Assembly: GCA_030068145.1 (NCBI GenBank)
Contig: JAPJBO010000519.1
Coordinates: 97,479 to 161,478 of the forward strand
Reading direction: 5' to 3'
Source of the DNA: Diplonema papillatum
Taxonomy: Eukaryota > Euglenozoa > Diplonemea > Diplonemida > Diplonemidae
Length of the DNA stretch: 64,000 nt
The notes under the pieces are model-generated. The model saw nothing but the letters and a program-made list of their open reading frames with translations, searched no databases and was not told where the DNA came from. The position numbers were made by a program, and so were the translations under genes. Below, one piece after another: positions 1-64,000 of this stretch (within the stretch, counting starts at the first letter, position 1; each line of letters opens with the position of its first letter).

Positions 1-4
1 ATGT

Positions 5-350
5 ACTCCTTCCGGGCGACGAACCTACCGACGGTGAACCTGCGCCTGAATCCCCTGATTCAGGCCGTGCCCGGCATCGTGCGTTGTCCTGCGAAGACGT
101 GGTAGGCACCCCTTTGCCCGAGCATGCACTCCTTCCGGGCGACGAACCTCATCTAGAACCATCACCAACCGACGGTGAAGCTGCGCCTGAATCCCCCCAT
201 TCGCAGGTCTCATGAGACACGGACTTTTCGTCTGCAGGTTGTACCCTGTATCTGCAGCGTTACTTCGCAGCGCACAGGTCTGCTCGGCAGCAGAGTGACC
301 TCCTGAGCCCTTCCGCTCGACGAACCTCATCTAAAATCAGCGCCAGCCGC
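5..350. repeat. Direct repeats at window start
   Basis: The core CTTCCGGGCGACGAACCT occurs near 10 and near 132, and a diverged copy (CTTCCGCTCGACGAACCT) near 312. The stretches after the first two copies (GACGGTGAA, CTGCGCCTGAATCCCC) also match. I see no convincing coding sequence from 1 to about 1100; the reading frames there are short and have no recognisable domain. Confidence 0.6.
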
Positions 351-1171
351 AACCGTGCGAATCTTCTCATTCGCGTGGACAAAAATGGGCAGGGGTTTGC
401 CTGCGAGTGGCCCTGCGTCCGCCGGATTAGGCGGCGCCTTGTGCGCTGCGAAGTTCCTGAAGGTCTTGATGCGAGGGGTTTATCCCAGCCTTCTGAATAC
501 CAGCAGTATGCCGATGCCCAGCAAACTGTGCCATCCAACTACGAGCTTTTTTAACAGCAGCAGCATTTTTATACGCAATTGGTGCTGGAATTACCGCGGG
601 TGCTGGCACCAGACTTGTCCACCAATTGTGTTCATTGGTTTGGTTCAGATATCATCCATTGCTTCTAACGTACTCAGTACGTGTCGAGGCTATTTCTCTT
701 CGCTGCCTCAGCAGTGTTGCTATTGGGCAATTTGCGTACCTGCTGCCATCTTAGCTGTGGTAGCCGTTTCTCAGGCTCCCTCTGGAATCGAACCCTATTT
801 TCCCTGTTACCCGCTACAGCTGGCGACAGTGCAGCCTCCCACGTCACATACAGGGCTAGAGTCCTCCTGCCCGATCATCCCTTCCACGGCGCAGAGCTTG
901 GCCCAAAGGTTACCTCCTTTGATCTTTTGCAGCTGGCAGCCTCCTCAAGTATTTCCTACAAAGCAGGTGCTTATACAAAAAAAAAAAACATACACACAAG
1001 TGTTCTTCGACTGTTAACAAACCGCAAAAAAAACAGGGCTTCTCTTCCTCGTCGGCAAACGCCGACTAGGGATGAACCCTGTGAACGTGCGTCATCCAAA
1101 CAAAAAAAAAAAAAAGAATTTTGACCAGTTTCTGCTTTGCCTCTCCAACCTGATATTTGCGCCCCCCCCCC

Positions 1172-1879
1172 AGGGTGCGCACTAAGGGACGTTGCCCCCG
1201 TTGCACGTTGCCCCCCCCTTTGGGGGGGGGGGGGTCGTTTTGGGGGCTGTTTTTGGGGTGTTTCCCAGACCCCCCGGTGCCGAGTGGGTACTCCGTTTCC
1301 TCCAGATGAATCCGTTCTCCTCGTTTTCGAAATCGAAACCCACTTTTGCGGGAAAAAAGGTCATTCCCCACCAAAATGTTTTCCTGCACTTTTTTGGCCG
1401 GGAAATGTACTTAGCAACTTTTGAGCAAAGTCAGTTTCCCCGAAAACCAAGATTCCTGCAATGCACTCAAAAATCAGCCAAAATCTGGAAAATTGGCCCA
1501 AAAAGTGAAAATTCGGGCCGATTGGGCCGACTTACCATGTGCTTTCCCCAAAATGCCAATACCCCCCAAAAACTGTTTTTCAGGCAAATCCGCTGGGAAA
1601 CGTACTCAGAGAATTTCGAAAATACGGCACCAAGAAAACCACGAAAGGGCAGATTTTCCCGGTTTCAGCCTGTGTTTTGCACATCAAATTTCAGGCCTCA
1701 CAGACGAACTGAGGACGGAGTGGAAAGATCCATCGCGAAAGAGCGCGTTTAAGGGGGTCCCCGGAAAAAAGGGTGGGGGGGTCCCCGGCCACCAGGTGGC
1801 ACCAAACAGGACCCCCCCCCCCCTTCCAAATTTAGCAGACGTTGACGTTGCCCGTTGCACCCCCCAATCCTTAGTGCGC
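1172..1879. mobile_element. Possible short inverted-repeat element
   Basis: GCGCACTAAGG at 1177-1187 is the exact reverse complement of 1869-1879, and both lie in C- or G-rich tracts. A hAT-like CAGGG sits at 1171. The interior (about 1370-1740) is A-rich low-complexity sequence without a transposase. No target duplication could be seen because the flanks are homopolymer-rich, so the boundaries are tentative. Confidence 0.4.
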
Positions 1880-1909
1880 CCCCCCCCCTTCCATTTATCC
1901 TCACATCGG

Positions 1910-2602
1910 CTGTTGGGTTATCAATAACGCCAGTGCTCGCTGAAGCAGAAGTCGGCTTTTGCGACAAAACGATCCTTTGCCCCAAGAACTGCCTGGTCAA
2001 AAAAGACCGGCGTTTTTTTTTTGGTCAGCCGGTCGGTTTTGGCCGAAGGTCGACGCGTCACAGTGGGAGCAGCCAGCTGTTACCTGGGATAAGCGACGTG
2101 ATCCAGAATCTGCAACGGTGCCAAACCGAAGGATTTGATTCAGTTCTTTTTGCTCATTTCCAGATTCTCGTGCTCGCCTCTAACGGACGTACCGAGTCTT
2201 CTTCGGAAAACATGCTGCAAAGGTCACTGTTGGGCTATCAACAACGCCAGTGCTCGCTAAGGAAAAGCCGGTCGTCTTTTCTGACAAAGCGAAAAGACCG
2301 GCAAGTTTCGTAATAACAATTAATTGTAAACACGAAAGAGAACGCTGGCAGCGTGTTTGGGAGAAGATCAGCCTACCGATCATATTCACTCACTATCACT
2401 CACTAACAGGCTAATCCTCCCCCGGCACGTACAAACAAACAGCCGGTCGGTTTTGGCCGAAGGTCGACTCATCACAGTGGGAGCAGCCAGCTGTTACATG
2501 GGATAAGCGACGTGATCCAGAATCTGCAACGGTGCAAAACCGAAGGATTTGGTTCAATTCTTTTGCCCATTTCCAGATTCTCGTGCTCGCCTCTAACGGA
2601 CC
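1910..2602. repeat. Interleaved direct repeats
   Basis: About 160 bases at 2027-2190 recur at 2440-2602 (both begin with GCCGGTCGGTTTTGGCCGAA and share GATAAGCGACGTGATCCAGA). A second module with GTTGGG, ATCAA and AACGCCAGTGCTCGCT is at 1912 and again at 2228. This looks like a local duplication of a compound repeat. No coding potential recognised. Confidence 0.65.
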
Positions 2603-2944
2603 TAAAGGGGGGGGGGGTCGAAAAACCGGCTGCTTTTATGGAAGAAAGAACGTGCTTCGAAAACCGCCGGGGGTTTCACCACACGAAGTGAAAATACCTG
2701 TTGGATGTCATTTTTGATACGAGGGGCCATCGCTTTCACACCCCCCTCCCGAAGCAGACAGTTTAGTCGAACACGGTCTTGTATTCGATTTGGAACTGTC
2801 TTCGATTTGGAACTGCACAAGCTGGCCCGTGAAAAACGGGCTTTAGGAATAGAATCGGCCGGCAAGCTGACTGATCGCGCGCATACACCACACGAAAGAA
2901 GAAAAGAAAAAGAAAAAAGAAAAAGAAAAAGGCCGCACCTGGTC

Positions 2945-3182
2945 CAGGAACGTGACGGTCAACCACAGCTTGCAAAGCTTGAGTCGGAGGCAGCACAGTG
3001 CCACAACCCCGTCCGCTCTGCCCTGCGGCTGACCGTCTCGACGAGCTTGTGTTCAGCGCGAGCGCAAGGTGCGCCAGGCCTTGATGCTTTAGTTTGGGAA
3101 ATCGGTAGCCACTTGACCCGTAGGCCCGTGGCTCTGCAGTACCGCTGAACACGTGAAGCTTGGCTAGGCTTTCCCTGGTACC
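2945..3182. repeat. Dispersed repeat family D1, copy 1
   Basis: This roughly 240-base repeat starts with AACGTGACGGTCAACCACAG and ends with GGCTTTCCCTGGTACC. A close copy is at 44664-44910, a diverged one at 3345-3560, and an interrupted one at 27284-27420 plus 27770-27790. The copy at 44664 serves as the empty-site reference for the insertion at 27427-27769. No TIR, tail or ORF identifies how it moves. Confidence 0.7.
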
Positions 3183-3270
3183 TACCCACACGAAAGAAGA
3201 AAATTAAAAGAAAATCAAAGTTACAGTGTGTAGTTATGCCTACATCCCTCATACTCCCCGCCTCACAGCC

Positions 3271-3320
3271 TCAATGGTCAACCGGAGACCCTAAAACACC
3301 GAAAACCGCAATACACTCTG
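3271..3320 (+). repeat. Ten-copy short motif family M1
   Basis: The core GGTCAACCGGAGACCCTAAA recurs with small changes at about 3276, 4166, 16078, 40410, 44355, 45513, 47366, 47551, 50593 and 55899. It is usually followed by an A/C-rich tail of 30-40 bases. Copies at 3271 and 50590 share about 30 upstream bases (ATACT, CCCGCCTCACAGCCTCA), and copies at 16001 and 40334 share about 130. Function unknown; it could be the end of a short interspersed element. Confidence 0.6.
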
Positions 3321-3914
3321 GAAAAGGAAAAGGCCGCTCTGGGGCAGGAACGTGACGGTTACAAAGCTTCAGTTGAAGACAGCACAGTGCCAGCTGCCCA
3401 TCTCTGCGAGCTTGTGTTCAGCGCAAGGGCCAAGCCCCAAGGTGCGCCACGTCTTGATGCTTTGGTTTCAAAGTTTGGTAGCCACTCGACCCGTAAACCC
3501 GGAGCTCTGCAGTACCGCCGAACACGGGAAGCTTAGCTCCCGTGTAGACTTTCCCCGATGCGGTCTCAGCGCGAATAAGCAGGTGCTTATTCAAATAGAC
3601 CAAACAAAAGAGATCACACAACCATTCAAATGGTCGAATCTGTGCACCCGCCCGGGGTCGTCGGAAACAGAAGTGACGAAACAGTCTAAAATGAACAAGG
3701 CCTTTCGGCACTGAGCGATGGTGGTAAATGCTGATTTTGATGACGCACTCCTCCTTGGGCTCCCTCCCCGCCCATTCCCCACCCACAACGTTTGCAGCAA
3801 GCACCAGGACGTTGGGACCGTGCGAAGTCGAAGCAAGAGTCCAAAAGCGAAGCAACAACACCAACGCGAAAGCGCAACCCGAAGGCAGCCACCCCAGGGC
3901 TGGGGGAACCTCCG

Positions 3915-3962
3915 AGTGTCCGATGAAACCCCTTGTCAATACCACCCAACGACCGCGCAGTT
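3915..3962. repeat. Small dispersed motif, three copies
   Basis: A roughly 45-base unit containing GAGTGTCC, CCCCTTGTCA and CCCAACGAC occurs here, at 30390-30440 and at 59166-59210. On the minus strand all three read through a similar short peptide (DKG followed by two residues and a threonine-leucine pair), so a small coding relic is possible, but no gene can be assembled. Confidence 0.45.
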
Positions 3963-4249
3963 GCGATAGATCGAAGGAGGTAAATGTGCTGTAGCCCACG
4001 CGAAACACAGGTAAAGCTGGCTTTAGTGGCGGGCGTAAGCGTTCCAGTTCTTGGGGAATCCACAAACTAGCAATGACAAGCGGAGGGCCCCATTGGTTCT
4101 TGGCGATCATTAGTTATTATCATGCAGGGTCAAAACCTTCAAATACTATCCGACACCCAGCCAATGGTCAACCAAAGACTCTAAAACACCGAACGACCTC
4201 GAAAAACCTCAAGAAGAAACGCTAAAAACCCACAATTTAGGGTGCAGTG

Positions 4250-6045
4250 TGTATTGTTCCCGCGTAGTTGTTCCTTTTTGCGGCCGCCGCATCATTGCAC
4301 ACAACCCTGCTCTTCGGGATGTTGGTGGTCGAACCTCCGCACAGCAGGGCCTCCCCGGTAGACCCTTTCTAGCTGGCGCGAGCGAGGTGCGCTACTCACC
4401 ATCGAAAAGGCAGGTTCCGACCGCTCTGTTTCAAGCACGGCTGGAGAGGCACGGTAAAAATGGGAAAGACTGTGTGATCAAAAAACGTGCGAATTCCAAG
4501 TTTCGCTACCGCCCGTCCCGTGCTTCACGAAGCTCCGCACAGCAGGCTCATCCCAGGGGGGGTCGGCGACGCGCACGCGACAACCTTCCCCGCCCCCTCT
4601 CTCTCCTCCAAAGCACAAACCGACGGTGACCCCCAAACCCTTTTTCAACCTTTCCAATACCCTTCAAGCTAAACCATTATACAACGCCCCCCCCCCCCCC
4701 CCCCCCCCTCTCTCTCCTCCCTACAGTTGCCTGTAGGGAGAGAGGAGAGAGAAGAGAGAGGAGAGAGAGCAGCGCGCGAGAGTCACCTGGCAACAACGCG
4801 CCCACCTGATGGAGGTGTTGCGCTCAGCAGCAAGGGTACCCTTGCTCCTGAGCGCAACACCTCCATCTCCAATCTTCTCCGCGCCGGGAAGCTCCCGCAG
4901 GTGGCGGTCACATCACAAGTCCGTAGTAGTCAGCACTTCGGCCATGTGGTTCCGCTCAGCTGTAGTGGATAGATGCCACCCGACAAAGCACCACGAGTGC
5001 GCTAGCATGTGCTTGTCTGCTGTCGTATTGATCGCCGCGTCGCTCTCCTCGATACGAGTAAGGTTGACTGTAGAGAGAACACACCCAACGTCCCTAGTTT
5101 GGCCGAATTTATCAAGTCGTTTCGGAAGACGCGTGTTGAACGCTGAACCCTTTCCTTCCCCTACCCCTAGCCTGTCGCATGGTGCGAAGCTATCTCACGT
5201 TGAGGATTGCCTGCTGTAGTTTGATCGCCATACACCCGTTTGCCCCCTTCATGCGAACGCTTTGCTTTACTCTCGTGATGGGATCTTGCTTCGGCAATTC
5301 CGATCGTACGATCTCGGCCGCGAACAGGGCTGTGTCCCCGTCGTGATGAGACGGCCAACCAGGTGTCCCGAAGCCACACACGGCTCTTCGTCACTCGTCA
5401 AAAGTAGTGGTGCACGGCTGACACAGCATGTCCGTGAGCTAGGCAGGCTTTTTGCTGCTGCATTTCGAGTCTCATGCCTCTGCATCCCCGTTGACCACCT
5501 TGCCGCGGTCTTCATCGTTTCCACCCGGTGAGTGCGCCTTCTCTCCAAAACGGGGATTCCTGTGCTCTTGTAGCACGGGTTCTGACTGTGACGAGCCCCC
5601 GCGTGTTGCTTCAACGATCATCTCGTTGAAGCAGCGTGCAGGCTACGAAAGAAGCGGCGGAAGCAAGCACCGCACCGGGTGGACGTTCGACGCGTGTGGC
5701 CCTGCTTTAAAGTGTGCACCCAGCCTGTCACAAGGCCCCAGATCCTCTGTACAGCTACGTAGTATCCTCCTCTGCTAGTACGTATGCATGCCTAACACTA
5801 CACAGCACGAGGGTTGTGCATACACGCCCACGCTACGTGCTGCAGCACAGCAGTACCACCGTACAGCACGCCGTGGACATCCGTACGTAGCATTCCAACC
5901 ATGCGCATGCCGCTGTTTCCATGTACATCGCCATTAAATTGCCACAACTGCCGCTGCGAAGAACGCTTCTCCACCCCTCCCTGCATTCCCGCGAAGAAGA
6001 CTTGATGCTCGCATCAAACACACATGAGAGGGCACCCCTAACCAG
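4250..6045. other. No gene recognised
   Basis: Contains a C tract at about 4686-4708, a purine (GAGA) tract at 4735-4775, and a pair of oppositely oriented GAGGTGTTGCGCTCAGCAG / CTGAGCGCAACACCTC segments around 4810-4865 that could fold back. Reading frames are short, overlap on both strands and show no domain, repeat or splice pattern I could support. Confidence 0.5.
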
Positions 6046-6048
6046 TCT

Positions 6049-6165
6049 CAAAAACAGTCTTCCAACCGCAGCAGGAAAAAAGTCTAAAAAACAGTCTTCC
6101 AACCGCAGCAGGAAAAAAGTCTAAAAACAGTCTTCAAACGCCGGGGTACAGTAGGAAAACAGTCT
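6049..6165 (+). repeat. Tandem repeat upstream of the 6216 gene
   Basis: Three to four units of about 35 bases carry AAAACAGTCTTCCAACCGCA followed by GCAGGAAAAAAGTCT. The last units are degenerate and run up to a possible 3' splice site (CCGCAG) about 30 bases before the start codon of the next gene. Confidence 0.7.
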
Positions 6166-6215
6166 TCCATCCTTGTAACCGCAGGGAAAGAGCGGGGGTG
6201 CAGAAGGGGGAGGCC

Positions 6216-7427
6216 ATGTACGGCCGCGATGTGTCGAACAGCTTCGCGCACACGCACCAAGACGTGCACATCGACCTCGGCTCGTCGGACGTGGTCGTGA
6301 GCATTCCCCGGGAGACCTGCAGGGGGCCTCAGAAGGCGGGCGCTGCGCGCGCGCCGGACAACTACAACTGTCTGGACGCCGCCTCCGCGCCGTACGGAAG
6401 CCTGCTCACGGCAAGCCACGCGAAGGACGGCCTGACCGAGGCCCAAAGGGTCGCCCACGACAGGGAGCTGACGCAGCAGGCGGAGCGCGCGTACTGCAAA
6501 ACGACGTTTCCCAGCCGCTTCAACGGCTTGTCCATCGACCGCTTAAGGATGGGGAGGGGCGCCGCGCCGGTGAAGGCGGCCAACCCGGGGCTGTCGTCGT
6601 ACCGGGAGACCTTTCGGTACAACAAAAACATGGCGGATCTGACCAGACAGGCAGACCTCCGCCACAGGGCAGCTCTCGTTGAGCAGAACAAGACGCTGCG
6701 GGCCCCCTACGAAGCGGGGTTGGGCGTCGATCCTGCGAAGGTGTCCACCTACGGCGCGTCGTTCGCGCCGGCGGCGGAGAGGGGCGCGCACGTCTCGGCG
6801 GACCTCGCCCGCGAGGCCGCGCACAGCCTCTCGTTCTTCGCGCGGAAGCCGCTGTTCTGGCGCCCGGCGTCCGCCAAAAAACCGCCGCCGGCGCCGAAGG
6901 CCAATTTCACCCCGCCAGGAACCCCTGGCGGGGACTCCGCGGACGAGGCCCCGCCTGCGTGCGCGCCGGCGCGGCAGCACCAGCGGCCCGGCACCGCATG
7001 GACGCCCGCCACGCAGCCCGAACAAACCCCCCCGGTATCTGGCGAGCCCCGTGGCGACCTCATGCTGCTGGATGACCCGACCATCCCGGATCTCCCGCCG
7101 GTGAGGAGGCCGCCGTCTGCCATGGAGCTGCAGGCGCTGTCCGCGCGGCCTTCGTCCGCCTTAGTCGCGAATCCGATGCGGGAAACCGTCGCCGTCGACT
7201 TGGACTACGCAGGGAACGTGGACAAGACCGGCATTGTCGTGCTGAAGCAGCGGCGGTGGTGGGTCCCGTCGCCGCCCGCCAACGAAGACGGAATACCGGT
7301 CAAGCGCCAGCCGATCGTCAGGTCGTACAAGACGCAGTACGACGGCACCAGCACTGTGGGTAAGCGCCTGAAAGTCACCCTACAGTACGGCAGGAATAGG
7401 AAACCGATAGCTGTGAGAGCGACATGA
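6216..7427 (+). CDS. Hypothetical protein, 403 aa, basic and proline-rich C-terminus
   Basis: An uninterrupted GC-rich reading frame of 403 codons from the ATG at 6216. I do not recognise a domain. The first ~215 residues are mixed charged sequence with tyrosines, reminiscent of cilia-associated proteins but not diagnostic. Residues ~215-290 are rich in Pro/Ala, and the last ~110 are compact and basic (QRRWW, GKRLKVTLQYG). Strong G/C at third codon positions and an intact frame support a real gene or a large exon; CCGCAG about 30 bases upstream could be a 3' splice site. The 3' third is duplicated at 7655-8025, and its last ~80 bases recur further downstream, so the locus has grown by local duplication. 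Coding confidence is fairly high, function unknown. Confidence 0.75.
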   Translation: MYGRDVSNSFAHTHQDVHIDLGSSDVVVSIPRETCRGPQKAGAARAPDNYNCLDAASAPYGSLLTASHAKDGLTEAQRVAHDRELTQQAERAYCKTTFPSRFNGLSIDRLRMGRGAAPVKAANPGLSSYRETFRYNKNMADLTRQADLRHRAALVEQNKTLRAPYEAGLGVDPAKVSTYGASFAPAAERGAHVSADLAREAAHSLSFFARKPLFWRPASAKKPPPAPKANFTPPGTPGGDSADEAPPACAPARQHQRPGTAWTPATQPEQTPPVSGEPRGDLMLLDDPTIPDLPPVRRPPSAMELQALSARPSSALVANPMRETVAVDLDYAGNVDKTGIVVLKQRRWWVPSPPANEDGIPVKRQPIVRSYKTQYDGTSTVGKRLKVTLQYGRNRKPIAVRAT

Positions 7428-7654
7428 GCGAGTCGTGGAAGCGGAGTCGGACAGCGTAGACCGCTTTCCGACTGTGCTTTTGGTTGCGACGGCACCAGCG
7501 GGCAAGCGCCTGAAGGCCACCCTGCAATGTGGCAGGAGTAGGAAACCAGCAGCTGTGCGAGCGACGTATAGCGAGTCTTGGTGGTGGTCGTAGAAGCGGA
7601 TTCAGCGTAGGCTGCATTCCGACTGTGCCTTTTGGTTGCGACGGAGCCAGCACG

Positions 7655-7925
7655 GGACCTCATGCTACTGGATGACCCGACCATCCCGGGTCTCCTGCCG
7701 GTGCGGAGGCCGCCGTCTGCCATGGAGCTGCAGGCGCTGTCCGCGCGGCCTTCGTCCGCCTTAGTCGCGAACCCGATGCGGGAAACCGTCGCCGTCGACT
7801 TGGACTACGCAGGGAACGTGGACAAGACCGGCATTGTCGTGCTGAAGCAGCGGCGGTGGTGGGTCGCCAACGAAGATGGAATACCGGTCAAGCGCCGGCT
7901 GATCGTAAGGTCGTTCAAGAAATAG
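7655..7925 (+). pseudogene. Duplicated 3' part of the 6216 gene
   Basis: Repeats 7056-7340 of the preceding gene almost exactly (LLDDPTIP, RRPPSAMELQALSARPS, DKTGIVVLKQRRWW). It carries an in-frame 12-base deletion after WWV and a premature TAG after the residues RSFKK. The frame is open for about 88 codons. It has no start region of its own, so it is either a relic or a spare terminal exon. Confidence 0.7.
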
Positions 7926-7929
7926 TACG

Positions 7930-9170
7930 ACGGCACCAGCACTGTGGGCAAGCGCCTGAAAGTCACCCTACAGTACGGCAGGAATAGGAAACCGATAGCT
8001 GTGAGAGCGACATGAGCGAGTCGTGGAAGGACTGTGCTTGTGGTTGCGACAGCACCAGCACTGTGGGCAAGCGCCTGAAGGCCACCCTGCAATATGGCAG
8101 GAGTAGGAAACCAGCAGCTGTGAGAGCGACGTATAGCGAATCGTGGCTTGTAGAAGAGGATTCAGCGTAGACCGCCTTCCGACTGTGCTTGTGGTTGCGA
8201 CAGCACCAGCACTGTGAGCACTATAGAGTGCTTGCAGAAGCTTTGTCTGTGCGGCTGCTGTTCGCTTCGGTTGCACGACCAGAGTGTAAAACAGTTGACG
8301 TCGTGATATCTCCATGGCACCAACTCGGCGCTCGGGTCCGGGCGCACCTGTCACGTTATCGACCGATTATAACTCAGCACACTCGCGCTGCGTCGGAGAC
8401 CATCGACTATAGAGTTGGAAGCTTTGTCTGTGTGGCATTTGTTCGCTTCGGCTGCATAATCGAAGCCTAAAACAGTTGACCCAATACCACCAACTTGCCG
8501 CTCGGGTCTCGCCTGTCACGTTATCGACCGAGAATACGGCAACCATCAACTGGAGAGTTGAAAGCTTTGTCTGTGCGGCAGTCGTTCGCCTTGGTTGCGA
8601 AACTGAGGTGTAACGCAGTTGGCGTCGTGATGTCCCCAGAAGCACCAACTTCCTTCGACTGTAGTAGAGTCGCAAGCATTGTCTGTTGTGCGGTAGTCGC
8701 TCGCTTTGGTTGCAATAGCACCAACCCGGCGCTTCGGTCTCGGCCACGCCATTGATTGAATGTAGCTGGCTGTTGTGCGGTAGTCGCCCGTTTTGGTTGA
8801 AAAACCGATGTGTATAACAGTCGGCGTCGTGATGTGCCCAATAGTACCATCTCAGCGCTCGGATCTGGGTCACGCCATCGATTGGTTATAGCTCAGAACA
8901 GAGGTGCCCATGCGTCGGCGACCTTCGACTGTAGAGTCGCAAGCAATTTCTGTGCGGTAGTCGCCCGTTTTAGTTGAAAAACCGATGTGTATAACAGTCG
9001 GCGTCGTGATGTGCCCAATAGTACCATCTCGGCGCTCGGATCTGGGTCACGCCATCGATTGGTTATAGCTCAGAACAGAGGTGCCCGTGCGTCGGCGACC
9101 TTCGACTGTAGAGTCACAAGCAATTTCTGTGCGGTAGTAGCCCGCTTTGGTTGCGAAACCGAGGCGTTGC
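7930..9170 (+). repeat. Degraded tandem repeat field after the 6216 gene
   Basis: Copies of the gene's final ~80 bases (GGGCAAGCGCCTGAA, CAGGA, TAGGAAACC) lie at about 7498, 7946 and 8066. From ~8160 a more degenerate unit of ~150 bases follows (TTTGTCTGTGCGG, TCGCTTTGGTTG, GTCGTGAT, CACGCCATTGATTG), with one nearly exact duplication of ~190 bases (8770-8960 against 8960-9150). No coding sequence. Confidence 0.65.
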
Positions 9171-9561
9171 ACTCTCCTGACGCGGGCTTCGGAATTGCCG
9201 CAGGCGTTGCCCGAAGGACCGTCTGCGCGAGGCATTCCCCTTTTCGCGCTGAAAAACAAACGAAAGCCATTCGTCGGCTGTAATTTGCGGCAGGATTTCA
9301 TTCAAACACGCACTTGGCCGGGCCAACAACCAAACTCCAAGGATCGCTCGAGCATCATCCATTTTTCGGGATAGTTGTTACACACTCATCGTCGGATGCT
9401 GACTTCCACGGCCACCGTCCTGCTGTCAATGAACAGCGAACCTTTATCCCTCGGACACCTTCAGACACCTCTCGGTTCATCCCGCGTCGCAAGTCCTGCT
9501 GTCAAGATGAACCAATACCCTTCATACCTAAATCTGAGTTCCGACTTCAAGTTGTCAAACG

Positions 9562-9735
9562 AATGGGGGTCGCCCTTGCCCATCTGCAGCTGAGCGTCGC
9601 TTGAAATCTAGTCTCTCTAAGTCTCTCAGTCGAACTGCGTTTGTTCTTCAATTCGACGATTGGCTTGCTGCCCATTATCAATCGGGTCAATCCAGTTTGA
9701 ATAGAGATTGTTGCGGTGCAAACATCATTTACCAA
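9562..9735. repeat. Dispersed repeat, second copy at 43717-43880
   Basis: About 170 bases are shared with 43717-43880: GGGGTCGCCC, CAGCTGAG, AAATCTAGTCTCTC, ACTGCGTT, TTGAATGAGA-like and GCGGTGCAAA blocks in the same order. No coding potential. Confidence 0.6.
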
Positions 9736-10475
9736 GCAGGTGTGATCGGCAATCGGTATCATTCGGCTAGGTGACGCGATTGGTTGGAGGCCCGCTTTCG
9801 TCCCTGTTCTCCAACTTCAAAACGAGCGTGAGCGCCAGGTTACTTCATTTCCACCCTGACGTAGCATCCTTAGCTGTACGTGGGCCTCTCCAGGTACGCA
9901 GGACTGGCCGGCGATGCGTGTGGTTACCATCCACGGAAAAATGGAAAGGGGAATCTTTCGACCGCGCAGCTTGCGAATAGCTTCGTCAACGTGAACGCGT
10001 GATCGTTGAGGTCGGTGTTGGTTTGGTTGGGAGATCCGTCAGTGATCAACGGACGAGGCCAGCCGTGAGGACGCGAGAAGAGCTTGCAGTCAGGCCGTCC
10101 AACATGGGCAGGAGCTATAAAAATCCGGCACCTGGAAGCCTGTCAAACACAGGACGGTTTCGCATTTGATGAAAGAATACCCGCCACGCGTGCTAAACTC
10201 AAAGGCGAACGATGCTGCAATACCACGCTGTGTCTCGCGGATCTTGCCCGAGCCTCGTTTTTTTTGTACGTATCGGTATCCATGCTTCGTTGTTCTTCCC
10301 CCCTTCTAACTCACTCAAACACACCCACTTCTTCGTTTTACTAGTGCCAGTTATGCCTTTCACACCCCCCGGAAGGGAGGATAGCTATCACCAGCGAACA
10401 CTTGTGCCGTTTCCGTTCTTTTGCGCCAACCAGCACTTCAGGGCCATGCGCTGAGGCGGTGCGTGCAGCGGCGTC

Positions 10476-10990
10476 CGGCCAGTGCCGCAGCTTTATGGCG
10501 TCATGCCTGCCTGCCCAGTACTTGTACAGTGCAGTGCAAGCCATACGCGACGCTGCCACGCCTGCACTGCAAGTCATACATGCCTGCACTGCAAGCCATA
10601 CGTGACGCTGTCACCTGCACTACAAGCCATACTGCCATGCCTGCGCTGAGCCGGTGCGTACAGCGCCACCCACCCTTCGGAGAGGAGTCACAGGACCAAA
10701 AGCAGCGTATCGGAAACTCAAACCCGACTGGTGAAAGTGACAAGTGGGCTTTACTACGATTCACCCGCTACCAGCATTGCAGAATGCTTGGCGACAAGTG
10801 ATTCGCGCCACTTCCCCGTGCGAGCGAGTCTCGGAACAGGACTCAAAACTGTGACCCCGGCCAGTGCCGCAGCTTTATGGCGTCATGCCTGCCTGCCTGC
10901 CCAGTACTTGTCAAGTGCAGTGCAAGCCATACCCGACGCTGCCACGCCTGCACTGCAAGCCATACTGCCATGCCTGCACTGCATACCTGA
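10476..10990. repeat. Duplicated repeat with CTGCACTGCAAGCCATAC units
   Basis: The block GGCCAGTGCCGCAGCTTTAT and the ~100 bases after it occur at 10477-10580 and 10859-10965. Inside each, CCTGCACTGCAAGCCATAC-type 20-30 base units are tandemly repeated. From 9740 to 10470 I see no gene or repeat I can support. Confidence 0.6.
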
Positions 10991-11277
10991 CACTGATACC
11001 ACCCAAAGCGTGCGTTATACACTAACCAAACCACCGCCCAGCGGGTCTTGGTAGGTGAGTTGCGACACCTCCCCACAAGCGAGCAAACCCAGGCGTTTGA
11101 AATCAACCGGTCGGCCCAGTGCTACATGACTACAAACTCAACGCCGAGAGAACCCGTGACAGGTCGGCCGCCACCACCCTGTTAGGCCAACAGGGTGAAA
11201 TCCAAGAGCACGACTGATAATGCCTGGTATTGGATTAGTCTCGTGTACCGGGCGAAACTAAGGCGGCGGGTCTGTCG

Positions 11278-11685
11278 CTGGGGGAACAACCAGGAACACA
11301 CTGGAAGGTGAGCAGCGACACCTCCCGAAAGTGAGCCAAGGGCGAAGGACGTATCTGCGGCTGCTGCGGCAGTTGCCCGGTGGTACCCCCACACGCAGAA
11401 CGCGGGGAAGGGGAACGTGTTTTCCCAACTACATTGAAGCCCCTTCCCGACCGTAGCATCCGAGGAAGGTGCAAACATGGAGGGTGCTACGGTAGCCATG
11501 CACGGTCTTGGGCGCGTGCCTCGTGCGGGCGGGTGTTTTGTGATCCGCCGCGAAGTTCTCTCCTGGCGCAGTCGGAGAGACCGGCATCGAGTTTCGGCCC
11601 ACAGCCGGTTCCCTCGGACGGCAACCCTAAGGAAGAGAGAGCGCCAGACACAATTCATCTTAAAAGGACCACACACTAACCAAAC
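11278..11685 (-). mobile_element. Dispersed element T1, inverted copy of 51159-51561
   Basis: About 400 bases match 51159-51561 in reverse orientation (shared blocks: GGTGTCGCTGCTCACCT, GAACGCGGGGAAGGGGAACG, CAACATGGAGGGTGCTACGG-like). Reading frames exist on both strands but differ between copies, so coding is doubtful. The better-bounded copy at 51159 is flanked by a direct repeat. A related but shorter stretch lies at 11035-11090. Confidence 0.6.
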
Positions 11686-11697
11686 CACCCGAAAAGA

Positions 11698-11850
11698 AAT
11701 TGTAAGCTGTGTTAGCGGGAAGGAGGCGCGTGCACGCCGTGTGTGTGGGGGGGAAGAACGATGCTTAGAACTGCGGTCCGTCGCCGCAACATATTCGTCG
11801 AAGTGGGCGAAGGGAGTCATTTTGGCTCCCACGGCACTCCCCGAACGAGA
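11698..11850 (+). pseudogene. Relic of RAD23-like first exon, copy 1
   Basis: Matches the 5' flank and first ~20 codons of the exon at 15144 (TTGTAAGCTGTGTTA, GAAGAACGATGCT, CGTCGAA, GGGCGA) but is peppered with substitutions and indels and loses similarity after the GEG residues. The oldest-looking of three copies of this gene start. Confidence 0.65.
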
Positions 11851-12117
11851 AATCAAAGATTATGGGTTCAGGGGGGGAGTACATTCGCAAGGTTGAAACT
11901 TAAAGGAAATGACGGAATGACACCACCAGGCGTGGAGTATGCGGCTTAATTTGACTCAACACGGGGAATTTTACTAGGTCAGGACGATTTCTCATGCCAG
12001 CAATTGTTCCACAGAACGGTCCCCTACAGCGCAACACCGTACTGCTGACAAAACGGTCACTCTAAAACCGCCTCAAGTCAATCGGAGCCACGATTCGGAG
12101 GCATCAAAAAACCGACC

Positions 12118-12600
12118 TACGAGCAGAAGAAACAGTCTACTAATTTTAATTAAGAAACGTGGCTTTACACAGGAGGGCTCAGCTTGAATTGTAAGCTGTG
12201 TTATCGGAAAGGGAGGGAGAGCGGGTACTTAGGCGCGTACACGCCGTAATAGGGTAGCGAAGAACGATGCTCATAAAGCTGCGGCCCGTCGCCGGGCGCA
12301 ACATGTCCGTCGAAATGGGCGAGGGAGCAACCGTGCTGGACACCTTGAGCAAAGTGTGCGAAGAGTACGGGTACAAGCTGGCGGGGTCGAAGCTGGTCCT
12401 CGGCGGGACCACGCTGGACGAGGCGGTCGGTGTAGCGGAGGCGCTCTGCCCCTTCGCCGACGCGCCGGCGAAGCCGTCGTCGCCGCGGAAGCTGTCGCAG
12501 AAGGAGTCGGCGAGAAGGCAGCGGCTGGCGGACGCAGAGGGCCGACGACGTTCATCGGGGTCAAGGCGGTGCACGCGGCGGCGGCGTAGCGGGCCGGCAA
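12118..12600 (+). pseudogene. Truncated RAD23-like first exon, copy 2
   Basis: From the 5' flank (CTACGAGCAGAAGAAACAGT) through codon ~90 this is nearly identical to 14993-15480. It then lacks ~25 bases present in the intact copy after RLAD, which shifts the frame, and similarity stops near 12600. The ubiquitin-like part (from the ATG at 12267) is intact but the XPC-binding-like part is missing. Flanking stretches 11975-12090 and 12666-12790 are also near-duplicates of each other, showing a tandem duplication of about 690 bases. Confidence 0.75.
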
Positions 12601-12807
12601 ACCGATTTATTGAGAAGGCGCAGATATTTATTAACGCTGCTGTTGGGCGCTCCCTGTATTATCGATAGTTTTTTTTGGTTGCTTTCTCATGCCAGCGATT
12701 GTTCCACAGAAAGGTCCCCTACAGTACAACACGCCGTACTGCTGACAAAACGGTCACTCTGAAAGCGCCTCAAGTCAATCGGAGCAGTGGCTTATATATG
12801 GGTCTGG

Positions 12808-13597
12808 TGCTCGGACCAAGTCCGAGCAGGGATTTATACGCCGGTCTAGATGGGCGGGTCACCCGTCCATCCTCAAAAAAAAAAAAAAAAAAAAAAAACC
12901 CACGGGCTGGCGGGTGTGGGTAGGCTACCACAGCAGTCATAGGGGGTCATGGGGGGGCCCGTAGGGGGTCCATAGGGGGGTCATGGGGGGGTCCATAGGG
13001 GGTCCCAGGGGGGTCATAGGGGGGGGGGGGTCATGGAGGCGAGCAAGCGGCCCAACCCGGCGAGACACAGCCGAACTTCCAACCGCAGTGGTGGATTCTA
13101 TCACGCCCAACTCAGGATGGGGCCGGGACAATGCCGGGGAAAAGGAAGGACATGCCCTTATTCTCCAACTCTTCCTTGTAATCCAACTGCTGTGTTTTCC
13201 CCCTCACGCGCCCTTTGCCGGACAACTGCTGGTTCTCCCACCTCTCTGCTGCACCCTCCACCCTCTGGAACATCTGGCTCGGAATCTATACACGGTGCGC
13301 AGTGATGCACGGTGATGCACAGTGATCCACGCTAGTGCGGTGTGCACAGTGACACGATAGCGCATGGTGGTGCATAGTGATCCACAGTGGAGGACAGTGG
13401 TGGCACTAATTTTCGGGCCCTCAACGACTTTGCAGGGCTGGCTGGGGTGGCTGGACAGGCTGGACCACCACTGGGGGGGGGGTCTGGGGGGTCGACAAAC
13501 ACGTGCTCGGCACCCCGGTGCAAAAGACGGGTACCCGTCCATCTACATGGACTATTGCTCTAGGCCGAAATCCCCTTATAAATCCCTGGTCCGAGCA
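12808..13597. mobile_element. 790-bp inverted-repeat element
   Basis: TGCTCGGACCA at 12808-12818 is repeated inverted at 13587-13597, and AGGGATTTATA follows inward on both sides (the left side has nine extra bases). GATGG[GA]CGGGT..ACCCGTC hairpins lie inside both ends. The interior has an A tract (12876-12898), a G-rich minisatellite and short degenerate GTGATGCAC units (13300-13390). No transposase and no clear target duplication. Confidence 0.55.
12938..13032 (+). repeat. G-rich minisatellite
   Basis: Alternating units of GGGGGTCATGG and GGGGGTCCATA type, about 11-12 bases each, roughly eight copies. It lies inside the inverted-repeat element 12808-13597. Runs of up to 12 G make G-quadruplex formation plausible (inference). 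Confidence 0.7.
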
Positions 13598-14249
13598 ACG
13601 AAAAAAAAAAAAAAGCACAGAATGCCCCGGCTGAGGGGCCCAGTAGTAGTGCTACAGTACAGCAGTCACACTAGCAGTACACAGCACCGGTTACTGCACC
13701 TTTGGATAAGCAATGTACAGCCTCAATTTTGGAACCTGCGACTGGCCCAATAGCTTGAAAAATTTTCCGCGCCTGCGGCGCTGGTATTTCTGGCTGCTTC
13801 ATGACGTGTTGCCAAGAAAGCGAAGACCGCGGCTGTCCGCCGAGATTACCCCCTACACCACTTTTTTAGCCATACTTCAACGTTCTTGAATGATCCCGGC
13901 ACACTGCTACAGTACCCCAACACTTGCCTTCTTCGCATGGCTCTTTTGCTTCCCGAAGGACAGTCTCTGGTGGACAGTAGTGACAACCACAAAAGAGGAG
14001 CACCCTGTCGGGTACATAAACGTGCAGTTGTGCCGCAACTGGGATTCTTAGTAACTCCGAGCAATTTATGGACAGTTACGTGGGAGGAGTTTTTATATAT
14101 AAGGCCCTGAATCGGAGGCATCAAAAAAAAAAAAAAAAAACCGATCTACGAGCCAGGCGTGGCCCTAAAGCGTGAATGTAAATAGAGATTTTGCCCAAAC
14201 ACATTTTTTGCACTTTTTCTTTTGCACTTTTTTTGCACCAGGCTACAGC

Positions 14250-14350
14250 CAGGCCTCACGTTCAGCATGCTAAACGTACTGATTTCAGCACGTTAATTCT
14301 TTTAGTTTCTCTCTGTACACATGCTGAATCAGTACGTTATCAGCACATAT
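14250..14350 (+). mobile_element. End of a hAT-like element with CAGCACGT motifs
   Basis: Starts with CAGGCCTCACG and aligns base for base in layout with the left end of the element at 42659 (CAGGGCTTACG). Subterminal copies of ACGTACTGA / TCAGCACGT replace the ACGTGTGGA / TCCACACGT motifs seen there, while the spacer GTTAATTCTTTT is shared. I could not find the other terminus; from 14350 to 14990 nothing else is recognised. Confidence 0.5.
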
Positions 14351-15143
14351 CTTGTGTCCAAGATGCCACCCGAAGGCCACCCAAGCAGGCCCATGCAGGT
14401 CTTTCGAAGAACTGCTGGAGGAGGGAGCAAGCTGGCTTGGATGTCTGCACATACCCGTTTCTTCGGGCTTACGCGAGTGGGGGAATTGGCGTTTTTTTCG
14501 GCTCGCTACGCGAATAAATACTCCATTACTTCGATGACCGCCATAGAGGGCCGCATATGATATGATCATTCATCTGAGTGCAAGAGACAAGTTACCACAG
14601 TCCGGAACGCAAAACAGACATAGCATGCTGTGTGGCTCGGCTCGATTTCTTCGTTCGATGAAGAACTATTCAGAAATGTTTTGTGACCAAGCTAGGAGCC
14701 TCTGAAAGTATTAGCTGTATGTTGGCAAGCGTTGACACAACACCATTCGAGTTCCTGTTGGAACTTGCGCCTGACAAACTTCCAATTGTGATGATGGTGA
14801 TGATCTTAGCGGCTGTGCTGGTACAACCTCCTTAGCACAGACGACAGAAAGAAAGCGAAAGCGCGAAGAGTCCGACATTCCTCAGTCCGGCTACGATCCA
14901 AAACGGGTGCAAAAAGCAGGCGGAAAAAGTGCAAAAAAACGTAAATAGGATCTTGGATTTTGCCCAAAAAGAGCGTAAATAGGGCCGCACGTGCTACGAG
15001 CAGAAGAAACAGTCTACTAATTATAATTAAGAAACGTGGCTTTACACAGGAGGGCTCAGCTTGAATTGTAAGCTGTGTTATCGGAAAGGGAGGGAGGGCG
15101 GGTACTTAGGCGCGTACACGCCGTAGTAGGGTAGCGAAGAACG

Positions 15144-15838
15144 ATGCTCATAAAGCTGCGGTCCGTCGCCGGGCGCAACATGTCCGTCGAAATGGGCGAG
15201 GGAGCAACCGTGCTGGACACCTTGAGCAAAGTGTGCGAAGAGTACGGGTACAAGCTGGCGGGGTCGAAGCTGGTCCTCGGCGGGACCACGCTGGACGAGG
15301 CGGTCGGTGTGGCGGAGGCGCTCCGCCCCTTCGCCGACGCGCCGGCGAAGCCGTCGTCGCCGCGGAAGCTGTCGCAGAAGGAGTCGGCGAGAAGGCAGCG
15401 GCTGGCGGACGGGGCGCAGAGGGCCGCGGCCCTGCCGACGCCGACGTTCATCGGGGTCAAGGCGGTGCACGCGGCGGCGGCGAAGCGGGCCAGTAAACCG
15501 GCCTCTTCCCACGATGCACCGCCGTCGGCGCCGCCCAGCGACACGTCCGACCTGAGCAACCCGTATTTCGCCGGCCCCCTGTCCCTCGGCCACCGGGAGG
15601 CGATCCTCGAACTGCGCCATGACGTCGCCGCCGCGGGCGGACCGGACGACGTCATGGCGCTGCTGGCGCAGCACCCGGTTGTCGTGCACGTCCGCGCCCT
15701 GGTCCAGATCGACGGTGCGAACCTAGCCCCGGCCCTGCAGCAGATCAACGCGCTCGCCCCCGGCATCATCGACGGGCTCAAAGCGAACGTCGAAGCCTTC
15801 CTCCAGCTGCTCAACGAGCCGGTACCCAGGCACCACAG
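15144..15838 (+). CDS. RAD23-like ubiquitin shuttle protein, exon 1
   Basis: The exon starts at the ATG at 15144 and encodes 231 codons plus two bases. Residues 1-60 resemble the RAD23 ubiquitin-like domain. Residues ~175-228 resemble the XPC-binding (STI1-like) domain, ending in FLQLLNEPV, which closely follows RAD23's typical end of that domain. A recognisable first UBA domain is not seen between them. RAD23 proteins bind ubiquitinated substrates and the proteasome and stabilise XPC in nucleotide excision repair (family knowledge). The exon ends at CACCACAG followed by GT; the leftover AG joins the first base of the exon at 21075 to give an Arg codon and the correct frame there. Two broken copies of this exon lie upstream (11698, 12118). 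Confidence 0.75.
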
Positions 15839-16000
15839 GTCGGCTTTACCAGTGCCAACAACTACTCTTTCTGCACAGTTAATTCAGAGAATTTGACGTC
15901 GGCGGATTGACATCTGAATGAACCTCAACACAAACAAGTCGTCGACAACTATCAAGTAAAGGAATGAAGCAACTCTTTCTACCACACAGTTAGTACACAA

Positions 16001-16135
16001 AAAACGAAAGCGTGCACTAAATATACAACCCGTAACCACATAGCCCTTTCTTGCTCTAAGAGAACCCATTCATGAACGGTCACACGGAGACCCTAAACCC
16101 CCGGAATTTCAAGCGAACTTTAACTCTAAAAAGTT
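16001..16135 (+). repeat. Dispersed repeat, second copy at 40334-40462
   Basis: About 130 bases are nearly identical in the two places (AAACGAAAGCGTGCACTAAA, TAGCCCTTTCTTGCTCT, GAGAACCCATTCATGAACGG) and include motif M1. The copies diverge abruptly after CTTTAACTCTA, suggesting a real element end. No TIR or tail is visible. Confidence 0.7.
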
Positions 16136-16542
16136 TGTTTGTGCGCACTTCCTTCAAACCTGTTTTGTTGTTCTTGACAAACTGCATTTGTTAGACACAA
16201 AAACCAACTGTACATGTACAAGGTGTCACGGGAGAAGCCGGCGGCCGCTACTTAGTGCATGCTGATCCATGGGGTCCGTGTAATCAAAGCTCCCAGTGCT
16301 GACTTATCACGTGGGCGGCCCTGAGATTACCCCTCCTCAGGCGACACCACTGTTTTATCTTTAACCATACTCCAACTCCCTTCCCCTCTGGTCTGCGTTC
16401 ACGAGCAGAACCCGAGACGAACGAGGTGCACACAACACCGCGGTAGAGAAGGTTTCAGACCCTACCTACGGAGTCGTACACTCCCCAGCGACCCATTTCC
16501 CCTGTGCTTTTCTATTTTGCATTTTTTGTTTCTCAACACTGC

Positions 16543-16922
16543 TGAACTCAGAAGGGGAAGCGGTGCTGGCTACAGAGGACAGCGAGGACATCGACGGCTG
16601 GCGGTCGTTCGGGGTTGAGCCTGATATGACGGCCGCCGACATCGACTCGCTGAACCGCGTGGTAACAGAATCATTGGCATTGGCAGCTTTGAGCGATCAC
16701 GCGGAGTGGAACGGCTTAGCCACGACAACGAGGGGTGAACATTGTACAATATGACACAAACTTCGGGTGTCCAGAGGCCCCACAGCGGCCGATGGTAGTG
16801 GCATCCGCTTGCCCCGCGCGTGACCTCGACACGATACAATCTCTGGCGTTGAGTGACCTCTGTGTTCTCCCTCGGCGACTACCCGCAGGAGCTGGTGCTG
16901 CAGGCCTTCCTGCGAGGCCTGG
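16543..16922 (+). pseudogene. Broken copy of RAD23-like exon 2 (UBA region)
   Basis: Matches 21088-21250 of the intact exon (GEAVLATEDSEDIDGWRSFG, then ADIDSLNRV) but lacks the acceptor AG and the first codons. It is interrupted after GAACCGCGTG by 203 bases (16662-16864) and resumes at TTCTCCCTCGGCGAC before losing similarity at ~16910. It sits in the intron between the intact exons 1 and 2, so it is most likely a decayed exon duplication. Confidence 0.75.
16662..16864. mobile_element. 203-bp insertion in the decayed exon
   Basis: Compared with the intact exon at 21075, these bases are extra and are bounded by GTG on both sides (16659-16661 and 16862-16864). It begins GTAACAG and ends CTCTGTG. 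No terminal inverted repeat is evident. It could be a short mobile insertion or an intron-like insertion; GT is present at the left edge but AG is not at the right. Confidence 0.45.
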
Positions 16923-17089
16923 TCAACCTCCTCGTCACTTCAGGGCACAAACCTTACGCCTGGGCAAGACGACACATACTACTACTAGTAGCGCTTGTGC
17001 AGTCTATCGTCACAGATTGTTGCTGTTGAGTTAAAACTACAATAATACTTGATGCTAACATCAATCATGCCTAGATAAACATCAACAAC

Positions 17090-18243
17090 GACCCCCCCCC
17101 TAGGGCTAAGTTGGATGGAAACGCCGTTTCTTTCAGTTTTTTCGAAATAAGGAAACGGAAACGGAAACGGAAACGGAAACGTTTCCGTTTCTTTTAAAAG
17201 AAACGCCGGAAGGCTTTTCATGCTGAGGGGTCCTATAAGATACCACTTCACGGGTCCTTCTGTGAGTCCGTCTGGCGGGCTCTCTGACTCTTCAGGGCCC
17301 TTCGACTTGGCTCGGCCCCTTCTTGTGTGTCGTCGCGGTCTCGTTTGTGCAGAGCAGTCGCCGGTGCTCACCGCTTTCTTTCGTCGGCGATCTGACACGA
17401 GCAAATAGATAACCACAAGCTAATGATGCAGAATGTCGTCACATGTGGATGTTTTCTGACACCAGATTCCACCCTTCTGTGCCTACCACTTCGTCTTCTG
17501 CTGCTTCCAACCCACGAGTGGGGCTTGTTGAATCTGCCGTCCTCTTCTGCATTGTTGGTGGTTTCTTCCTGCCGTCGTTGTCTATGCTCCGACAACACCG
17601 CCCCTTCCGGTGACGGTTGCCACCCGTCGTCGTATGCAAGGTGCACTGTGGCAAGCGATGTTTAACGCACACGTTACTGCGTGGCCATCGCTTTTCTGGC
17701 GGGTTCAACATTGCCCCGGCATACGTGTGCCCTTCTCACCTCCTGATGCTTATTGCACTCCCTCTTTGTCTTCCACCGCCGAAAGACCCCGGTCTTGTAG
17801 CCTGTGGCGCTGAACGATCGTATCTGTAGAGTCTATTATTGGAAGCGGATGTGCTTTCCCGATCGTCTTCAGCGCGTTGGCCAACAGCCTCGCATAACAG
17901 AGCATCGTCGCCACAACAGCCATTGGTGTAAAGAGCTGCAGACCTCAAAGTCAGCACAACCGGACGCGTGTGGTTGCGTCTGCTCCACGCGGTCGCAACT
18001 CTTATGCTTCTTTCCTCCCTCTTTTCGGAGCCTCCTTGTCCATGGTTTCCCGCTGGATTGCGGGGTCCGCCGTTCGGAACACATTTCCGGTCGGACCTTC
18101 AGCCAGTATACTAGTGGCATACCAGCCGTTTCTTTTGAAAAGAAACGGCGTTTCCATCCACCGCCAAAAAGAAGGAAACGGAAACGGAAACGGAAACGGA
18201 AACGTTTCCAACGTTTCCATCCTACATAGCCCTAGGGGGGGTC
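17090..18243. mobile_element. 1.15 kb inverted-repeat element with GGAAAC arrays
   Basis: About 30 bases at the ends are inverted repeats with two to four differences: GACCCCC, CTAGGGCTA and GGATGGAAACG on the left match the reverse of 18212-18243. Directly inside, both ends carry tandem GGAAAC hexamers (17153-17185 and 18173-18205) and AAAAGAAACG palindromic segments. The middle (17250-18100) has no reading frame with a known domain, so the element is presumably non-autonomous. No target duplication is clear. Confidence 0.65.
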
Positions 18244-18411
18244 AAAAAGCTGTCAAAATGGGTCAAAAATTTAGGAGCCCCTCAGGGGCCCCTGCAAGGC
18301 AATAAAAGTCGTTAAATCATCCCAGAACCGTGTAGAAATGCCTAAAACATACTTTTTGGCCGCTGAAGTGCCTCTAGAAGGCTCTTAGAGGAGTGCTCAT
18401 TTTTCGGACTC

Positions 18412-20672
18412 AGGGTGGACACCGTTTGGTACCGGTGTGGTTCTGTGAGAATAAATGCACCGTGAAACGGTGAAAGCATGAAACGAAGAAGGAAAAGACA
18501 CCGTCCAGGTCCATGCTCAAAAGAGTCTCCGGCGAGTTGGGGATGGAGGGGCTTCGTAAGAGGCATCAACAAGCGCCTCAACGAGGTCGGGCTTCGTAAC
18601 GTACCGCCCTCTTGAGTCCTTTACGTCAATGCCAGCTTCTGTGGCCTTGTCACGTATCGTGCCCACCGGAAGCTGCAGGTACCCCGTCCTGAGCTGCTGC
18701 GTCATAGCAGTTCTGTGAATACGCCGCTGTACTTCCTCGTTGGAGTCAAGCTTTCTTTTTTTTTTAAGCTCGACGTGCGTAGTGGGGCTGGGAACCAGAG
18801 ACACGCCAAGGGCTTTCAGTGACCCGCTGTTGTGTCTTCTTTGTGCGATACTAGCAACCCTTTCGGGGTTGGCACACGGAAGGCGATCTTGAATGAACGA
18901 TACTGTCGCGTGCGCCCCTTCAACGAAATCATTGGAGTGAGGGAGGTCCCCACTACGGCTGGGTGTCATCTCTTTGTCTTTTTCCACAAAAGAGTCGAAC
19001 TTCGTGAGCATCGCGTTCGCGGAAGTTCGAAGAAGAGCCGCTGCTTGCGGTGTAAACAGCACCTCAGCTTGTGCAAGGCCCAGAGAGTTTTTTGGGACTT
19101 TGTCAACAATCCAAGAGGGAAACACACTTCTGACTCTTGCAAGCTTGGTGAGTATCACGCGACAGGCAGGATACAGTTTACGCGCTTCGGTGACGTTAAG
19201 TTCACCTTCTTTCTTCTCGTCAAGTTTCAACAAAACGAGGCATGCTTTGTACGCAGCATAGCACAAAGATGCCGACACAAGGATAGGCAAGGACTCACTC
19301 GAAAGAATCACATTCACTGCATCAGAACCAGGGACGTGCAACTCCTTCCGTTTGACTGCTGTAAGGAAAGCGTTGCGGTTGTGAAGAACAGCAGCCAAAG
19401 CTCGAACAAGCCACGCGTACTTGTTCCCGACTTGTCGACCGAGATTTAGGCCCTTTGGCCAACGCCCTCTTTCTGCAGCCACCATCGACGTCCTCACTTT
19501 CAACCCTGACGAAGTAGTCGCGATGGTGCTGGCAGCGCAGCAGGCTGTATGGAGGGTGGTGATCGCTGCTTCGATGTGCTGCGGGATGATCGTGGCCTCG
19601 ATCATGTGCTTCAGCTTGTGCGACGAACATCCCGTGGCCTTCACATTCGCTTCATTGCACCCTGCCAGGGCAGCGCTCTCGTGGTCGACTACGAATCTGT
19701 CGGGCGTGTTGAAGCCCTCCTCACGCGCAAAGTTTTGCACACGTTCGATCTGCCGAGCTTTATCGCTTGCTCTGCCACCTTCACCGACCGTCGCGTCTGC
19801 TACCACCTGCAGCACGCGCCCATTTGCAGAGAAAGGGTTCTTGGCTGTGAGAGCGACCTGGTGGTACTTCAGGCCGGCCTGCTTTCTGCTGCCCGACGAA
19901 GCGTCTGCTGCCCCCTGCACCGTCAACTCTTCTCCAGCATCTTCTCGCAGCTGTCGCAGGCGGCGGAGAAACCGTACAGTCGTACTCGGACCGCTGTACG
20001 CATCGGTGTCGCGCACAGTATTACGCGCGATGTTCCGTCCGCGCCCTCTCATGCCAATGACGCACTCCAATACGTCGGAGAGCGCTTTGCCGGCAGCCTC
20101 GGCACCAATGCCGTAGCTGCGAAGGATCTGCAGCGCGGTCACAATACCGGCAGAGTAACTGCCATCTTTGGCATAAAAGCTAGGTATAGTGGGCTTGCGC
20201 TTCAAGCGCTGATGCCAACCAACCAGCGTCGCTGTCCTCGTCGTCGACACTGTCATCGTTTTTACCAGTCTGATTCTGCTTCTTCTGCTCACAACACTCA
20301 CAAGCCACACACCACACAACCGGTCGCTGTCCACCTCCAGTTCGCTGACGGCTCTTTCGTACCCATAGCTTTCCGAGGGCCTTCAGAAAGGCCTCCCCAG
20401 ACACTGCAGTTACTGCACGTGCCCTGCCGCGCAGCCGGCGCCACGACTGAAGAACAACCTTCGTTGGCACTGTGCACAGCTGTTCGTTCCTGAGCACGAG
20501 CTTGCGGAGATACGCACGTGCAGCGTTCGTAGCTGCCTTGCTCCTGGGCGTCGTTCGGCCCATTTTTGTTTCCTTTTATGGCTGCCCGTACGTGGTTGTA
20601 CTGTCGTAGTTGGGTGTTATGAGTGATGAAGCACACACAGGCTGCGTGGTGGTACCAAACGGTGTCCACCCT
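18412..20672 (-). mobile_element. Complete DNA transposon with 22-bp perfect TIRs
   Basis: AGGGTGGACACCGTTTGG plus four more bases at 18412-18433 is the exact reverse complement of 20651-20672. Between them lies a single transposase-like gene on the minus strand. The left end also contains a short hairpin (CACCGTGAAACGGTG, 18459-18473). Flanking bases (ACTC, AAAA) give no obvious target duplication. It lies in the RAD23-like intron in antisense orientation. Superfamily unassigned. Confidence 0.8.
18517..20563 (-). pseudogene. Transposase-like gene, one frameshift (family unassigned)
   Basis: The ATG at 20563 opens a 127-codon frame with a Cys-rich WCVACECC motif; a second frame, read from about 20230 to the TGA at 18517, supplies roughly 570 more residues. 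The frames differ by one base near 20215-20235, so a 1-base indel (or an unseen short intron) separates them. The second part looks like an RNase H-fold transposase: VVADATVGEG, then FVVDHESAAL, CSSHKLKHM (a CxxH-type motif as in hAT-like enzymes) and an acidic residue in NDFVEGAHA. The C-terminal ~40 residues (DVKDSRGRYVTKPDLVEALV) resemble a SAP/HeH DNA-binding motif. Catalytic assignments are inference; no homologue was searched. Confidence 0.6.
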
Positions 20673-20873
20673 AAAACCATCAACGAATACACCCCCCCCT
20701 GGGCCATTTTCCATGAAACTTCCCCCAAAAACACGATTCCGGGCATTTCTGAGGCGGTTTGCATGTTTTTTTAGCCTTAAACTGCCGTTAAGTCTACAGG
20801 TTGAAAATGTCACCATTTTGACGTAAAAAAAGACCTTTTGACCCCCCCCCTACCCCCCCCCCCCCCCCCCCCC

Positions 20874-21052
20874 AGCCAACCAGACTCACACCGCAGTCCT
20901 GTCTGCAGACACTCAGGTTCCACGCTGATGATGGTCCGCCTTATGTGTCCCGTGGCTTAAAGGACGAACACGGCGCAGACGGGACCAGTGCGGTGTTGAG
21001 CACATACCCATTCCAAACACGTTCTTGCAATCCCCCCCCCCCCCCCCCCCCC
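20874..21052 (+). repeat. Dispersed ~180-bp family D2 with poly-C end, copy 1
   Basis: Shares CAGACTCACACCGC, TGTCTGCAGACACTCAGG, CGCAGACGGGACCAGTGCGG and a C tract after TTGCAATC with copies at 48355-48520, 50040-50160 and 50691-50868, and more distantly 47893-48062. Three of five copies run into 8 or more C. It abuts the 3' splice site of the RAD23-like exon 2. Further C tracts lie at 20846-20873. Confidence 0.75.
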
Positions 21053-21074
21053 CTTCGTTTCTCAACACACGCAG

Positions 21075-25158
<4,084 letters not shown>

Positions 25159-25192
<34 letters not shown>
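25159..25192 (+). repeat. (GT)n tract 4
   Basis: Sixteen GT units joining LINE copies A and B. Confidence 0.85.
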
Positions 25193-25195
<3 letters not shown>

Positions 25196-25199
<4 letters not shown>

Positions 25200-25337
25200 A
25201 GACCTGTTTTCACGTGGTGCCTCCCTGTGCGAGAGGCGTCGACGACTCCTTCAGTTTCAAGTAACCGCCGATGCTCCCGCAGGTTGCGAGTGGGGGTCCG
25301 TGTTCAACTGGGGGTGGTGCCTTGGACAGCACCTCGC
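25196..25337 (-). mobile_element. LINE-like element, truncated copy B (3' end only)
   Basis: Only about 140 bases of the same 3' end: AGGCACCACGTGAAAACAGG next to (AC)n on one side, and a GT tract (25338-25359) at its truncated end. Confidence 0.6.
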
Positions 25338-25419
25338 GTGTGTGTGTGTGTGTGTGTGTTGCGGACCCGTTTTAACGTGGTGCCTCCCTTTACGAAAGTA
25401 CGACCACGCTCATTTATGG

Positions 25420-26604
25420 CTAGGTAACGGCCGATGCACCCTCGGGCTGGGAGTGGGGGTCTCTGTTCGCTCTTCTGTTTGCATGGTGCTTCGGGCAGCA
25501 GCTGGCTAATGCTTCGTTTGCTACTACACAGTCGCCGCAGCGTCCTAGTCTGTGTGCTGTGCAAAAGTGCATCCGCGGCCTTAGACCATCCGATCCGTGA
25601 TGATGCTGCTTGAGGCGACAGCAGGTCTCCGCCGGGAGGCGCTTTTTAACGCACTCCCTGCATCGCGGCTTCCTGTGATGCGAGCAAACCACTCCGGGGC
25701 GGGAGGTATTCACCGCGCCTTCTGGGGCCTCGAACGGGGGGGCTCCTTCGCACGGTTCCGTGCTTGAGCTTCTTCCTGCCGCTTCAGCCTTCGTCTTCCA
25801 ATCCGGCTTTCCCTGCGTCCACCCTGCCGGATAGGCCTCCTCTGGCAAAAAAGTTGCGGCCCATCCCAGGTGCGGAGGGAACGGGCTGTTTTCTTGTTGG
25901 TCTGGCCGATTTTCTCGTGTGTGTTCGCGTATCTTCATGATCACATCCTCGGTCGCGGTCAATAACTGTGCACGCCTCGAAACACCCCGCACAACCGTTC
26001 CTCCCACAGATGTCAAAACGGTGGTGGAGTATTCATGGCCGCAGAACCACGGCTGTGCAACCACCTTCCCATACGCCTTCCCCATTTCGATGAGGCTGAG
26101 CGCTTTTCCTAGACCGGACCGGCGGAAGTTTGCCAGCATGGTCTCTTGTTGCTGCCGGGTGGGCCTTTGGCGTTGCACCAGGTCCATGGCGGCGTTGCTG
26201 AGCGCGTCCGCGTCTGTGTTCAGCTCCCGCGCAACGTGCTCAATGTGCAGTGTCAGCCGTCTCTGCAGGGACGACACCTTCAAGGCCGCGCGCGTCAGAT
26301 ACGGCTTCAGTTCCTCTGAACATGCCATGCGTCGTGCGAGGTGCCCGACAACTAGCGCCGAGTCGCCTCGCACCGTGCATTCCTCTCCTTCCGCTTCGCC
26401 TGCATCCCCCAGCAGGTGCAGGCCCGCTAGCAGTCCTTCGTACTCTGCTACGTTGTTGCTGCGCACGGTCGGCAGTGGCAGGACCACTTCTGCCACTTTC
26501 ACTCCATCGCGGTACACGACTGCCCCCGCCCCGGCAACGGCGAAGGCGGTCCCATTCGCTCTCGCCCCGCCATCGAAATAAACCAGGAGCCTGCTGTCTC
26601 CCAT
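25420..26604 (-). CDS. RNase H domain with tandem Cys-His motifs (LINE-like)
   Basis: 394 codons from the ATG at 26604. Residues 1-145 are a type I RNase H: YFDGGARANG (first Asp), NVAEYEGLLAGL (Glu), VRGDSALVVGHL (Asp) and TDADALSNAAMD (last Asp), all four acidic residues present. The linker contains RPTRQQQETMLANFRRSG and a WAATFLPEEAYPAGW block shared with copy A. The C-terminus has two tandem units of the form C-x2-H-x4-C-x2-C-x8(9)-C-C-x3-H (CSHHRKPRCREC...CCRLKQH and CTAHRLGRCGDC...CCPKHH), probably zinc-binding nucleic-acid contacts. RNase H would remove the RNA strand during reverse transcription. Intact in frame, but part of a truncated element. Confidence 0.75.
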   Translation of the reverse strand: MGDSRLLVYFDGGARANGTAFAVAGAGAVVYRDGVKVAEVVLPLPTVRSNNVAEYEGLLAGLHLLGDAGEAEGEECTVRGDSALVVGHLARRMACSEELKPYLTRAALKVSSLQRRLTLHIEHVARELNTDADALSNAAMDLVQRQRPTRQQQETMLANFRRSGLGKALSLIEMGKAYGKVVAQPWFCGHEYSTTVLTSVGGTVVRGVSRRAQLLTATEDVIMKIREHTRENRPDQQENSPFPPHLGWAATFLPEEAYPAGWTQGKPDWKTKAEAAGRSSSTEPCEGAPPFEAPEGAVNTSRPGVVCSHHRKPRCRECVKKRLPAETCCRLKQHHHGSDGLRPRMHFCTAHRLGRCGDCVVANEALASCCPKHHANRRANRDPHSQPEGASAVT

Positions 26605-27110
26605 TTCCCGGGCCGGTAACGTAGCGCGGGCTGCCGTTGCCTTGCCTGTTGGTGCTCGTGGAGGAGCTCAGGGAGTCGCCGTCCTGTGTACAGCTCGAAC
26701 TCCACTGCCAATTCGATGAAACTGGTTCCCAGCTCATCGTGCCCTGGGGGGGCCCACTTCGTCTGCTGCAGCCAGTCGGTAAATGCCATCCACATCTCTT
26801 GGCCATATTTCCACTTCGTTCCGACGGCGGAAGGTGCAATGGCAGGGACCGTGAGTCTGTGTGGTTCTGATGGCTTCCACCCACGCGGGTAGTCCACGGT
26901 CCTGTGATGCCTGGCGGACCTGTCAAGCAGGCCGTCTGCTTCCTGACGTCGAGTTAGGACCTCGACGAAGAAAAGGTGTAGCCGCTTTAGTACACGCAAC
27001 CTTTCTTCCCTAGCTGCCGGCAGCCCGGGGATCGCTTCGTCTCCTCGTACAGCTGGGGCCACCCCGCACAAGCGTAGGCACGGGGGCCAATTCCTTTGCA
27101 CGTTCACCAA
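26499..27110 (-). pseudogene. Retrotransposon polyprotein fragment upstream of RNase H
   Basis: Open frame of ~200 codons without a start ATG; it continues upstream into the AC tract, consistent with 5' truncation. Residues such as TKWKYGQEMWMAFTDWLQQ and SFIELAVEFELYTGRRLP occupy the position between RT and RNase H in a non-LTR polyprotein (assignment by position, not by a recognised domain). It overlaps the next frame by about 100 bases in the -1 frame; the downstream ATG lies inside GGGAAATGGGAG. A frameshift mutation or programmed -1 shift are both possible; no canonical slippery heptamer in the right phase was found. Confidence 0.5.
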
Positions 27111-27127
27111 GTCTCCGTGCTTCGGAG

Positions 27128-27278
<151 letters not shown>

Positions 27279-27426
27279 GAAGCTTGAGTCGAAGGCAGCA
27301 CAGTGCTACAAGTCCGCTGCGCCACGCCTTGATGCTTTAGTTTGGGAACTCGGTAGCCACTTGACCCGTTGGCCCGTGGCTCTACAGTACCGCCGAACAC
27401 GTGAAGCTTGGCTCCCGTGTATCAGG

Positions 27427-27769
27427 CAGGGCTTACGCAGCTCTTGTCTTGGAGCTACATACCTACTGGACATCAGTACGTAGGGTCAGGCAAAAAATAT
27501 ATAGAGCACAGGGGGCTCACCTGCCAGTGTTGCATGTCTTTGCCTCTGCCTCCTCTCCGGCCTCAACCCTCCAATGTCGCGGTGGTAAGCAACAGCAGGA
27601 TCTGCCGACCGGAATCCCCGGTACTGCGGTTGATTCCCCAGACGAATCTGCAGAAAAGATAGTACGTGCTGATAACGTACTGATTTCAGCACGTGTACAC
27701 GTACTGTTTCAGCATGTGTACAAAAAGAAACTAAGAAAGTTAACGTGCTGAAATCAGTACGTTCAGCAT
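27427..27769. mobile_element. 343-bp hAT-like insertion in a D1 repeat
   Basis: Starts CAGGGCTTACGC like the element at 42659. It is flanked by GTATCAGG (27419-27426) and GTAACAGG (27770-27777); the uninterrupted D1 copy at 44889-44896 reads GTAGCAGG, a matching empty site of 8 bases. The right half is packed with ACGTACTGA / TCAGCACGT motifs. The terminal inverted repeat is weak (GCTTACG against GCTGAACG). Confidence 0.65.
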
Positions 27770-27880
27770 GTAACAGGCTTTCCCTGGTACCTTCCTCTAA
27801 CTCAGGGGACTTTAGAAACCCGGTTTCCCGGTTTTCGAAACCGGGTTTTTCCGGTTTCGGTTTTTCAAAAAAATAAAAAT

Positions 27881-30800
27881 CATAGATGGCCGTTATATAA
27901 CGGTATATAACGTTATATAACGTTATTCCCGATTGTTACCCCCCCCCCTAAATCCAGAAAAACCGTTATTGACCGTTATAAAACCGTTATTTGCCATTTT
28001 TGGTCGAAAAATAACGTTATTTGACCGTTATAGCGTTATATCAGTCATTCTCCTGACGACCGTTCAAATATGGAAGAAAACCATCTGGAAGTCAACCCCT
28101 CGTCATTTTCTTTGGTCCGAGGGCGTTTTTGAACTGTTTTGAATCCGATCTTTTCATCCCGACCCTCGGTGGGTTCCGAAGCTCGATGTTGACGGGCTTA
28201 AGCCCAAAATTAGGTTTTGCGAAAAACGCATTCTCGTGTTCTGCCATCGAGGGGGTCGCCAGTTTTCTGTAGCACCCCGGGAACAGAGTTCCCAGGCATG
28301 CTCCGGATTAAAACCATCTTTGATTGACCAAATTAGAGGCGGGGCTGGTGGGTGTCAACCTTTTGTGTGATCCGAGGTGGTATTTTGACGATTTCGTGAC
28401 CGATCTTTCCATTCCGTGTCTTCTCGGGAGCAACAGGCACGTATCTCACGCGCCCCCGGTATAATCTAAGTATAATTATATCGGGCCGAACTTGTCCAAG
28501 GGGGGTCGTCATTTTTTTCTAAAACCCCGGGAACAGAGAGACCAGGGACACCTGCGCTCATAGCATCAAAGATTGGTCGATTTAGTGACACCTTTGGTGA
28601 CTGTATGCGCTGCAATAGGATGGTCATTTTTGAACGGTCGCCAGGAGAATGACTGATATAACGTTATAATAACGTTATATAACGTTATATAACGCTATTT
28701 TCGTCGCATGATACCGTTGTTGGGAGAAATCTGTTGGGGACACCCCTCGCAATTTTTTTTTTCTGCCTGTGGTGAGTGAAATCGCGCGTTTTCAGCTCGT
28801 TCTGAGCCAAATCCGGTAGTGTTTGGCCCTCAGTGCTCAAAGATCCGTGAAGAAAACCCCTCCCGTGAACGCTCCAGTCAAGCACCGTTTGCTAAAAAAC
28901 GGAGATCCAAGGTACTACCAAAATAGGCCAAAATCTGAGAAAATCGGCCAAAATGGCCAAGCTTGACCAAAAACCGCCAAATATGACCAGAAATCTGGAA
29001 TAAGGGTAAAAATGGCCGAAATCTGGAAAAATCGGCAAAAAATGGCCAAAATCTGAAAATTCCCAAAAACCGTTATTTGCGTTATTTTTTACGTTATTTT
29101 GCGTTTTCGACCGTTATATAACGTTATATAACGTTATATAGCGTTATCACCGTTATAACTGAGCCAATTCACCCACCCCCTGATCGAGCGTAATCGAGTG
29201 TAATATTTTTGGATTAGAATGAGTGTAATATAGTGTAATCGAGTGTAGTAGAGTGTAATCGAGTGTAGTAGAGTGTAGTAGAGTGTAGTAGAGTGTAGTC
29301 GAGCGTTGTAGAGTGTGATCGAAATTGACACTAGTATTTTGGGTTCGACCACTGGTGGACCCCTGGCTGGCCCATGAGCGACCATGTTGACCACTGTCTG
29401 GCCCAAGAAGTGCCAAGCACAAGCATACGAGGGACGGAAACCGCAGGTGTGGGCCTTCACCGTGGTGGAGCCAGACTAGATTCGGGGTGGCGCCCTGGGA
29501 GGGACAGGGACGGGGGTAGTCACGCCTTAGTCCCAGGGCCTCTCCCCACCCATCTGTATGTGTTCTCCTGGTCATCGCTACCGCGCTGACCTTTCCCTCA
29601 AAGCCCGCTGCCCACTGCCCTACAAGAGACATGCTTTGCACTCTCTGAATGCCCATTGACTGTGCTCCGCTTCAGCCGACTGCTTTGGAAGAGGTACTGT
29701 GCTCCGTTTGGTGCCGACTGCCCTGCCAGAGACGTGCTTGCAGACAGAGGTCGGCCGCCGCTACTTTGGTTTTCTCTCGCGTCTTCCCAGCTCCGCCACC
29801 TTCCCAGAGGCTTGGGGAGAGCCACGTGCTCCGGCTGTAAGGGACGAGACCGAGGTGCGACGCTGGCCCCGGTCGCAATCTGTATGTGCCGGCCCGGCCC
29901 GATTAGGCCTTTGGAGTACCGCGTGAATGGCGCGATTGGGCCCACGCGCATGCAGCCTGTCTGCTCGCAGTCACGCCGGCCGGCCCGCAACCGCAACCAC
30001 ATTCGCTTGTGCCCACACACCAGCTCTTCTTATCGAGCTAGCGATCCAGCTAAGGAGCACAACCGAGGATCCGAGGCGGAATCATGCCCCACAGTGGCCG
30101 CACGAGAGCAGACAGCGATGAAGGCCGCAGGGACAGGGTGTGTCAGCCACAATAACGGCAGGTTCCTCCCGCAGACGCACTACCCATCGGAATGTGACAG
30201 CGCAAGTAGGCTCGATGGAAGCACGAAGTGAAGCAGGATAGACGAGCTACGGAGACGAGACGAGTCGTGTACCAGGGGCAGGCCGGGACGATGAACCGCA
30301 TGAAGCCGAAGAAAAAGTTCAAGAACGAAGCAACACCACAAGCCGCGTGCAGCCAAGCAGACCTCCCGGAACCTACGTGGGCAGTAACGAGGAGCCAACA
30401 GATGAGTGTCCACTGAACCCCCTTGTCAATACCCCCAACGACTATGGCACGAATTGCGCAATGCCAGACGGTAGCGTCTGACAATGGCATGCGTGACATT
30501 GCAGTGCCTAAAGGTGAGATTAGCCTCCGTTTTCAACCGCCTTGTTGTCGCCAGGGAGATCGAACCCACAAACAGAAACTTGACATCTTCGAGGACAGGG
30601 TGTCTGCCAAGCGCTTGCCCTATCGCCTGGAACTGCCCCGCAGGGAATGCCAAAAGGCTCGAGTATTAGCTGCGCTAAATTGCAAAGGTTGCTACTACGG
30701 GAAAACGGGTACCCGAGCCCCTATGCACTCGACAACCTGCTTCCACAAGTCAGTCCGAACTTCCTCGTCCCCTGCTGCACTGCCTGGCTACATCCTTTTT

Positions 30801-31119
30801 TCAGACGAATATGCTTCTTTTTGTTCGCTATTCGATGATCGTGCTATCAGCATCTTTAGCCCCAGAAGAAGGCTCGATAATAGACACGTTGCATCGGCTA
30901 ATCAGGATTGGCTGAGTGCTGTGTGTTTAATCAATTGTCACAGTATCCCCCCAATTCACCAAAAGCTGATCGATTGTAATCGATCGTAATCGAGTGTAAT
31001 CGAGTGTAATCGACGCGTAATCGAGTGTAATCGAGCTCAAGTCGCTTTCAGGGGGGGTAGGTGAATTGGCTCAATAACGTTATATAACGTTATATAACGT
31101 TATCAACCGGCCATCTATG
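27881..31119. mobile_element. 3.2 kb inverted-repeat element (alpha)
   Basis: CATAGATGGCCG at 27881-27892 is the exact inverse of 31108-31119, and AAAAAT flanks both sides (27875-27880, 31120-31125). The related element at 46027 keeps the uninterrupted site TAAAAATAATTT, confirming the insertion and a 6-base duplication. The ends carry many copies of the palindromic unit ATAACGTTATAT. No transposase domain recognised; one internal inverted pair of 35 bases (28033-28067 against 28629-28663) suggests a further element inside. Confidence 0.8.
29160..31073. mobile_element. 1.9 kb inverted-repeat element (beta) inside alpha
   Basis: TGAGCCAATTCACCCACCCC (29160 onward, 24 bases in all) matches the inverse of 31048-31073 with small differences; ATAAC flanks both ends (29155-29159, 31074-31078). 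GAGTGTAATC/GAGTGTAGT tandem units lie just inside both ends (29187-29325, 30975-31035). The interior (29330-30960) contains short frames on both strands without a recognisable domain. Confidence 0.6.
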
Positions 31120-31167
31120 AAAAATAATTTATAATTTCGATTTAAAAAAAATTTAGGTTTTTTTCTA

Positions 31168-31467
31168 CCATTAAATTACGCTCCTTCGAGGGGTCTCTCG
31201 GTGCCGTCGTTCCCGACTCGTCCCGCTGAATTTAACGTACATTTAATGCTGCATTCGCCCAAACAGTTTCGGTGGTTACGATCCTTAGCTGGCCTGCTAA
31301 ATCTGTGGGACAGAGCCGACGGCGAAGACGGGACGGGCTCTGTGACGGGGGCGGCAGGTGCGCAACCGTGGCCGTTAGTCTAACACACGGAGTTCAGTTG
31401 GCGGCGCGCAAGCTTGCGTTTGCTGGCCGATCGTGCCATTCACCTCACGTGTCCATTGGACTGTCCC
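31168..31467 (-). repeat. B2 terminal repeat of the PAT-type element
   Basis: 300 bases matching 32981-33280 with no difference noticed. Starts CCATTAAATTACGCTCC on the plus strand and ends CATTGGACTGTCCC. It is the outer 3' repeat of the element. Confidence 0.9.
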
Positions 31468-31586
31468 TCCGCCGAGTCGGCCCTAGCAAGCCAGGGAACG
31501 CAACCTCGTCTGGGGTTCCCGGGGGAAAGCCCCAGGCACTGCCGAGGGCGCGGGGGGGGCTGGGGAGCGGAAGCCATACTCGCTGG

Positions 31587-32882
31587 TCAGCCCGCCCGGA
31601 CCCTCGCCGTGTACATATGGGCTAGAGAGACAGGATTGTAAAAACGAACCGCCTCGACGCAGTCCGGGTCCCTGAGGACCTTGTCGCCGTAGTAGGTGAC
31701 CATGCTGTCCGCGGACCAGTCGCCCATTTTTTTCACTTGCATGGGGTCCATGCCCGCCTTCAGGAGGGTACAGCAGCCCCCTATTCTGGCGCTGTGGGTG
31801 ACGAAGGCCGCTCTGCTCCTCCCTGCGGGGCGACTTTCGTTGAGGCACGACAGGATCCCTGGCTTCCCCGCGCCGCCTAGGGCCTCCCTGAAGGAAGGGT
31901 ACGTGACGTACGGGCACAGCAGGGCCTTGTCGCCCGCCATTCCCTTCAGCTGCGTGAAAACTGCCACCGGGCAGTACCTGACTTCACGTGGAACGCCGTC
32001 GGGCGCTTCCGGAAGGCACAGCGGAGGCACCAGCTCGACCCTTTCGAACGTGAGGTGTCTGCTGCACCTGCCCCGTGCTTTCGACACCCCCCATTCCACC
32101 TTCACCTTGCCCTCGCTGACATGGACCTGGTCCGTCCGCACCGACTGCATGCTGGAGGTCCTGAGGAGCGTGAAGTGCTCCCCCAGAAGCTGCAGAGCCG
32201 CCCGGTACGCCCCGACCGTCCGGACTCGGCCAAAAATCACCCTGAACTGGGCCAAGCCAAGGGGCTCTCCGCTCTCGGGATCAGGCGACTCCCTCTTGAG
32301 CCCCTTGAGGATTCTGCCGACGTCGCCCGCCGGGTCGTCGAGCACCCAACCGGCCCTGGCATTCTCCGACACGATCGCGCTGATCATGCCACTCGGCGCC
32401 TTGTACCCGTCCATGAGCAGCAGATACCCCGCGAACGTTTCAAGCCTCCGCACCGTCGTCGGATAGGGCGGAACGCCCTTGCCCTCGCACCACTCCCTGT
32501 ACACGACGGTGTTCGAGCTATAGGTCCGTTTGGTCCCCTCGGTCGTGTAGCGGGATCGCATGTGGGCGCGGGCCTCCTCCTCCGAGCTCTTCTCCAAGGT
32601 CCGCTTCAGCGCCCGCTGACGCGTCGTCTCCCGCTTCCCAGCTGGCCGCCCCTCGGGCCCCCCTGGAGACGGCTCCGAACCCCTCGCCCTCAGCAGATGC
32701 TGCAGGCGCCCGAACAGCTGAACGCCCGAGGGGTCGGCCGGGGGGTTCACCAGCGCCCACATCTGCATCCTTCCCACGGCCCCGGAGGACGTGTGCTCCG
32801 GAAGGCCCGCAAGATACCCGGTCACCTTGCGCCACTCGTCGACCGAGAACGAACCCTCCAAGCCGGCTAGTCCTTGCACCAT
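31587..32882 (-). CDS. Tyrosine recombinase of PAT-type retrotransposon
   Basis: 431 codons from the ATG at 32882. The enzyme would integrate the circular DNA form of the element at a short shared core. Catalytic signature in order: an arginine in LLRTSSMQSV (~240), THSARIGGCC (H-x-x-R, ~360), then GDW and the nucleophile region MVTYYGDK (Tyr ~397). Spacing and order fit the phage-integrase-like fold of DIRS/PAT recombinases. The N-terminal part (SRYTTEGTKRTYSSNTVVY...) resembles a SAM-like core-binding domain. It lies between the inner (B1A2) and outer (B2) repeats, on the same strand as the other ORFs. No stop or frameshift is seen. Confidence 0.88.
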   Translation of the reverse strand: MVQGLAGLEGSFSVDEWRKVTGYLAGLPEHTSSGAVGRMQMWALVNPPADPSGVQLFGRLQHLLRARGSEPSPGGPEGRPAGKRETTRQRALKRTLEKSSEEEARAHMRSRYTTEGTKRTYSSNTVVYREWCEGKGVPPYPTTVRRLETFAGYLLLMDGYKAPSGMISAIVSENARAGWVLDDPAGDVGRILKGLKRESPDPESGEPLGLAQFRVIFGRVRTVGAYRAALQLLGEHFTLLRTSSMQSVRTDQVHVSEGKVKVEWGVSKARGRCSRHLTFERVELVPPLCLPEAPDGVPREVRYCPVAVFTQLKGMAGDKALLCPYVTYPSFREALGGAGKPGILSCLNESRPAGRSRAAFVTHSARIGGCCTLLKAGMDPMQVKKMGDWSADSMVTYYGDKVLRDPDCVEAVRFYNPVSLAHMYTARVRAG

Positions 32883-32906
32883 ATTCTCTGGGGCTGGGCG
32901 GGCGGG

Positions 32907-32983
32907 AAGAAATATTGTGTCCTGTTTGGTAGATTTCGTTCTCTGCCGGGGCTTGCTCGAAATTAGCTGGCATTAAACTTCCA
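32907..32983 (-). repeat. A2 internal repeat of the PAT-type element
   Basis: 77 bases (AAGAAATATTGTGTCCTG to AACTTCCA) repeated at 38483-38559 (A1). Overlaps B1 by the shared CCA at 32981-32983. Confidence 0.9.
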
Positions 32984-33280
32984 TTAAATTACGCTCCTTC
33001 GAGGGGTCTCTCGGTGCCGTCGTTCCCGACTCGTCCCGCTGAATTTAACGTACATTTAATGCTGCATTCGCCCAAACAGTTTCGGTGGTTACGATCCTTA
33101 GCTGGCCTGCTAAATCTGTGGGACAGAGCCGACGGCGAAGACGGGACGGGCTCTGTGACGGGGGCGGCAGGTGCGCAACCGTGGCCGTTAGTCTAACACA
33201 CGGAGTTCAGTTGGCGGCGCGCAAGCTTGCGTTTGCTGGCCGATCGTGCCATTCACCTCACGTGTCCATTGGACTGTCCC
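32981..33280 (-). repeat. B1 internal repeat of the PAT-type element
   Basis: 300 bases in direct orientation with 31168-31467. Together with A2 it forms the internal junction that can act as template to restore both ends after reverse transcription. Confidence 0.9.
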
Positions 33281-33429
33281 AATGGCGCTTATCCCAATGG
33301 ACCTTGGCGCGGCGCGCGACGGTGGGCTGAGGGGGGGAAGCACAGAACGGGAGCTAGACTCGCCCACTGCCTCTTCCTCTCGCCGCCCGGGACGCGGAAG
33401 CGCCGCCGGAACTTAGTCTGCGGTCGGCC

Positions 33430-35424
33430 TCAGAGCACTTCCGCTATCGCCGCGTCCACTACGCGCTGGTCGACGTACCTCCTTGTCGGCAGGATACCCC
33501 GGATTGGGACCCCCGCCCAAGCGTGGTGGAGCCTGCTGGGCAGGTCCGCGATGTTGTCCACCCCGGGGACCCTGTCGAACCACACATTGCCCCTGGACCT
33601 GGCCAGGCGCTCCCAGAACAAGTGGACCGGCGCTCTTAGCTCCTTCGCCCTCGTCCTCCCCTGTATGAGGCTGCCCAGGACGACATCGTTGTCCACCCAC
33701 ACCGAGACCGCGAAGTCTTCCTCGTCCCCGAACCACAGCCTGAAGGCCACGGTCACAGCCACGAACTCGAGGTGGTGGATCGTCATGCCGGCACCTTGCT
33801 GGGGAACCGGGTGCGCGAAGTACTCTACCGCTGCCACCTCCCCCTCGCTTATCGTGGCGATAACCGCACCCAGGCCGAAGAGACATGCATCCGTGAGGAG
33901 CACGTACCTGGTCCCCTCGCCAGGACGCACCAGTTGCAGCGGTACGGTCTTCCGAAAGCACCGCTCGTCCTCGGCCAGCGTCCTCATCCACCATCGCAGA
34001 GCTGCCTCGAGGTCGCCGCCGAGCCTGAACCCGGCGAAAGTCGTGGCCGCGTTCGACCTCCTGAAGATGGGTTGCAGCGGGACCCGGCCTACCCTGCCGA
34101 AGAGCGCCGACGTCGCAAAGCCAAGCTTTCCCGCCAGGGAGGCCGCCTCGCCCGGCGACAACGAGTCTCGGGCTAGCACACCCTCCAACATGTGCACGAG
34201 TCCCCTTCTCCTGGCCGCCGAGATCGCCACCTCCACCCCCTCGCTTGTGATGGTGAACACGAGGCCGAGGTGTCGAAAACGCTCCCCCTCGGCCGTCTTC
34301 TCCTCGTTGAAAGACGTGAGGAGAATGTCCTGGAGAAGCTCCAATACGTCCGCCAGGGCCCTGTCGTCGCCGGCCGGGCACGGGGCTGCGAAGTCGTCGT
34401 AGTATTGGCATAACGGCAGCCGCAGGCCCCTGCGCACGACCCTCGCCAGGACTTTCGCAAATGCGTTGTAGTGAACCACGGCTGCGGCCTCCCCGAACGA
34501 CAATCTCCCCATCCTGAAGAACCTGACTCGGCCTGTCGCTGGTTCCTCCGCCACAACGCACCTGCAGAGCCCGTCGTTCCTGGCATGCAGCTGGCGGTAC
34601 GCGTCCTTGTGGTCTAACCCCACGAACTTAAATGCGGAGCTCGGGTCGCGTGCCATCGCCCCGACCGCGACCCTTCTGGCGACCTCCGCGAACACGTCCG
34701 CCGAGTCCAGTTTGACGGGCGTTGACATCCGAACAGCCTTGTTAATCAACGACATCCGCCCGTCGTCGCATGCGCGCTCTTTGACGCGGGGGATCTCCTC
34801 GTCGGACTTCACCTGGCGGACCACAAACCTCCTCAGGTAAACTGCGTTCGCCGGTGGACTCTGGAGCTCGACCATGAAACCCGCCTCCAGCTCCTTCTGG
34901 ACCGAGCGCCAAATGGCCTCCTTGTTCGCCGGGGAGTCAGCGCGGATGGCCTGCCTAGACCTCGCCAGTACGTCGGGCTGGCGGCGCAGCAGCTCCTCTT
35001 CGGTGATCTCGGGCTCCCCTGGCGGCCCCGGGGAGTAGATGTCCTCGTACCCCACGACCCCGGACATAGGGCAGCCCGTCCTGAGGTGGCGCAGCAAGGT
35101 GTCGGCTCCCCGGATACCCAGATCCTGTAGCATCTCCTCCAGGAGGTCCACGTGGCACGGACCGGCTTCAGGCGGCGGAAGTTGCGAAGATCTCCTTCTC
35201 CAGCGAGCCAGGAACCCTGCGCGCATGCGCTGGGCCTCTGGAGACGGTGTCGTCGCGCAGTAGTTGATCGCCGCTTCCATCTCCCCGTCGATCTGGGGCA
35301 TGTCCTTCTCCTTCGGCATGGCGTCAAAGGCGCACTCGGCGAACTCATACCTTCTCCGCACGTCCTGGAACTGAAGCTTCTCGCCCGGGTCGCCCCCCCC
35401 GGGAGCTGACGAACCCGGCGCCAT
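33430..35424 (-). CDS. Reverse transcriptase-RNase H of PAT-type retrotransposon
   Basis: 664 codons from the ATG at 35424. The RT part spans roughly residues 180-420: FKFVGLDHKDAYRQL holds the first catalytic Asp, FRMGRLSFGEA is the next block, and CQYYDDFAAP (~342) holds the paired Asp. An RNase H domain follows at ~505-640: LLTDACLFGLGA (Asp), HHLEFVAVT (Glu), VWVDNDVVL (Asp) and DNIADLPSRL (Asp). This RT-RH order without a protease or DDE integrase is typical of the DIRS order; a methyltransferase-like domain, found in DIRS1 proper, is not seen. It follows the gag-like ORF after a ~140-base gap. Intact reading frame. Confidence 0.9.
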   Translation of the reverse strand: MAPGSSAPGGGDPGEKLQFQDVRRRYEFAECAFDAMPKEKDMPQIDGEMEAAINYCATTPSPEAQRMRAGFLARWRRRSSQLPPPEAGPCHVDLLEEMLQDLGIRGADTLLRHLRTGCPMSGVVGYEDIYSPGPPGEPEITEEELLRRQPDVLARSRQAIRADSPANKEAIWRSVQKELEAGFMVELQSPPANAVYLRRFVVRQVKSDEEIPRVKERACDDGRMSLINKAVRMSTPVKLDSADVFAEVARRVAVGAMARDPSSAFKFVGLDHKDAYRQLHARNDGLCRCVVAEEPATGRVRFFRMGRLSFGEAAAVVHYNAFAKVLARVVRRGLRLPLCQYYDDFAAPCPAGDDRALADVLELLQDILLTSFNEEKTAEGERFRHLGLVFTITSEGVEVAISAARRRGLVHMLEGVLARDSLSPGEAASLAGKLGFATSALFGRVGRVPLQPIFRRSNAATTFAGFRLGGDLEAALRWWMRTLAEDERCFRKTVPLQLVRPGEGTRYVLLTDACLFGLGAVIATISEGEVAAVEYFAHPVPQQGAGMTIHHLEFVAVTVAFRLWFGDEEDFAVSVWVDNDVVLGSLIQGRTRAKELRAPVHLFWERLARSRGNVWFDRVPGVDNIADLPSRLHHAWAGVPIRGILPTRRYVDQRVVDAAIAEVL

Positions 35425-35562
35425 GACGCGGCGCCCGGCTTGTTGAAGTGAAGAGTGTGAGACGAGCTGGCGTGGGTGTTGATGCGCGGGCAAGGGCCCG
35501 CGCTGATGGGATGATATAGAAAGTAAAAATGGCGGAGAGGAAGGAGAGGCGCCACCACGAAG

Positions 35563-36717
35563 TCAGTCGTTGGGTTTGGCCTTCTTTGCGCGCCCCCCTT
35601 CGTCGCCTCGTTCGCGGCGCCCGGTTCGGTTCCTCAGTTGTGCCTGCTCCTGCGGAGAGAGAGCGGGGGCGAGGGGGGCGGACCGGGCAGAGACCTCGCC
35701 GCGTTCCCGCCTGCCCGGCCCCCGGTGGCCCGCACCAGACGTCGCCCTCGCGCCGATCCCCCTCCAGAACAGCTCGTTAAGGATCCCGGGGTACGCCTCC
35801 AGCAGCTTCTTCTCGGCCGCCTGGTGCAGCTCCGCTCCTTCCTCGGCCTTCGGCTCCTCGGCGAATAGCTTCCGAAGTCTCTCGTCGTACTCGGCCGCCA
35901 TACCCTCGCCGTACATGGCCGCTATGCCCGCCACCACCGCCGGGTACCCCAGGACTACCGGCCACGGCCGGCTCCCGAAGCACCCCGCGAGGCTGGCAAC
36001 GACCACGAAGCGCTGCAGGGTGAGCACCCTCTGAACGGCGTCGAGGCCGCCGTCGACCTTCCAGTCGGGCGTCCTGGGTGTGTACGGGGGCCTGCTCACG
36101 TCGACGTAGGGCAAGGCGAGCTCCGGGTTCGCCTCGACCACTGCCTGGTAGGCATTGAGAGTGGCGCGCGGCGGGACCAGCACTTCTGGGAGACTGGCCA
36201 GGCCGAACCGGAGCATCCGCTCCCTCACCGCCAGCTCCTCCCGGGCCTCGCCCGGCTTCCTCGCCCGCCTCTTGTCCTCCTCCTTGGCTGCCTCCTTCTT
36301 CTCCCGGTCGGCATGGCACGCGCCCCACTTCTTGGCCGCCGTCCGGAAGCGGACCGGGACCGCCGTCGGCATCCCCTCCCTGCCCTCGATCACCACCAGC
36401 TCCAGCAGGGAGCGGTGGCCAGACACACGAAACTTCTCGACCACCGCGAGGAACCCTTCGGGGGCTTCTTCGTACATGCCGGCGGCCCACGCCTCGTACA
36501 CGACGACGTGGAGGATGTTGAGCCTCTCCGCCAGCTCCCCTTCGCTGACGCCCGCCCACTTCCTGGCCGCACTCCTTTTGACCCCTTCATACTGGATGTC
36601 CACGTCCTCCCGGCGGAACCACGAGCACGACTCGAGCTCCTCGAAGGCGGGGCCAGGACCCGGACCGCGGCGCGCAACTTCCCTCCCCACCCAGTACGGC
36701 GCAAGATTGAACTCCAT
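35563..36717 (-). CDS. Gag-like protein of PAT-type retrotransposon
   Basis: 384 codons from the ATG at 36717 (MEFNLAPYWVGRE); the frame is open further upstream but without an ATG. There is no sequence-level match I recognise, and the gag role is inferred from its place as the first ORF. Features seen: a charged helical stretch rich in Glu/Lys/Arg (~ADREKKEAAKEEDKRR), hydrophobic segments (VVASLAGCFG, VVLGYPAVVAGIAAMYG) and a basic, Gly/Arg-rich tail (GRRERG, RAKKAKPND) likely to bind RNA. No CCHC zinc knuckle. The stop lies ~140 bases before the RT ORF's ATG. Confidence 0.7.
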   Translation of the reverse strand: MEFNLAPYWVGREVARRGPGPGPAFEELESCSWFRREDVDIQYEGVKRSAARKWAGVSEGELAERLNILHVVVYEAWAAGMYEEAPEGFLAVVEKFRVSGHRSLLELVVIEGREGMPTAVPVRFRTAAKKWGACHADREKKEAAKEEDKRRARKPGEAREELAVRERMLRFGLASLPEVLVPPRATLNAYQAVVEANPELALPYVDVSRPPYTPRTPDWKVDGGLDAVQRVLTLQRFVVVASLAGCFGSRPWPVVLGYPAVVAGIAAMYGEGMAAEYDERLRKLFAEEPKAEEGAELHQAAEKKLLEAYPGILNELFWRGIGARATSGAGHRGPGRRERGEVSARSAPLAPALSPQEQAQLRNRTGRRERGDEGGRAKKAKPND

Positions 36718-37279
36718 GATGTTCCCCTTTCGTTCCTGGTAGAGGTTGGGGTCGGCCGCTTCACGGCCTGTTTCCGTGCCCCGCTCGGACACCTGGCCCT
36801 TACGCTAGTCGCCCGGCACACGCCGGCCGGGCCGGCGGTCCACGGTTCCTGGCAGTCTGCACGGTCGCCGGGCCGGCAGGCTACCGTTCCGGCGACTCCT
36901 CAGCGTGGGCGGCCCCGTGCCGCCGCCGGCAGTGCGCCGCCCTGCCGATGCCCCCTGGAGGCCCGCTGGCGCTCTTGTGAATCTCCGCCTCGTGACCTGC
37001 GTTTGTTCATTTCTGCCGCCTCATAAAGGAAAGGAGGGGGGAAGATGGGGGGCTGTTGCGCGTCCTGCAGAACGAGAAAGCCCTTACCTCCGCCCGCTCC
37101 GGGAGAAGAAAACGCAGAAAGGCTATCGACCCCGGGGACCACGTGACCGACCGCGATCGAGACGGCCGTCGACCTCCGACGCCAGACCGCGACAACGGGG
37201 CCGGAGATACCACTGTCTGTGTGTGTGTGTGTGTGTGTCGGATGCTACCAGGCGACGAGTAGCCCTGAGGCCCCACGAC

Positions 37280-38400
37280 CGATAGCAGGCCACATCACGA
37301 TCTACCGGGAGCCGGGTTGCGACAACCAGTGCCCGGTTGTCGCAATCTATGAGTCAGATCACTGTTAGCAGGTTAACACCACCATCTATCAGAAGGCCGG
37401 TTTGTTACAACGGGCCTGATAGCAGGTTACACCACCATCTATGGAAGTCAGACTACTGATAGCAGGTTAACACCACAATCTATCAGCAGCCGGTTTGTGA
37501 CAACCGGGCAAGTGGAGACCACTAACCGGGATGTCACGACACCGATAGCAGGTTAACACCACAATCTATCAGATGGGCCGGTTTGTTACAACGGGCCTGA
37601 TAGCAGGTTACACCACAATCTATGGAGTCAGACTACTGATAGCAGGTTAACACCACAATCCATCAGAAGCCGGTTTGTGACAACGGGCAAGTGGAGACCA
37701 CTAACCCGGAGGTCACGACAACCGATAGCAGGTTAACACCACAATCTATCAGAAATGAGAAATGCCGGTTTGTTACAACGGGCCTGATAGCAGGTTACAC
37801 CACAATCTACGGAAGTCAGACTACTGATGGCAGGTTAACACCACAATCCATCAGAAGCCGGTTTGTGACAACGGGCAAGTGGAGACCACTAGCCCGGAGG
37901 TCACGACAACCGATAGCAGGTTAACACCACAATCTATCAGAAATGCCGGTTTGTTACAACGGGCCTGATAGCAGGTTACACCACCATCTACGGAAGTCAG
38001 ACTACTGATAGCAGGTTAACACCACAATCTATCAGAAGCCGGTTTGTGACAACCGGGCAAGTGGAGACCACTAACCCGGAGGTCACGACACCGATAGCAG
38101 GTTAACACCACAATCTATCAGAAAGGCCGGTTTGTTACAACGGGCCTGATAGCAGGTTACACCACAATCTATGGGAGTCAGACTACTGATAGCAGGTTAA
38201 CACCACAACCTATCAGAAGCCGGTTTGTGGCGACCAGGCGAGTGGAGACCACTAACCCGGAGGTCACGACAACCGATAGCAGGTTAACACCACAATCTAT
38301 CAGAAAGGCCGGTTTGTTACAACGGGCCTGATAGCAGGTTACACCACAATCTATGGAAGTCAGACACTAATAGCAGGTTACCACCACAATCTATCAGATG
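37280..38400. repeat. ~180-bp tandem array in the PAT-type element's leader
   Basis: About six units of 180-188 bases; GTGGAGACCACTA marks them near 37512, 37691, 37879, 38061 and 38241. Each unit holds three shorter modules built on CTGATAGCAGGTTAACACC followed by ACAATCTATCAG, in which CTGATAG and CTATCAG can pair. It lies between A1 and the gag-like ORF, so it would be in the 5' untranslated RNA. A 15-unit GT run is at 37208-37238. Confidence 0.8.
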
Positions 38401-38482
38401 TCAGAGAGGGAAAAGCTTCTTCGACTACCAGTTAGTAGTCGTCGCCAGTTCCGGAAAGCGACAGAGCCCGAAACCCACGAAC

Positions 38483-38559
38483 AAGAAATATTGTGTCCTG
38501 TTTGGTAGATTTCGTTCTCTGCCGGGGCTTGCTCGAAATTAGCTGGCATTAAACTTCCA
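38483..38559 (-). repeat. A1 terminal repeat of the PAT-type element
   Basis: 77 bases matching A2 at 32907-32983; its outer end is CCA, next to the resumed hAT h1 sequence GCAAATCTCGCC. Confidence 0.9.
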
Positions 38560-39212
38560 GCAAATCTCGCCGGAAACAAAACGAAAAGTGGCTCCGGCAG
38601 TACTGTACTGTACTGGTGTGGCACGTGATGCGCACGTGATGTCACGTGATGTGTCCGTGTCACCATGCGGTGTACCGTGCAGCAATGCGCTGTTGGTCAG
38701 TGGAACACAGTTCGTGGGCACTCAGCTAAACTAAAATATCAAAAAGGCCGTGAGGGAAGGTATGCAAAGCCCCAAGATGGGCGAAGCATTATAATAATAA
38801 TAAATAAATAAGGACATCATGTGCGGGCTGGAGCTTCTGTCGAGGACCTCCGAAACGACGGAAGAACACGAGCAAATCGTTTCTGCTCATTCAAAAACTA
38901 CAAGGAAGCCTTGGTGCGCACAGGCGCAGTGCCCCCCTGAATACTGTTACTGCCATCAAAGCTTTTTTTCACTTACCACCTCCGTAGTTTGATGACGTGC
39001 GCACCGCCACCGCAGGCCTATATCTCACCACTCCTCTCCGTTCCCTAGTTTGTGTGTATGGGGCGACAGTTCCAGGCACTCAGCCACCCACCGAGCCGAA
39101 AAACCGGGGTTTTCGCTGAAACCGGCTTTTTTGCTCGGTCAGACAAAGAGCTAAAGTCCCCTGCTCTAACTCTACAAAAAAGAAAAAAAACAACCGCAAA
39201 CAGTCGCACTCG

Positions 39213-39410
39213 ATGCACATCGTCTTTGACAAGATGATCGGCCACCTCCTCGAAGACAAGCCGGCCGACCCGATAGACTCGCTCGTCGCGTACATGACCG
39301 CCCACCAAGCCGAGCTGGAGAAGGGCGAGCAGCCACCCGGCGTGGTGCAGCTGATGCCGCAACCCCCTGCCGCCACTGTGCCGCGAACGGACGCGCCGGC
39401 GGCACGATGA
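39213..39410 (+). CDS. Small Dpy-30/RIIa-like docking-domain protein
   Basis: 65 codons from the ATG at 39213. The segment IVFDKMIGHLLEDKPADPID plus SLVAYMTAHQAELE fits the Dpy-30/RIIa dimerisation motif (leucines, then K-P-x-D-P, then a second helix), found in PKA regulatory subunits, cilia/flagella radial-spoke proteins and histone methyltransferase complexes. The tail is Pro/Ala-rich (QPPGVVQLMPQPPAATVP). It may be complete or the last exon of a longer gene: a possible acceptor AAACAG is nine bases before the ATG and keeps the frame open. The hAT element h1 ends about 40 bases upstream, so its 5' flank was altered by that insertion. Confidence 0.55.
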   Translation: MHIVFDKMIGHLLEDKPADPIDSLVAYMTAHQAELEKGEQPPGVVQLMPQPPAATVPRTDAPAAR

Positions 39411-40333
39411 CCTGCTATCATGCGTGCCCGGCGTGCTCCTTTGGCCCACACGTGTTACATACAACATGTGGGGCACTACATGTGAAAAGACACACCTTGC
39501 GATCAACACACGATATACGGTCGAAACCTAGGTTGATCACATGATACGTCACACGTTATCAACACAACAAGAATCATGGAATCACCGGTAATTTCTATAG
39601 CAAGTGGGGTAGCGCACTGCGTAAGTAGCCTCCCCCCCCCCTCCTCTACCTGCCATACACCATCTGGCTGTTGCAGCAGACGTGGTGCGATTTATCTTCT
39701 TTTCAAATACCTGGAGGAAGCGAGAACCGCCGCCGCAGTGCATTTCGTTCAGCCGCAGCGCGCACAACCAATGCATCGGGCAAGCAGCTATTCAGCCGCA
39801 ACGTTCACACCCAGTGCATTTCAAGTCGCGGACCCCTACCAGTGGCATGTACAGCGCCCGTAGTTCGTCCAAGGCGATCCTCGGTATGGTACACCTAGCG
39901 TCCCATCCACGATGCCAGCAGGATGGTGGTATCACACCCACAAGCATGGCTAGAAGTCCTCGCCTCGATAATCTCAAACGGCGGTGTTAACATTCCACGG
40001 AAAGGATCGTTCGTGATTCAAGAAGAGGAATGCCGATTAGAATGAGCATGAATGACATGCCAGAGCTGCTCGAAAGACATGGATGGAATGCAAATTGAAC
40101 CAGTCATGTGCCAATGAAAATGCAAAAAGTCAAGACCGTTCCTATCCCATGGACTCGTTCGAGATCCGAGTTAGCATACTCGTACGCGCTCGATCTACCT
40201 ACAGAAACCACGAGGGCTACAAGGCAACCCCTGCTCAACTTGTAGAACGTGGGGGGCCCAAAACGACACTCCACGAAGGAATGTACTTGGTGTCGGTCAC
40301 AAACAGTCCCGGACATGGCTAGCCATAACCCAA

Positions 40334-40462
40334 AACGAAAGCGTGCACTAAATATGCAACTCGTAACCATATAGCCCTTTCTTGCTCTGAGAGAACCCAT
40401 TCATGAACGGTCACACGGAGACCCTAAACCCCTGGAATTTCAAGCGAACTTTAACTCTAGAA
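40334..40462 (+). repeat. Dispersed repeat, copy of 16001-16135
   Basis: Second copy of the ~130-base repeat described at 16001; includes motif M1 (GGTCACACGGAGACCCTAAA). Confidence 0.7.
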
Positions 40463-40469
40463 ATCCCCC

Positions 40470-42650
40470 CCGCGTGTACAGCAGTACCCATCTATTACCC
40501 AGGCGCCGCACGCGTATCAACTGTGTTTGTCAGCCAGTCGGGGTCGCTTCCTCTGAACATCTTACTCAGCGAAGGACCTCGGATTTCTTTGCCTCCTCCC
40601 TCTCACACCCGCGCGGGGGGCTCAGGGCCACATTCATTGCGAATGTGTTCGTGGTGTCGGCCGCAGGAGTCTTTTTTTGGCTAGCCAAAGAGAGTAAAAG
40701 AGTGAAAGAGTACGTACAGTAGTGAGTAGAGAAGAGAAGCGAGGGTAAGCGAACAGAGGCAGCACAAACTACCAGACCAGCGGAAGCCACCGCAAAAAAG
40801 ATTCCATACCTTTTCCTTATCCCTCAAAACCAGCACCAATAACAACGACCCCCTCACACACCCGCGCTGCGTGCCAGTGCATTCGTTTTGTGAGCTTCGG
40901 GGCAACCACTGGATTGAGGGTCATTCGCGTGTTTCCACAGCGAACCCGCACCGTCGAGGGTGCAAAAAGCGAAACCCGCGCCCAATGTTGTGTCTTGCGG
41001 CATGAAGCTGGTGAAGCCGCTGCCCGCCCTAATTATTTCTGACTGAAAGCATAGCCACAAAGATAGCCCAAAGCATCTGCAGAATAGCACGAAAAAAACT
41101 CTAGGCAAAAACCCGTTTTCACATTCTTTCCGCCGTGGAATTTCAGGTGCCGCAGGCTTCACCTGGCTGCTTCGCCCGAGACCTTTTGTTTGTATTGCTT
41201 TGCAGAAAATACTTGCATCATGCAGGTGTATTATCGGTAAAGTCCCAAATACTTGAGCAGACTGCGAGTTGCGAAATCTCGAAGGAGGTAAATGTGCTGT
41301 AGCCACACGAAACACAGGTGAATCTGGGTTTAGTGGGCGACAAGAAAGACCCACTTTGTAGTTGTATTGTTTGCTCCCCCTCTAGCCTCCGTCGGAATGA
41401 GCACAAGGCAGTCCCTCGAGTACTTTTGGTGTGAAAGAAGCTGCACGACATCAAGCAGTTCTACAACGACTCACATTGTGACGTTTGTTCTGGATGGATT
41501 CCAGTGCGTCCCCCTGTGCTTCACCTGAAGACGTTCAGGCTCATGACCCAGAGACAACATTGGGGCCACACCCGCGTCGGCTGCTTTTGGCTGGAAGCCG
41601 GTGGCAGGATAGGGCCTTCGTCATGTGGTGCCGCTGGTAGAAGATACCAGTGTTGCTCCGCGATACCAACTGAGAGCGATCGAAAACATGCAAGTAAAGG
41701 AGGCCCGATCTGTAGAGGAATTCTGCTTACTGGTCTGTCTGCGCCTTGTGTTCGCTGGCGTAAAGTCTGCGGGATACTTCTTGGTGAAATGACTGCAAGA
41801 AAGAACGAAGAGGAATCAAACCATCCAGGGGTAAACCTATCACTTACATTGCGTAGGGGCAAGATGAAAATACCTGTCCTGGGGACCTACGGAAATAAGC
41901 TTGTCTGGACAAGGTCACTCTCCAGACAAGTTTTTCCACCTCGCGGTGTCACGGGATGTTTGGCAGCTGCTAAACATCTAAACCCTCGAAAGTGAAAGCC
42001 GAGCATGCCTGCTCGACGTTGAGCTCGCTGACACAGTCGGAATCACAAGAAGACCTAGCCCGGCTAACTCCACATGTACTCGATCTTTGTACTTAAAAGA
42101 ACTCAATGCTAAACAAACATAACGTGAAGCTTTACCAGCTTCGGCTGACACCATTTGCGTTTGCGCACTTAACCATGGTTAAGAAGACGACTGAAAGCAC
42201 AGACACAAAGATAGCTCAAAGCATTTGCAAAATAACACGAAAAGCCTAGGCAAAACCCCGTTTTCACATTTCTTCCCGTCCAACGACACCCCCCCCCCCC
42301 CCCCCCCCCCCCCACCGGAGTGTGCAGCACCAATGACCAATGGTTTAAGTGTGATGGAGGGGGGGTCGTGGCGCTGCCTCCTTTTCACGGCGGAGGCCCA
42401 TCCTCACCCGGAGCTAAAAAGCGCGTGTACATTTACACGCGGTGTGGTCAGCCAAGCTCATCCAGTAAGCAGGCCGCGGATTTCTCGGCAGGTATATTGG
42501 GCCAAGTTCCAGCAAAAGTTGGGAAGCCTTCAGAGACTGGGGGCGCGGGATGCTTTGCAGAAGGCAGAGCGGTGTCAAACGGTGCCACCGGACCCACTAT
42601 TCAGAGAGTCGCGAGGAACACGCCCCTTTTTCGGGTTTGCGTTTCGGGCA
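40470..42650. other. No gene recognised
   Basis: Holds a copy of the GAGGTAAATGTGCTGTAGCC motif (41284-41330), two similar stretches (41085-41130 and 42200-42270, AAAGATAGC, CAAAGCAT, AAAACCCGTTTTCACAT) and a C tract at 42287-42313. A frame of 163 codons (41504-41995, plus strand) has no domain, compositional bias or start context that supports it. Confidence 0.5.
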
Positions 42651-42658
42651 CCCGGCCG

Positions 42659-42967
42659 CAGGGCTTACGCTCCACGTGTGGAACGTGTGGATTTCCACAC
42701 GTTAATTCTTTTTGGATTTTGCTCCCCCCACGTGTGGATCCATAGGTACCACATGTGGATTTTGATTTATTGGTCCACATGCAGACAGAGACCAGTGGTC
42801 AAGGCCGCACAGCCAGGTGTCGCCAAGTCCAGTAGCTACCTAGCGACGCTATTTCTTTATGCAGTCGCACATAAGGGGAAGGCTTTTTCCCCCTCGAACC
42901 TTAGCGTGTGGCCCACATGTGGACCACACGTATTTTCTCTGAGACCGAAAACGGAGCGTAAGCCCTG
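42659..42967. mobile_element. 309-bp hAT-like MITE with CCACACGT motifs
   Basis: Perfect 15-bp terminal inverted repeats (CAGGGCTTACGCTCC at 42659-42673 and its inverse at 42953-42967) flanked by an exact 8-base target duplication CCCGGCCG (42651-42658, 42968-42975). Subterminal ACGTGTGGA / TCCACACGT / CCACATGTGG motifs occur at least seven times. No ORF; mobilised presumably by a hAT transposase elsewhere in the genome. Confidence 0.9.
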
Positions 42968-43436
42968 CCCGGCCGGCACAATCAAGGTTTTGACCCTGCA
43001 TGGTACTCTGGTATTCAGTTCGGTGCGGTGTAGAAAGAATACATGAACCTTTCCCGGTGCAGGTGAGTTTCGGTGGTGAGCATCAACATAAATATGATGC
43101 TGCCTTGTGGTAGCAGATACATTCGTGGTTATTTAAAACACAACGGTCACACCAAGTGTGTGCGTCGTCATCCCGAAAACGTCGTAGCTTTCCCCCACCG
43201 CTTGACTAGTAGACCACTGTGCAATCTAGGGACAGCATCAGCGTCGAGGAATTAGCGGGCTTTCACTCCCACCGGCTGCACAACAAGGTGGGCCACGCTT
43301 TCCTGTCTTCGCGGGTCTCTCCCCGTAGTGGAGATCAGACATCTCGGGGAGCGTATACCGGTAGAGGATCGCTCCATTTGCGGGAAAATAGTACCCGGCG
43401 CCCAGTTTGAGGTTCTCTTCCATCGCAAGATATCAT

Positions 43437-43703
43437 CACTGTGAACTGTGCTGTGGGACATTTGAATCACTATACGAGCTGTAGACTGTCCAAAACCAGA
43501 AACCCACACCTGATTCGGATCCAGATGTCAAAATCCGGACTCATTGGATATGTGGGTTTCTGTGTATGGACCCAGGACCGCGTGTGGGTTTCTCTGAAGA
43601 AGGTGCCAAGGACCCCCAAGACCCAGAATCACTGTGAACTGTGCTGTGGGACATTTGAATCACTGTACGAGCTGCAGACTGTCCAAAACCAGAAACCCAC
43701 TCG
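43437..43703. repeat. 72-bp direct repeat
   Basis: CACTGTGAACTGTGCTGTGG and the ~50 bases after it at 43437-43508 recur at 43629-43701 with three differences, separated by 120 bases. Confidence 0.75.
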
Positions 43704-44663
43704 AACGCATTAGCGGGCTGGGGTCGCCCACGCCCATCAGCAGCTGAGTGCCGCTTATTGAAAATCTAGTCTCTCACACTGCGTTCGACTCTTGATTCGA
43801 TGATGATTGACTTGCGGATTATCGCTGATCGAGTTGAATCGGTTTGAATGAGAATGTGGCGGTGCAAAGATCACGTAACCCGATCGATGCTCTGTTTGAA
43901 ATTCTGGGTCCGAGAACGAGCATCGCCTATCTTCTGGAGTTATATCGCAAGGTTTGATGAAATTGGATGGTGTTCGGTCAATGGATCTTCAATGCGAGCG
44001 ACTGACGATCCGATTTCCAACATTCGTCTAGTCTCGTGAGGCTCACACTTCAAAGGCATGGATTGATTTTTGGAAAAACAGGTCATGGCCCGCTTTCCTC
44101 GTTTTGCAGCGCACCTCGCAGTTCTGCTACACATCTCAGAATAACAGAATAGAGATCGCTTTCCTCGCGAACGTGAACTCGGTGTCGGTCGCAAGAGCCA
44201 TGGAAATGGCAAGAACCATATGAAATAGGAGCGCGCGCTAAAATAAGTCGAATCGTCTAGGCAACAAATATACACGTACAAGTACACGTACTGCCACTAC
44301 AGCAAAAATACGATACGCACACCATACTATACCTTAAAAGGAACCTTTACGACAGTGGTCACCCGGAGACTATAAAGCCCCGGATCCCAAGTGAACTTGC
44401 ACTCTAATAATAAGGCAGCTCGCGCCGTATGCCAGAAGTAGAAGTTTGGCCAAGTTTGAGGCTCTGGCCATCTTCAACAGCATCTGCTATTCTGTTTGCC
44501 GTAGCACTCCCCACAGTGCTACTAGCAACCTCAGAATAATTAAAAGCGGATTGCACCCACAAGTCCTTGAAACGCAAACACGCCGCACCTCGCCCAACGG
44601 CCTAGCCCAGGAGAGAAAGAAAGAGAAAAAAGAGAAAAAAGAGAAAAAGGCTCCGGGTCCGGG

Positions 44664-44910
44664 AACGTGACGGTCAACCACAGCTTGCAAAGCTTGAGTC
44701 GGAGGCAGCACAGTGCTACGACCCCGTCCGCTCTGCCCTGCTGCTGACCGTCTCGACGAGCTTGTGTTCAGCGCGAGCGCCAAGCCCCAAGGTGCGCCAC
44801 GCCGTGATGCTTTAGTTTGGGAAATCGGTAGCCACTTGACCCGTAGGCTCGTGGGTCTGCAGCCGAACACGTGAAGCTTGGCTCCCGTGTAGCAGGCTTT
44901 CCCTGGTACC
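44664..44910. repeat. Dispersed repeat family D1, copy 4
   Basis: Nearly identical to 2945-3182. It is the intact reference (GTAGCAGG at 44889-44896) for the hAT-like insertion at 27427-27769. A GAGAAAAA-rich tract precedes it in both places (2890-2935, 44612-44650). Confidence 0.75.
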
Positions 44911-45572
44911 TCGCTCAACGGCCTAACCCCCAGGGAAAAATTTCAACCACCCCCCCCAAAAAACCCGAAATAAAAACGAAAACCCGAAAAGATCAACACA
45001 AGCCAAGCACACGACATCAAACAACACAAATAAACCAAGAAAATGGGGGTGGGTAAGTGGGGGGGGGGGGGTGACAGCTCTCTTGCGAAGCAGCTTCAGC
45101 TTGCTTCTCTTTCCTCCGTCCCGCCGACGGTGTCTCGAGCTTTTGTAAAGAACGAGAGCCTAGGGTGCGCCAATCACTACAAGTTTCGGCTGCGGCAGTG
45201 GCGCACGTGATGCGTCACGTATCCCGATACATCATCGTGACTTCCCAGCGGGCTGTGCTGTGCCTGCTCGTGTTGCATTGGGTACCAATGTGCGGGTACG
45301 TGATACTGGGTACCCTGTGTTGTCGTGTTGTGATACGTGATTCATTGGGCCGCTCTGTGGTGATGTCCGTGATCTGTGTGGATACTACTGGGGTACCACT
45401 GTGCTGTGATTTACGTGTGCGTATCAGGCAACGGGCTTGGGGTGGAACACACACACACACACACAAAGTGTTGTATTGTTGCGCGAGCTTTCACTCTAAG
45501 AAACCAGCTTCAATGGTCAACCGGAGACTCGAACTTACTGGACCTTTAAGCAGGGTTTATTCTGGGCACAGT

Positions 45573-45751
45573 GGTCAAACGATTCGCATTCTCGCATATT
45601 ATCGCGTTTGGGGTTTTGGCCCCAATTATCGCACGCTTAAAACCTGGGAAAATACAGTACGACGGACTATCGCATATTATCGCACGCCGATTATATGCGA
45701 GAACTTTGTGCGATAATGTGATAATTATTATCGCATGCGAATCGTTTGACC
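45573..45751. mobile_element. 179-bp inverted-repeat element
   Basis: GGTCAAACGATTCGCAT (45573-45589) is the exact inverse of 45735-45751. TATTATCGCA-type 10-mers are repeated inside both ends. No coding sequence. Target duplication not evident. Confidence 0.65.
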
Positions 45752-46026
45752 TTTATGTCTAGGGGGGTCCAACGGGGTTCAGCGGAGCCCTCAAGAAGAA
45801 AGTGAGGGTCTACTACGGGGTTCAAGAGGTCCATTCACTTTCCAGTTCGTAGCTCTCATGATGTGTCTGCTGTGTATGGGAACTCCACCTGATACTGTGT
45901 CATGCACTTACGAAAGCGAGTTTGACCAACACTGCACGGAAAATATTTTCGGCTGAGTGAATTGAACCGGACCCCTCAAAACCGAAAGTCCAGAATGGCC
46001 TAGAATAAACCCTGTTTAATTTAAGC

Positions 46027-46414
46027 CAGGGGACTTTGGAAACCCGGTTTCCCGGTTTCGGGAACCGGGGTTTTCCGGTTTCGGGTTTTCAAAAAAGTAA
46101 AAATAATTTGTAAATTATGATTTCAAGTGGCCCCTGTACTGTACTGTGCTGTACAGTGACTGCAGATACATGGCGCGTCACGGTGTGTCACTGCAATTCG
46201 AAGCTTTTCACTTACCACTCCGTAGTTTGATAGACGTGCACACCACCACCACCGCAAGCTTATATCTCACCACCCCCCTCCGTCCCCTTGTTTACGTGCG
46301 CGGGGCGACGGCTCCAGGCACTCAGATACCCACAGGCACCGCAGAGCCCCAAAACCGGGTTTTTGGCTGAAACCGGCTTTTTTGCTCGGTCAGACAAAGA
46401 GCTAAAGTCCCCTG
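46027..46414. mobile_element. hAT-like MITE h2 (compact relative of h1)
   Basis: 388 bases; CAGGGGACTTT and AAAGTCCCCTG ends as in h1, with ATTTAAGC duplicated on both sides (46019-46026, 46415-46422). It lacks the insertions of h1 and so shows the empty site for the alpha element (TAAAAATAATTT near 46098). Confidence 0.85.
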
Positions 46415-46423
46415 ATTTAAGCC

Positions 46424-47203
46424 CAGGGGATTAGTTTCTGTTGCAGATTTAGACCGACGGTCTAAATCTGCAAACCGGACTTGGCCGGGAAAAAAAAAAA
46501 AAAAGTTCAAAAAACGGTGTTCAAAGTAAATATAGGTGGGGGGTGTGGTGTTTAGCAGTGTGCTGAAGGTGCTGGAAGGCTGCTGAGCCTCTGCTGCTGA
46601 GACCCAGCCGCTGCCGTTCAATTGCGTTCAGCTGCGGGTCGGCGGCCACTGTGCTTACCGGGCCAAGGTCCTGTTTGACAGTTGAGTATCACACACGAGC
46701 CAAGAGTTGCCCACACATGATAAATGCCCAAATTTTCCGCCGCGCCTTCGGCGCGATGTTGCTAAAAATAACGCTAAAAATGTTGTTGTATGCACGGCGG
46801 TGCACACCAAAACCGTGGACCTATCATCATAAGAATCATAGGAAAATAGGTCCCCAGGTCGCCCCCCTTCAGCTGCCTGACGAGACTGTCTGTTTACGAT
46901 TTGACTGATTTTGGAGCGCGTCCCCCCACAGGGAACCCAGAAGCATTCGGAAAACCCCGAAAAGCTTGATCCAGGCTGGTGTACGTTGAAAAAACGCCTG
47001 CAGAAATTACTGACGGGGTGACCATAATTGACCCATGAAGGACCCATGAAGACCCCTCTTTTGCCGAACGAAGTTGTGGAGATGTGTCGGCTCTGCCCCA
47101 AGACGCCGTACATCGGCGAAAACGGCACTGAAACACCGCCCAAAACCACCCATAGTAACGGTCTAAATCTGCAAATCCCGGAAGCCTTCAAACTAATACC
47201 CTG
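46424..47203. mobile_element. 780-bp inverted-repeat element K, copy 1
   Basis: CAGGGGATTAGTTT (46424-46437) pairs with AAACTAATACCCTG (47190-47203), and GCAGATTTAGACCG pairs with GGTCTAAATCTGC further in. A shorter copy (391 bases) is at 56062-56452. Both keep the same right half (GACGGGGTGACCATAATTGA, GACGCCGTACATCGGCGAAA). TTAATTTAAGCC occurs on both flanks once MITE h2 is discounted. No transposase. Confidence 0.6.
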
Positions 47204-47209
47204 CTTAAT

Positions 47210-49400
47210 TTAAGCCTCAAAAAAAAAAAAAAAGAAAAACGCTGAATTCGCGCACCAACGCGTGAAGAAGGCCAAGCGTGCGTTGAGGTGCGTGGCTAGT
47301 CACTACTCCGGGACCCCCAAACGCGTATCTTCTTTTCCCTTTCCCTTTTGCCTCCCAGCCTCGAACGGTCAACCGGAGACTCAAAACACCGATCCGTCAA
47401 ACCTCGAAATACTCCGCCCGCCACCAAGCCAGCACACAACCATTTGCGAACGAAGAAGAAATCCATTCTTGCCGAAAGTCACGCCCGGAGACTTCAAAAT
47501 TGTTTCACCCTGGAAAAAGGCCAGCCCCATCCTCCCCCCACCACTCCACCCGGTCAATCAGAGACTCTGAAAGCTTGACTAAAAAAAAAATTCCTTCTTG
47601 CAGTGAATGCACTTTAAAAAACCCGGCTCCCATTGAACACCCCCGAGCGCTCCAATACATGGCAACTATCTTTGGCAGTCCCGCCCAGCCGGTAAAACCG
47701 GTGCAGTTGGACGGTCGCCCGTGCGTGGTAAAGCATAATGACGACGTATTGCTTCCTTTCATTCATACACTGGGTGGGTTTCCTTTTGTGTCTTATAGCC
47801 TGAGAGACAAATTAAAGAGTATCAAGAGCGTGCTGTTCTGTAGTCCGACAAAGAAGCTGCCTCGTTGACTACTAATGTGGGGGCCAGCCCCTACACCGTC
47901 GACTCACACCGCTGTCTTGACTGTCGCCACTCAAGTTGACAGTCGACAAACCGAGAACTGTTCTATCTCACGTGTCCGTGGCTTGAAGGGCCCGAAACAC
48001 AGCGCAGACACAATGACTGGTGCGGTGTTGAGCACACGTCATCCGTTCCGAGTAGGCAGCTTAGTGTGAGTTGGGTCAAAGTATCATCAAGGCAGCCCTT
48101 TCAAAGACCAGCCACAGTCAACGCCGCGTGGGTGCGAGCTATAGATATTATCCATCATGTTTTAAACCCCCGATTGAAGCGGCACCCAGAATGTGTCGGT
48201 GGTACGAAGGTGCAGTTGCCCGCATCCAACCGGCAATCAGCTCGCATTCGGGGAGGTGACACTACCCACCTACGACGAGGTGTCCTGTTGCCCGTCATCA
48301 ATCCGAAGAGAGCACGTTCTTACAGTCCCCCTCTCCCCACCGCTACCCCTGCTGTGACGAGCTACGAACAGCCGCCTGACGAACCAGACTCACACCGCAG
48401 TCCCGTCTGCAGACACTCAGGTTCCACGCCTGTGGCTTAAAGGACCGAAACACGGCGCAGACGGGACAGTGCGGTGTTGAGCACATTCCCATTCCAAGCA
48501 CGTTCCTGCAATCCCCACCGCTACCCCCCACCGAGCGCGTGCAGCATACCGCAGCATCACACTTAGTTTCATAGTTGCAGACCAGGACCATGCGAGCCCT
48601 GCGGAGCGAAGAGGGGAAGAGGAGGTGGCAGTGGAGTGCCGCTCGTGAGTGCGGTATATAGCATGTGCCACGCATGCGAAAAGACGTATCATCGCACATG
48701 ATTATTGCAGTTGACAAACATGTGATCACATGTTTTGTTACATTGAGCCGGTCCGTCCCTATCTCTTGAAACTGCATCGAAGTGCCTTTCGCTGTTCATC
48801 ACAGTGAATCACGGTCCACCACGGTCTATTAAGCCCATCCCTAGTCCCTAGAGCTGCATCGAATTGTCCGGTGCTGTATTCTTCGGTCTATCACAAACTA
48901 TCAAGAGGGGATGGACCGGCTCATAAATGTTTTGTCAGCACAACCTGTGACATCACTTGCAATTTGCGTAACATAAGTGGGTCGTCTCCATTTCACAACA
49001 GCAGAATTTCTAACACAGGGGGTTCGAGAGTTTGTTAGGCACTCCTCACCCCTCGCTCCTCAGTCGCAGTGACTGGCGATAAAAGTTGAGGGGCCCGGTC
49101 CCATCAGGTACATCACTTAGCTTTGAAAGTGCCTGGCAAACACGCTTCCGGCGATGAACCGAACAGAACTCTTGAGTTCTTTTTTTGCATAAGCGCCAGC
49201 TTGAAAGGAAATGCTCGACGATGCTGCCCGACAAAGAACCGAAGGCATCCCAAGTGCTGTAACTACCAAACCACGTGTTGAACGGACGTGAGGTCATGCG
49301 GGTCTACCCCTACACGACAAATCACACAAACACAACAGGTCAAAAAAAGCGAAGAACAAATCAGATTGTGTGTATTGTATTTGCCCCTTACCTCTATATT
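47210..49400. other. No gene recognised; repeats only
   Basis: Contains motif M1 at 47366 and 47551, family D2 copies at 47893-48062 and 48355-48520, and otherwise short frames on both strands with no domain. 48740-48930 has two diverged copies of a CATCGAA, CTATCA stretch. Confidence 0.5.
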
Positions 49401-49438
49401 TCCCCCCTTCCATTCGGAGTCGAAGCAGCTACGTCGAG

Positions 49439-49740
49439 TATTTTTTGTATAAGCACCTGCTTTGTAGGAAATGCTTGAGAAGACTGCCAGGTGCGAAAGA
49501 TCAAAGGAGGTAAATGTGTGTAGCCCACACGTAACACAGGTAAATGTGTGTAGCCCACACGTAACACAGGTAAATGTGTGTAGCCCACACGTAACACAGG
49601 TAAATGTGTGTAGCCCACACGTAACACAGGTAAATGTGTGTAGCCCACACGTAACACAGGTAAATGTGTGTAGCCCACACGTAACACAGGTAAATGTGTG
49701 TAGCCCACACGTAACACAGGTAAATCTGGGTTCAGTGGCG
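49439..49740 (+). repeat. 30-bp minisatellite expanded inside a dispersed repeat
   Basis: About seven exact units of GGTAAATGTGTGTAGCCCAC plus ten more bases (49507-49725). The flanking sequence is a dispersed repeat with single-unit copies at 3975-4040 and 41280-41340, so the expansion is specific to this copy. The upstream part (49440-49510) is also present inverted at about 905-985. Confidence 0.85.
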
Positions 49741-49829
49741 GGCGTAAGCGTTCAACAAAAAGAGTTTTCCCCAGTCTGGTCTGAACCCCGGACAACCCCT
49801 CGGCCTAAAACATGGCCTCAGATTTTAAG

Positions 49830-50000
49830 CACGGTGTGGGCTCAGAAGCTGGAGTTACACTTGAAGTTAGAAAAGCGGGCGTCACACCCGTTTTTTCGGG
49901 TGTGATTTGCACGCGTTTTGGTTGTGGCACACCCGCTTTTCGGGGTGTGACTCGGATAGACCCTCTTTAACTCCAGCTTCTGAGGCTGGACCTCACCGTG
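49830..50000. repeat. 171-bp foldback structure
   Basis: CACGGTG ends and CTCAGAAGCTGGAGTTA (49841-49857), inverted at 49968-49984, enclose smaller hairpins, e.g. CACACCCG-TTTTTT-CGGGTGTG. A related GCGGGTGTGGCACACCCGC palindrome with GGATTTGCGGGTGTCACACT repeats is at 59590-59690. Probably a MITE; no target duplication seen. Confidence 0.55.
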
Positions 50001-50690
50001 CAGCCACGCGCTTGAAGTATAAATAAACCGCCTCCACACCGCTGATGATGATCCGCCTTATGTGTCCGTGGCTTAAAGAACCGAAACACGGCGCAGACGG
50101 GACCAGTGCGGTGTTGAGCGCATACCCATTCCAAGCACGTTCTTGCAATCCCCCCCCCCTAAGTTTTTCCCCCCTGCGTCCGCGGAGGCAACCGGCTCAT
50201 CCGCTGCTCCGCGGCCTACTGGCTTAAGCGGCTAAAGCGTTGAGAGCACGGGGAAACGCAGAGAGCCCCGGGTATACCGTTGCGGCGCTATCATGGGGCG
50301 GGGGGCTTCTTCCTCGGGAAGCTCTAGCAGGGCGCGAACTTTGCTGATGATTTGACAAGTGACCGGACGAATGTATGGACAACGCACCTGCAAATCACGT
50401 ATAAAGGACATCATTTTACAAGTGACTTCCACTTGTAGATGATGCTTCGTTTTGTAGTTTCCTGAGTAAAATGGGCCCAAGACTAAATTCAAAGCAAAAT
50501 TCTTCTTGGTGTCGGCTTGCCGACTTGGCTAGCCGTAGTTAAAGTGTATACTCATACCTACTACCCTCATACTACCCGCCTCACAGCCTCAGTGGTCAAC
50601 CGGAGACCCTAAACACCGAACCTCTAAACCACAATAAACGCTAAAATGCAGAAGCAACGTGTCTGCCTGTGCTCTAGTAGCATGGGCTGT

Positions 50691-50868
50691 GACGAGCTGC
50701 GAACAGCCGCCTGGCAAACCAGACTCACACCGCTGTCCTGTCCGCAGACGCTCAGGTTCCGCGCTGATGGTGGTCCGCCTTATGTGGCCGTGGCTTAAAG
50801 GACGCAGACGGGACCAGTGCGGTGTTGTCGCACATGTCCATTTCAAGCACGTCCTAGCGATCCCCCCC
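50691..50868 (+). repeat. Dispersed family D2, copy 4 (copy 3 at 50040-50160)
   Basis: Shares GAACAGCCGCCTG, CAGACTCACACCGC and GGGACCAGTGCGGTGTTG with the other D2 copies and ends in a run of C. The copy at 50040-50160 is shorter at its left end. Confidence 0.7.
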
Positions 50869-51158
50869 CATCCCATCCCCTCCTCGTCGTCTTTACATAC
50901 CACCGCCCAAAACAACCCGTTTTCTTGTTTTGATCTTCTTCTCTCGTCTTATCCTTATGTTTTTTTTTTTCCCCCTTCTGCATTCTCTTGTGTTTTTCTT
51001 ACCTCTCTCGCCCTTTTTTCCTAAACTTCCTGCGTGCTTCCCCACTTTTGTTTTGCGCCGGTGTCCAGCTGCTGTGGCCTCAGGAGCTTCTGCTCTCCTT
51101 ATTAGAACTGCCAGTAAGGAAGTGAGAACACGTCTTTGTAAGGGATACCACCAGTGAG

Positions 51159-51561
51159 TGTGTGGTCCTTTTTAAGATGGATTGTGTCTGGCGCTCTCTC
51201 TCCCTTAGGGTTGCCGCCCGAGGGAACCGGCTGTGAGCCGAAACTCGGCGCCGGTCTCTCCGGACTGCACCAGGAGAGAACTTCGCGGCGGATCACAAAG
51301 CACCCGCCCTGCACGAGGCACGCCCAAGACCCGTGCATGGCTACCGTAGCACCCTCCATGTTTGCACCTTCCGCGGATGCTACAGTCGGGAAGGGGCTTC
51401 AATGCAGTTGGGAAAACACGTTCCCCTTCCCCGCGTTCTGCGTGTGGGGTTACCACCGGGCAACTGCCGCAGCAGCCGCAGATACGTCCTTCGCCCTTGG
51501 CTCACTTTCGGGAGGTGTCGCTGCTCACCTACCAGAGTGTTCCTGGTTGTCCCCATAAGTG
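51159..51561 (+). mobile_element. 403-bp element T1 flanked by a 14-base direct repeat
   Basis: ATACCACCAGTGAG (51145-51158) and ATACTACCAGTGAG (51562-51575) flank the segment that recurs inverted at 11278-11685. The element starts TGTGTGGTCCTTTT and ends GTCCCCATAAGTG. No terminal inverted repeat, poly-A or ORF common to both copies. Confidence 0.6.
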
Positions 51562-52180
51562 ATACTACCAGTGAGGGTATGCCGGTTGATCCCCTGGCAA
51601 AACTTGGGTTTCTTCAATCGAAAGTATGCTAACGATACTGCAGGGAACCGTTGACTAGACCTCTTGAGATTGCGCTATCCACGATTTGGGGAGTCGGAAG
51701 AACCTGGCGTAGCCTAAAGTAGTACCGCCCCCCCCCCCTTCGTGAGAAGAAGCGAAGGCTAAATCCCTTCTTTTTTCCATCTGTGTTTGTCAAGAGCTGC
51801 GACTCAACTATTCCCAAACACGCCGCTGTGTGGAGTTCTCTTGTCCACCTCCCTGGTGCACCAACACCCATGAAGGTCGTGCTTGTCAGATTAGATGGCT
51901 TGCTTGACCATTGCCATGCGACACAATGGTCCACACCCTCAAGCGTCTACAACACCAAAAAAAGTCCACGCAGCTCCAGAATAGTGCAAGCGGAAGGACA
52001 AACATCAGGTTGTGTTTGCATTGCATTTGCCCTCAACCCCTCTACAGCACCTCCCTTCCATTCGGAGTCAAAGAGCAGCTACCGCCGAGTGTTTTTTTGC
52101 AGCAACCGCGCACTTGAATCACGGCAGAATGGGCGGGCCGACGCAATACCAACGGGCTAAGCGAGAAGAACGAGCGAACC

Positions 52181-52516
52181 ATGCGACACCGGGCCAACCC
52201 TGAGTCGCTGGAGTCGGTGGTAGCTGATTCAGGCAATGCAAAGGCGACAGCGCTGATGAGCAACATCAGCGCTGCGGCGAGCTACAACGTCATCGGCGAC
52301 GCGCTGGCGCTGACGGCGCTGTGCGGGTGCTTCGTGGCGCTGGTGACGGCCGTGTTCAAGTTCGGGACCTGCGTGGCGTGGGCAGGCGACCTTCCCATCT
52401 CCCTCACAGCCATGATCTGCGGGGCCACGGTCTCGGTGCCGGTCGCCGGCGGCTGCTTCCTCATGCAGCGCCTGTGGCAGGATATCGAACAATTTGAGAA
52501 GGACTTGCTCTCGTGA
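52181..52516 (+). CDS. Small two-helix membrane protein, first of a tandem array
   Basis: 111 codons from the ATG at 52181 to TGA. The N-terminal ~35 residues are unique to this copy (SLESVVADSGNAKATALMSN). Then come two hydrophobic segments, about 44-65 (ALCGCFVALVTAVFKFG) and 73-92 (ISLTAMICGATVSVPVAGGC), joined by a short loop with GDLP, and an acidic/aromatic tail RLWQDIEQFEKDLLS. No known family recognised. Four further copies of the segment starting SYN lie downstream (52706, 53110, 53757, 54347). The length and topology suit a small inner-membrane protein, but that is inference. Confidence 0.6.
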   Translation: MRHRANPESLESVVADSGNAKATALMSNISAAASYNVIGDALALTALCGCFVALVTAVFKFGTCVAWAGDLPISLTAMICGATVSVPVAGGCFLMQRLWQDIEQFEKDLLS

Positions 52517-52705
52517 GCAGTCCTACCTCAGGCGTCGTTGCTTGTCATAGAACGGTCAAGCAGCTTGCTAGTTCTTTGTCAGCAACTCCGGGTGTGGTTG
52601 GTGTCACCGCCTCAAAGCACAGCAGTTTGAGAGTTAGCCTGCTCTCTTCGACAGCATTGCCTGTCTCAGAACGCGAAGCAGTTTGAGAAGTGGTCGTCAG
52701 CACAC

Positions 52706-52931
52706 GAGCTACAACGTCATCGGCGACGCGCCGGCGCTGGAGGCGCTGTGCGGGTGTTTCGTGGCGCTGGTGACGGCCGTGTTCAAGTTCGGGACCTGCC
52801 TGGACCTTCCCATCTCCCTCACAGCCATGATCTGCGGGGCCACGGCCTCGGTACCGGTCGCCGGCGGCTGCTTCCTCATGCGCCGCCTGTGGCAGGATAT
52901 CGAGAAATTCGAGAAGGACTTGCTCTCGTGA
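52706..52931 (+). CDS. Tandem copy 2 of the two-helix segment
   Basis: Homology begins at GAGCTACAACGTCATCGGCG and runs to the same stop. A 12-base in-frame deletion removes AWAG; otherwise the protein sequence is kept (MRRLWQDIEKFEKDLLS). It lacks its own N-terminal exon; CACACGAG precedes it. It could be a spare exon or a relic kept in frame by recency. Confidence 0.45.
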
Positions 52932-53109
52932 GCAATCTTGCTTGTCATCGAATCGCAGCTTGCGAGTTCTTTGTCAGCAACTCCGGGTGTGGTTGGTGTC
53001 ACCGCCTCAAAGCACAGCAGTTTGAGAGATAGCCTGCTCTCTTCGGTTCATGAGCTACAGCATTGCCTGTCTCAGAACGCGAAGCGGTTTGAGAAGTGGT
53101 CGTCAGCAC

Positions 53110-53352
53110 ACGAGCTACAACGTCATCGGCGACGCGCTGGCGCTGGCGGCGCTGTGCGGGTGCTTCGTGGCGCTGGTGATGGCCGTGTTCAAGTTCGGGG
53201 GGACCTGCGTGTCGTGGGCAGACGACCTTCCCATCTCCCTCACAGCCACGATCTGCGGGGCCACGGTCTCGGTACCGGTCGCCGGCTGCTGCTTCCTCAC
53301 GCACCGCCTGTGGCAGGATATCGAGCGATTCGAGAAGGACGTGCTCTCGTGA
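53110..53352 (+). CDS. Tandem copy 3 of the two-helix segment
   Basis: Same segment, with a 3-base in-frame insertion (FGGTC) and several conservative substitutions (LTHRLWQDIERFEKDVLS). Frame intact to TGA at 53350. No start region of its own. Confidence 0.45.
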   Translation, partial: TSYNVIGDALALAALCGCFVALVMAVFKFGGTCVSWADDLPISLTATICGATVSVPVAGCCFLTHRLWQDIERFEKDVLS

Positions 53353-53756
53353 GCAATCTTGCTTGTCATCGAATCGCAGCTTGCGAGTTCTTTGTCAGTA
53401 ACTCCGCGTGTGGTTGGTGTCGCAGCCTCTTTCAAAGCACGGAGCAGTTTGAGAGTTATCCTGCTCTTGTCAGTCACGCGCTACAGTGTGGTTGGGCGCT
53501 GGTGGCGCGACTGCGTAGGCGCGACTGGCGACATTGCCTGTCTCAGAGCACGAAGCGGGTTGAGAATGTGGCAGGATATCGAGCAATTCGAGAAGGACTT
53601 GCTCTCGCGAGCAGTCTTGCCTTGGGCGTCCTGGTTTGTCTTCGAATCGGATCTGCGGCGATTCCTCGTCAGCGTCGTGGTTGGGCGTTGGTCATGGCAC
53701 CATTGCCTGTCGCAGCACACGAAGAATTTTGAGAAGTAGCCGGCCCCTGAAGACAT

Positions 53757-53944
53757 ACGAGCTACAACGCGATGGTCGATTCCCCCTGGCGCTGGCGGCG
53801 CTGTGCGGGTGCTTCGTGGCGCTGGTGACGGCCGTGTTCAAGTTCGGGACCTGCGCGGCGTGGGCAGGCGACCTTCCCATCTCCCTCACTGCGGGGCCAC
53901 GGTCTCGGTACCGGTCGCCGGCGGCTGCTTACTTGCTCTCGTGA
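53757..53944 (+). pseudogene. Tandem copy 4 of the two-helix segment, deleted
   Basis: Shares the changed front ATGGTCGATTCCCCCTGG with copy 5 but has out-of-frame deletions after ISLT and before the ACTTGCTCTCGTGA end, which destroy the second helix. Confidence 0.6.
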
Positions 53945-54346
53945 GCAATCTTGCTTGTCATCGAATCGCAGCTTGCGAGTTCTTTGTCAGTAACTCCGCG
54001 TGTGGTTGGTGTCGCAGCCTCTTTCAAAGTACGGAGCAGTTTGGGAGTTATCCTGCTCTTGTCAGTTCACGCGCTACAGTGTGGTTGGGCGCTGGCGCGA
54101 CTGCGTAGGCGCGACTGGCGACATTGCCTGTCTCAGAGCACGAAGCGGGTTGAGAATGTGGCAGGATATCGAGCAATTCAAGAAGGACTTGCTCTCGCGA
54201 GCAGTCTTGCCTTGGGCGTCCTGGTTTGTCTTCGAATCGGATCTGCGGCGATTCCTCGTCAGCGTCGTGGTTGGGCGTTGGTCATGGCACCATTGCCTGT
54301 TGCAGCACACGAAGAATTTTGAGAAGTAGCCGGTCCCTAAAGACAT

Positions 54347-54588
54347 ACGAGCTACAACGCGATGGTCGATTCCCCCTGGCGCTGGCGGCGCTGTGCGGGT
54401 GCTTCGTGGCGCTGGTGACGGCCGTGTTCAAGTTCGGGACCTGCGCGGCGTGGGCAGGCGACCTTCCCATCTCCCTCACAGCCATGATCTGCGGGGCCAC
54501 GGTCTCGGTGCCGGTCGCCGGCGGCTGCTTCCTCATGCAGCGCCTGTGGCAGGATATCGAGCAATTCGAGAAGGACTTGCTCTCGTGA
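54347..54588 (+). CDS. Tandem copy 5 of the two-helix segment
   Basis: The segment from ALAALCGCFVALV to FEKDLLS is identical or nearly so to copy 1, with a different front (ATGGTCGATTCCCC in place of GTCATCGGCGACG). Together with ~500 bases upstream it duplicates the copy 4 unit (53360-53940 against 53945-54590). A further partial upstream unit follows at 54595-54930. Confidence 0.45.
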
Positions 54589-55362
54589 GCAATCTTGCTT
54601 GTCATCGAATCGCAGCTTGCGAGTTCTTTGTCAGTGGTTGGTGTCACAGCCTCTTTCAAAGCACGGAGCAGTTTGAGAGTTAGCCTGCTCTCGTCAGTTC
54701 ACGCGCTACAGTGTGGTTGGGCGCTGGTGGCGCGACTGCGTAGGCACGACTGGCGACATTGCCTGTCTCAGAGCACGAAGCGGGTTGAGAATGTGGCAGG
54801 ATACATATCGAACAAAACAAGAAGGACTTGCTCTCGCGAGCAGTCTTGCCTTGGGCGTCCTGGTTTGTCTTCGAATCGGATCTGCGGCGATTCCTCGTCA
54901 GCGCGACAACAACAACAGGAAGCAGTTTGAGAGGTAGCCTGCTGTGTCGACAAGAGCGTGCTTCAGAACATCCCAAACAGTTTTGCGGACGCTGCTCTCG
55001 CCAGAAACAAAAGAAAGTAACTAACAGTTCGCGTACGTGCCAGTTTTTTGGTTGTATAGCCTGTCAAGTGCGTGAATATATGATTGTCAGGCGAAATCCC
55101 CTCCCAAGCACACTGCCAGCGTTGTCTTTCGAGTTTGCAATTTATTGCTGCGACGAAAAACTATACATGGACAGGAGTTCTGCAGCACACTCTCTCTCAT
55201 TTGGGCGTTTTCTCGAAGATCTTCGCGTCCATGGTGCCTCTTGTTCAGTTCCTTCTGTGCCTTTCGGCGCAGAAGGATTGACGCACAGACCGGTTTCCAG
55301 CTCACTGTCTTGTCGTGCCGTTTCAGCTTTCCCGCGCCTTGAGCGGCGAAACCGATTTATCG

Positions 55363-55824
55363 ATGGCCGTGCATCAGCCCCACTTTAGCACTGGTGTAAT
55401 GTGGCGGGCTCGGAGGCGCGTGCTACCGGTCCGACCCGATACCAAGATCTACACACCGCCCACGCTTTGCGGCTGGTCGGAAGACGTAGAGTGGATGCTG
55501 TGCAAATTGGAGACGATCTGCGCCCGCGACCGTAGGAACAATGCCTTGCCCGAGTACCCTCAAGACGTGCCCTTCTTTCAGTGGAAGCTGAAGTTTCCCA
55601 TCAAGGCGCTAGCCGCCGCCGTAGGCCGTGCAATTGCCAAGAAGAAGAGAGCCCGCGACGCGTCAAGACGGTGCTCCCCCGCGAAACGGGCTCGCCCGCC
55701 AGCCAGATCGGCCCCGGTTGTGTCAACACCGACGCCGTCACCCTCAGTGACCGGGGCAGCGGCCCGCACCGCGCCTCCGACGGAACGACCTACGCCCGCC
55801 TTAGAAGTACGGGTTTTGAAGTGA
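55363..55824 (+). CDS. Hypothetical basic protein, 153 aa
   Basis: 153 codons from the ATG at 55363. The first half is folded-looking (KIYTPPTLCGWSEDVEWML, LPEYPQDVPFFQWKLKFP); the second half is low-complexity Pro/Ala/Arg with a nuclear-localisation-like KKKRAR. No family recognised. GC-rich codon positions are consistent with coding, but there are no repeats, splice sites or homologues visible to confirm it. Confidence 0.4.
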   Translation: MAVHQPHFSTGVMWRARRRVLPVRPDTKIYTPPTLCGWSEDVEWMLCKLETICARDRRNNALPEYPQDVPFFQWKLKFPIKALAAAVGRAIAKKKRARDASRRCSPAKRARPPARSAPVVSTPTPSPSVTGAAARTAPPTERPTPALEVRVLK

Positions 55825-56061
55825 GGCGACCGGAAACTCCTCGGAGAGATGGTCCCTGCGCTCCAACTCGTCTCTCTCTCCCCAAGATACCACCCTCAGC
55901 GGCCAACCGGAGAACCTTCGCAATGACAATTCCATTGCTTGAAATATGCAGCAATGCCCGCGCGGCGGGCTCGGAGGCACCGACTCGAAAACAGATAATC
56001 ACACAAAGCCTTCGCCGTCTCGATGCGACCATGCAGGGGCGGGAGGAATAATGCAAACCCC

Positions 56062-56452
56062 CAGGGGATTAGTTTCCGTTGCAGATTTAGACCGACCGGT
56101 GCAAACCGGACTTGGCCGGGAAAATACTCGAGGGGCTGCCTTGTGCCTTACTTCGAAGGAGGCTAGAGGGGGGAGAAACAATACAACTACAAAGTGGGTC
56201 TTTTTTGTTGAACGCTTACGCTGTTACGTTGAAAAAACGCCCGCAGAATGTGTCGCCAAACTGACGGGGTGACCATAATTGACCCACAAAGGACCCATGA
56301 AGACCCCTCCTTTGCCGAACGAAGTTGTGGAGTGTCGGCTCCGCCCCAAGACGCCGTACATCGGCGAAAACGGCACCGAAACACCGCCCAAAACCACCCC
56401 ATAGTAACGGTCTAAATCTGCAAACCCCGGAAGCCTTCAAACTAATACCCTG
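56062..56452. mobile_element. Inverted-repeat element K, copy 2
   Basis: 391 bases with CAGGGGATTAGTTT at the left and ACTAATACCCTG at the right; related to 46424-47203 but lacking about 400 internal bases. It ends 46 bases before the start codon of the ADF-domain gene, separated by an A tract, so it may supply promoter or 5' UTR sequence (inference). Confidence 0.65.
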
Positions 56453-56497
56453 TCAACCAGACAAAAAAAAAAAAAAAAAAAAGCGCCGCCCGCCCCG

Positions 56498-57444
56498 ATG
56501 CCTCCGGCCAACAACCTCCGAGCGGACCTCGATGAGATCGAGCAGTTGCTGGCGCAGGCGAAGCGGTCGCGGGTTCGGAAGCTGCTGAGGGCGAACTTCA
56601 ACCAGCTGGTCGACGAGCTCGAAGCGGCGGAGACGCAGGAGGAAGAGAAGGAGAAGGAGGCCGCCCGGGACAAGAAGCAGCAGGAAGAAGACACCGCCGC
56701 CAAGCAGAAGAAGGCGGATGAGGAAAAGCGGGAAGCGGACAAGGCAAAGAAGCAGCAAGAGGAAGAACAAGCGAAGAAGAAGGCCGCAGCGGACGAAGCG
56801 AAGGCAAAGCAGCTGAAACAGCAAGCAGAAGAAGAAGAACAAGCGAAGAAGAAGAAAGCCGCCGCGGACGAAGCGAAGGCGAAACAGCAGAAACAAGAAG
56901 AAGAAGAAGAAAAAGCGCGCGCGAAAGCAGCCGCTGAAAAAGCGAAGCAAGCCGACGAAGAGCAGAAGGCAAAGCAGAAGCAGCAACAAGAATCAGAAGA
57001 CGCAAAGAAGCAACAAGCGAAGGCCTCGAACGGCAATAGTAGCAGCAACAACAACAACAACAACAACAACAACACCAACAACAAAACCGACGACGACGAA
57101 GACGCCGAAGAATCCCGGCAGAGGGCGGCGAAGCTCGCCAAGAAAAAGTTCGGCGCCGCCGGTGCTGCCGGCGCGAAGGCAGAAGCGAAGGCCGGGGGGG
57201 GCAAGTCGGCGGCGTCGGGCCAGGGCTTCACCACCGCCGGCGGCTTGGTCGTCTCCGACGACGCCGCGGGCGCGATGAACAAGATCAAAACGGGGCTCGG
57301 CCGGAGCCACAAGAACACGGCCGCCGTGATGAAGATCGGGGCCGACGGGAAGACCTTCGAAACCGACCAATGGCTCGAAGACGTGACGATCGACGACATC
57401 GCAGAGGAGATGACCGAGCTGGACCCGAAGTACATCTTCTACAG
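56498..57444 (+). CDS. Siah-interacting-like / coiled-coil / ADF-domain protein, exon 1
   Basis: ATG at 56498; 315 codons plus two bases, ending TTCTACAG/GT. Residues ~8-45 (LRADLDEIEQLLAQAKRSRV, then NQLVDELEAAE) resemble the N-terminal helical hairpin of calcyclin-binding/Siah-interacting proteins. Residues ~46-175 are an almost pure Glu/Lys/Gln/Ala coiled coil, followed by an Asn-rich run (~183-192). From ~238 an ADF/cofilin homology domain starts (GGLVVSDDAAGAMNKIKTGL, then VTIDDIAEEMTELDPKYIFY). ADF domains bind actin and promote filament turnover. Exons 2 and 3 at 58851 and 59053 complete the domain. The whole would be ~367 residues, an unusual domain pairing. Confidence 0.8.
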
Positions 57445-57534
57445 GTACACCCTACACCGTTACCTCTATATGAAATTGCACAGCAGAGGTGGCCTTTTCT
57501 CGTTTTACCATTTTCCGGCCATTTTCTGAGCCTA

Positions 57535-57590
57535 AACGAAGTACATCTTCTACAGATACACACCGGGTTACCTCTATATGGAATTACCTG
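57535..57590 (+). repeat. Duplicate of the exon 1 splice junction
   Basis: GAAGTACATCTTCTACAG and the following ~35 bases (ACCTCTATATGGAATT) repeat 57427-57480 but with ACAGATAC, which destroys the GT donor. A 108-base spaced duplication inside intron 1. Confidence 0.75.
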
Positions 57591-57784
57591 GCCTTCTAAT
57601 GCACAATTAACACTGGAATCAGACCGGTCCATTCCGTGTTTCCGGAGTCTGACGCTCTCCTTTCTCCTCCTCCTTCGGCGAGGACTTGATGCTAAAGCCA
57701 AGCACGTATGGGTGGCAGTACTCTGCCTGCACGTTAATCAACGTGCGCCGTTAAAGACCGGCGCCCAGCAAGGCTAGAGGCAGC

Positions 57785-58325
57785 AGTTAAAGTTCGGGAA
57801 ACAGTAAAGCTCGGGCAATGCTAAGTTCTGGTGAGCTAAGTTCTGGTGGAGCACAGTTCGCAGTTCGGGCGAAGCTAAATTCTGGTGAAGCTAAGTTCGG
57901 GAAACAGTAAAGTTCGGGTGAAGCTAAGTTCGGGAAACAATAAAGCTCGGGCGATGCTAAGTTCTGGTGAAGCTAAGTTCTGGTGGCAGTTCGGGCGAAG
58001 CTAAATTCTGGTAAAGCTAAGTTCGGGCGAAGCTAAGTTCAGGAAACAGTAAAGTTCGGGCGAAGCTACGTTCTGGCGGAGCACAGTTCGGGCGAAGCTA
58101 AATTCTGGTAAAGCTACGTTCGGGCGAAGCTAAGTTCGGGAAACAGTAAAGCTCGGGCGATGCTAAGTTCTGGTGAAGCTATGTTCTGGTGGAGCACAGT
58201 TCGGGCGAAGCTAAATTCTGATAAAGCTAAGTTCGGGCGAAGCTAAGTTCTGGCAAAGTTCGGGCAGCCAAGTACTGGTGAAGCAAAGTTCGGGCGATGC
58301 TAAGTTCTGGTAGACTACTCAAACT
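57785..58325 (+). repeat. Minisatellite in intron 1 of the ADF-domain gene
   Basis: About 35 degenerate units of 12-17 bases alternating TAAGTTCTGGTGAAGC, TAAGTTCGGGCGAAGC, GGAAACAGTAAAGCTCGGGC and GGAGCACAGTTCGGGC. No coding role. Confidence 0.85.
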
Positions 58326-58442
58326 ACCCGGGGCGACCCAAAACCCGCGAGATATTGCAAAACACGCAAATCTTGGGCACATTACTAACTATCATTAGAC
58401 CTCGAAATCAACCCCGAAAATCATTTTCGACCGGAAAAGTGT

Positions 58443-58515
58443 CCTCGACCGGGTTCGAACCGGGCCTCCAGGCCTGAAGTATGCAAATACCCGGTGCCAA
58501 ATCACGGGTCAAGAA
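58443..58515 (-). other. tRNA-like (box B) sequence 1
   Basis: On the minus strand GGCCCGGTTCGAACCCGG fits the tRNA T-arm/box B consensus and is followed by TCGAGGAC. The upstream part has no valid anticodon loop, so it is not a functional tRNA; a tRNA-derived SINE or pseudogene is more likely. Lies in the intron of the ADF-domain gene. Confidence 0.35.
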
Positions 58516-58576
58516 AACCCCGGAGCGAGGGAATTGACTAACACCGAAGACCATCAAGAAGCGAGAACCAACATAA

Positions 58577-58650
58577 GGTCCTCGGCGGGGTTCGAACCGG
58601 GGACCTCACGTCCAGGAGTCTTGTGCTGTTCACTCTGGCATCGCAGTCAA
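58577..58650 (-). other. tRNA-like (box B) sequence 2
   Basis: Minus strand: GGTCCCCGGTTCGAACCCCG then CCGAGGACC, sharing the CGAGGAC end with sequence 1, which points to common descent. The 5' acceptor strand expected for CGAGGACC is absent. A third weak match (CTAGTTCGAGACTAG) lies at 58772-58786. Confidence 0.35.
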
Positions 58651-58850
58651 TTTCGAGCGAAGAAAAAGCCTACGGAGACAGGGGCCCAAAAAACACTATA
58701 AAAGAAAACTGCAAAAAAGTGCTGCCGGGCTTCGCCCGCGGACCCGGGGATGGCTCGACAGGGCTAATAGCAAACCTCTAGTCTCGAACTAGGATTTCCA
58801 CTCCAGCTACTTGCATACCGATCGAGAACCATCTTGCCCTCAACACGCAG

Positions 58851-58992
58851 CTACAACAAGATCAACCCCGATGGACGCCTCAAGACGCCTCTTGTCTTTC
58901 TCTACTACAGCCCGCAGATGGCACCGCCAAAGAGGGCGATGGAGACAACACGGTGGAAAAGCGAGATCTCGAAGGTCTTCGAAATCGTCAAG
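58851..58992 (+). CDS. ADF-domain protein, exon 2
   Basis: 142 bases between AACACGCAG and a GT donor (AAG/GTATGA). Joining phase 2 of exon 1 (AG) with its first base gives Ser, then YNKINPDGRLKTPLVFLYYS and PQMAPPKRAMETTRWKSEIS. This is the C-terminal half of an ADF/cofilin domain: the LVFLYYSP strand and the long helix correspond to LVFI-W-P and the actin-binding helix of the family. Correct phase at both ends supports the model. Confidence 0.8.
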
Positions 58993-59052
58993 GTATGACC
59001 CACATTTTTAGTACTAACAATCTTGCGGGTTGCCCTTCAATGTATTGTGCAG
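58993..59052 (+). other. 60-base intron with TACTAAC branch-point-like site
   Basis: Runs from GTATGACC to TTGTGCAG; TACTAAC lies about 37 bases before the acceptor. Donor GTATGA and branch TACTAAC are close to the classic consensus forms. Confidence 0.7.
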
Positions 59053-59067
59053 GCTAAAAAGACGTAG
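59053..59067 (+). CDS. ADF-domain protein, exon 3 (terminal mini-exon)
   Basis: GCTAAAAAGACGTAG adds Ala-Lys-Lys-Thr and the stop after FEIVK, a normal ending length for an ADF domain. The same intron tail, mini-exon and ~100 bases of downstream sequence are duplicated at 61742-61905. Confidence 0.65.
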   Translation, partial: AKKT

Positions 59068-59069
59068 GC

Positions 59070-61090
59070 GGCGTGTTTTGGGGTTGATCAGAATTCCATA
59101 CCTGAATATACACAGGGTAAATACAAGTGGGAAACCGATCACCCGACACGCACAAACAAAACTGGCGAGTGTCCGATGCAACCCCTTGTCAGCACACCCA
59201 ACGACTGTAACGCACGCGCACAATGTCGGCCGCTTTCGTCCGTCAAGAGCATGCGTGACTCAGCCGTATTTTAAAGGTGAGATGAGAGGCATCAGCTCAC
59301 TCATCTACCGCCTTCTGCACATATTGGGTGACAGCGGCAGCAAGGTTCTTGCGTTTTTGTGTCAACCCTTTACGTACGGGAGACATACATTCATGTCGAA
59401 AAGTCAGGACCCAAGCTTCTAGAGCGAAGACACGTCAAAAAATATCAACATTTGCTGCCGAAGATGTGCTACAATACCTCTCCAAGGAGCACCACACGGT
59501 GTGCTCCAGCACCCGCTGAAGGAGCGCTGTCGAAGACAGCTTACTCCCCAATGGCTAGAGCTCAGTTCCCAATGGAGTGGCTGGTATTTACACTGGATTT
59601 GCGGGTGTCACACTGGATTTCACACTGGATTTGCGGGTGTCACACTGGATTTCGCACTGGATTTGCGGGTGTGGCACACCCGCAAAATCGACCGCACAGT
59701 TTCACTCCCCCAACCGATGCTGGAGCACACCGTGCAGGTTTCCCGTTATGGAGACGTAAAACTGTCGAGTTCGCCCTCCGTCCGCATGGGGCCCACAATA
59801 CATTGTCGGTACTAAACATTAGTAGTTGTGCTTTTCCAAGCGCCCGCAAGGGGCCAAGCGTGGCTTGGCCAAACTCGCGAGCGAACTGGCGAATTAGCAC
59901 CACCACTTCACTCAGTCGTTCGACATCCGTGATCTCGATGACTTCACGCAAGAATGGTTCGACACCATCAGCTGATACAAGCAGAATGGTTTGTTACCAT
60001 CAGCTGGTGCACGCAGACTGGTTCGACGCCAACAGCTGAGACAGCATGGTTTAGCACTATCAACTCATGTAAGACCAATGCTTTGACACCCGTCAGCTGG
60101 CGCAAAAAGAATGATTCGACGCCTGGACTGCCGCCACCTACTGATGCAAGAAGAATGTTTCTACACAAGCGCATTCACCTGTTATGAGTTTTCATCACAC
60201 CGCGGTACGTCGCATAAGGTTCGGGGCTCTGTGGACGGTGGGTGCCAGCCGGCCACCTTCCATGTGCAAGTCTACGTGACTCAGCCCCCCCCAGGTTTCA
60301 CAGCGGAGTGGGAATTCACCCCACGCGCGCAACCACCTATTGCTCCGAATCGGCAGGAATGCTCTCTACTCTAAAGAACCCGTGAGCTCGGGTCTCCGCG
60401 GCAAGCCAATGCGAACCGTGAAAATACGTACGAATATACCGTAATTGGATTAATGTTGAACCGGGTAAAACCTGGGACACCTAGCCCCATTTTTGGGTTC
60501 GGCTTTTTTTCCCCGGAGTTTGCAACTTTGCGTACTTTCCGCGCCTTGGGGTGCTCAATACTCAGCTCGACCCCTAGATGCTGCTGTCATAGGAGGCGGC
60601 AGGACCACCACTGGTGCAGTCACACAGGTGACCACCTGGGACACCCCCCGGGTGTCCGTCTGTCATTTGCCCGTTCCAGTTCAACATTATTCCAATTACG
60701 GTATATATACACTCCAGTCCGTAATAAATCAAGTAATATTCTTGTGGAATTGTATTTTGTGAAGAGAGGGTGCTTTTGGGATTTGTGTATTTATTTTTGC
60801 TGGAGTCTGCTGCCTGACACCTGCTAGCGCAAAGAGGTCGGAGGGACGGGCCCTGTAAATCCTGAAGCTGAATTTTGTGAATTTCTGTTTCGTGAAGGAA
60901 ATAATTATTTTTTTTTCACGGATTTGGCAGTCTTCACGAATTAGAAATTGATTAATTACAGACTGGAGTGTAGGTGTAAGTGACAGAAAACAGGAAATAC
61001 CCTCCTCCTCTGTGCCCCCCCCCTGTTGTTCCAGTAGATCCACTCCCAGCCCCGGAGAGCCTCGGCCCCGCAGGGCTGCCCAGCCCCGGG
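59070..61090. other. No gene recognised
   Basis: Holds the small motif at 59166-59210, GGATTTGCGGGTGTCACACT repeats (59590-59690), GGTTCGACACC / CATCAGCTGA-type repeats (59955-60115), and a partly inverted pair containing ACACTCCAGTCCGTAAT (60708-60724) and ATTACAGACTGGAGTGT (60956-60972). The latter may be ends of a small element. Reading frames are short and unsupported. Confidence 0.5.
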
Positions 61091-61410
61091 CCAGCTTCCA
61101 CACCGCTATGCCCCGCTTTGCTGCATGCTGAAGGCCCCCTTTAGGCAAGCCTTGGTCGCAGCAGCCCTGGGGCCAGCTTCCACACCGCTATGCCCCGCTT
61201 TGCTGCATGCTGAAGGCCCCCTTTAGGCAAGCCTTGGTCGCAGCAGCCCTGGGGCCAGCTTCCACACCGCTATGCCCCACTTCGCTGCATGCTGAAGGCC
61301 CCCTTTAGGCAAGCCTTGGTCGCGACAGCCCTGGGGCCAGCTTCCACACCGCTGTGCTTCACTTCGCTGTACGCTGAGGTCCCCCTTTAGGCAAGCCTTG
61401 GTCGCAAAAA
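61085..61410. repeat. ~82-bp tandem repeat, four units
   Basis: CCAGCTTCCACACCGCTATG, CATGCTGAAGGCCCCC, TTTAGGCAAGCCTTGGTCGC and AGCAGCCCTGGGG recur in order at about 61092, 61170, 61253 and 61336; the last unit is the most diverged. Confidence 0.85.
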
Positions 61411-61741
61411 ATTGCTCCCGCAAGCCTTTTAGCCAAAGAAACTGTCCGGTCAGAGTTGCGGCCACTTGCCAGCGAACTATATCAGCCAGTATAGTGGTTC
61501 GGCGACCGAAAAGTCCACGTCTTTGGGCTCGTCTGGTAATGGTAGTCTACCCATCAATGTCACCTTGGAGGTGGGCCCAGACGGCCACATGTCCCAATAC
61601 CCGCGATACAAGGTGGGCTCAAACTGGGCAACACAAGAGCTGCATTCTCGTATTTATGTCAAAGTTGCGTTCCAAAAAAGCACGAAAGTTGCCAACGTTG
61701 GCCATGGGTTCAACCTTCATATGCGTAGGCATCATTAGGCC

Positions 61742-61905
61742 TTGTTTTAGTACTAACAATCTTGTGGGTTGCCCTTCAATGTATTGTGCAGGCTAAAAAG
61801 ACGTAGACAGCGTGTTTTGGCGGTTGATCAGAATTCCTTACCCGAGCGACACAGGGTAAGTACAAGTGGAAAACGATCAAACCGGCCGGCACAAACAAAA
61901 CGAAA
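61742..61905 (+). pseudogene. Duplicated 3' end of the ADF-domain gene
   Basis: Copies 59005-59165: the branch-point-like TACTAACAATCTTG, the acceptor TTGTGCAG, the mini-exon GCTAAAAAGACGTAG and downstream GTTGATCAGAATTCC. It lacks exon 2. About 90% identical by eye. It ends about 60 bases before the piggyBac element. Confidence 0.75.
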
Positions 61906-61965
61906 GCGCCTGTCTTTTTTGCATGCAGAAATCAAATATTGACTGCTGTCCACTTTTTTTTTTAA

Positions 61966-63988
61966 CCCCTTACGGACGGAGGGGGGGGGGGGTTAATTTT
62001 GGGAAAATGTACTTTTTCGGGAACTTCGGGCCGCAGTCAAAAATGGGTCGCAAACGGAGAGAATGGGGGCCTAGGGGTGCATTTTAATGATTTCGCAGCC
62101 GATCTTTCAAATGCGCACCTCAGAAATGAACGCGTACACATGCAGAGTGACACAGGAGACACATGGTCACAGGAGACACCTGGTCGGAAAAACCAGCACA
62201 AAATATCCGAACAACACCTAGAATTGTTGTCCAAAAATAACCGAAAAACCCCTACAAACAAAAATATTCAGGCCAAAACACAATTGATGAACAGAACTAC
62301 TAAAAATGGTGAAGAAGAGTGTGCGCTTTGCCGAAGACATGTCGGAGGAGCCAGACACCTCCTCCGCGTCGGACACAAGTGAATCGGATGATTCCTTGAA
62401 CCCGGAAGAGCTTCAGGTGATGACGATGATGCTGGTACGCACAACGCGGACATTGGCTCTATTTCGATAACTACTACACCAGTGTCCCCTTGATGAACCG
62501 TCTTTTTCGTTGGGGCTTCACGCATGCGGAACGGTCAGATCCAACCGGAAGGGGCTTCCAGTCTTGCACCAAGTAGAGAAGAAAAGAGGACGCAAGAGCA
62601 AAGAACAAAAGGCGAAAGAGCCTCAGCCAGGGGACGTCTTTTTTCGTCAGGCAGGGAACGTGACCTACGTCGAGTGGCACGACAAGCGCCCTGTGAAAAT
62701 GCTGTCCACGCTTCCTGTTGGGGAAACCACTACCACAGTGGAGCGCAAAATCTCCAACAAGGAGACACGCAAGGTGGAGAAGCCGGATATCGTCAGCTCG
62801 TACAACACGTACATGGGCGGCGTCGACCTGGGCGATCAGCTCATGGCGAGTTGCGGGCGACTCATGAAGGGCCGGCGTTGGTACCTCAAACTTTTTTTCT
62901 ACTTAGTCGAGGTCTCCACTGTGAATGCCTACATCGTGTGGAAAATGCTGAGCACTGACAAGAAAGGAAGAACACCTTCACTTCCCGATTTCAAGCGCAA
63001 GCTGGTGATGGAGCTCCTTTCCGCCGAAAAGGACTGCCCAACAGAGTGCTCTACAGAGACGGGACCCCCTTCCAAAAAAACGATACCGCCACCCTCACCT
63101 TCGCCCCAATCTGCTCGCAAGACAGAAAAGCAGAAGCACGGCGTTGATCACAGGTTGAACGGGCTATTTCACAACCTCGTCAAGCTGGATCAGCAGCGAC
63201 GGTGCATATGCCACGTGCAGCGCAAAGGTGCGCTTTACAAATGCGAGCAGTGTGATGTCCCTCTTTGCCCTGTGCCGTGTTTCGGAAGGTACCACACCAT
63301 GGCGCAACATCTCTTCGATGACCCAACCATGCAAGGCACCGTTGACCGTTTGAAGGACCCCAACGGCCGGCACTTCAAGAGAGGGAGGGATCGTACACTG
63401 TCGGCTGGCCACAGAATCAGCAAAGTTGCAAAGAAGTAGTGGAATCAGAGACCCTTTCTTCCCGTCGCTGCACCAAATCAAATGATCATCTCTTCGCATG
63501 CCCGTTTTTCCTTGTCCGCCTTTGAGCTTTCACCCCCGTCTTTTGCTACTGTCCCATGCTGGCTGGGTCCCAGGTTTCGCGGTGGCATCTGTTCGTCACT
63601 CGGGCAACAGTTTTGTCAGATGAAGGGCGCATTTGAAAGATCTGTGACGTATCTTTCCAAAGAAGCAAACATCGACCACTTTGACCAACATGCACTGGCT
63701 GGGTGTGGCTTGGGTCCCTGGCACGTGCCAGAGCTTGGGTTCTGTAATGGGCACAGGCAAGAACTCGAAAACCCCCAATTTCTGGCCAGCCCCCAAGTTT
63801 TGCAGAGGCATCCGCTTGGCAGCTCGGGCAGCAGTTTTGTCCGATGAAGGGTGCATTTGAAAGATTTGTGACGTATCTTTCCAAAGAAGCAAACATGGAT
63901 CACTTTCGTTGTGTCTTCATAGGCGAGATGATCTCCGCAACCTTTTTTGATTTTTCGACATATATATATGTCTCCCGTCCGTAAGGGG
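61966..63988 (+). mobile_element. piggyBac element flanked by TTAA
   Basis: TTAA at 61962-61965 and 63989-63992; perfect 14-bp inverted termini CCCCTTACGGACGG (61966-61979 and inverse at 63975-63988). A G tract follows the left end. A ~100-base direct repeat (63582-63685 and 63807-63907) lies near the right end. The transposase inside is internally deleted, so this copy would depend on another source. Confidence 0.92.
62307..63439 (+). pseudogene. piggyBac transposase, internally deleted and frameshifted
   Basis: An ATG at 62307 starts an acidic N-terminus (MVKKSVRFAEDMSEEPDTSS) typical of these enzymes. After ~45 codons it jumps to WLYFDNYYTSVPLMNRLF (near 62452), which belongs two thirds into the protein, so several hundred codons including the first catalytic Asp are missing. 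A frameshift near 62510 leads into an open C-terminal part: ACGTVRSNRKGLP, SSYNTYMGGVDLGDQLM (last catalytic Asp), the helix RRWYLKLFFYLVEV, and a Cys-His-rich C-terminus (CICHVQRKGALYKCEQCDVP). Stop at 63439. piggyBac transposases cut and paste at TTAA; this one cannot be active. Confidence 0.85.
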
Positions 63989-64000
63989 TTAATTAGAATT

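Follow-up and report, generated by a model that had tools for sequence, protein, structure and literature searches.

In the related papers considered here, accounts of how tyrosine recombinase (YR) retrotransposons close a circle and integrate rest on sequence models. In the model stated for DIRS1 (PMC3266345), a 3-bp circle junction recombines with an identical target trinucleotide, and the DIRS1-like elements described there have an internal circular junction, inverted terminal repeats and no target duplication. The start and end trinucleotides given there differ in several elements (AcDIRS1, CTT/CAT; TnDIRS1a, GTT/GAT; Table 3), so that identity is not strict there either. In the PAT group, as described in PMC4157794, the direct repeats are split (A1...B1A2...B2), and nematode-form Pat1 and Toc3 carry internal repeats between RT and YR, with the YR oriented along the RT. 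The Vibrio SE elements (strand-biased circularizing integrative elements; PMC9345347) are described with a 6-bp putative crossover: the target contributes six bases at one end, and the circle's six tend to lie at the other, a placement referred to by the authors as a "seemingly strict rule".

A PAT/Toc3-like element in a diplonemid

We analysed a window of 64,000 nucleotides of Diplonema papillatum DNA (contig JAPJBO010000519.1), which contains the following features (window positions).

31165-31170, no strand: six target bases CTACCA at the B2 side, outside the element
31171-38559, minus (reads 38559 to 31171): whole element, 7,389 bp, edges from the comparison of copies
31171-31467, minus: B2 repeat, within the element
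31587-32882, minus: YR ORF, 431 aa, Phage_integrase PF00589, HxxR and YY motifs by eye
32907-32983, minus: A2 repeat, 77 bp
32972-32989, no strand: internal junction ATTAAA-CTTCCA-TTAAAT, with the 6-bp overlap (32978-32983) between two arms
32981-33280, minus: B1 repeat, 300 bp
33430-35424, minus: RT/RNase H ORF, 664 aa, YYDD, RNase H motifs by eye
35563-36717, minus: gag-like ORF, 384 aa, no Pfam match
37366-38398, no strand: tandem array, 181-bp period, 5.7 copies
38483-38559, minus: A1 repeat, 77 bp; its terminal six bases are the element's own CTTCCA (38554-38559)
38560-38565, no strand: AT-rich target arm GCAAAT, host DNA

The element is an intact YR retrotransposon with a gag-like ORF, an RT/RNase H and a YR; its three ORFs are all open, as the original prediction had it, and lie on the minus strand. 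The Phage_integrase match of the YR ORF (E 1.5e-6) lies above the Pfam cut-off, and the RT_RNaseH_2 (E 6.3e-5) and RVT_1 (E 0.14) matches of the RT/RNase H ORF, both below their cut-offs, are backed by the YYDD and RNase H motifs. None of the three ORFs has a Pfam match to an integrase, and the combination found is the DIRS-order one of RT/RNase H and tyrosine recombinase without a DDE integrase. After the RNase H, no methyltransferase domain was matched in Pfam at E up to 1, and the ORF stops about 30 aa past the last RNase H motif. A zinc finger was found neither by Pfam nor, as CCHC, by eye in the 384-aa gag-like ORF. The RT gave no match up to E 1 in a PDB sequence search, in which the YR retrieved eight sequences (E 0.39-0.99; three of Cre, the others of interleukin-2 receptor). 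A profile search against NCBIfam gave no match, one against PHROGs gave only weak ones (E 0.18-0.33), and viral contigs held no relative of the RT. Structure predictions for the YR by itself (mean pLDDT 38.1) and for the RT/RNase H with one relative (mean pLDDT 32.6) were too poor for use. By eye, pyrimidine tracts with AG, candidate SL trans-splice acceptors, lie upstream of the RT and YR start codons, with a weaker candidate ahead of gag.

By architecture the element is PAT/Toc3-like. The direct repeats are split as A1...B1A2...B2, the internal A2B1 repeats (32907-33280) lie between the RT and YR ORFs as in nematode-form Pat1, Toc3 and Kangaroo, and the YR runs in the direction of the RT (both minus), which separates Toc3 and Pat1 from Kangaroo. 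The predicted PAT-type assignment thus stands on split repeats and on a YR between A2 and B2, but the methyltransferase of the DIRS and PAT groups is missing from the Pfam matches, as is the zinc finger of the Pat1 Gag; Toc3 likewise shows no zinc finger in gag (PMC4157794). No diplonemid is among the hosts met in that source. Unlike the DIRS1-like elements, with which it shares an internal circular junction and the absence of target duplication, the element has no inverted terminal repeats but split direct ones. Ngaro (PMC8547959) has the same order of gag-like, RT/RH and YR ORFs, isolated AB repeats are reported for it, and it too has no methyltransferase (PMC3266345); however, its plan is A1-[ORFs]-B1A2B2, with B1A2B2 together downstream of the YR, whereas here the YR separates A2 from B2. 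VIPER/TATE of kinetoplastids (PMC6681497) share a euglenozoan host, gag-like, YR and RT/RH functions, and A1 plus B1-A2-B2 repeats; there the order is gag, YR, RT/RH, with RT/RH as the third ORF and B1, A2 and B2 together at the 3′ end, whereas here RT/RH stands ahead of B1A2 and the YR follows, between A2 and B2. SIRE, a short derivative from the A2/B2 region (PMC6681497), may be compared with the B-A copies found here. Cryptons (PMC3212892) also use a YR, at recombination sites that are usually inverted repeats around 6-8 bp, but they have no RT and carry short direct repeats at both ends, which are not seen here.

The ends of the element and its RT protein recur across the assembly, which argues against a chance arrangement: there are at least 42 matches to the B end and at least 40 to the A end, and of the 68 places listed, 18, counting the window, carry RT proteins that show 100% identity across all 664 aa. 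Nine of the 11 compared copies differ from the window element at 0-3 of 4,809-6,190 bases. With near-identical copies, the recent movement that had been proposed is borne out, and the element looks recently active and autonomous. Segmental duplication or assembly redundancy, instead of retrotransposition, is a very improbable source of the identical copies: some contigs do break inside the element with common flanks (C1952, C770, C1817, C1365) and some pairs share flanks (C2521 and C658, C766 and C2595, C2727 and C1821), but other copies have unrelated flanks and precise ends, and empty relatives of target sites exist. The stretch from the gag start to A1 differs in length between copies.

The expected identity of the repeats was confirmed without divergence on alignment: A1 and A2 match exactly over 77 bp, and B1 and B2 over 300 bp (B2 side, 31168-31467). 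The latter match begins at 31168 and not at 31171 since, by coincidence, CCA is also the end of the target. Recombination between subfamilies as the source of identical repeats in C4 and C156 was dropped, since their bodies, compared without the tandem array, differ at only 11/6,186 and 8/6,162 bases; the C4 differences all fall within one 500-bp bin. In this comparison the row L052 (C228), aligned from the wrong B copy, was ignored, and the row L040 has 9 gap columns. Base 3 of B also varies between copies (TTC in C156; TTG in C837, C370, C693 and C854). C156 keeps TTA in its internal B1 and its B2 differs at position 74 as well, so this variation could be ordinary mutation and not part of a core.

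Element ends and empty sites

The internal junction follows a plan common to three families, ATTAAA-[6 variable]-TTAAAT, in which both arms are kept and the six overlap bases vary by family (CTTCCA, CACCTA, TTCCCA). Among the left ends of family 1, we dropped C2727, C770 and C2595, which repeat C1821, C1952 and C766, and C854, a tandem triplicate. Forty stretches at B ends (39 left ends and one internal junction) were fetched from at least 80 places, 40 scored in each of two listings. Of the 19 B ends fetched for family 2, five preceded by an A repeat were dropped; of the 20 fetched for family 3, including a subgroup whose B ends are 96% alike, five preceded by an A repeat and three duplicates were dropped and a nested insertion of known empty sequence (C22 end) was added. 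At all 46 unique B-side ends of the three families, the six bases preceding the element are the target's own, and they match the element's six no better than expected by chance (means 1.58, 1.50 and 1.69 of 6). The reverse polarity was seen at 0/46.

These ends bear on the proposal that CCA is a fixed core shared by every junction. CCA does occur at all junctions of the window copy, as would be expected if, as in the model of PMC3266345, a 3-bp circle junction recombined with an identical target trinucleotide. However, the CCA on the left of this copy was already present in its target, whose six bases CTACCA match CTTCCA at 5/6, and the outer B-side trinucleotide differs in other copies: 45 of the 46 unique B-side ends lack the family's last three core bases, the exception being the window's own, and the C213 empty site has CACAAG and not CCA. 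A fixed CCA core was rejected; for these families that model is already contradicted and hardly credible.

On the A side, all 21 ends of family 1 and all 16 of family 2 carry the element core; the queries or filters behind these counts contained the core, and most ends were found by queries that end in it. When the core filter was removed, the base next to the arm CGAAATTAGCTGGCATTAAA was C or T, with which the cores of families 1 and 3 begin, 208 times and A or G three times (A1 and A2 pooled); the three exceptional arms (C262, C278, C317) have G next. Family-1 right ends whose flank was already counted (C2521, C1952, C1365, C1724) were dropped; for family 2, 18 right ends were fetched from 40 places listed and 16 kept after removal of one A-B junction and one duplicate. 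The kept ends C299 and C21 start alike and may lie in one repeat. Contigs ending inside the element leave some flanks doubtful, and in C1952 and C1817 the right flank is common and the left is not.

The targets share the plan of the internal junction, with an AT-rich arm, six neutral bases and a second AT-rich arm. AT content is 213/276 at -12 to -7 (permuted mean 149.6, sd 7.6), 147/276 at -6 to -1, equal to background, and 195/222 at +1 to +6 (permuted mean 119.1, sd 7.0). An earlier idea that only three target bases mattered was replaced by the six-base gap after the arms were compared in three families. Insertions are in phase within an 11-bp satellite and within (TA)n.

No target duplication was found in the empty relatives of two target repeats, in agreement with the split-repeat element without conventional duplication that had been foreseen. 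The joined flanks of C213 are covered whole by 17 of 45 listed matches, and the two that were read and aligned are unchanged at the joint. Five relatives of the window's target repeat read TTTCTAACCA or TTTCTGACCA, then directly GCAAATCTCG; they are one base longer than the window flank and differ from it by one base within the six bases. The predicted pre-insertion site was nearly right.

A proposed six-base overlap without a required match

Foreign bases at the B ends, the element's own six at the A ends, a common arm plan and the absence of duplication together suggest integration via a 6-bp overlap whose match is not needed and which is resolved with one polarity. We regard this as the best explanation of the whole, with a probability of roughly 0.6. 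An RNA spanning A1 to B2 would be copied by the element's RT/RNase H, and the B1-A2 internal junction, by analogy with the model for the DIRS order, would provide the sequence by which the ends are joined in a circle with the junction ATTAAA-CTTCCA-TTAAAT. The YR would then bind the two AT-rich arms, whose presence and spacing are observed, around the overlap in circle and target. The target overlap would not have to match that of the element, in contrast to the 3-bp junction and identical target of the DIRS1 model. In the predicted product, the B arm is flanked by the six target bases and the A arm by the element's six, and nothing is duplicated or lost, as seen at the ends and at the empty sites that were read.

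Taken alone, the junctions resemble a simple insertion between two bases, and blunt or non-YR insertion into AT-rich DNA would leave the YR without a role in integration. This is improbable, since the six-base neutral gap between AT-rich target arms copies the plan of the internal junction, with arms kept while the six vary, and the YR ORF is intact. Standard YR integration, with both strands exchanged at the mismatched overlap and both heteroduplex junctions repaired toward the same strand, fits the same junction data and requires no unusual strand exchange. It is nevertheless unlikely, as it needs concordant one-way repair at both junctions, and replication without repair should yield both polarities.

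For the overlap without a required match, the simplest mechanism, we infer, would be that of the two strand exchanges just the one on the B-arm side is productive, because the mismatched overlap would block the second, with replication or repair completing the insertion. Directed mismatch repair or cutting without a stagger would leave identical junctions. At somewhat short of even odds, we tentatively propose that integration in a group of eukaryotic retrotransposons takes one productive YR strand exchange at a non-homologous 6-bp overlap, completed by replication as discussed for SE elements and integron cassettes, perhaps with a single-stranded or nicked circle as the substrate of that exchange. 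The SE elements differ in being DNA elements of bacteria that have two YRs, lack reverse transcription and use a few selected target sites (PMC9345347).

Several large, near-identical families in one genome, reported to be haploid, provide enough junctions to read the integration rule directly: an arm, six free bases and an arm, in one polarity, which contradicts the requirement of an identical core for these families. The rule connects a retroelement of a eukaryote with a strand-biased pathway that has been described for bacteria, and the families are a tractable substrate set for enzyme tests. If true, one-exchange integration would free the element from a fixed target core, and older copies could receive newer ones at their B end.

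Architecture and recent spread of the element

The minus strand of the window carries a tyrosine recombinase (YR) retrotransposon with the component order A1, 181-bp array, gag-like ORF, reverse transcriptase (RT)/RNase H ORF, B1, A2, YR ORF and B2. As the original prediction had it, the 77-bp A pair and the 300-bp B pair are each identical in this copy.

Features of the element and its neighbours in the window
31171-38559, minus strand: whole element, 7,389 bp
38483-38559, minus strand: A1 repeat
37366-38398: tandem array of 181-bp units, within the element, next after A1
25420-26604, minus strand: ORF of 394 aa, outside the element, encoding an RVT_3 domain that is RNase H-like (E 2.3e-8)
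18517-20256, minus strand: 579-aa ORF, no Pfam match at E up to 0.01
1-1004, minus strand: fragment of a divergent eukaryotic SSU rRNA gene (152.7 bits), truncated by the window edge

The YR ORF scored above the Phage_integrase cut-off of Pfam. Matches to RT and RNase H both fell under their own cut-offs, but the YYDD motif and the acidic residues of RNase H are legible in the sequence. Repeat order and YR direction are like those of PAT and Toc3 (PMC4157794). That paper lists a methyltransferase among the features of the DIRS group, and a Pfam search of the element's ORFs found none; it also describes a Pat1-like lineage without methyltransferase in C. briggsae. The predicted PAT type thus holds for the architecture, and because no methyltransferase was found we speak of a YR retrotransposon with PAT-type architecture rather than of a proven PAT member. 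The D. papillatum genome paper notes ORFs resembling TATE, and the words DIRS, VIPER and Ngaro are absent from its main text (PMC10161547); TATE-like ORFs apart, the top-ranked open-licence literature included no paper on diplonemid elements of this kind.

The searched assembly comprises 271,365,524 bases in 2,910 contigs; the published D. papillatum genome, argued by its authors to be haploid, measures about 280 Mb, and its U2 genes alternate with 5S and SL RNA up to 27 times in succession (PMC10161547, in part). U2 snRNA gave at least 46 matches (46 scored of 2,120 candidates); 27 of those listed share a single contig, where the usual spacing is 1,240 bp and two intervals are longer. Together these features point to D. 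papillatum as the host. Among 68 listed matches to the RT protein (1,248 candidates, 67 scored), at least 18 were 100% identical over the full length, and further groups lay at 81-83, about 72 and 60-63% identity. Twelve copies were compared with the window copy, tandem array left out, and one misaligned row (contig C228) was excluded. Nine of the remaining 11 showed 0-3 differences over 4,809-6,190 aligned bases; the copies on C4 and C156 differed at 11 of 6,186 and 8 of 6,162 bases, respectively. B1 equalled B2 in 13 of 15 comparable copies, some of whose contigs repeat one locus, with two differing positions each in C228 and C156 (a sixteenth copy, on C2595, was left out because indels in B1 prevent ungapped comparison). 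Both results bear out the predicted recent movement. The distance from gag start to A1 was 1,795 in 8 of 14 measured copies and 1,305-2,531 in the remainder. The copies on C1952 and C1817 have an identical right flank (1,054/1,054 bases) and no common left flank, and C1952 has its left flank in common with C770 (1,005/1,006); for the flank sharing among these three (stretches L044, L045 and L047) and L022 (C1365), a chimeric contig or a duplication is possible.

Junctions, empty sites and target layout

In the window copy every junction reads CCA, which had been proposed as a fixed core; this had to be abandoned, as the B-side trinucleotide in other copies is CAA, GGA, AAA, TGG, TTT, AAT, TAT, GGG, and so on. 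The A-side terminus is CTTCCA, and the outer ends, when joined, reproduce the internal A2/B1 junction exactly (ATTAAA-CTTCCA-TTAAAT). Of two related families (families 2 and 3; the window copy belongs to family 1), a sister with 81% RT identity has the junction ATTAAA-TTCCCA-TTAAAT and another has ATTAAA-CACCTA-TTAAAT. The arms are conserved across the three families, and the six bases between them vary freely.

The same division appears in the targets. At 46 unique B-side ends (19 + 14 + 13 from the three families), the six bases adjoining the element matched the family core at 1.58, 1.50 and 1.69 of 6 positions, chance being 1.5, and their AT content (147/276) equalled background. The preceding six (-12 to -7) had 213/276 AT, with 0 of 20,000 permutations as high, and this left profile was the same in family 1 alone (0.763) and in families 2 plus 3 alone (0.778). 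On the A side (37 flanks), the first six bases had 195/222 AT versus 789/1,480 further out, and right flanks matched the B arm TTAAATTACG at 4.19 of 10 positions in register versus 2.35-2.73 at offsets of at least 3. The target is thus laid out as a YR site, with two arms around a 6-bp overlap; typical YR sites are described as 11-13-bp inverted repeats 6-8 bp apart (PMC3212892, in part). A purine (G or A) stood directly before the B end in 33 of the 46 left flanks.

The joined flanks of the C213 copy matched over the full query at 17 places among 45 listed; two such empty sites, when aligned, showed no base gained or lost at the joint. Their six bases are CACAAG, and they differ elsewhere by one mismatch or one homopolymer gap. 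Of 40 places listed for the window copy, 38 were other loci crossing the joint at 82-94% identity, the remaining two being its own flanks; five of the 38, at 91-93%, read CTAACCA or CTGACCA and then GCAAATCTCG, where the window reads CTACCA, a one-base difference that could have arisen in either sequence. A family-3 element lies within the tandem array of the C22 copy, for which the empty sequence is known, and the array runs on in phase; the copies on C1821, in an 11-bp satellite, and C1164, in (TA)n, are likewise in phase. A single dispersed repeat, with copies in stretches L059 (C213) and L070 (C128), received insertions of two different families, in both cases after GACACAAG.

Polarity, derivatives and a possible mechanism

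At none of the 46 B-side ends was foreign DNA followed by the six bases of the element. Right-end sampling used queries or filters carrying the core, hence A arms were counted separately by their next base: 208 were followed by C or T and 3 by G (A1 and A2, families 1 and 3 pooled). These three (C262:177338, C278:149025 and C317:160955 of the assembly, G000), set against the C/T of known cores, could represent a further family or reversed polarity. In the ends and empty sites read, insertion involves no duplication or loss, a six-base gap and one polarity.

A two-strand exchange at a mismatched overlap, followed by segregation at replication, would be expected to yield both polarities, for which Tn916 is the precedent. 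We instead envisage a circle intermediate, YR binding to both arms and a single productive strand exchange on the B-arm side. The integrases of integrons depend on replication for resolution (PMC4792948, in part).

Every insertion presents a perfect B arm at its left end, and this target rule therefore predicts head-to-tail insertion. On C2595, head-to-tail elements have a family-2 B abutted by a family-1 A1, and on C52 a family-2 A repeat stands directly before a B that is B2 judged by its spacing. C300, C370 and C400 hold B-A units without genes, the one on C400 measuring 210 bp, of which B makes up 132 bp. In 600-bp pieces of C213 and C693, B stands at the start and is followed by the RT side, YR and A2 being absent there, a form that B2 x B1 recombination would also give. 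Stretch L063 (C854) has a B repeat without a following A, inside a 399-bp tandem triplication.

Titles and abstract openings of the top-ranked open-licence literature yielded no non-identical overlap in YR retrotransposons. In the published DIRS model, recombination occurs at a 3-bp target identical in sequence (PMC3266345), a rule that these three families do not obey. In Table 3 of that paper, start and end trinucleotides are unequal in some elements (e.g., AcDIRS1 CTT/CAT and TnDIRS1a GTT/GAT), a point for which no discussion was found in its passages; core mismatch may therefore extend beyond the elements described here.
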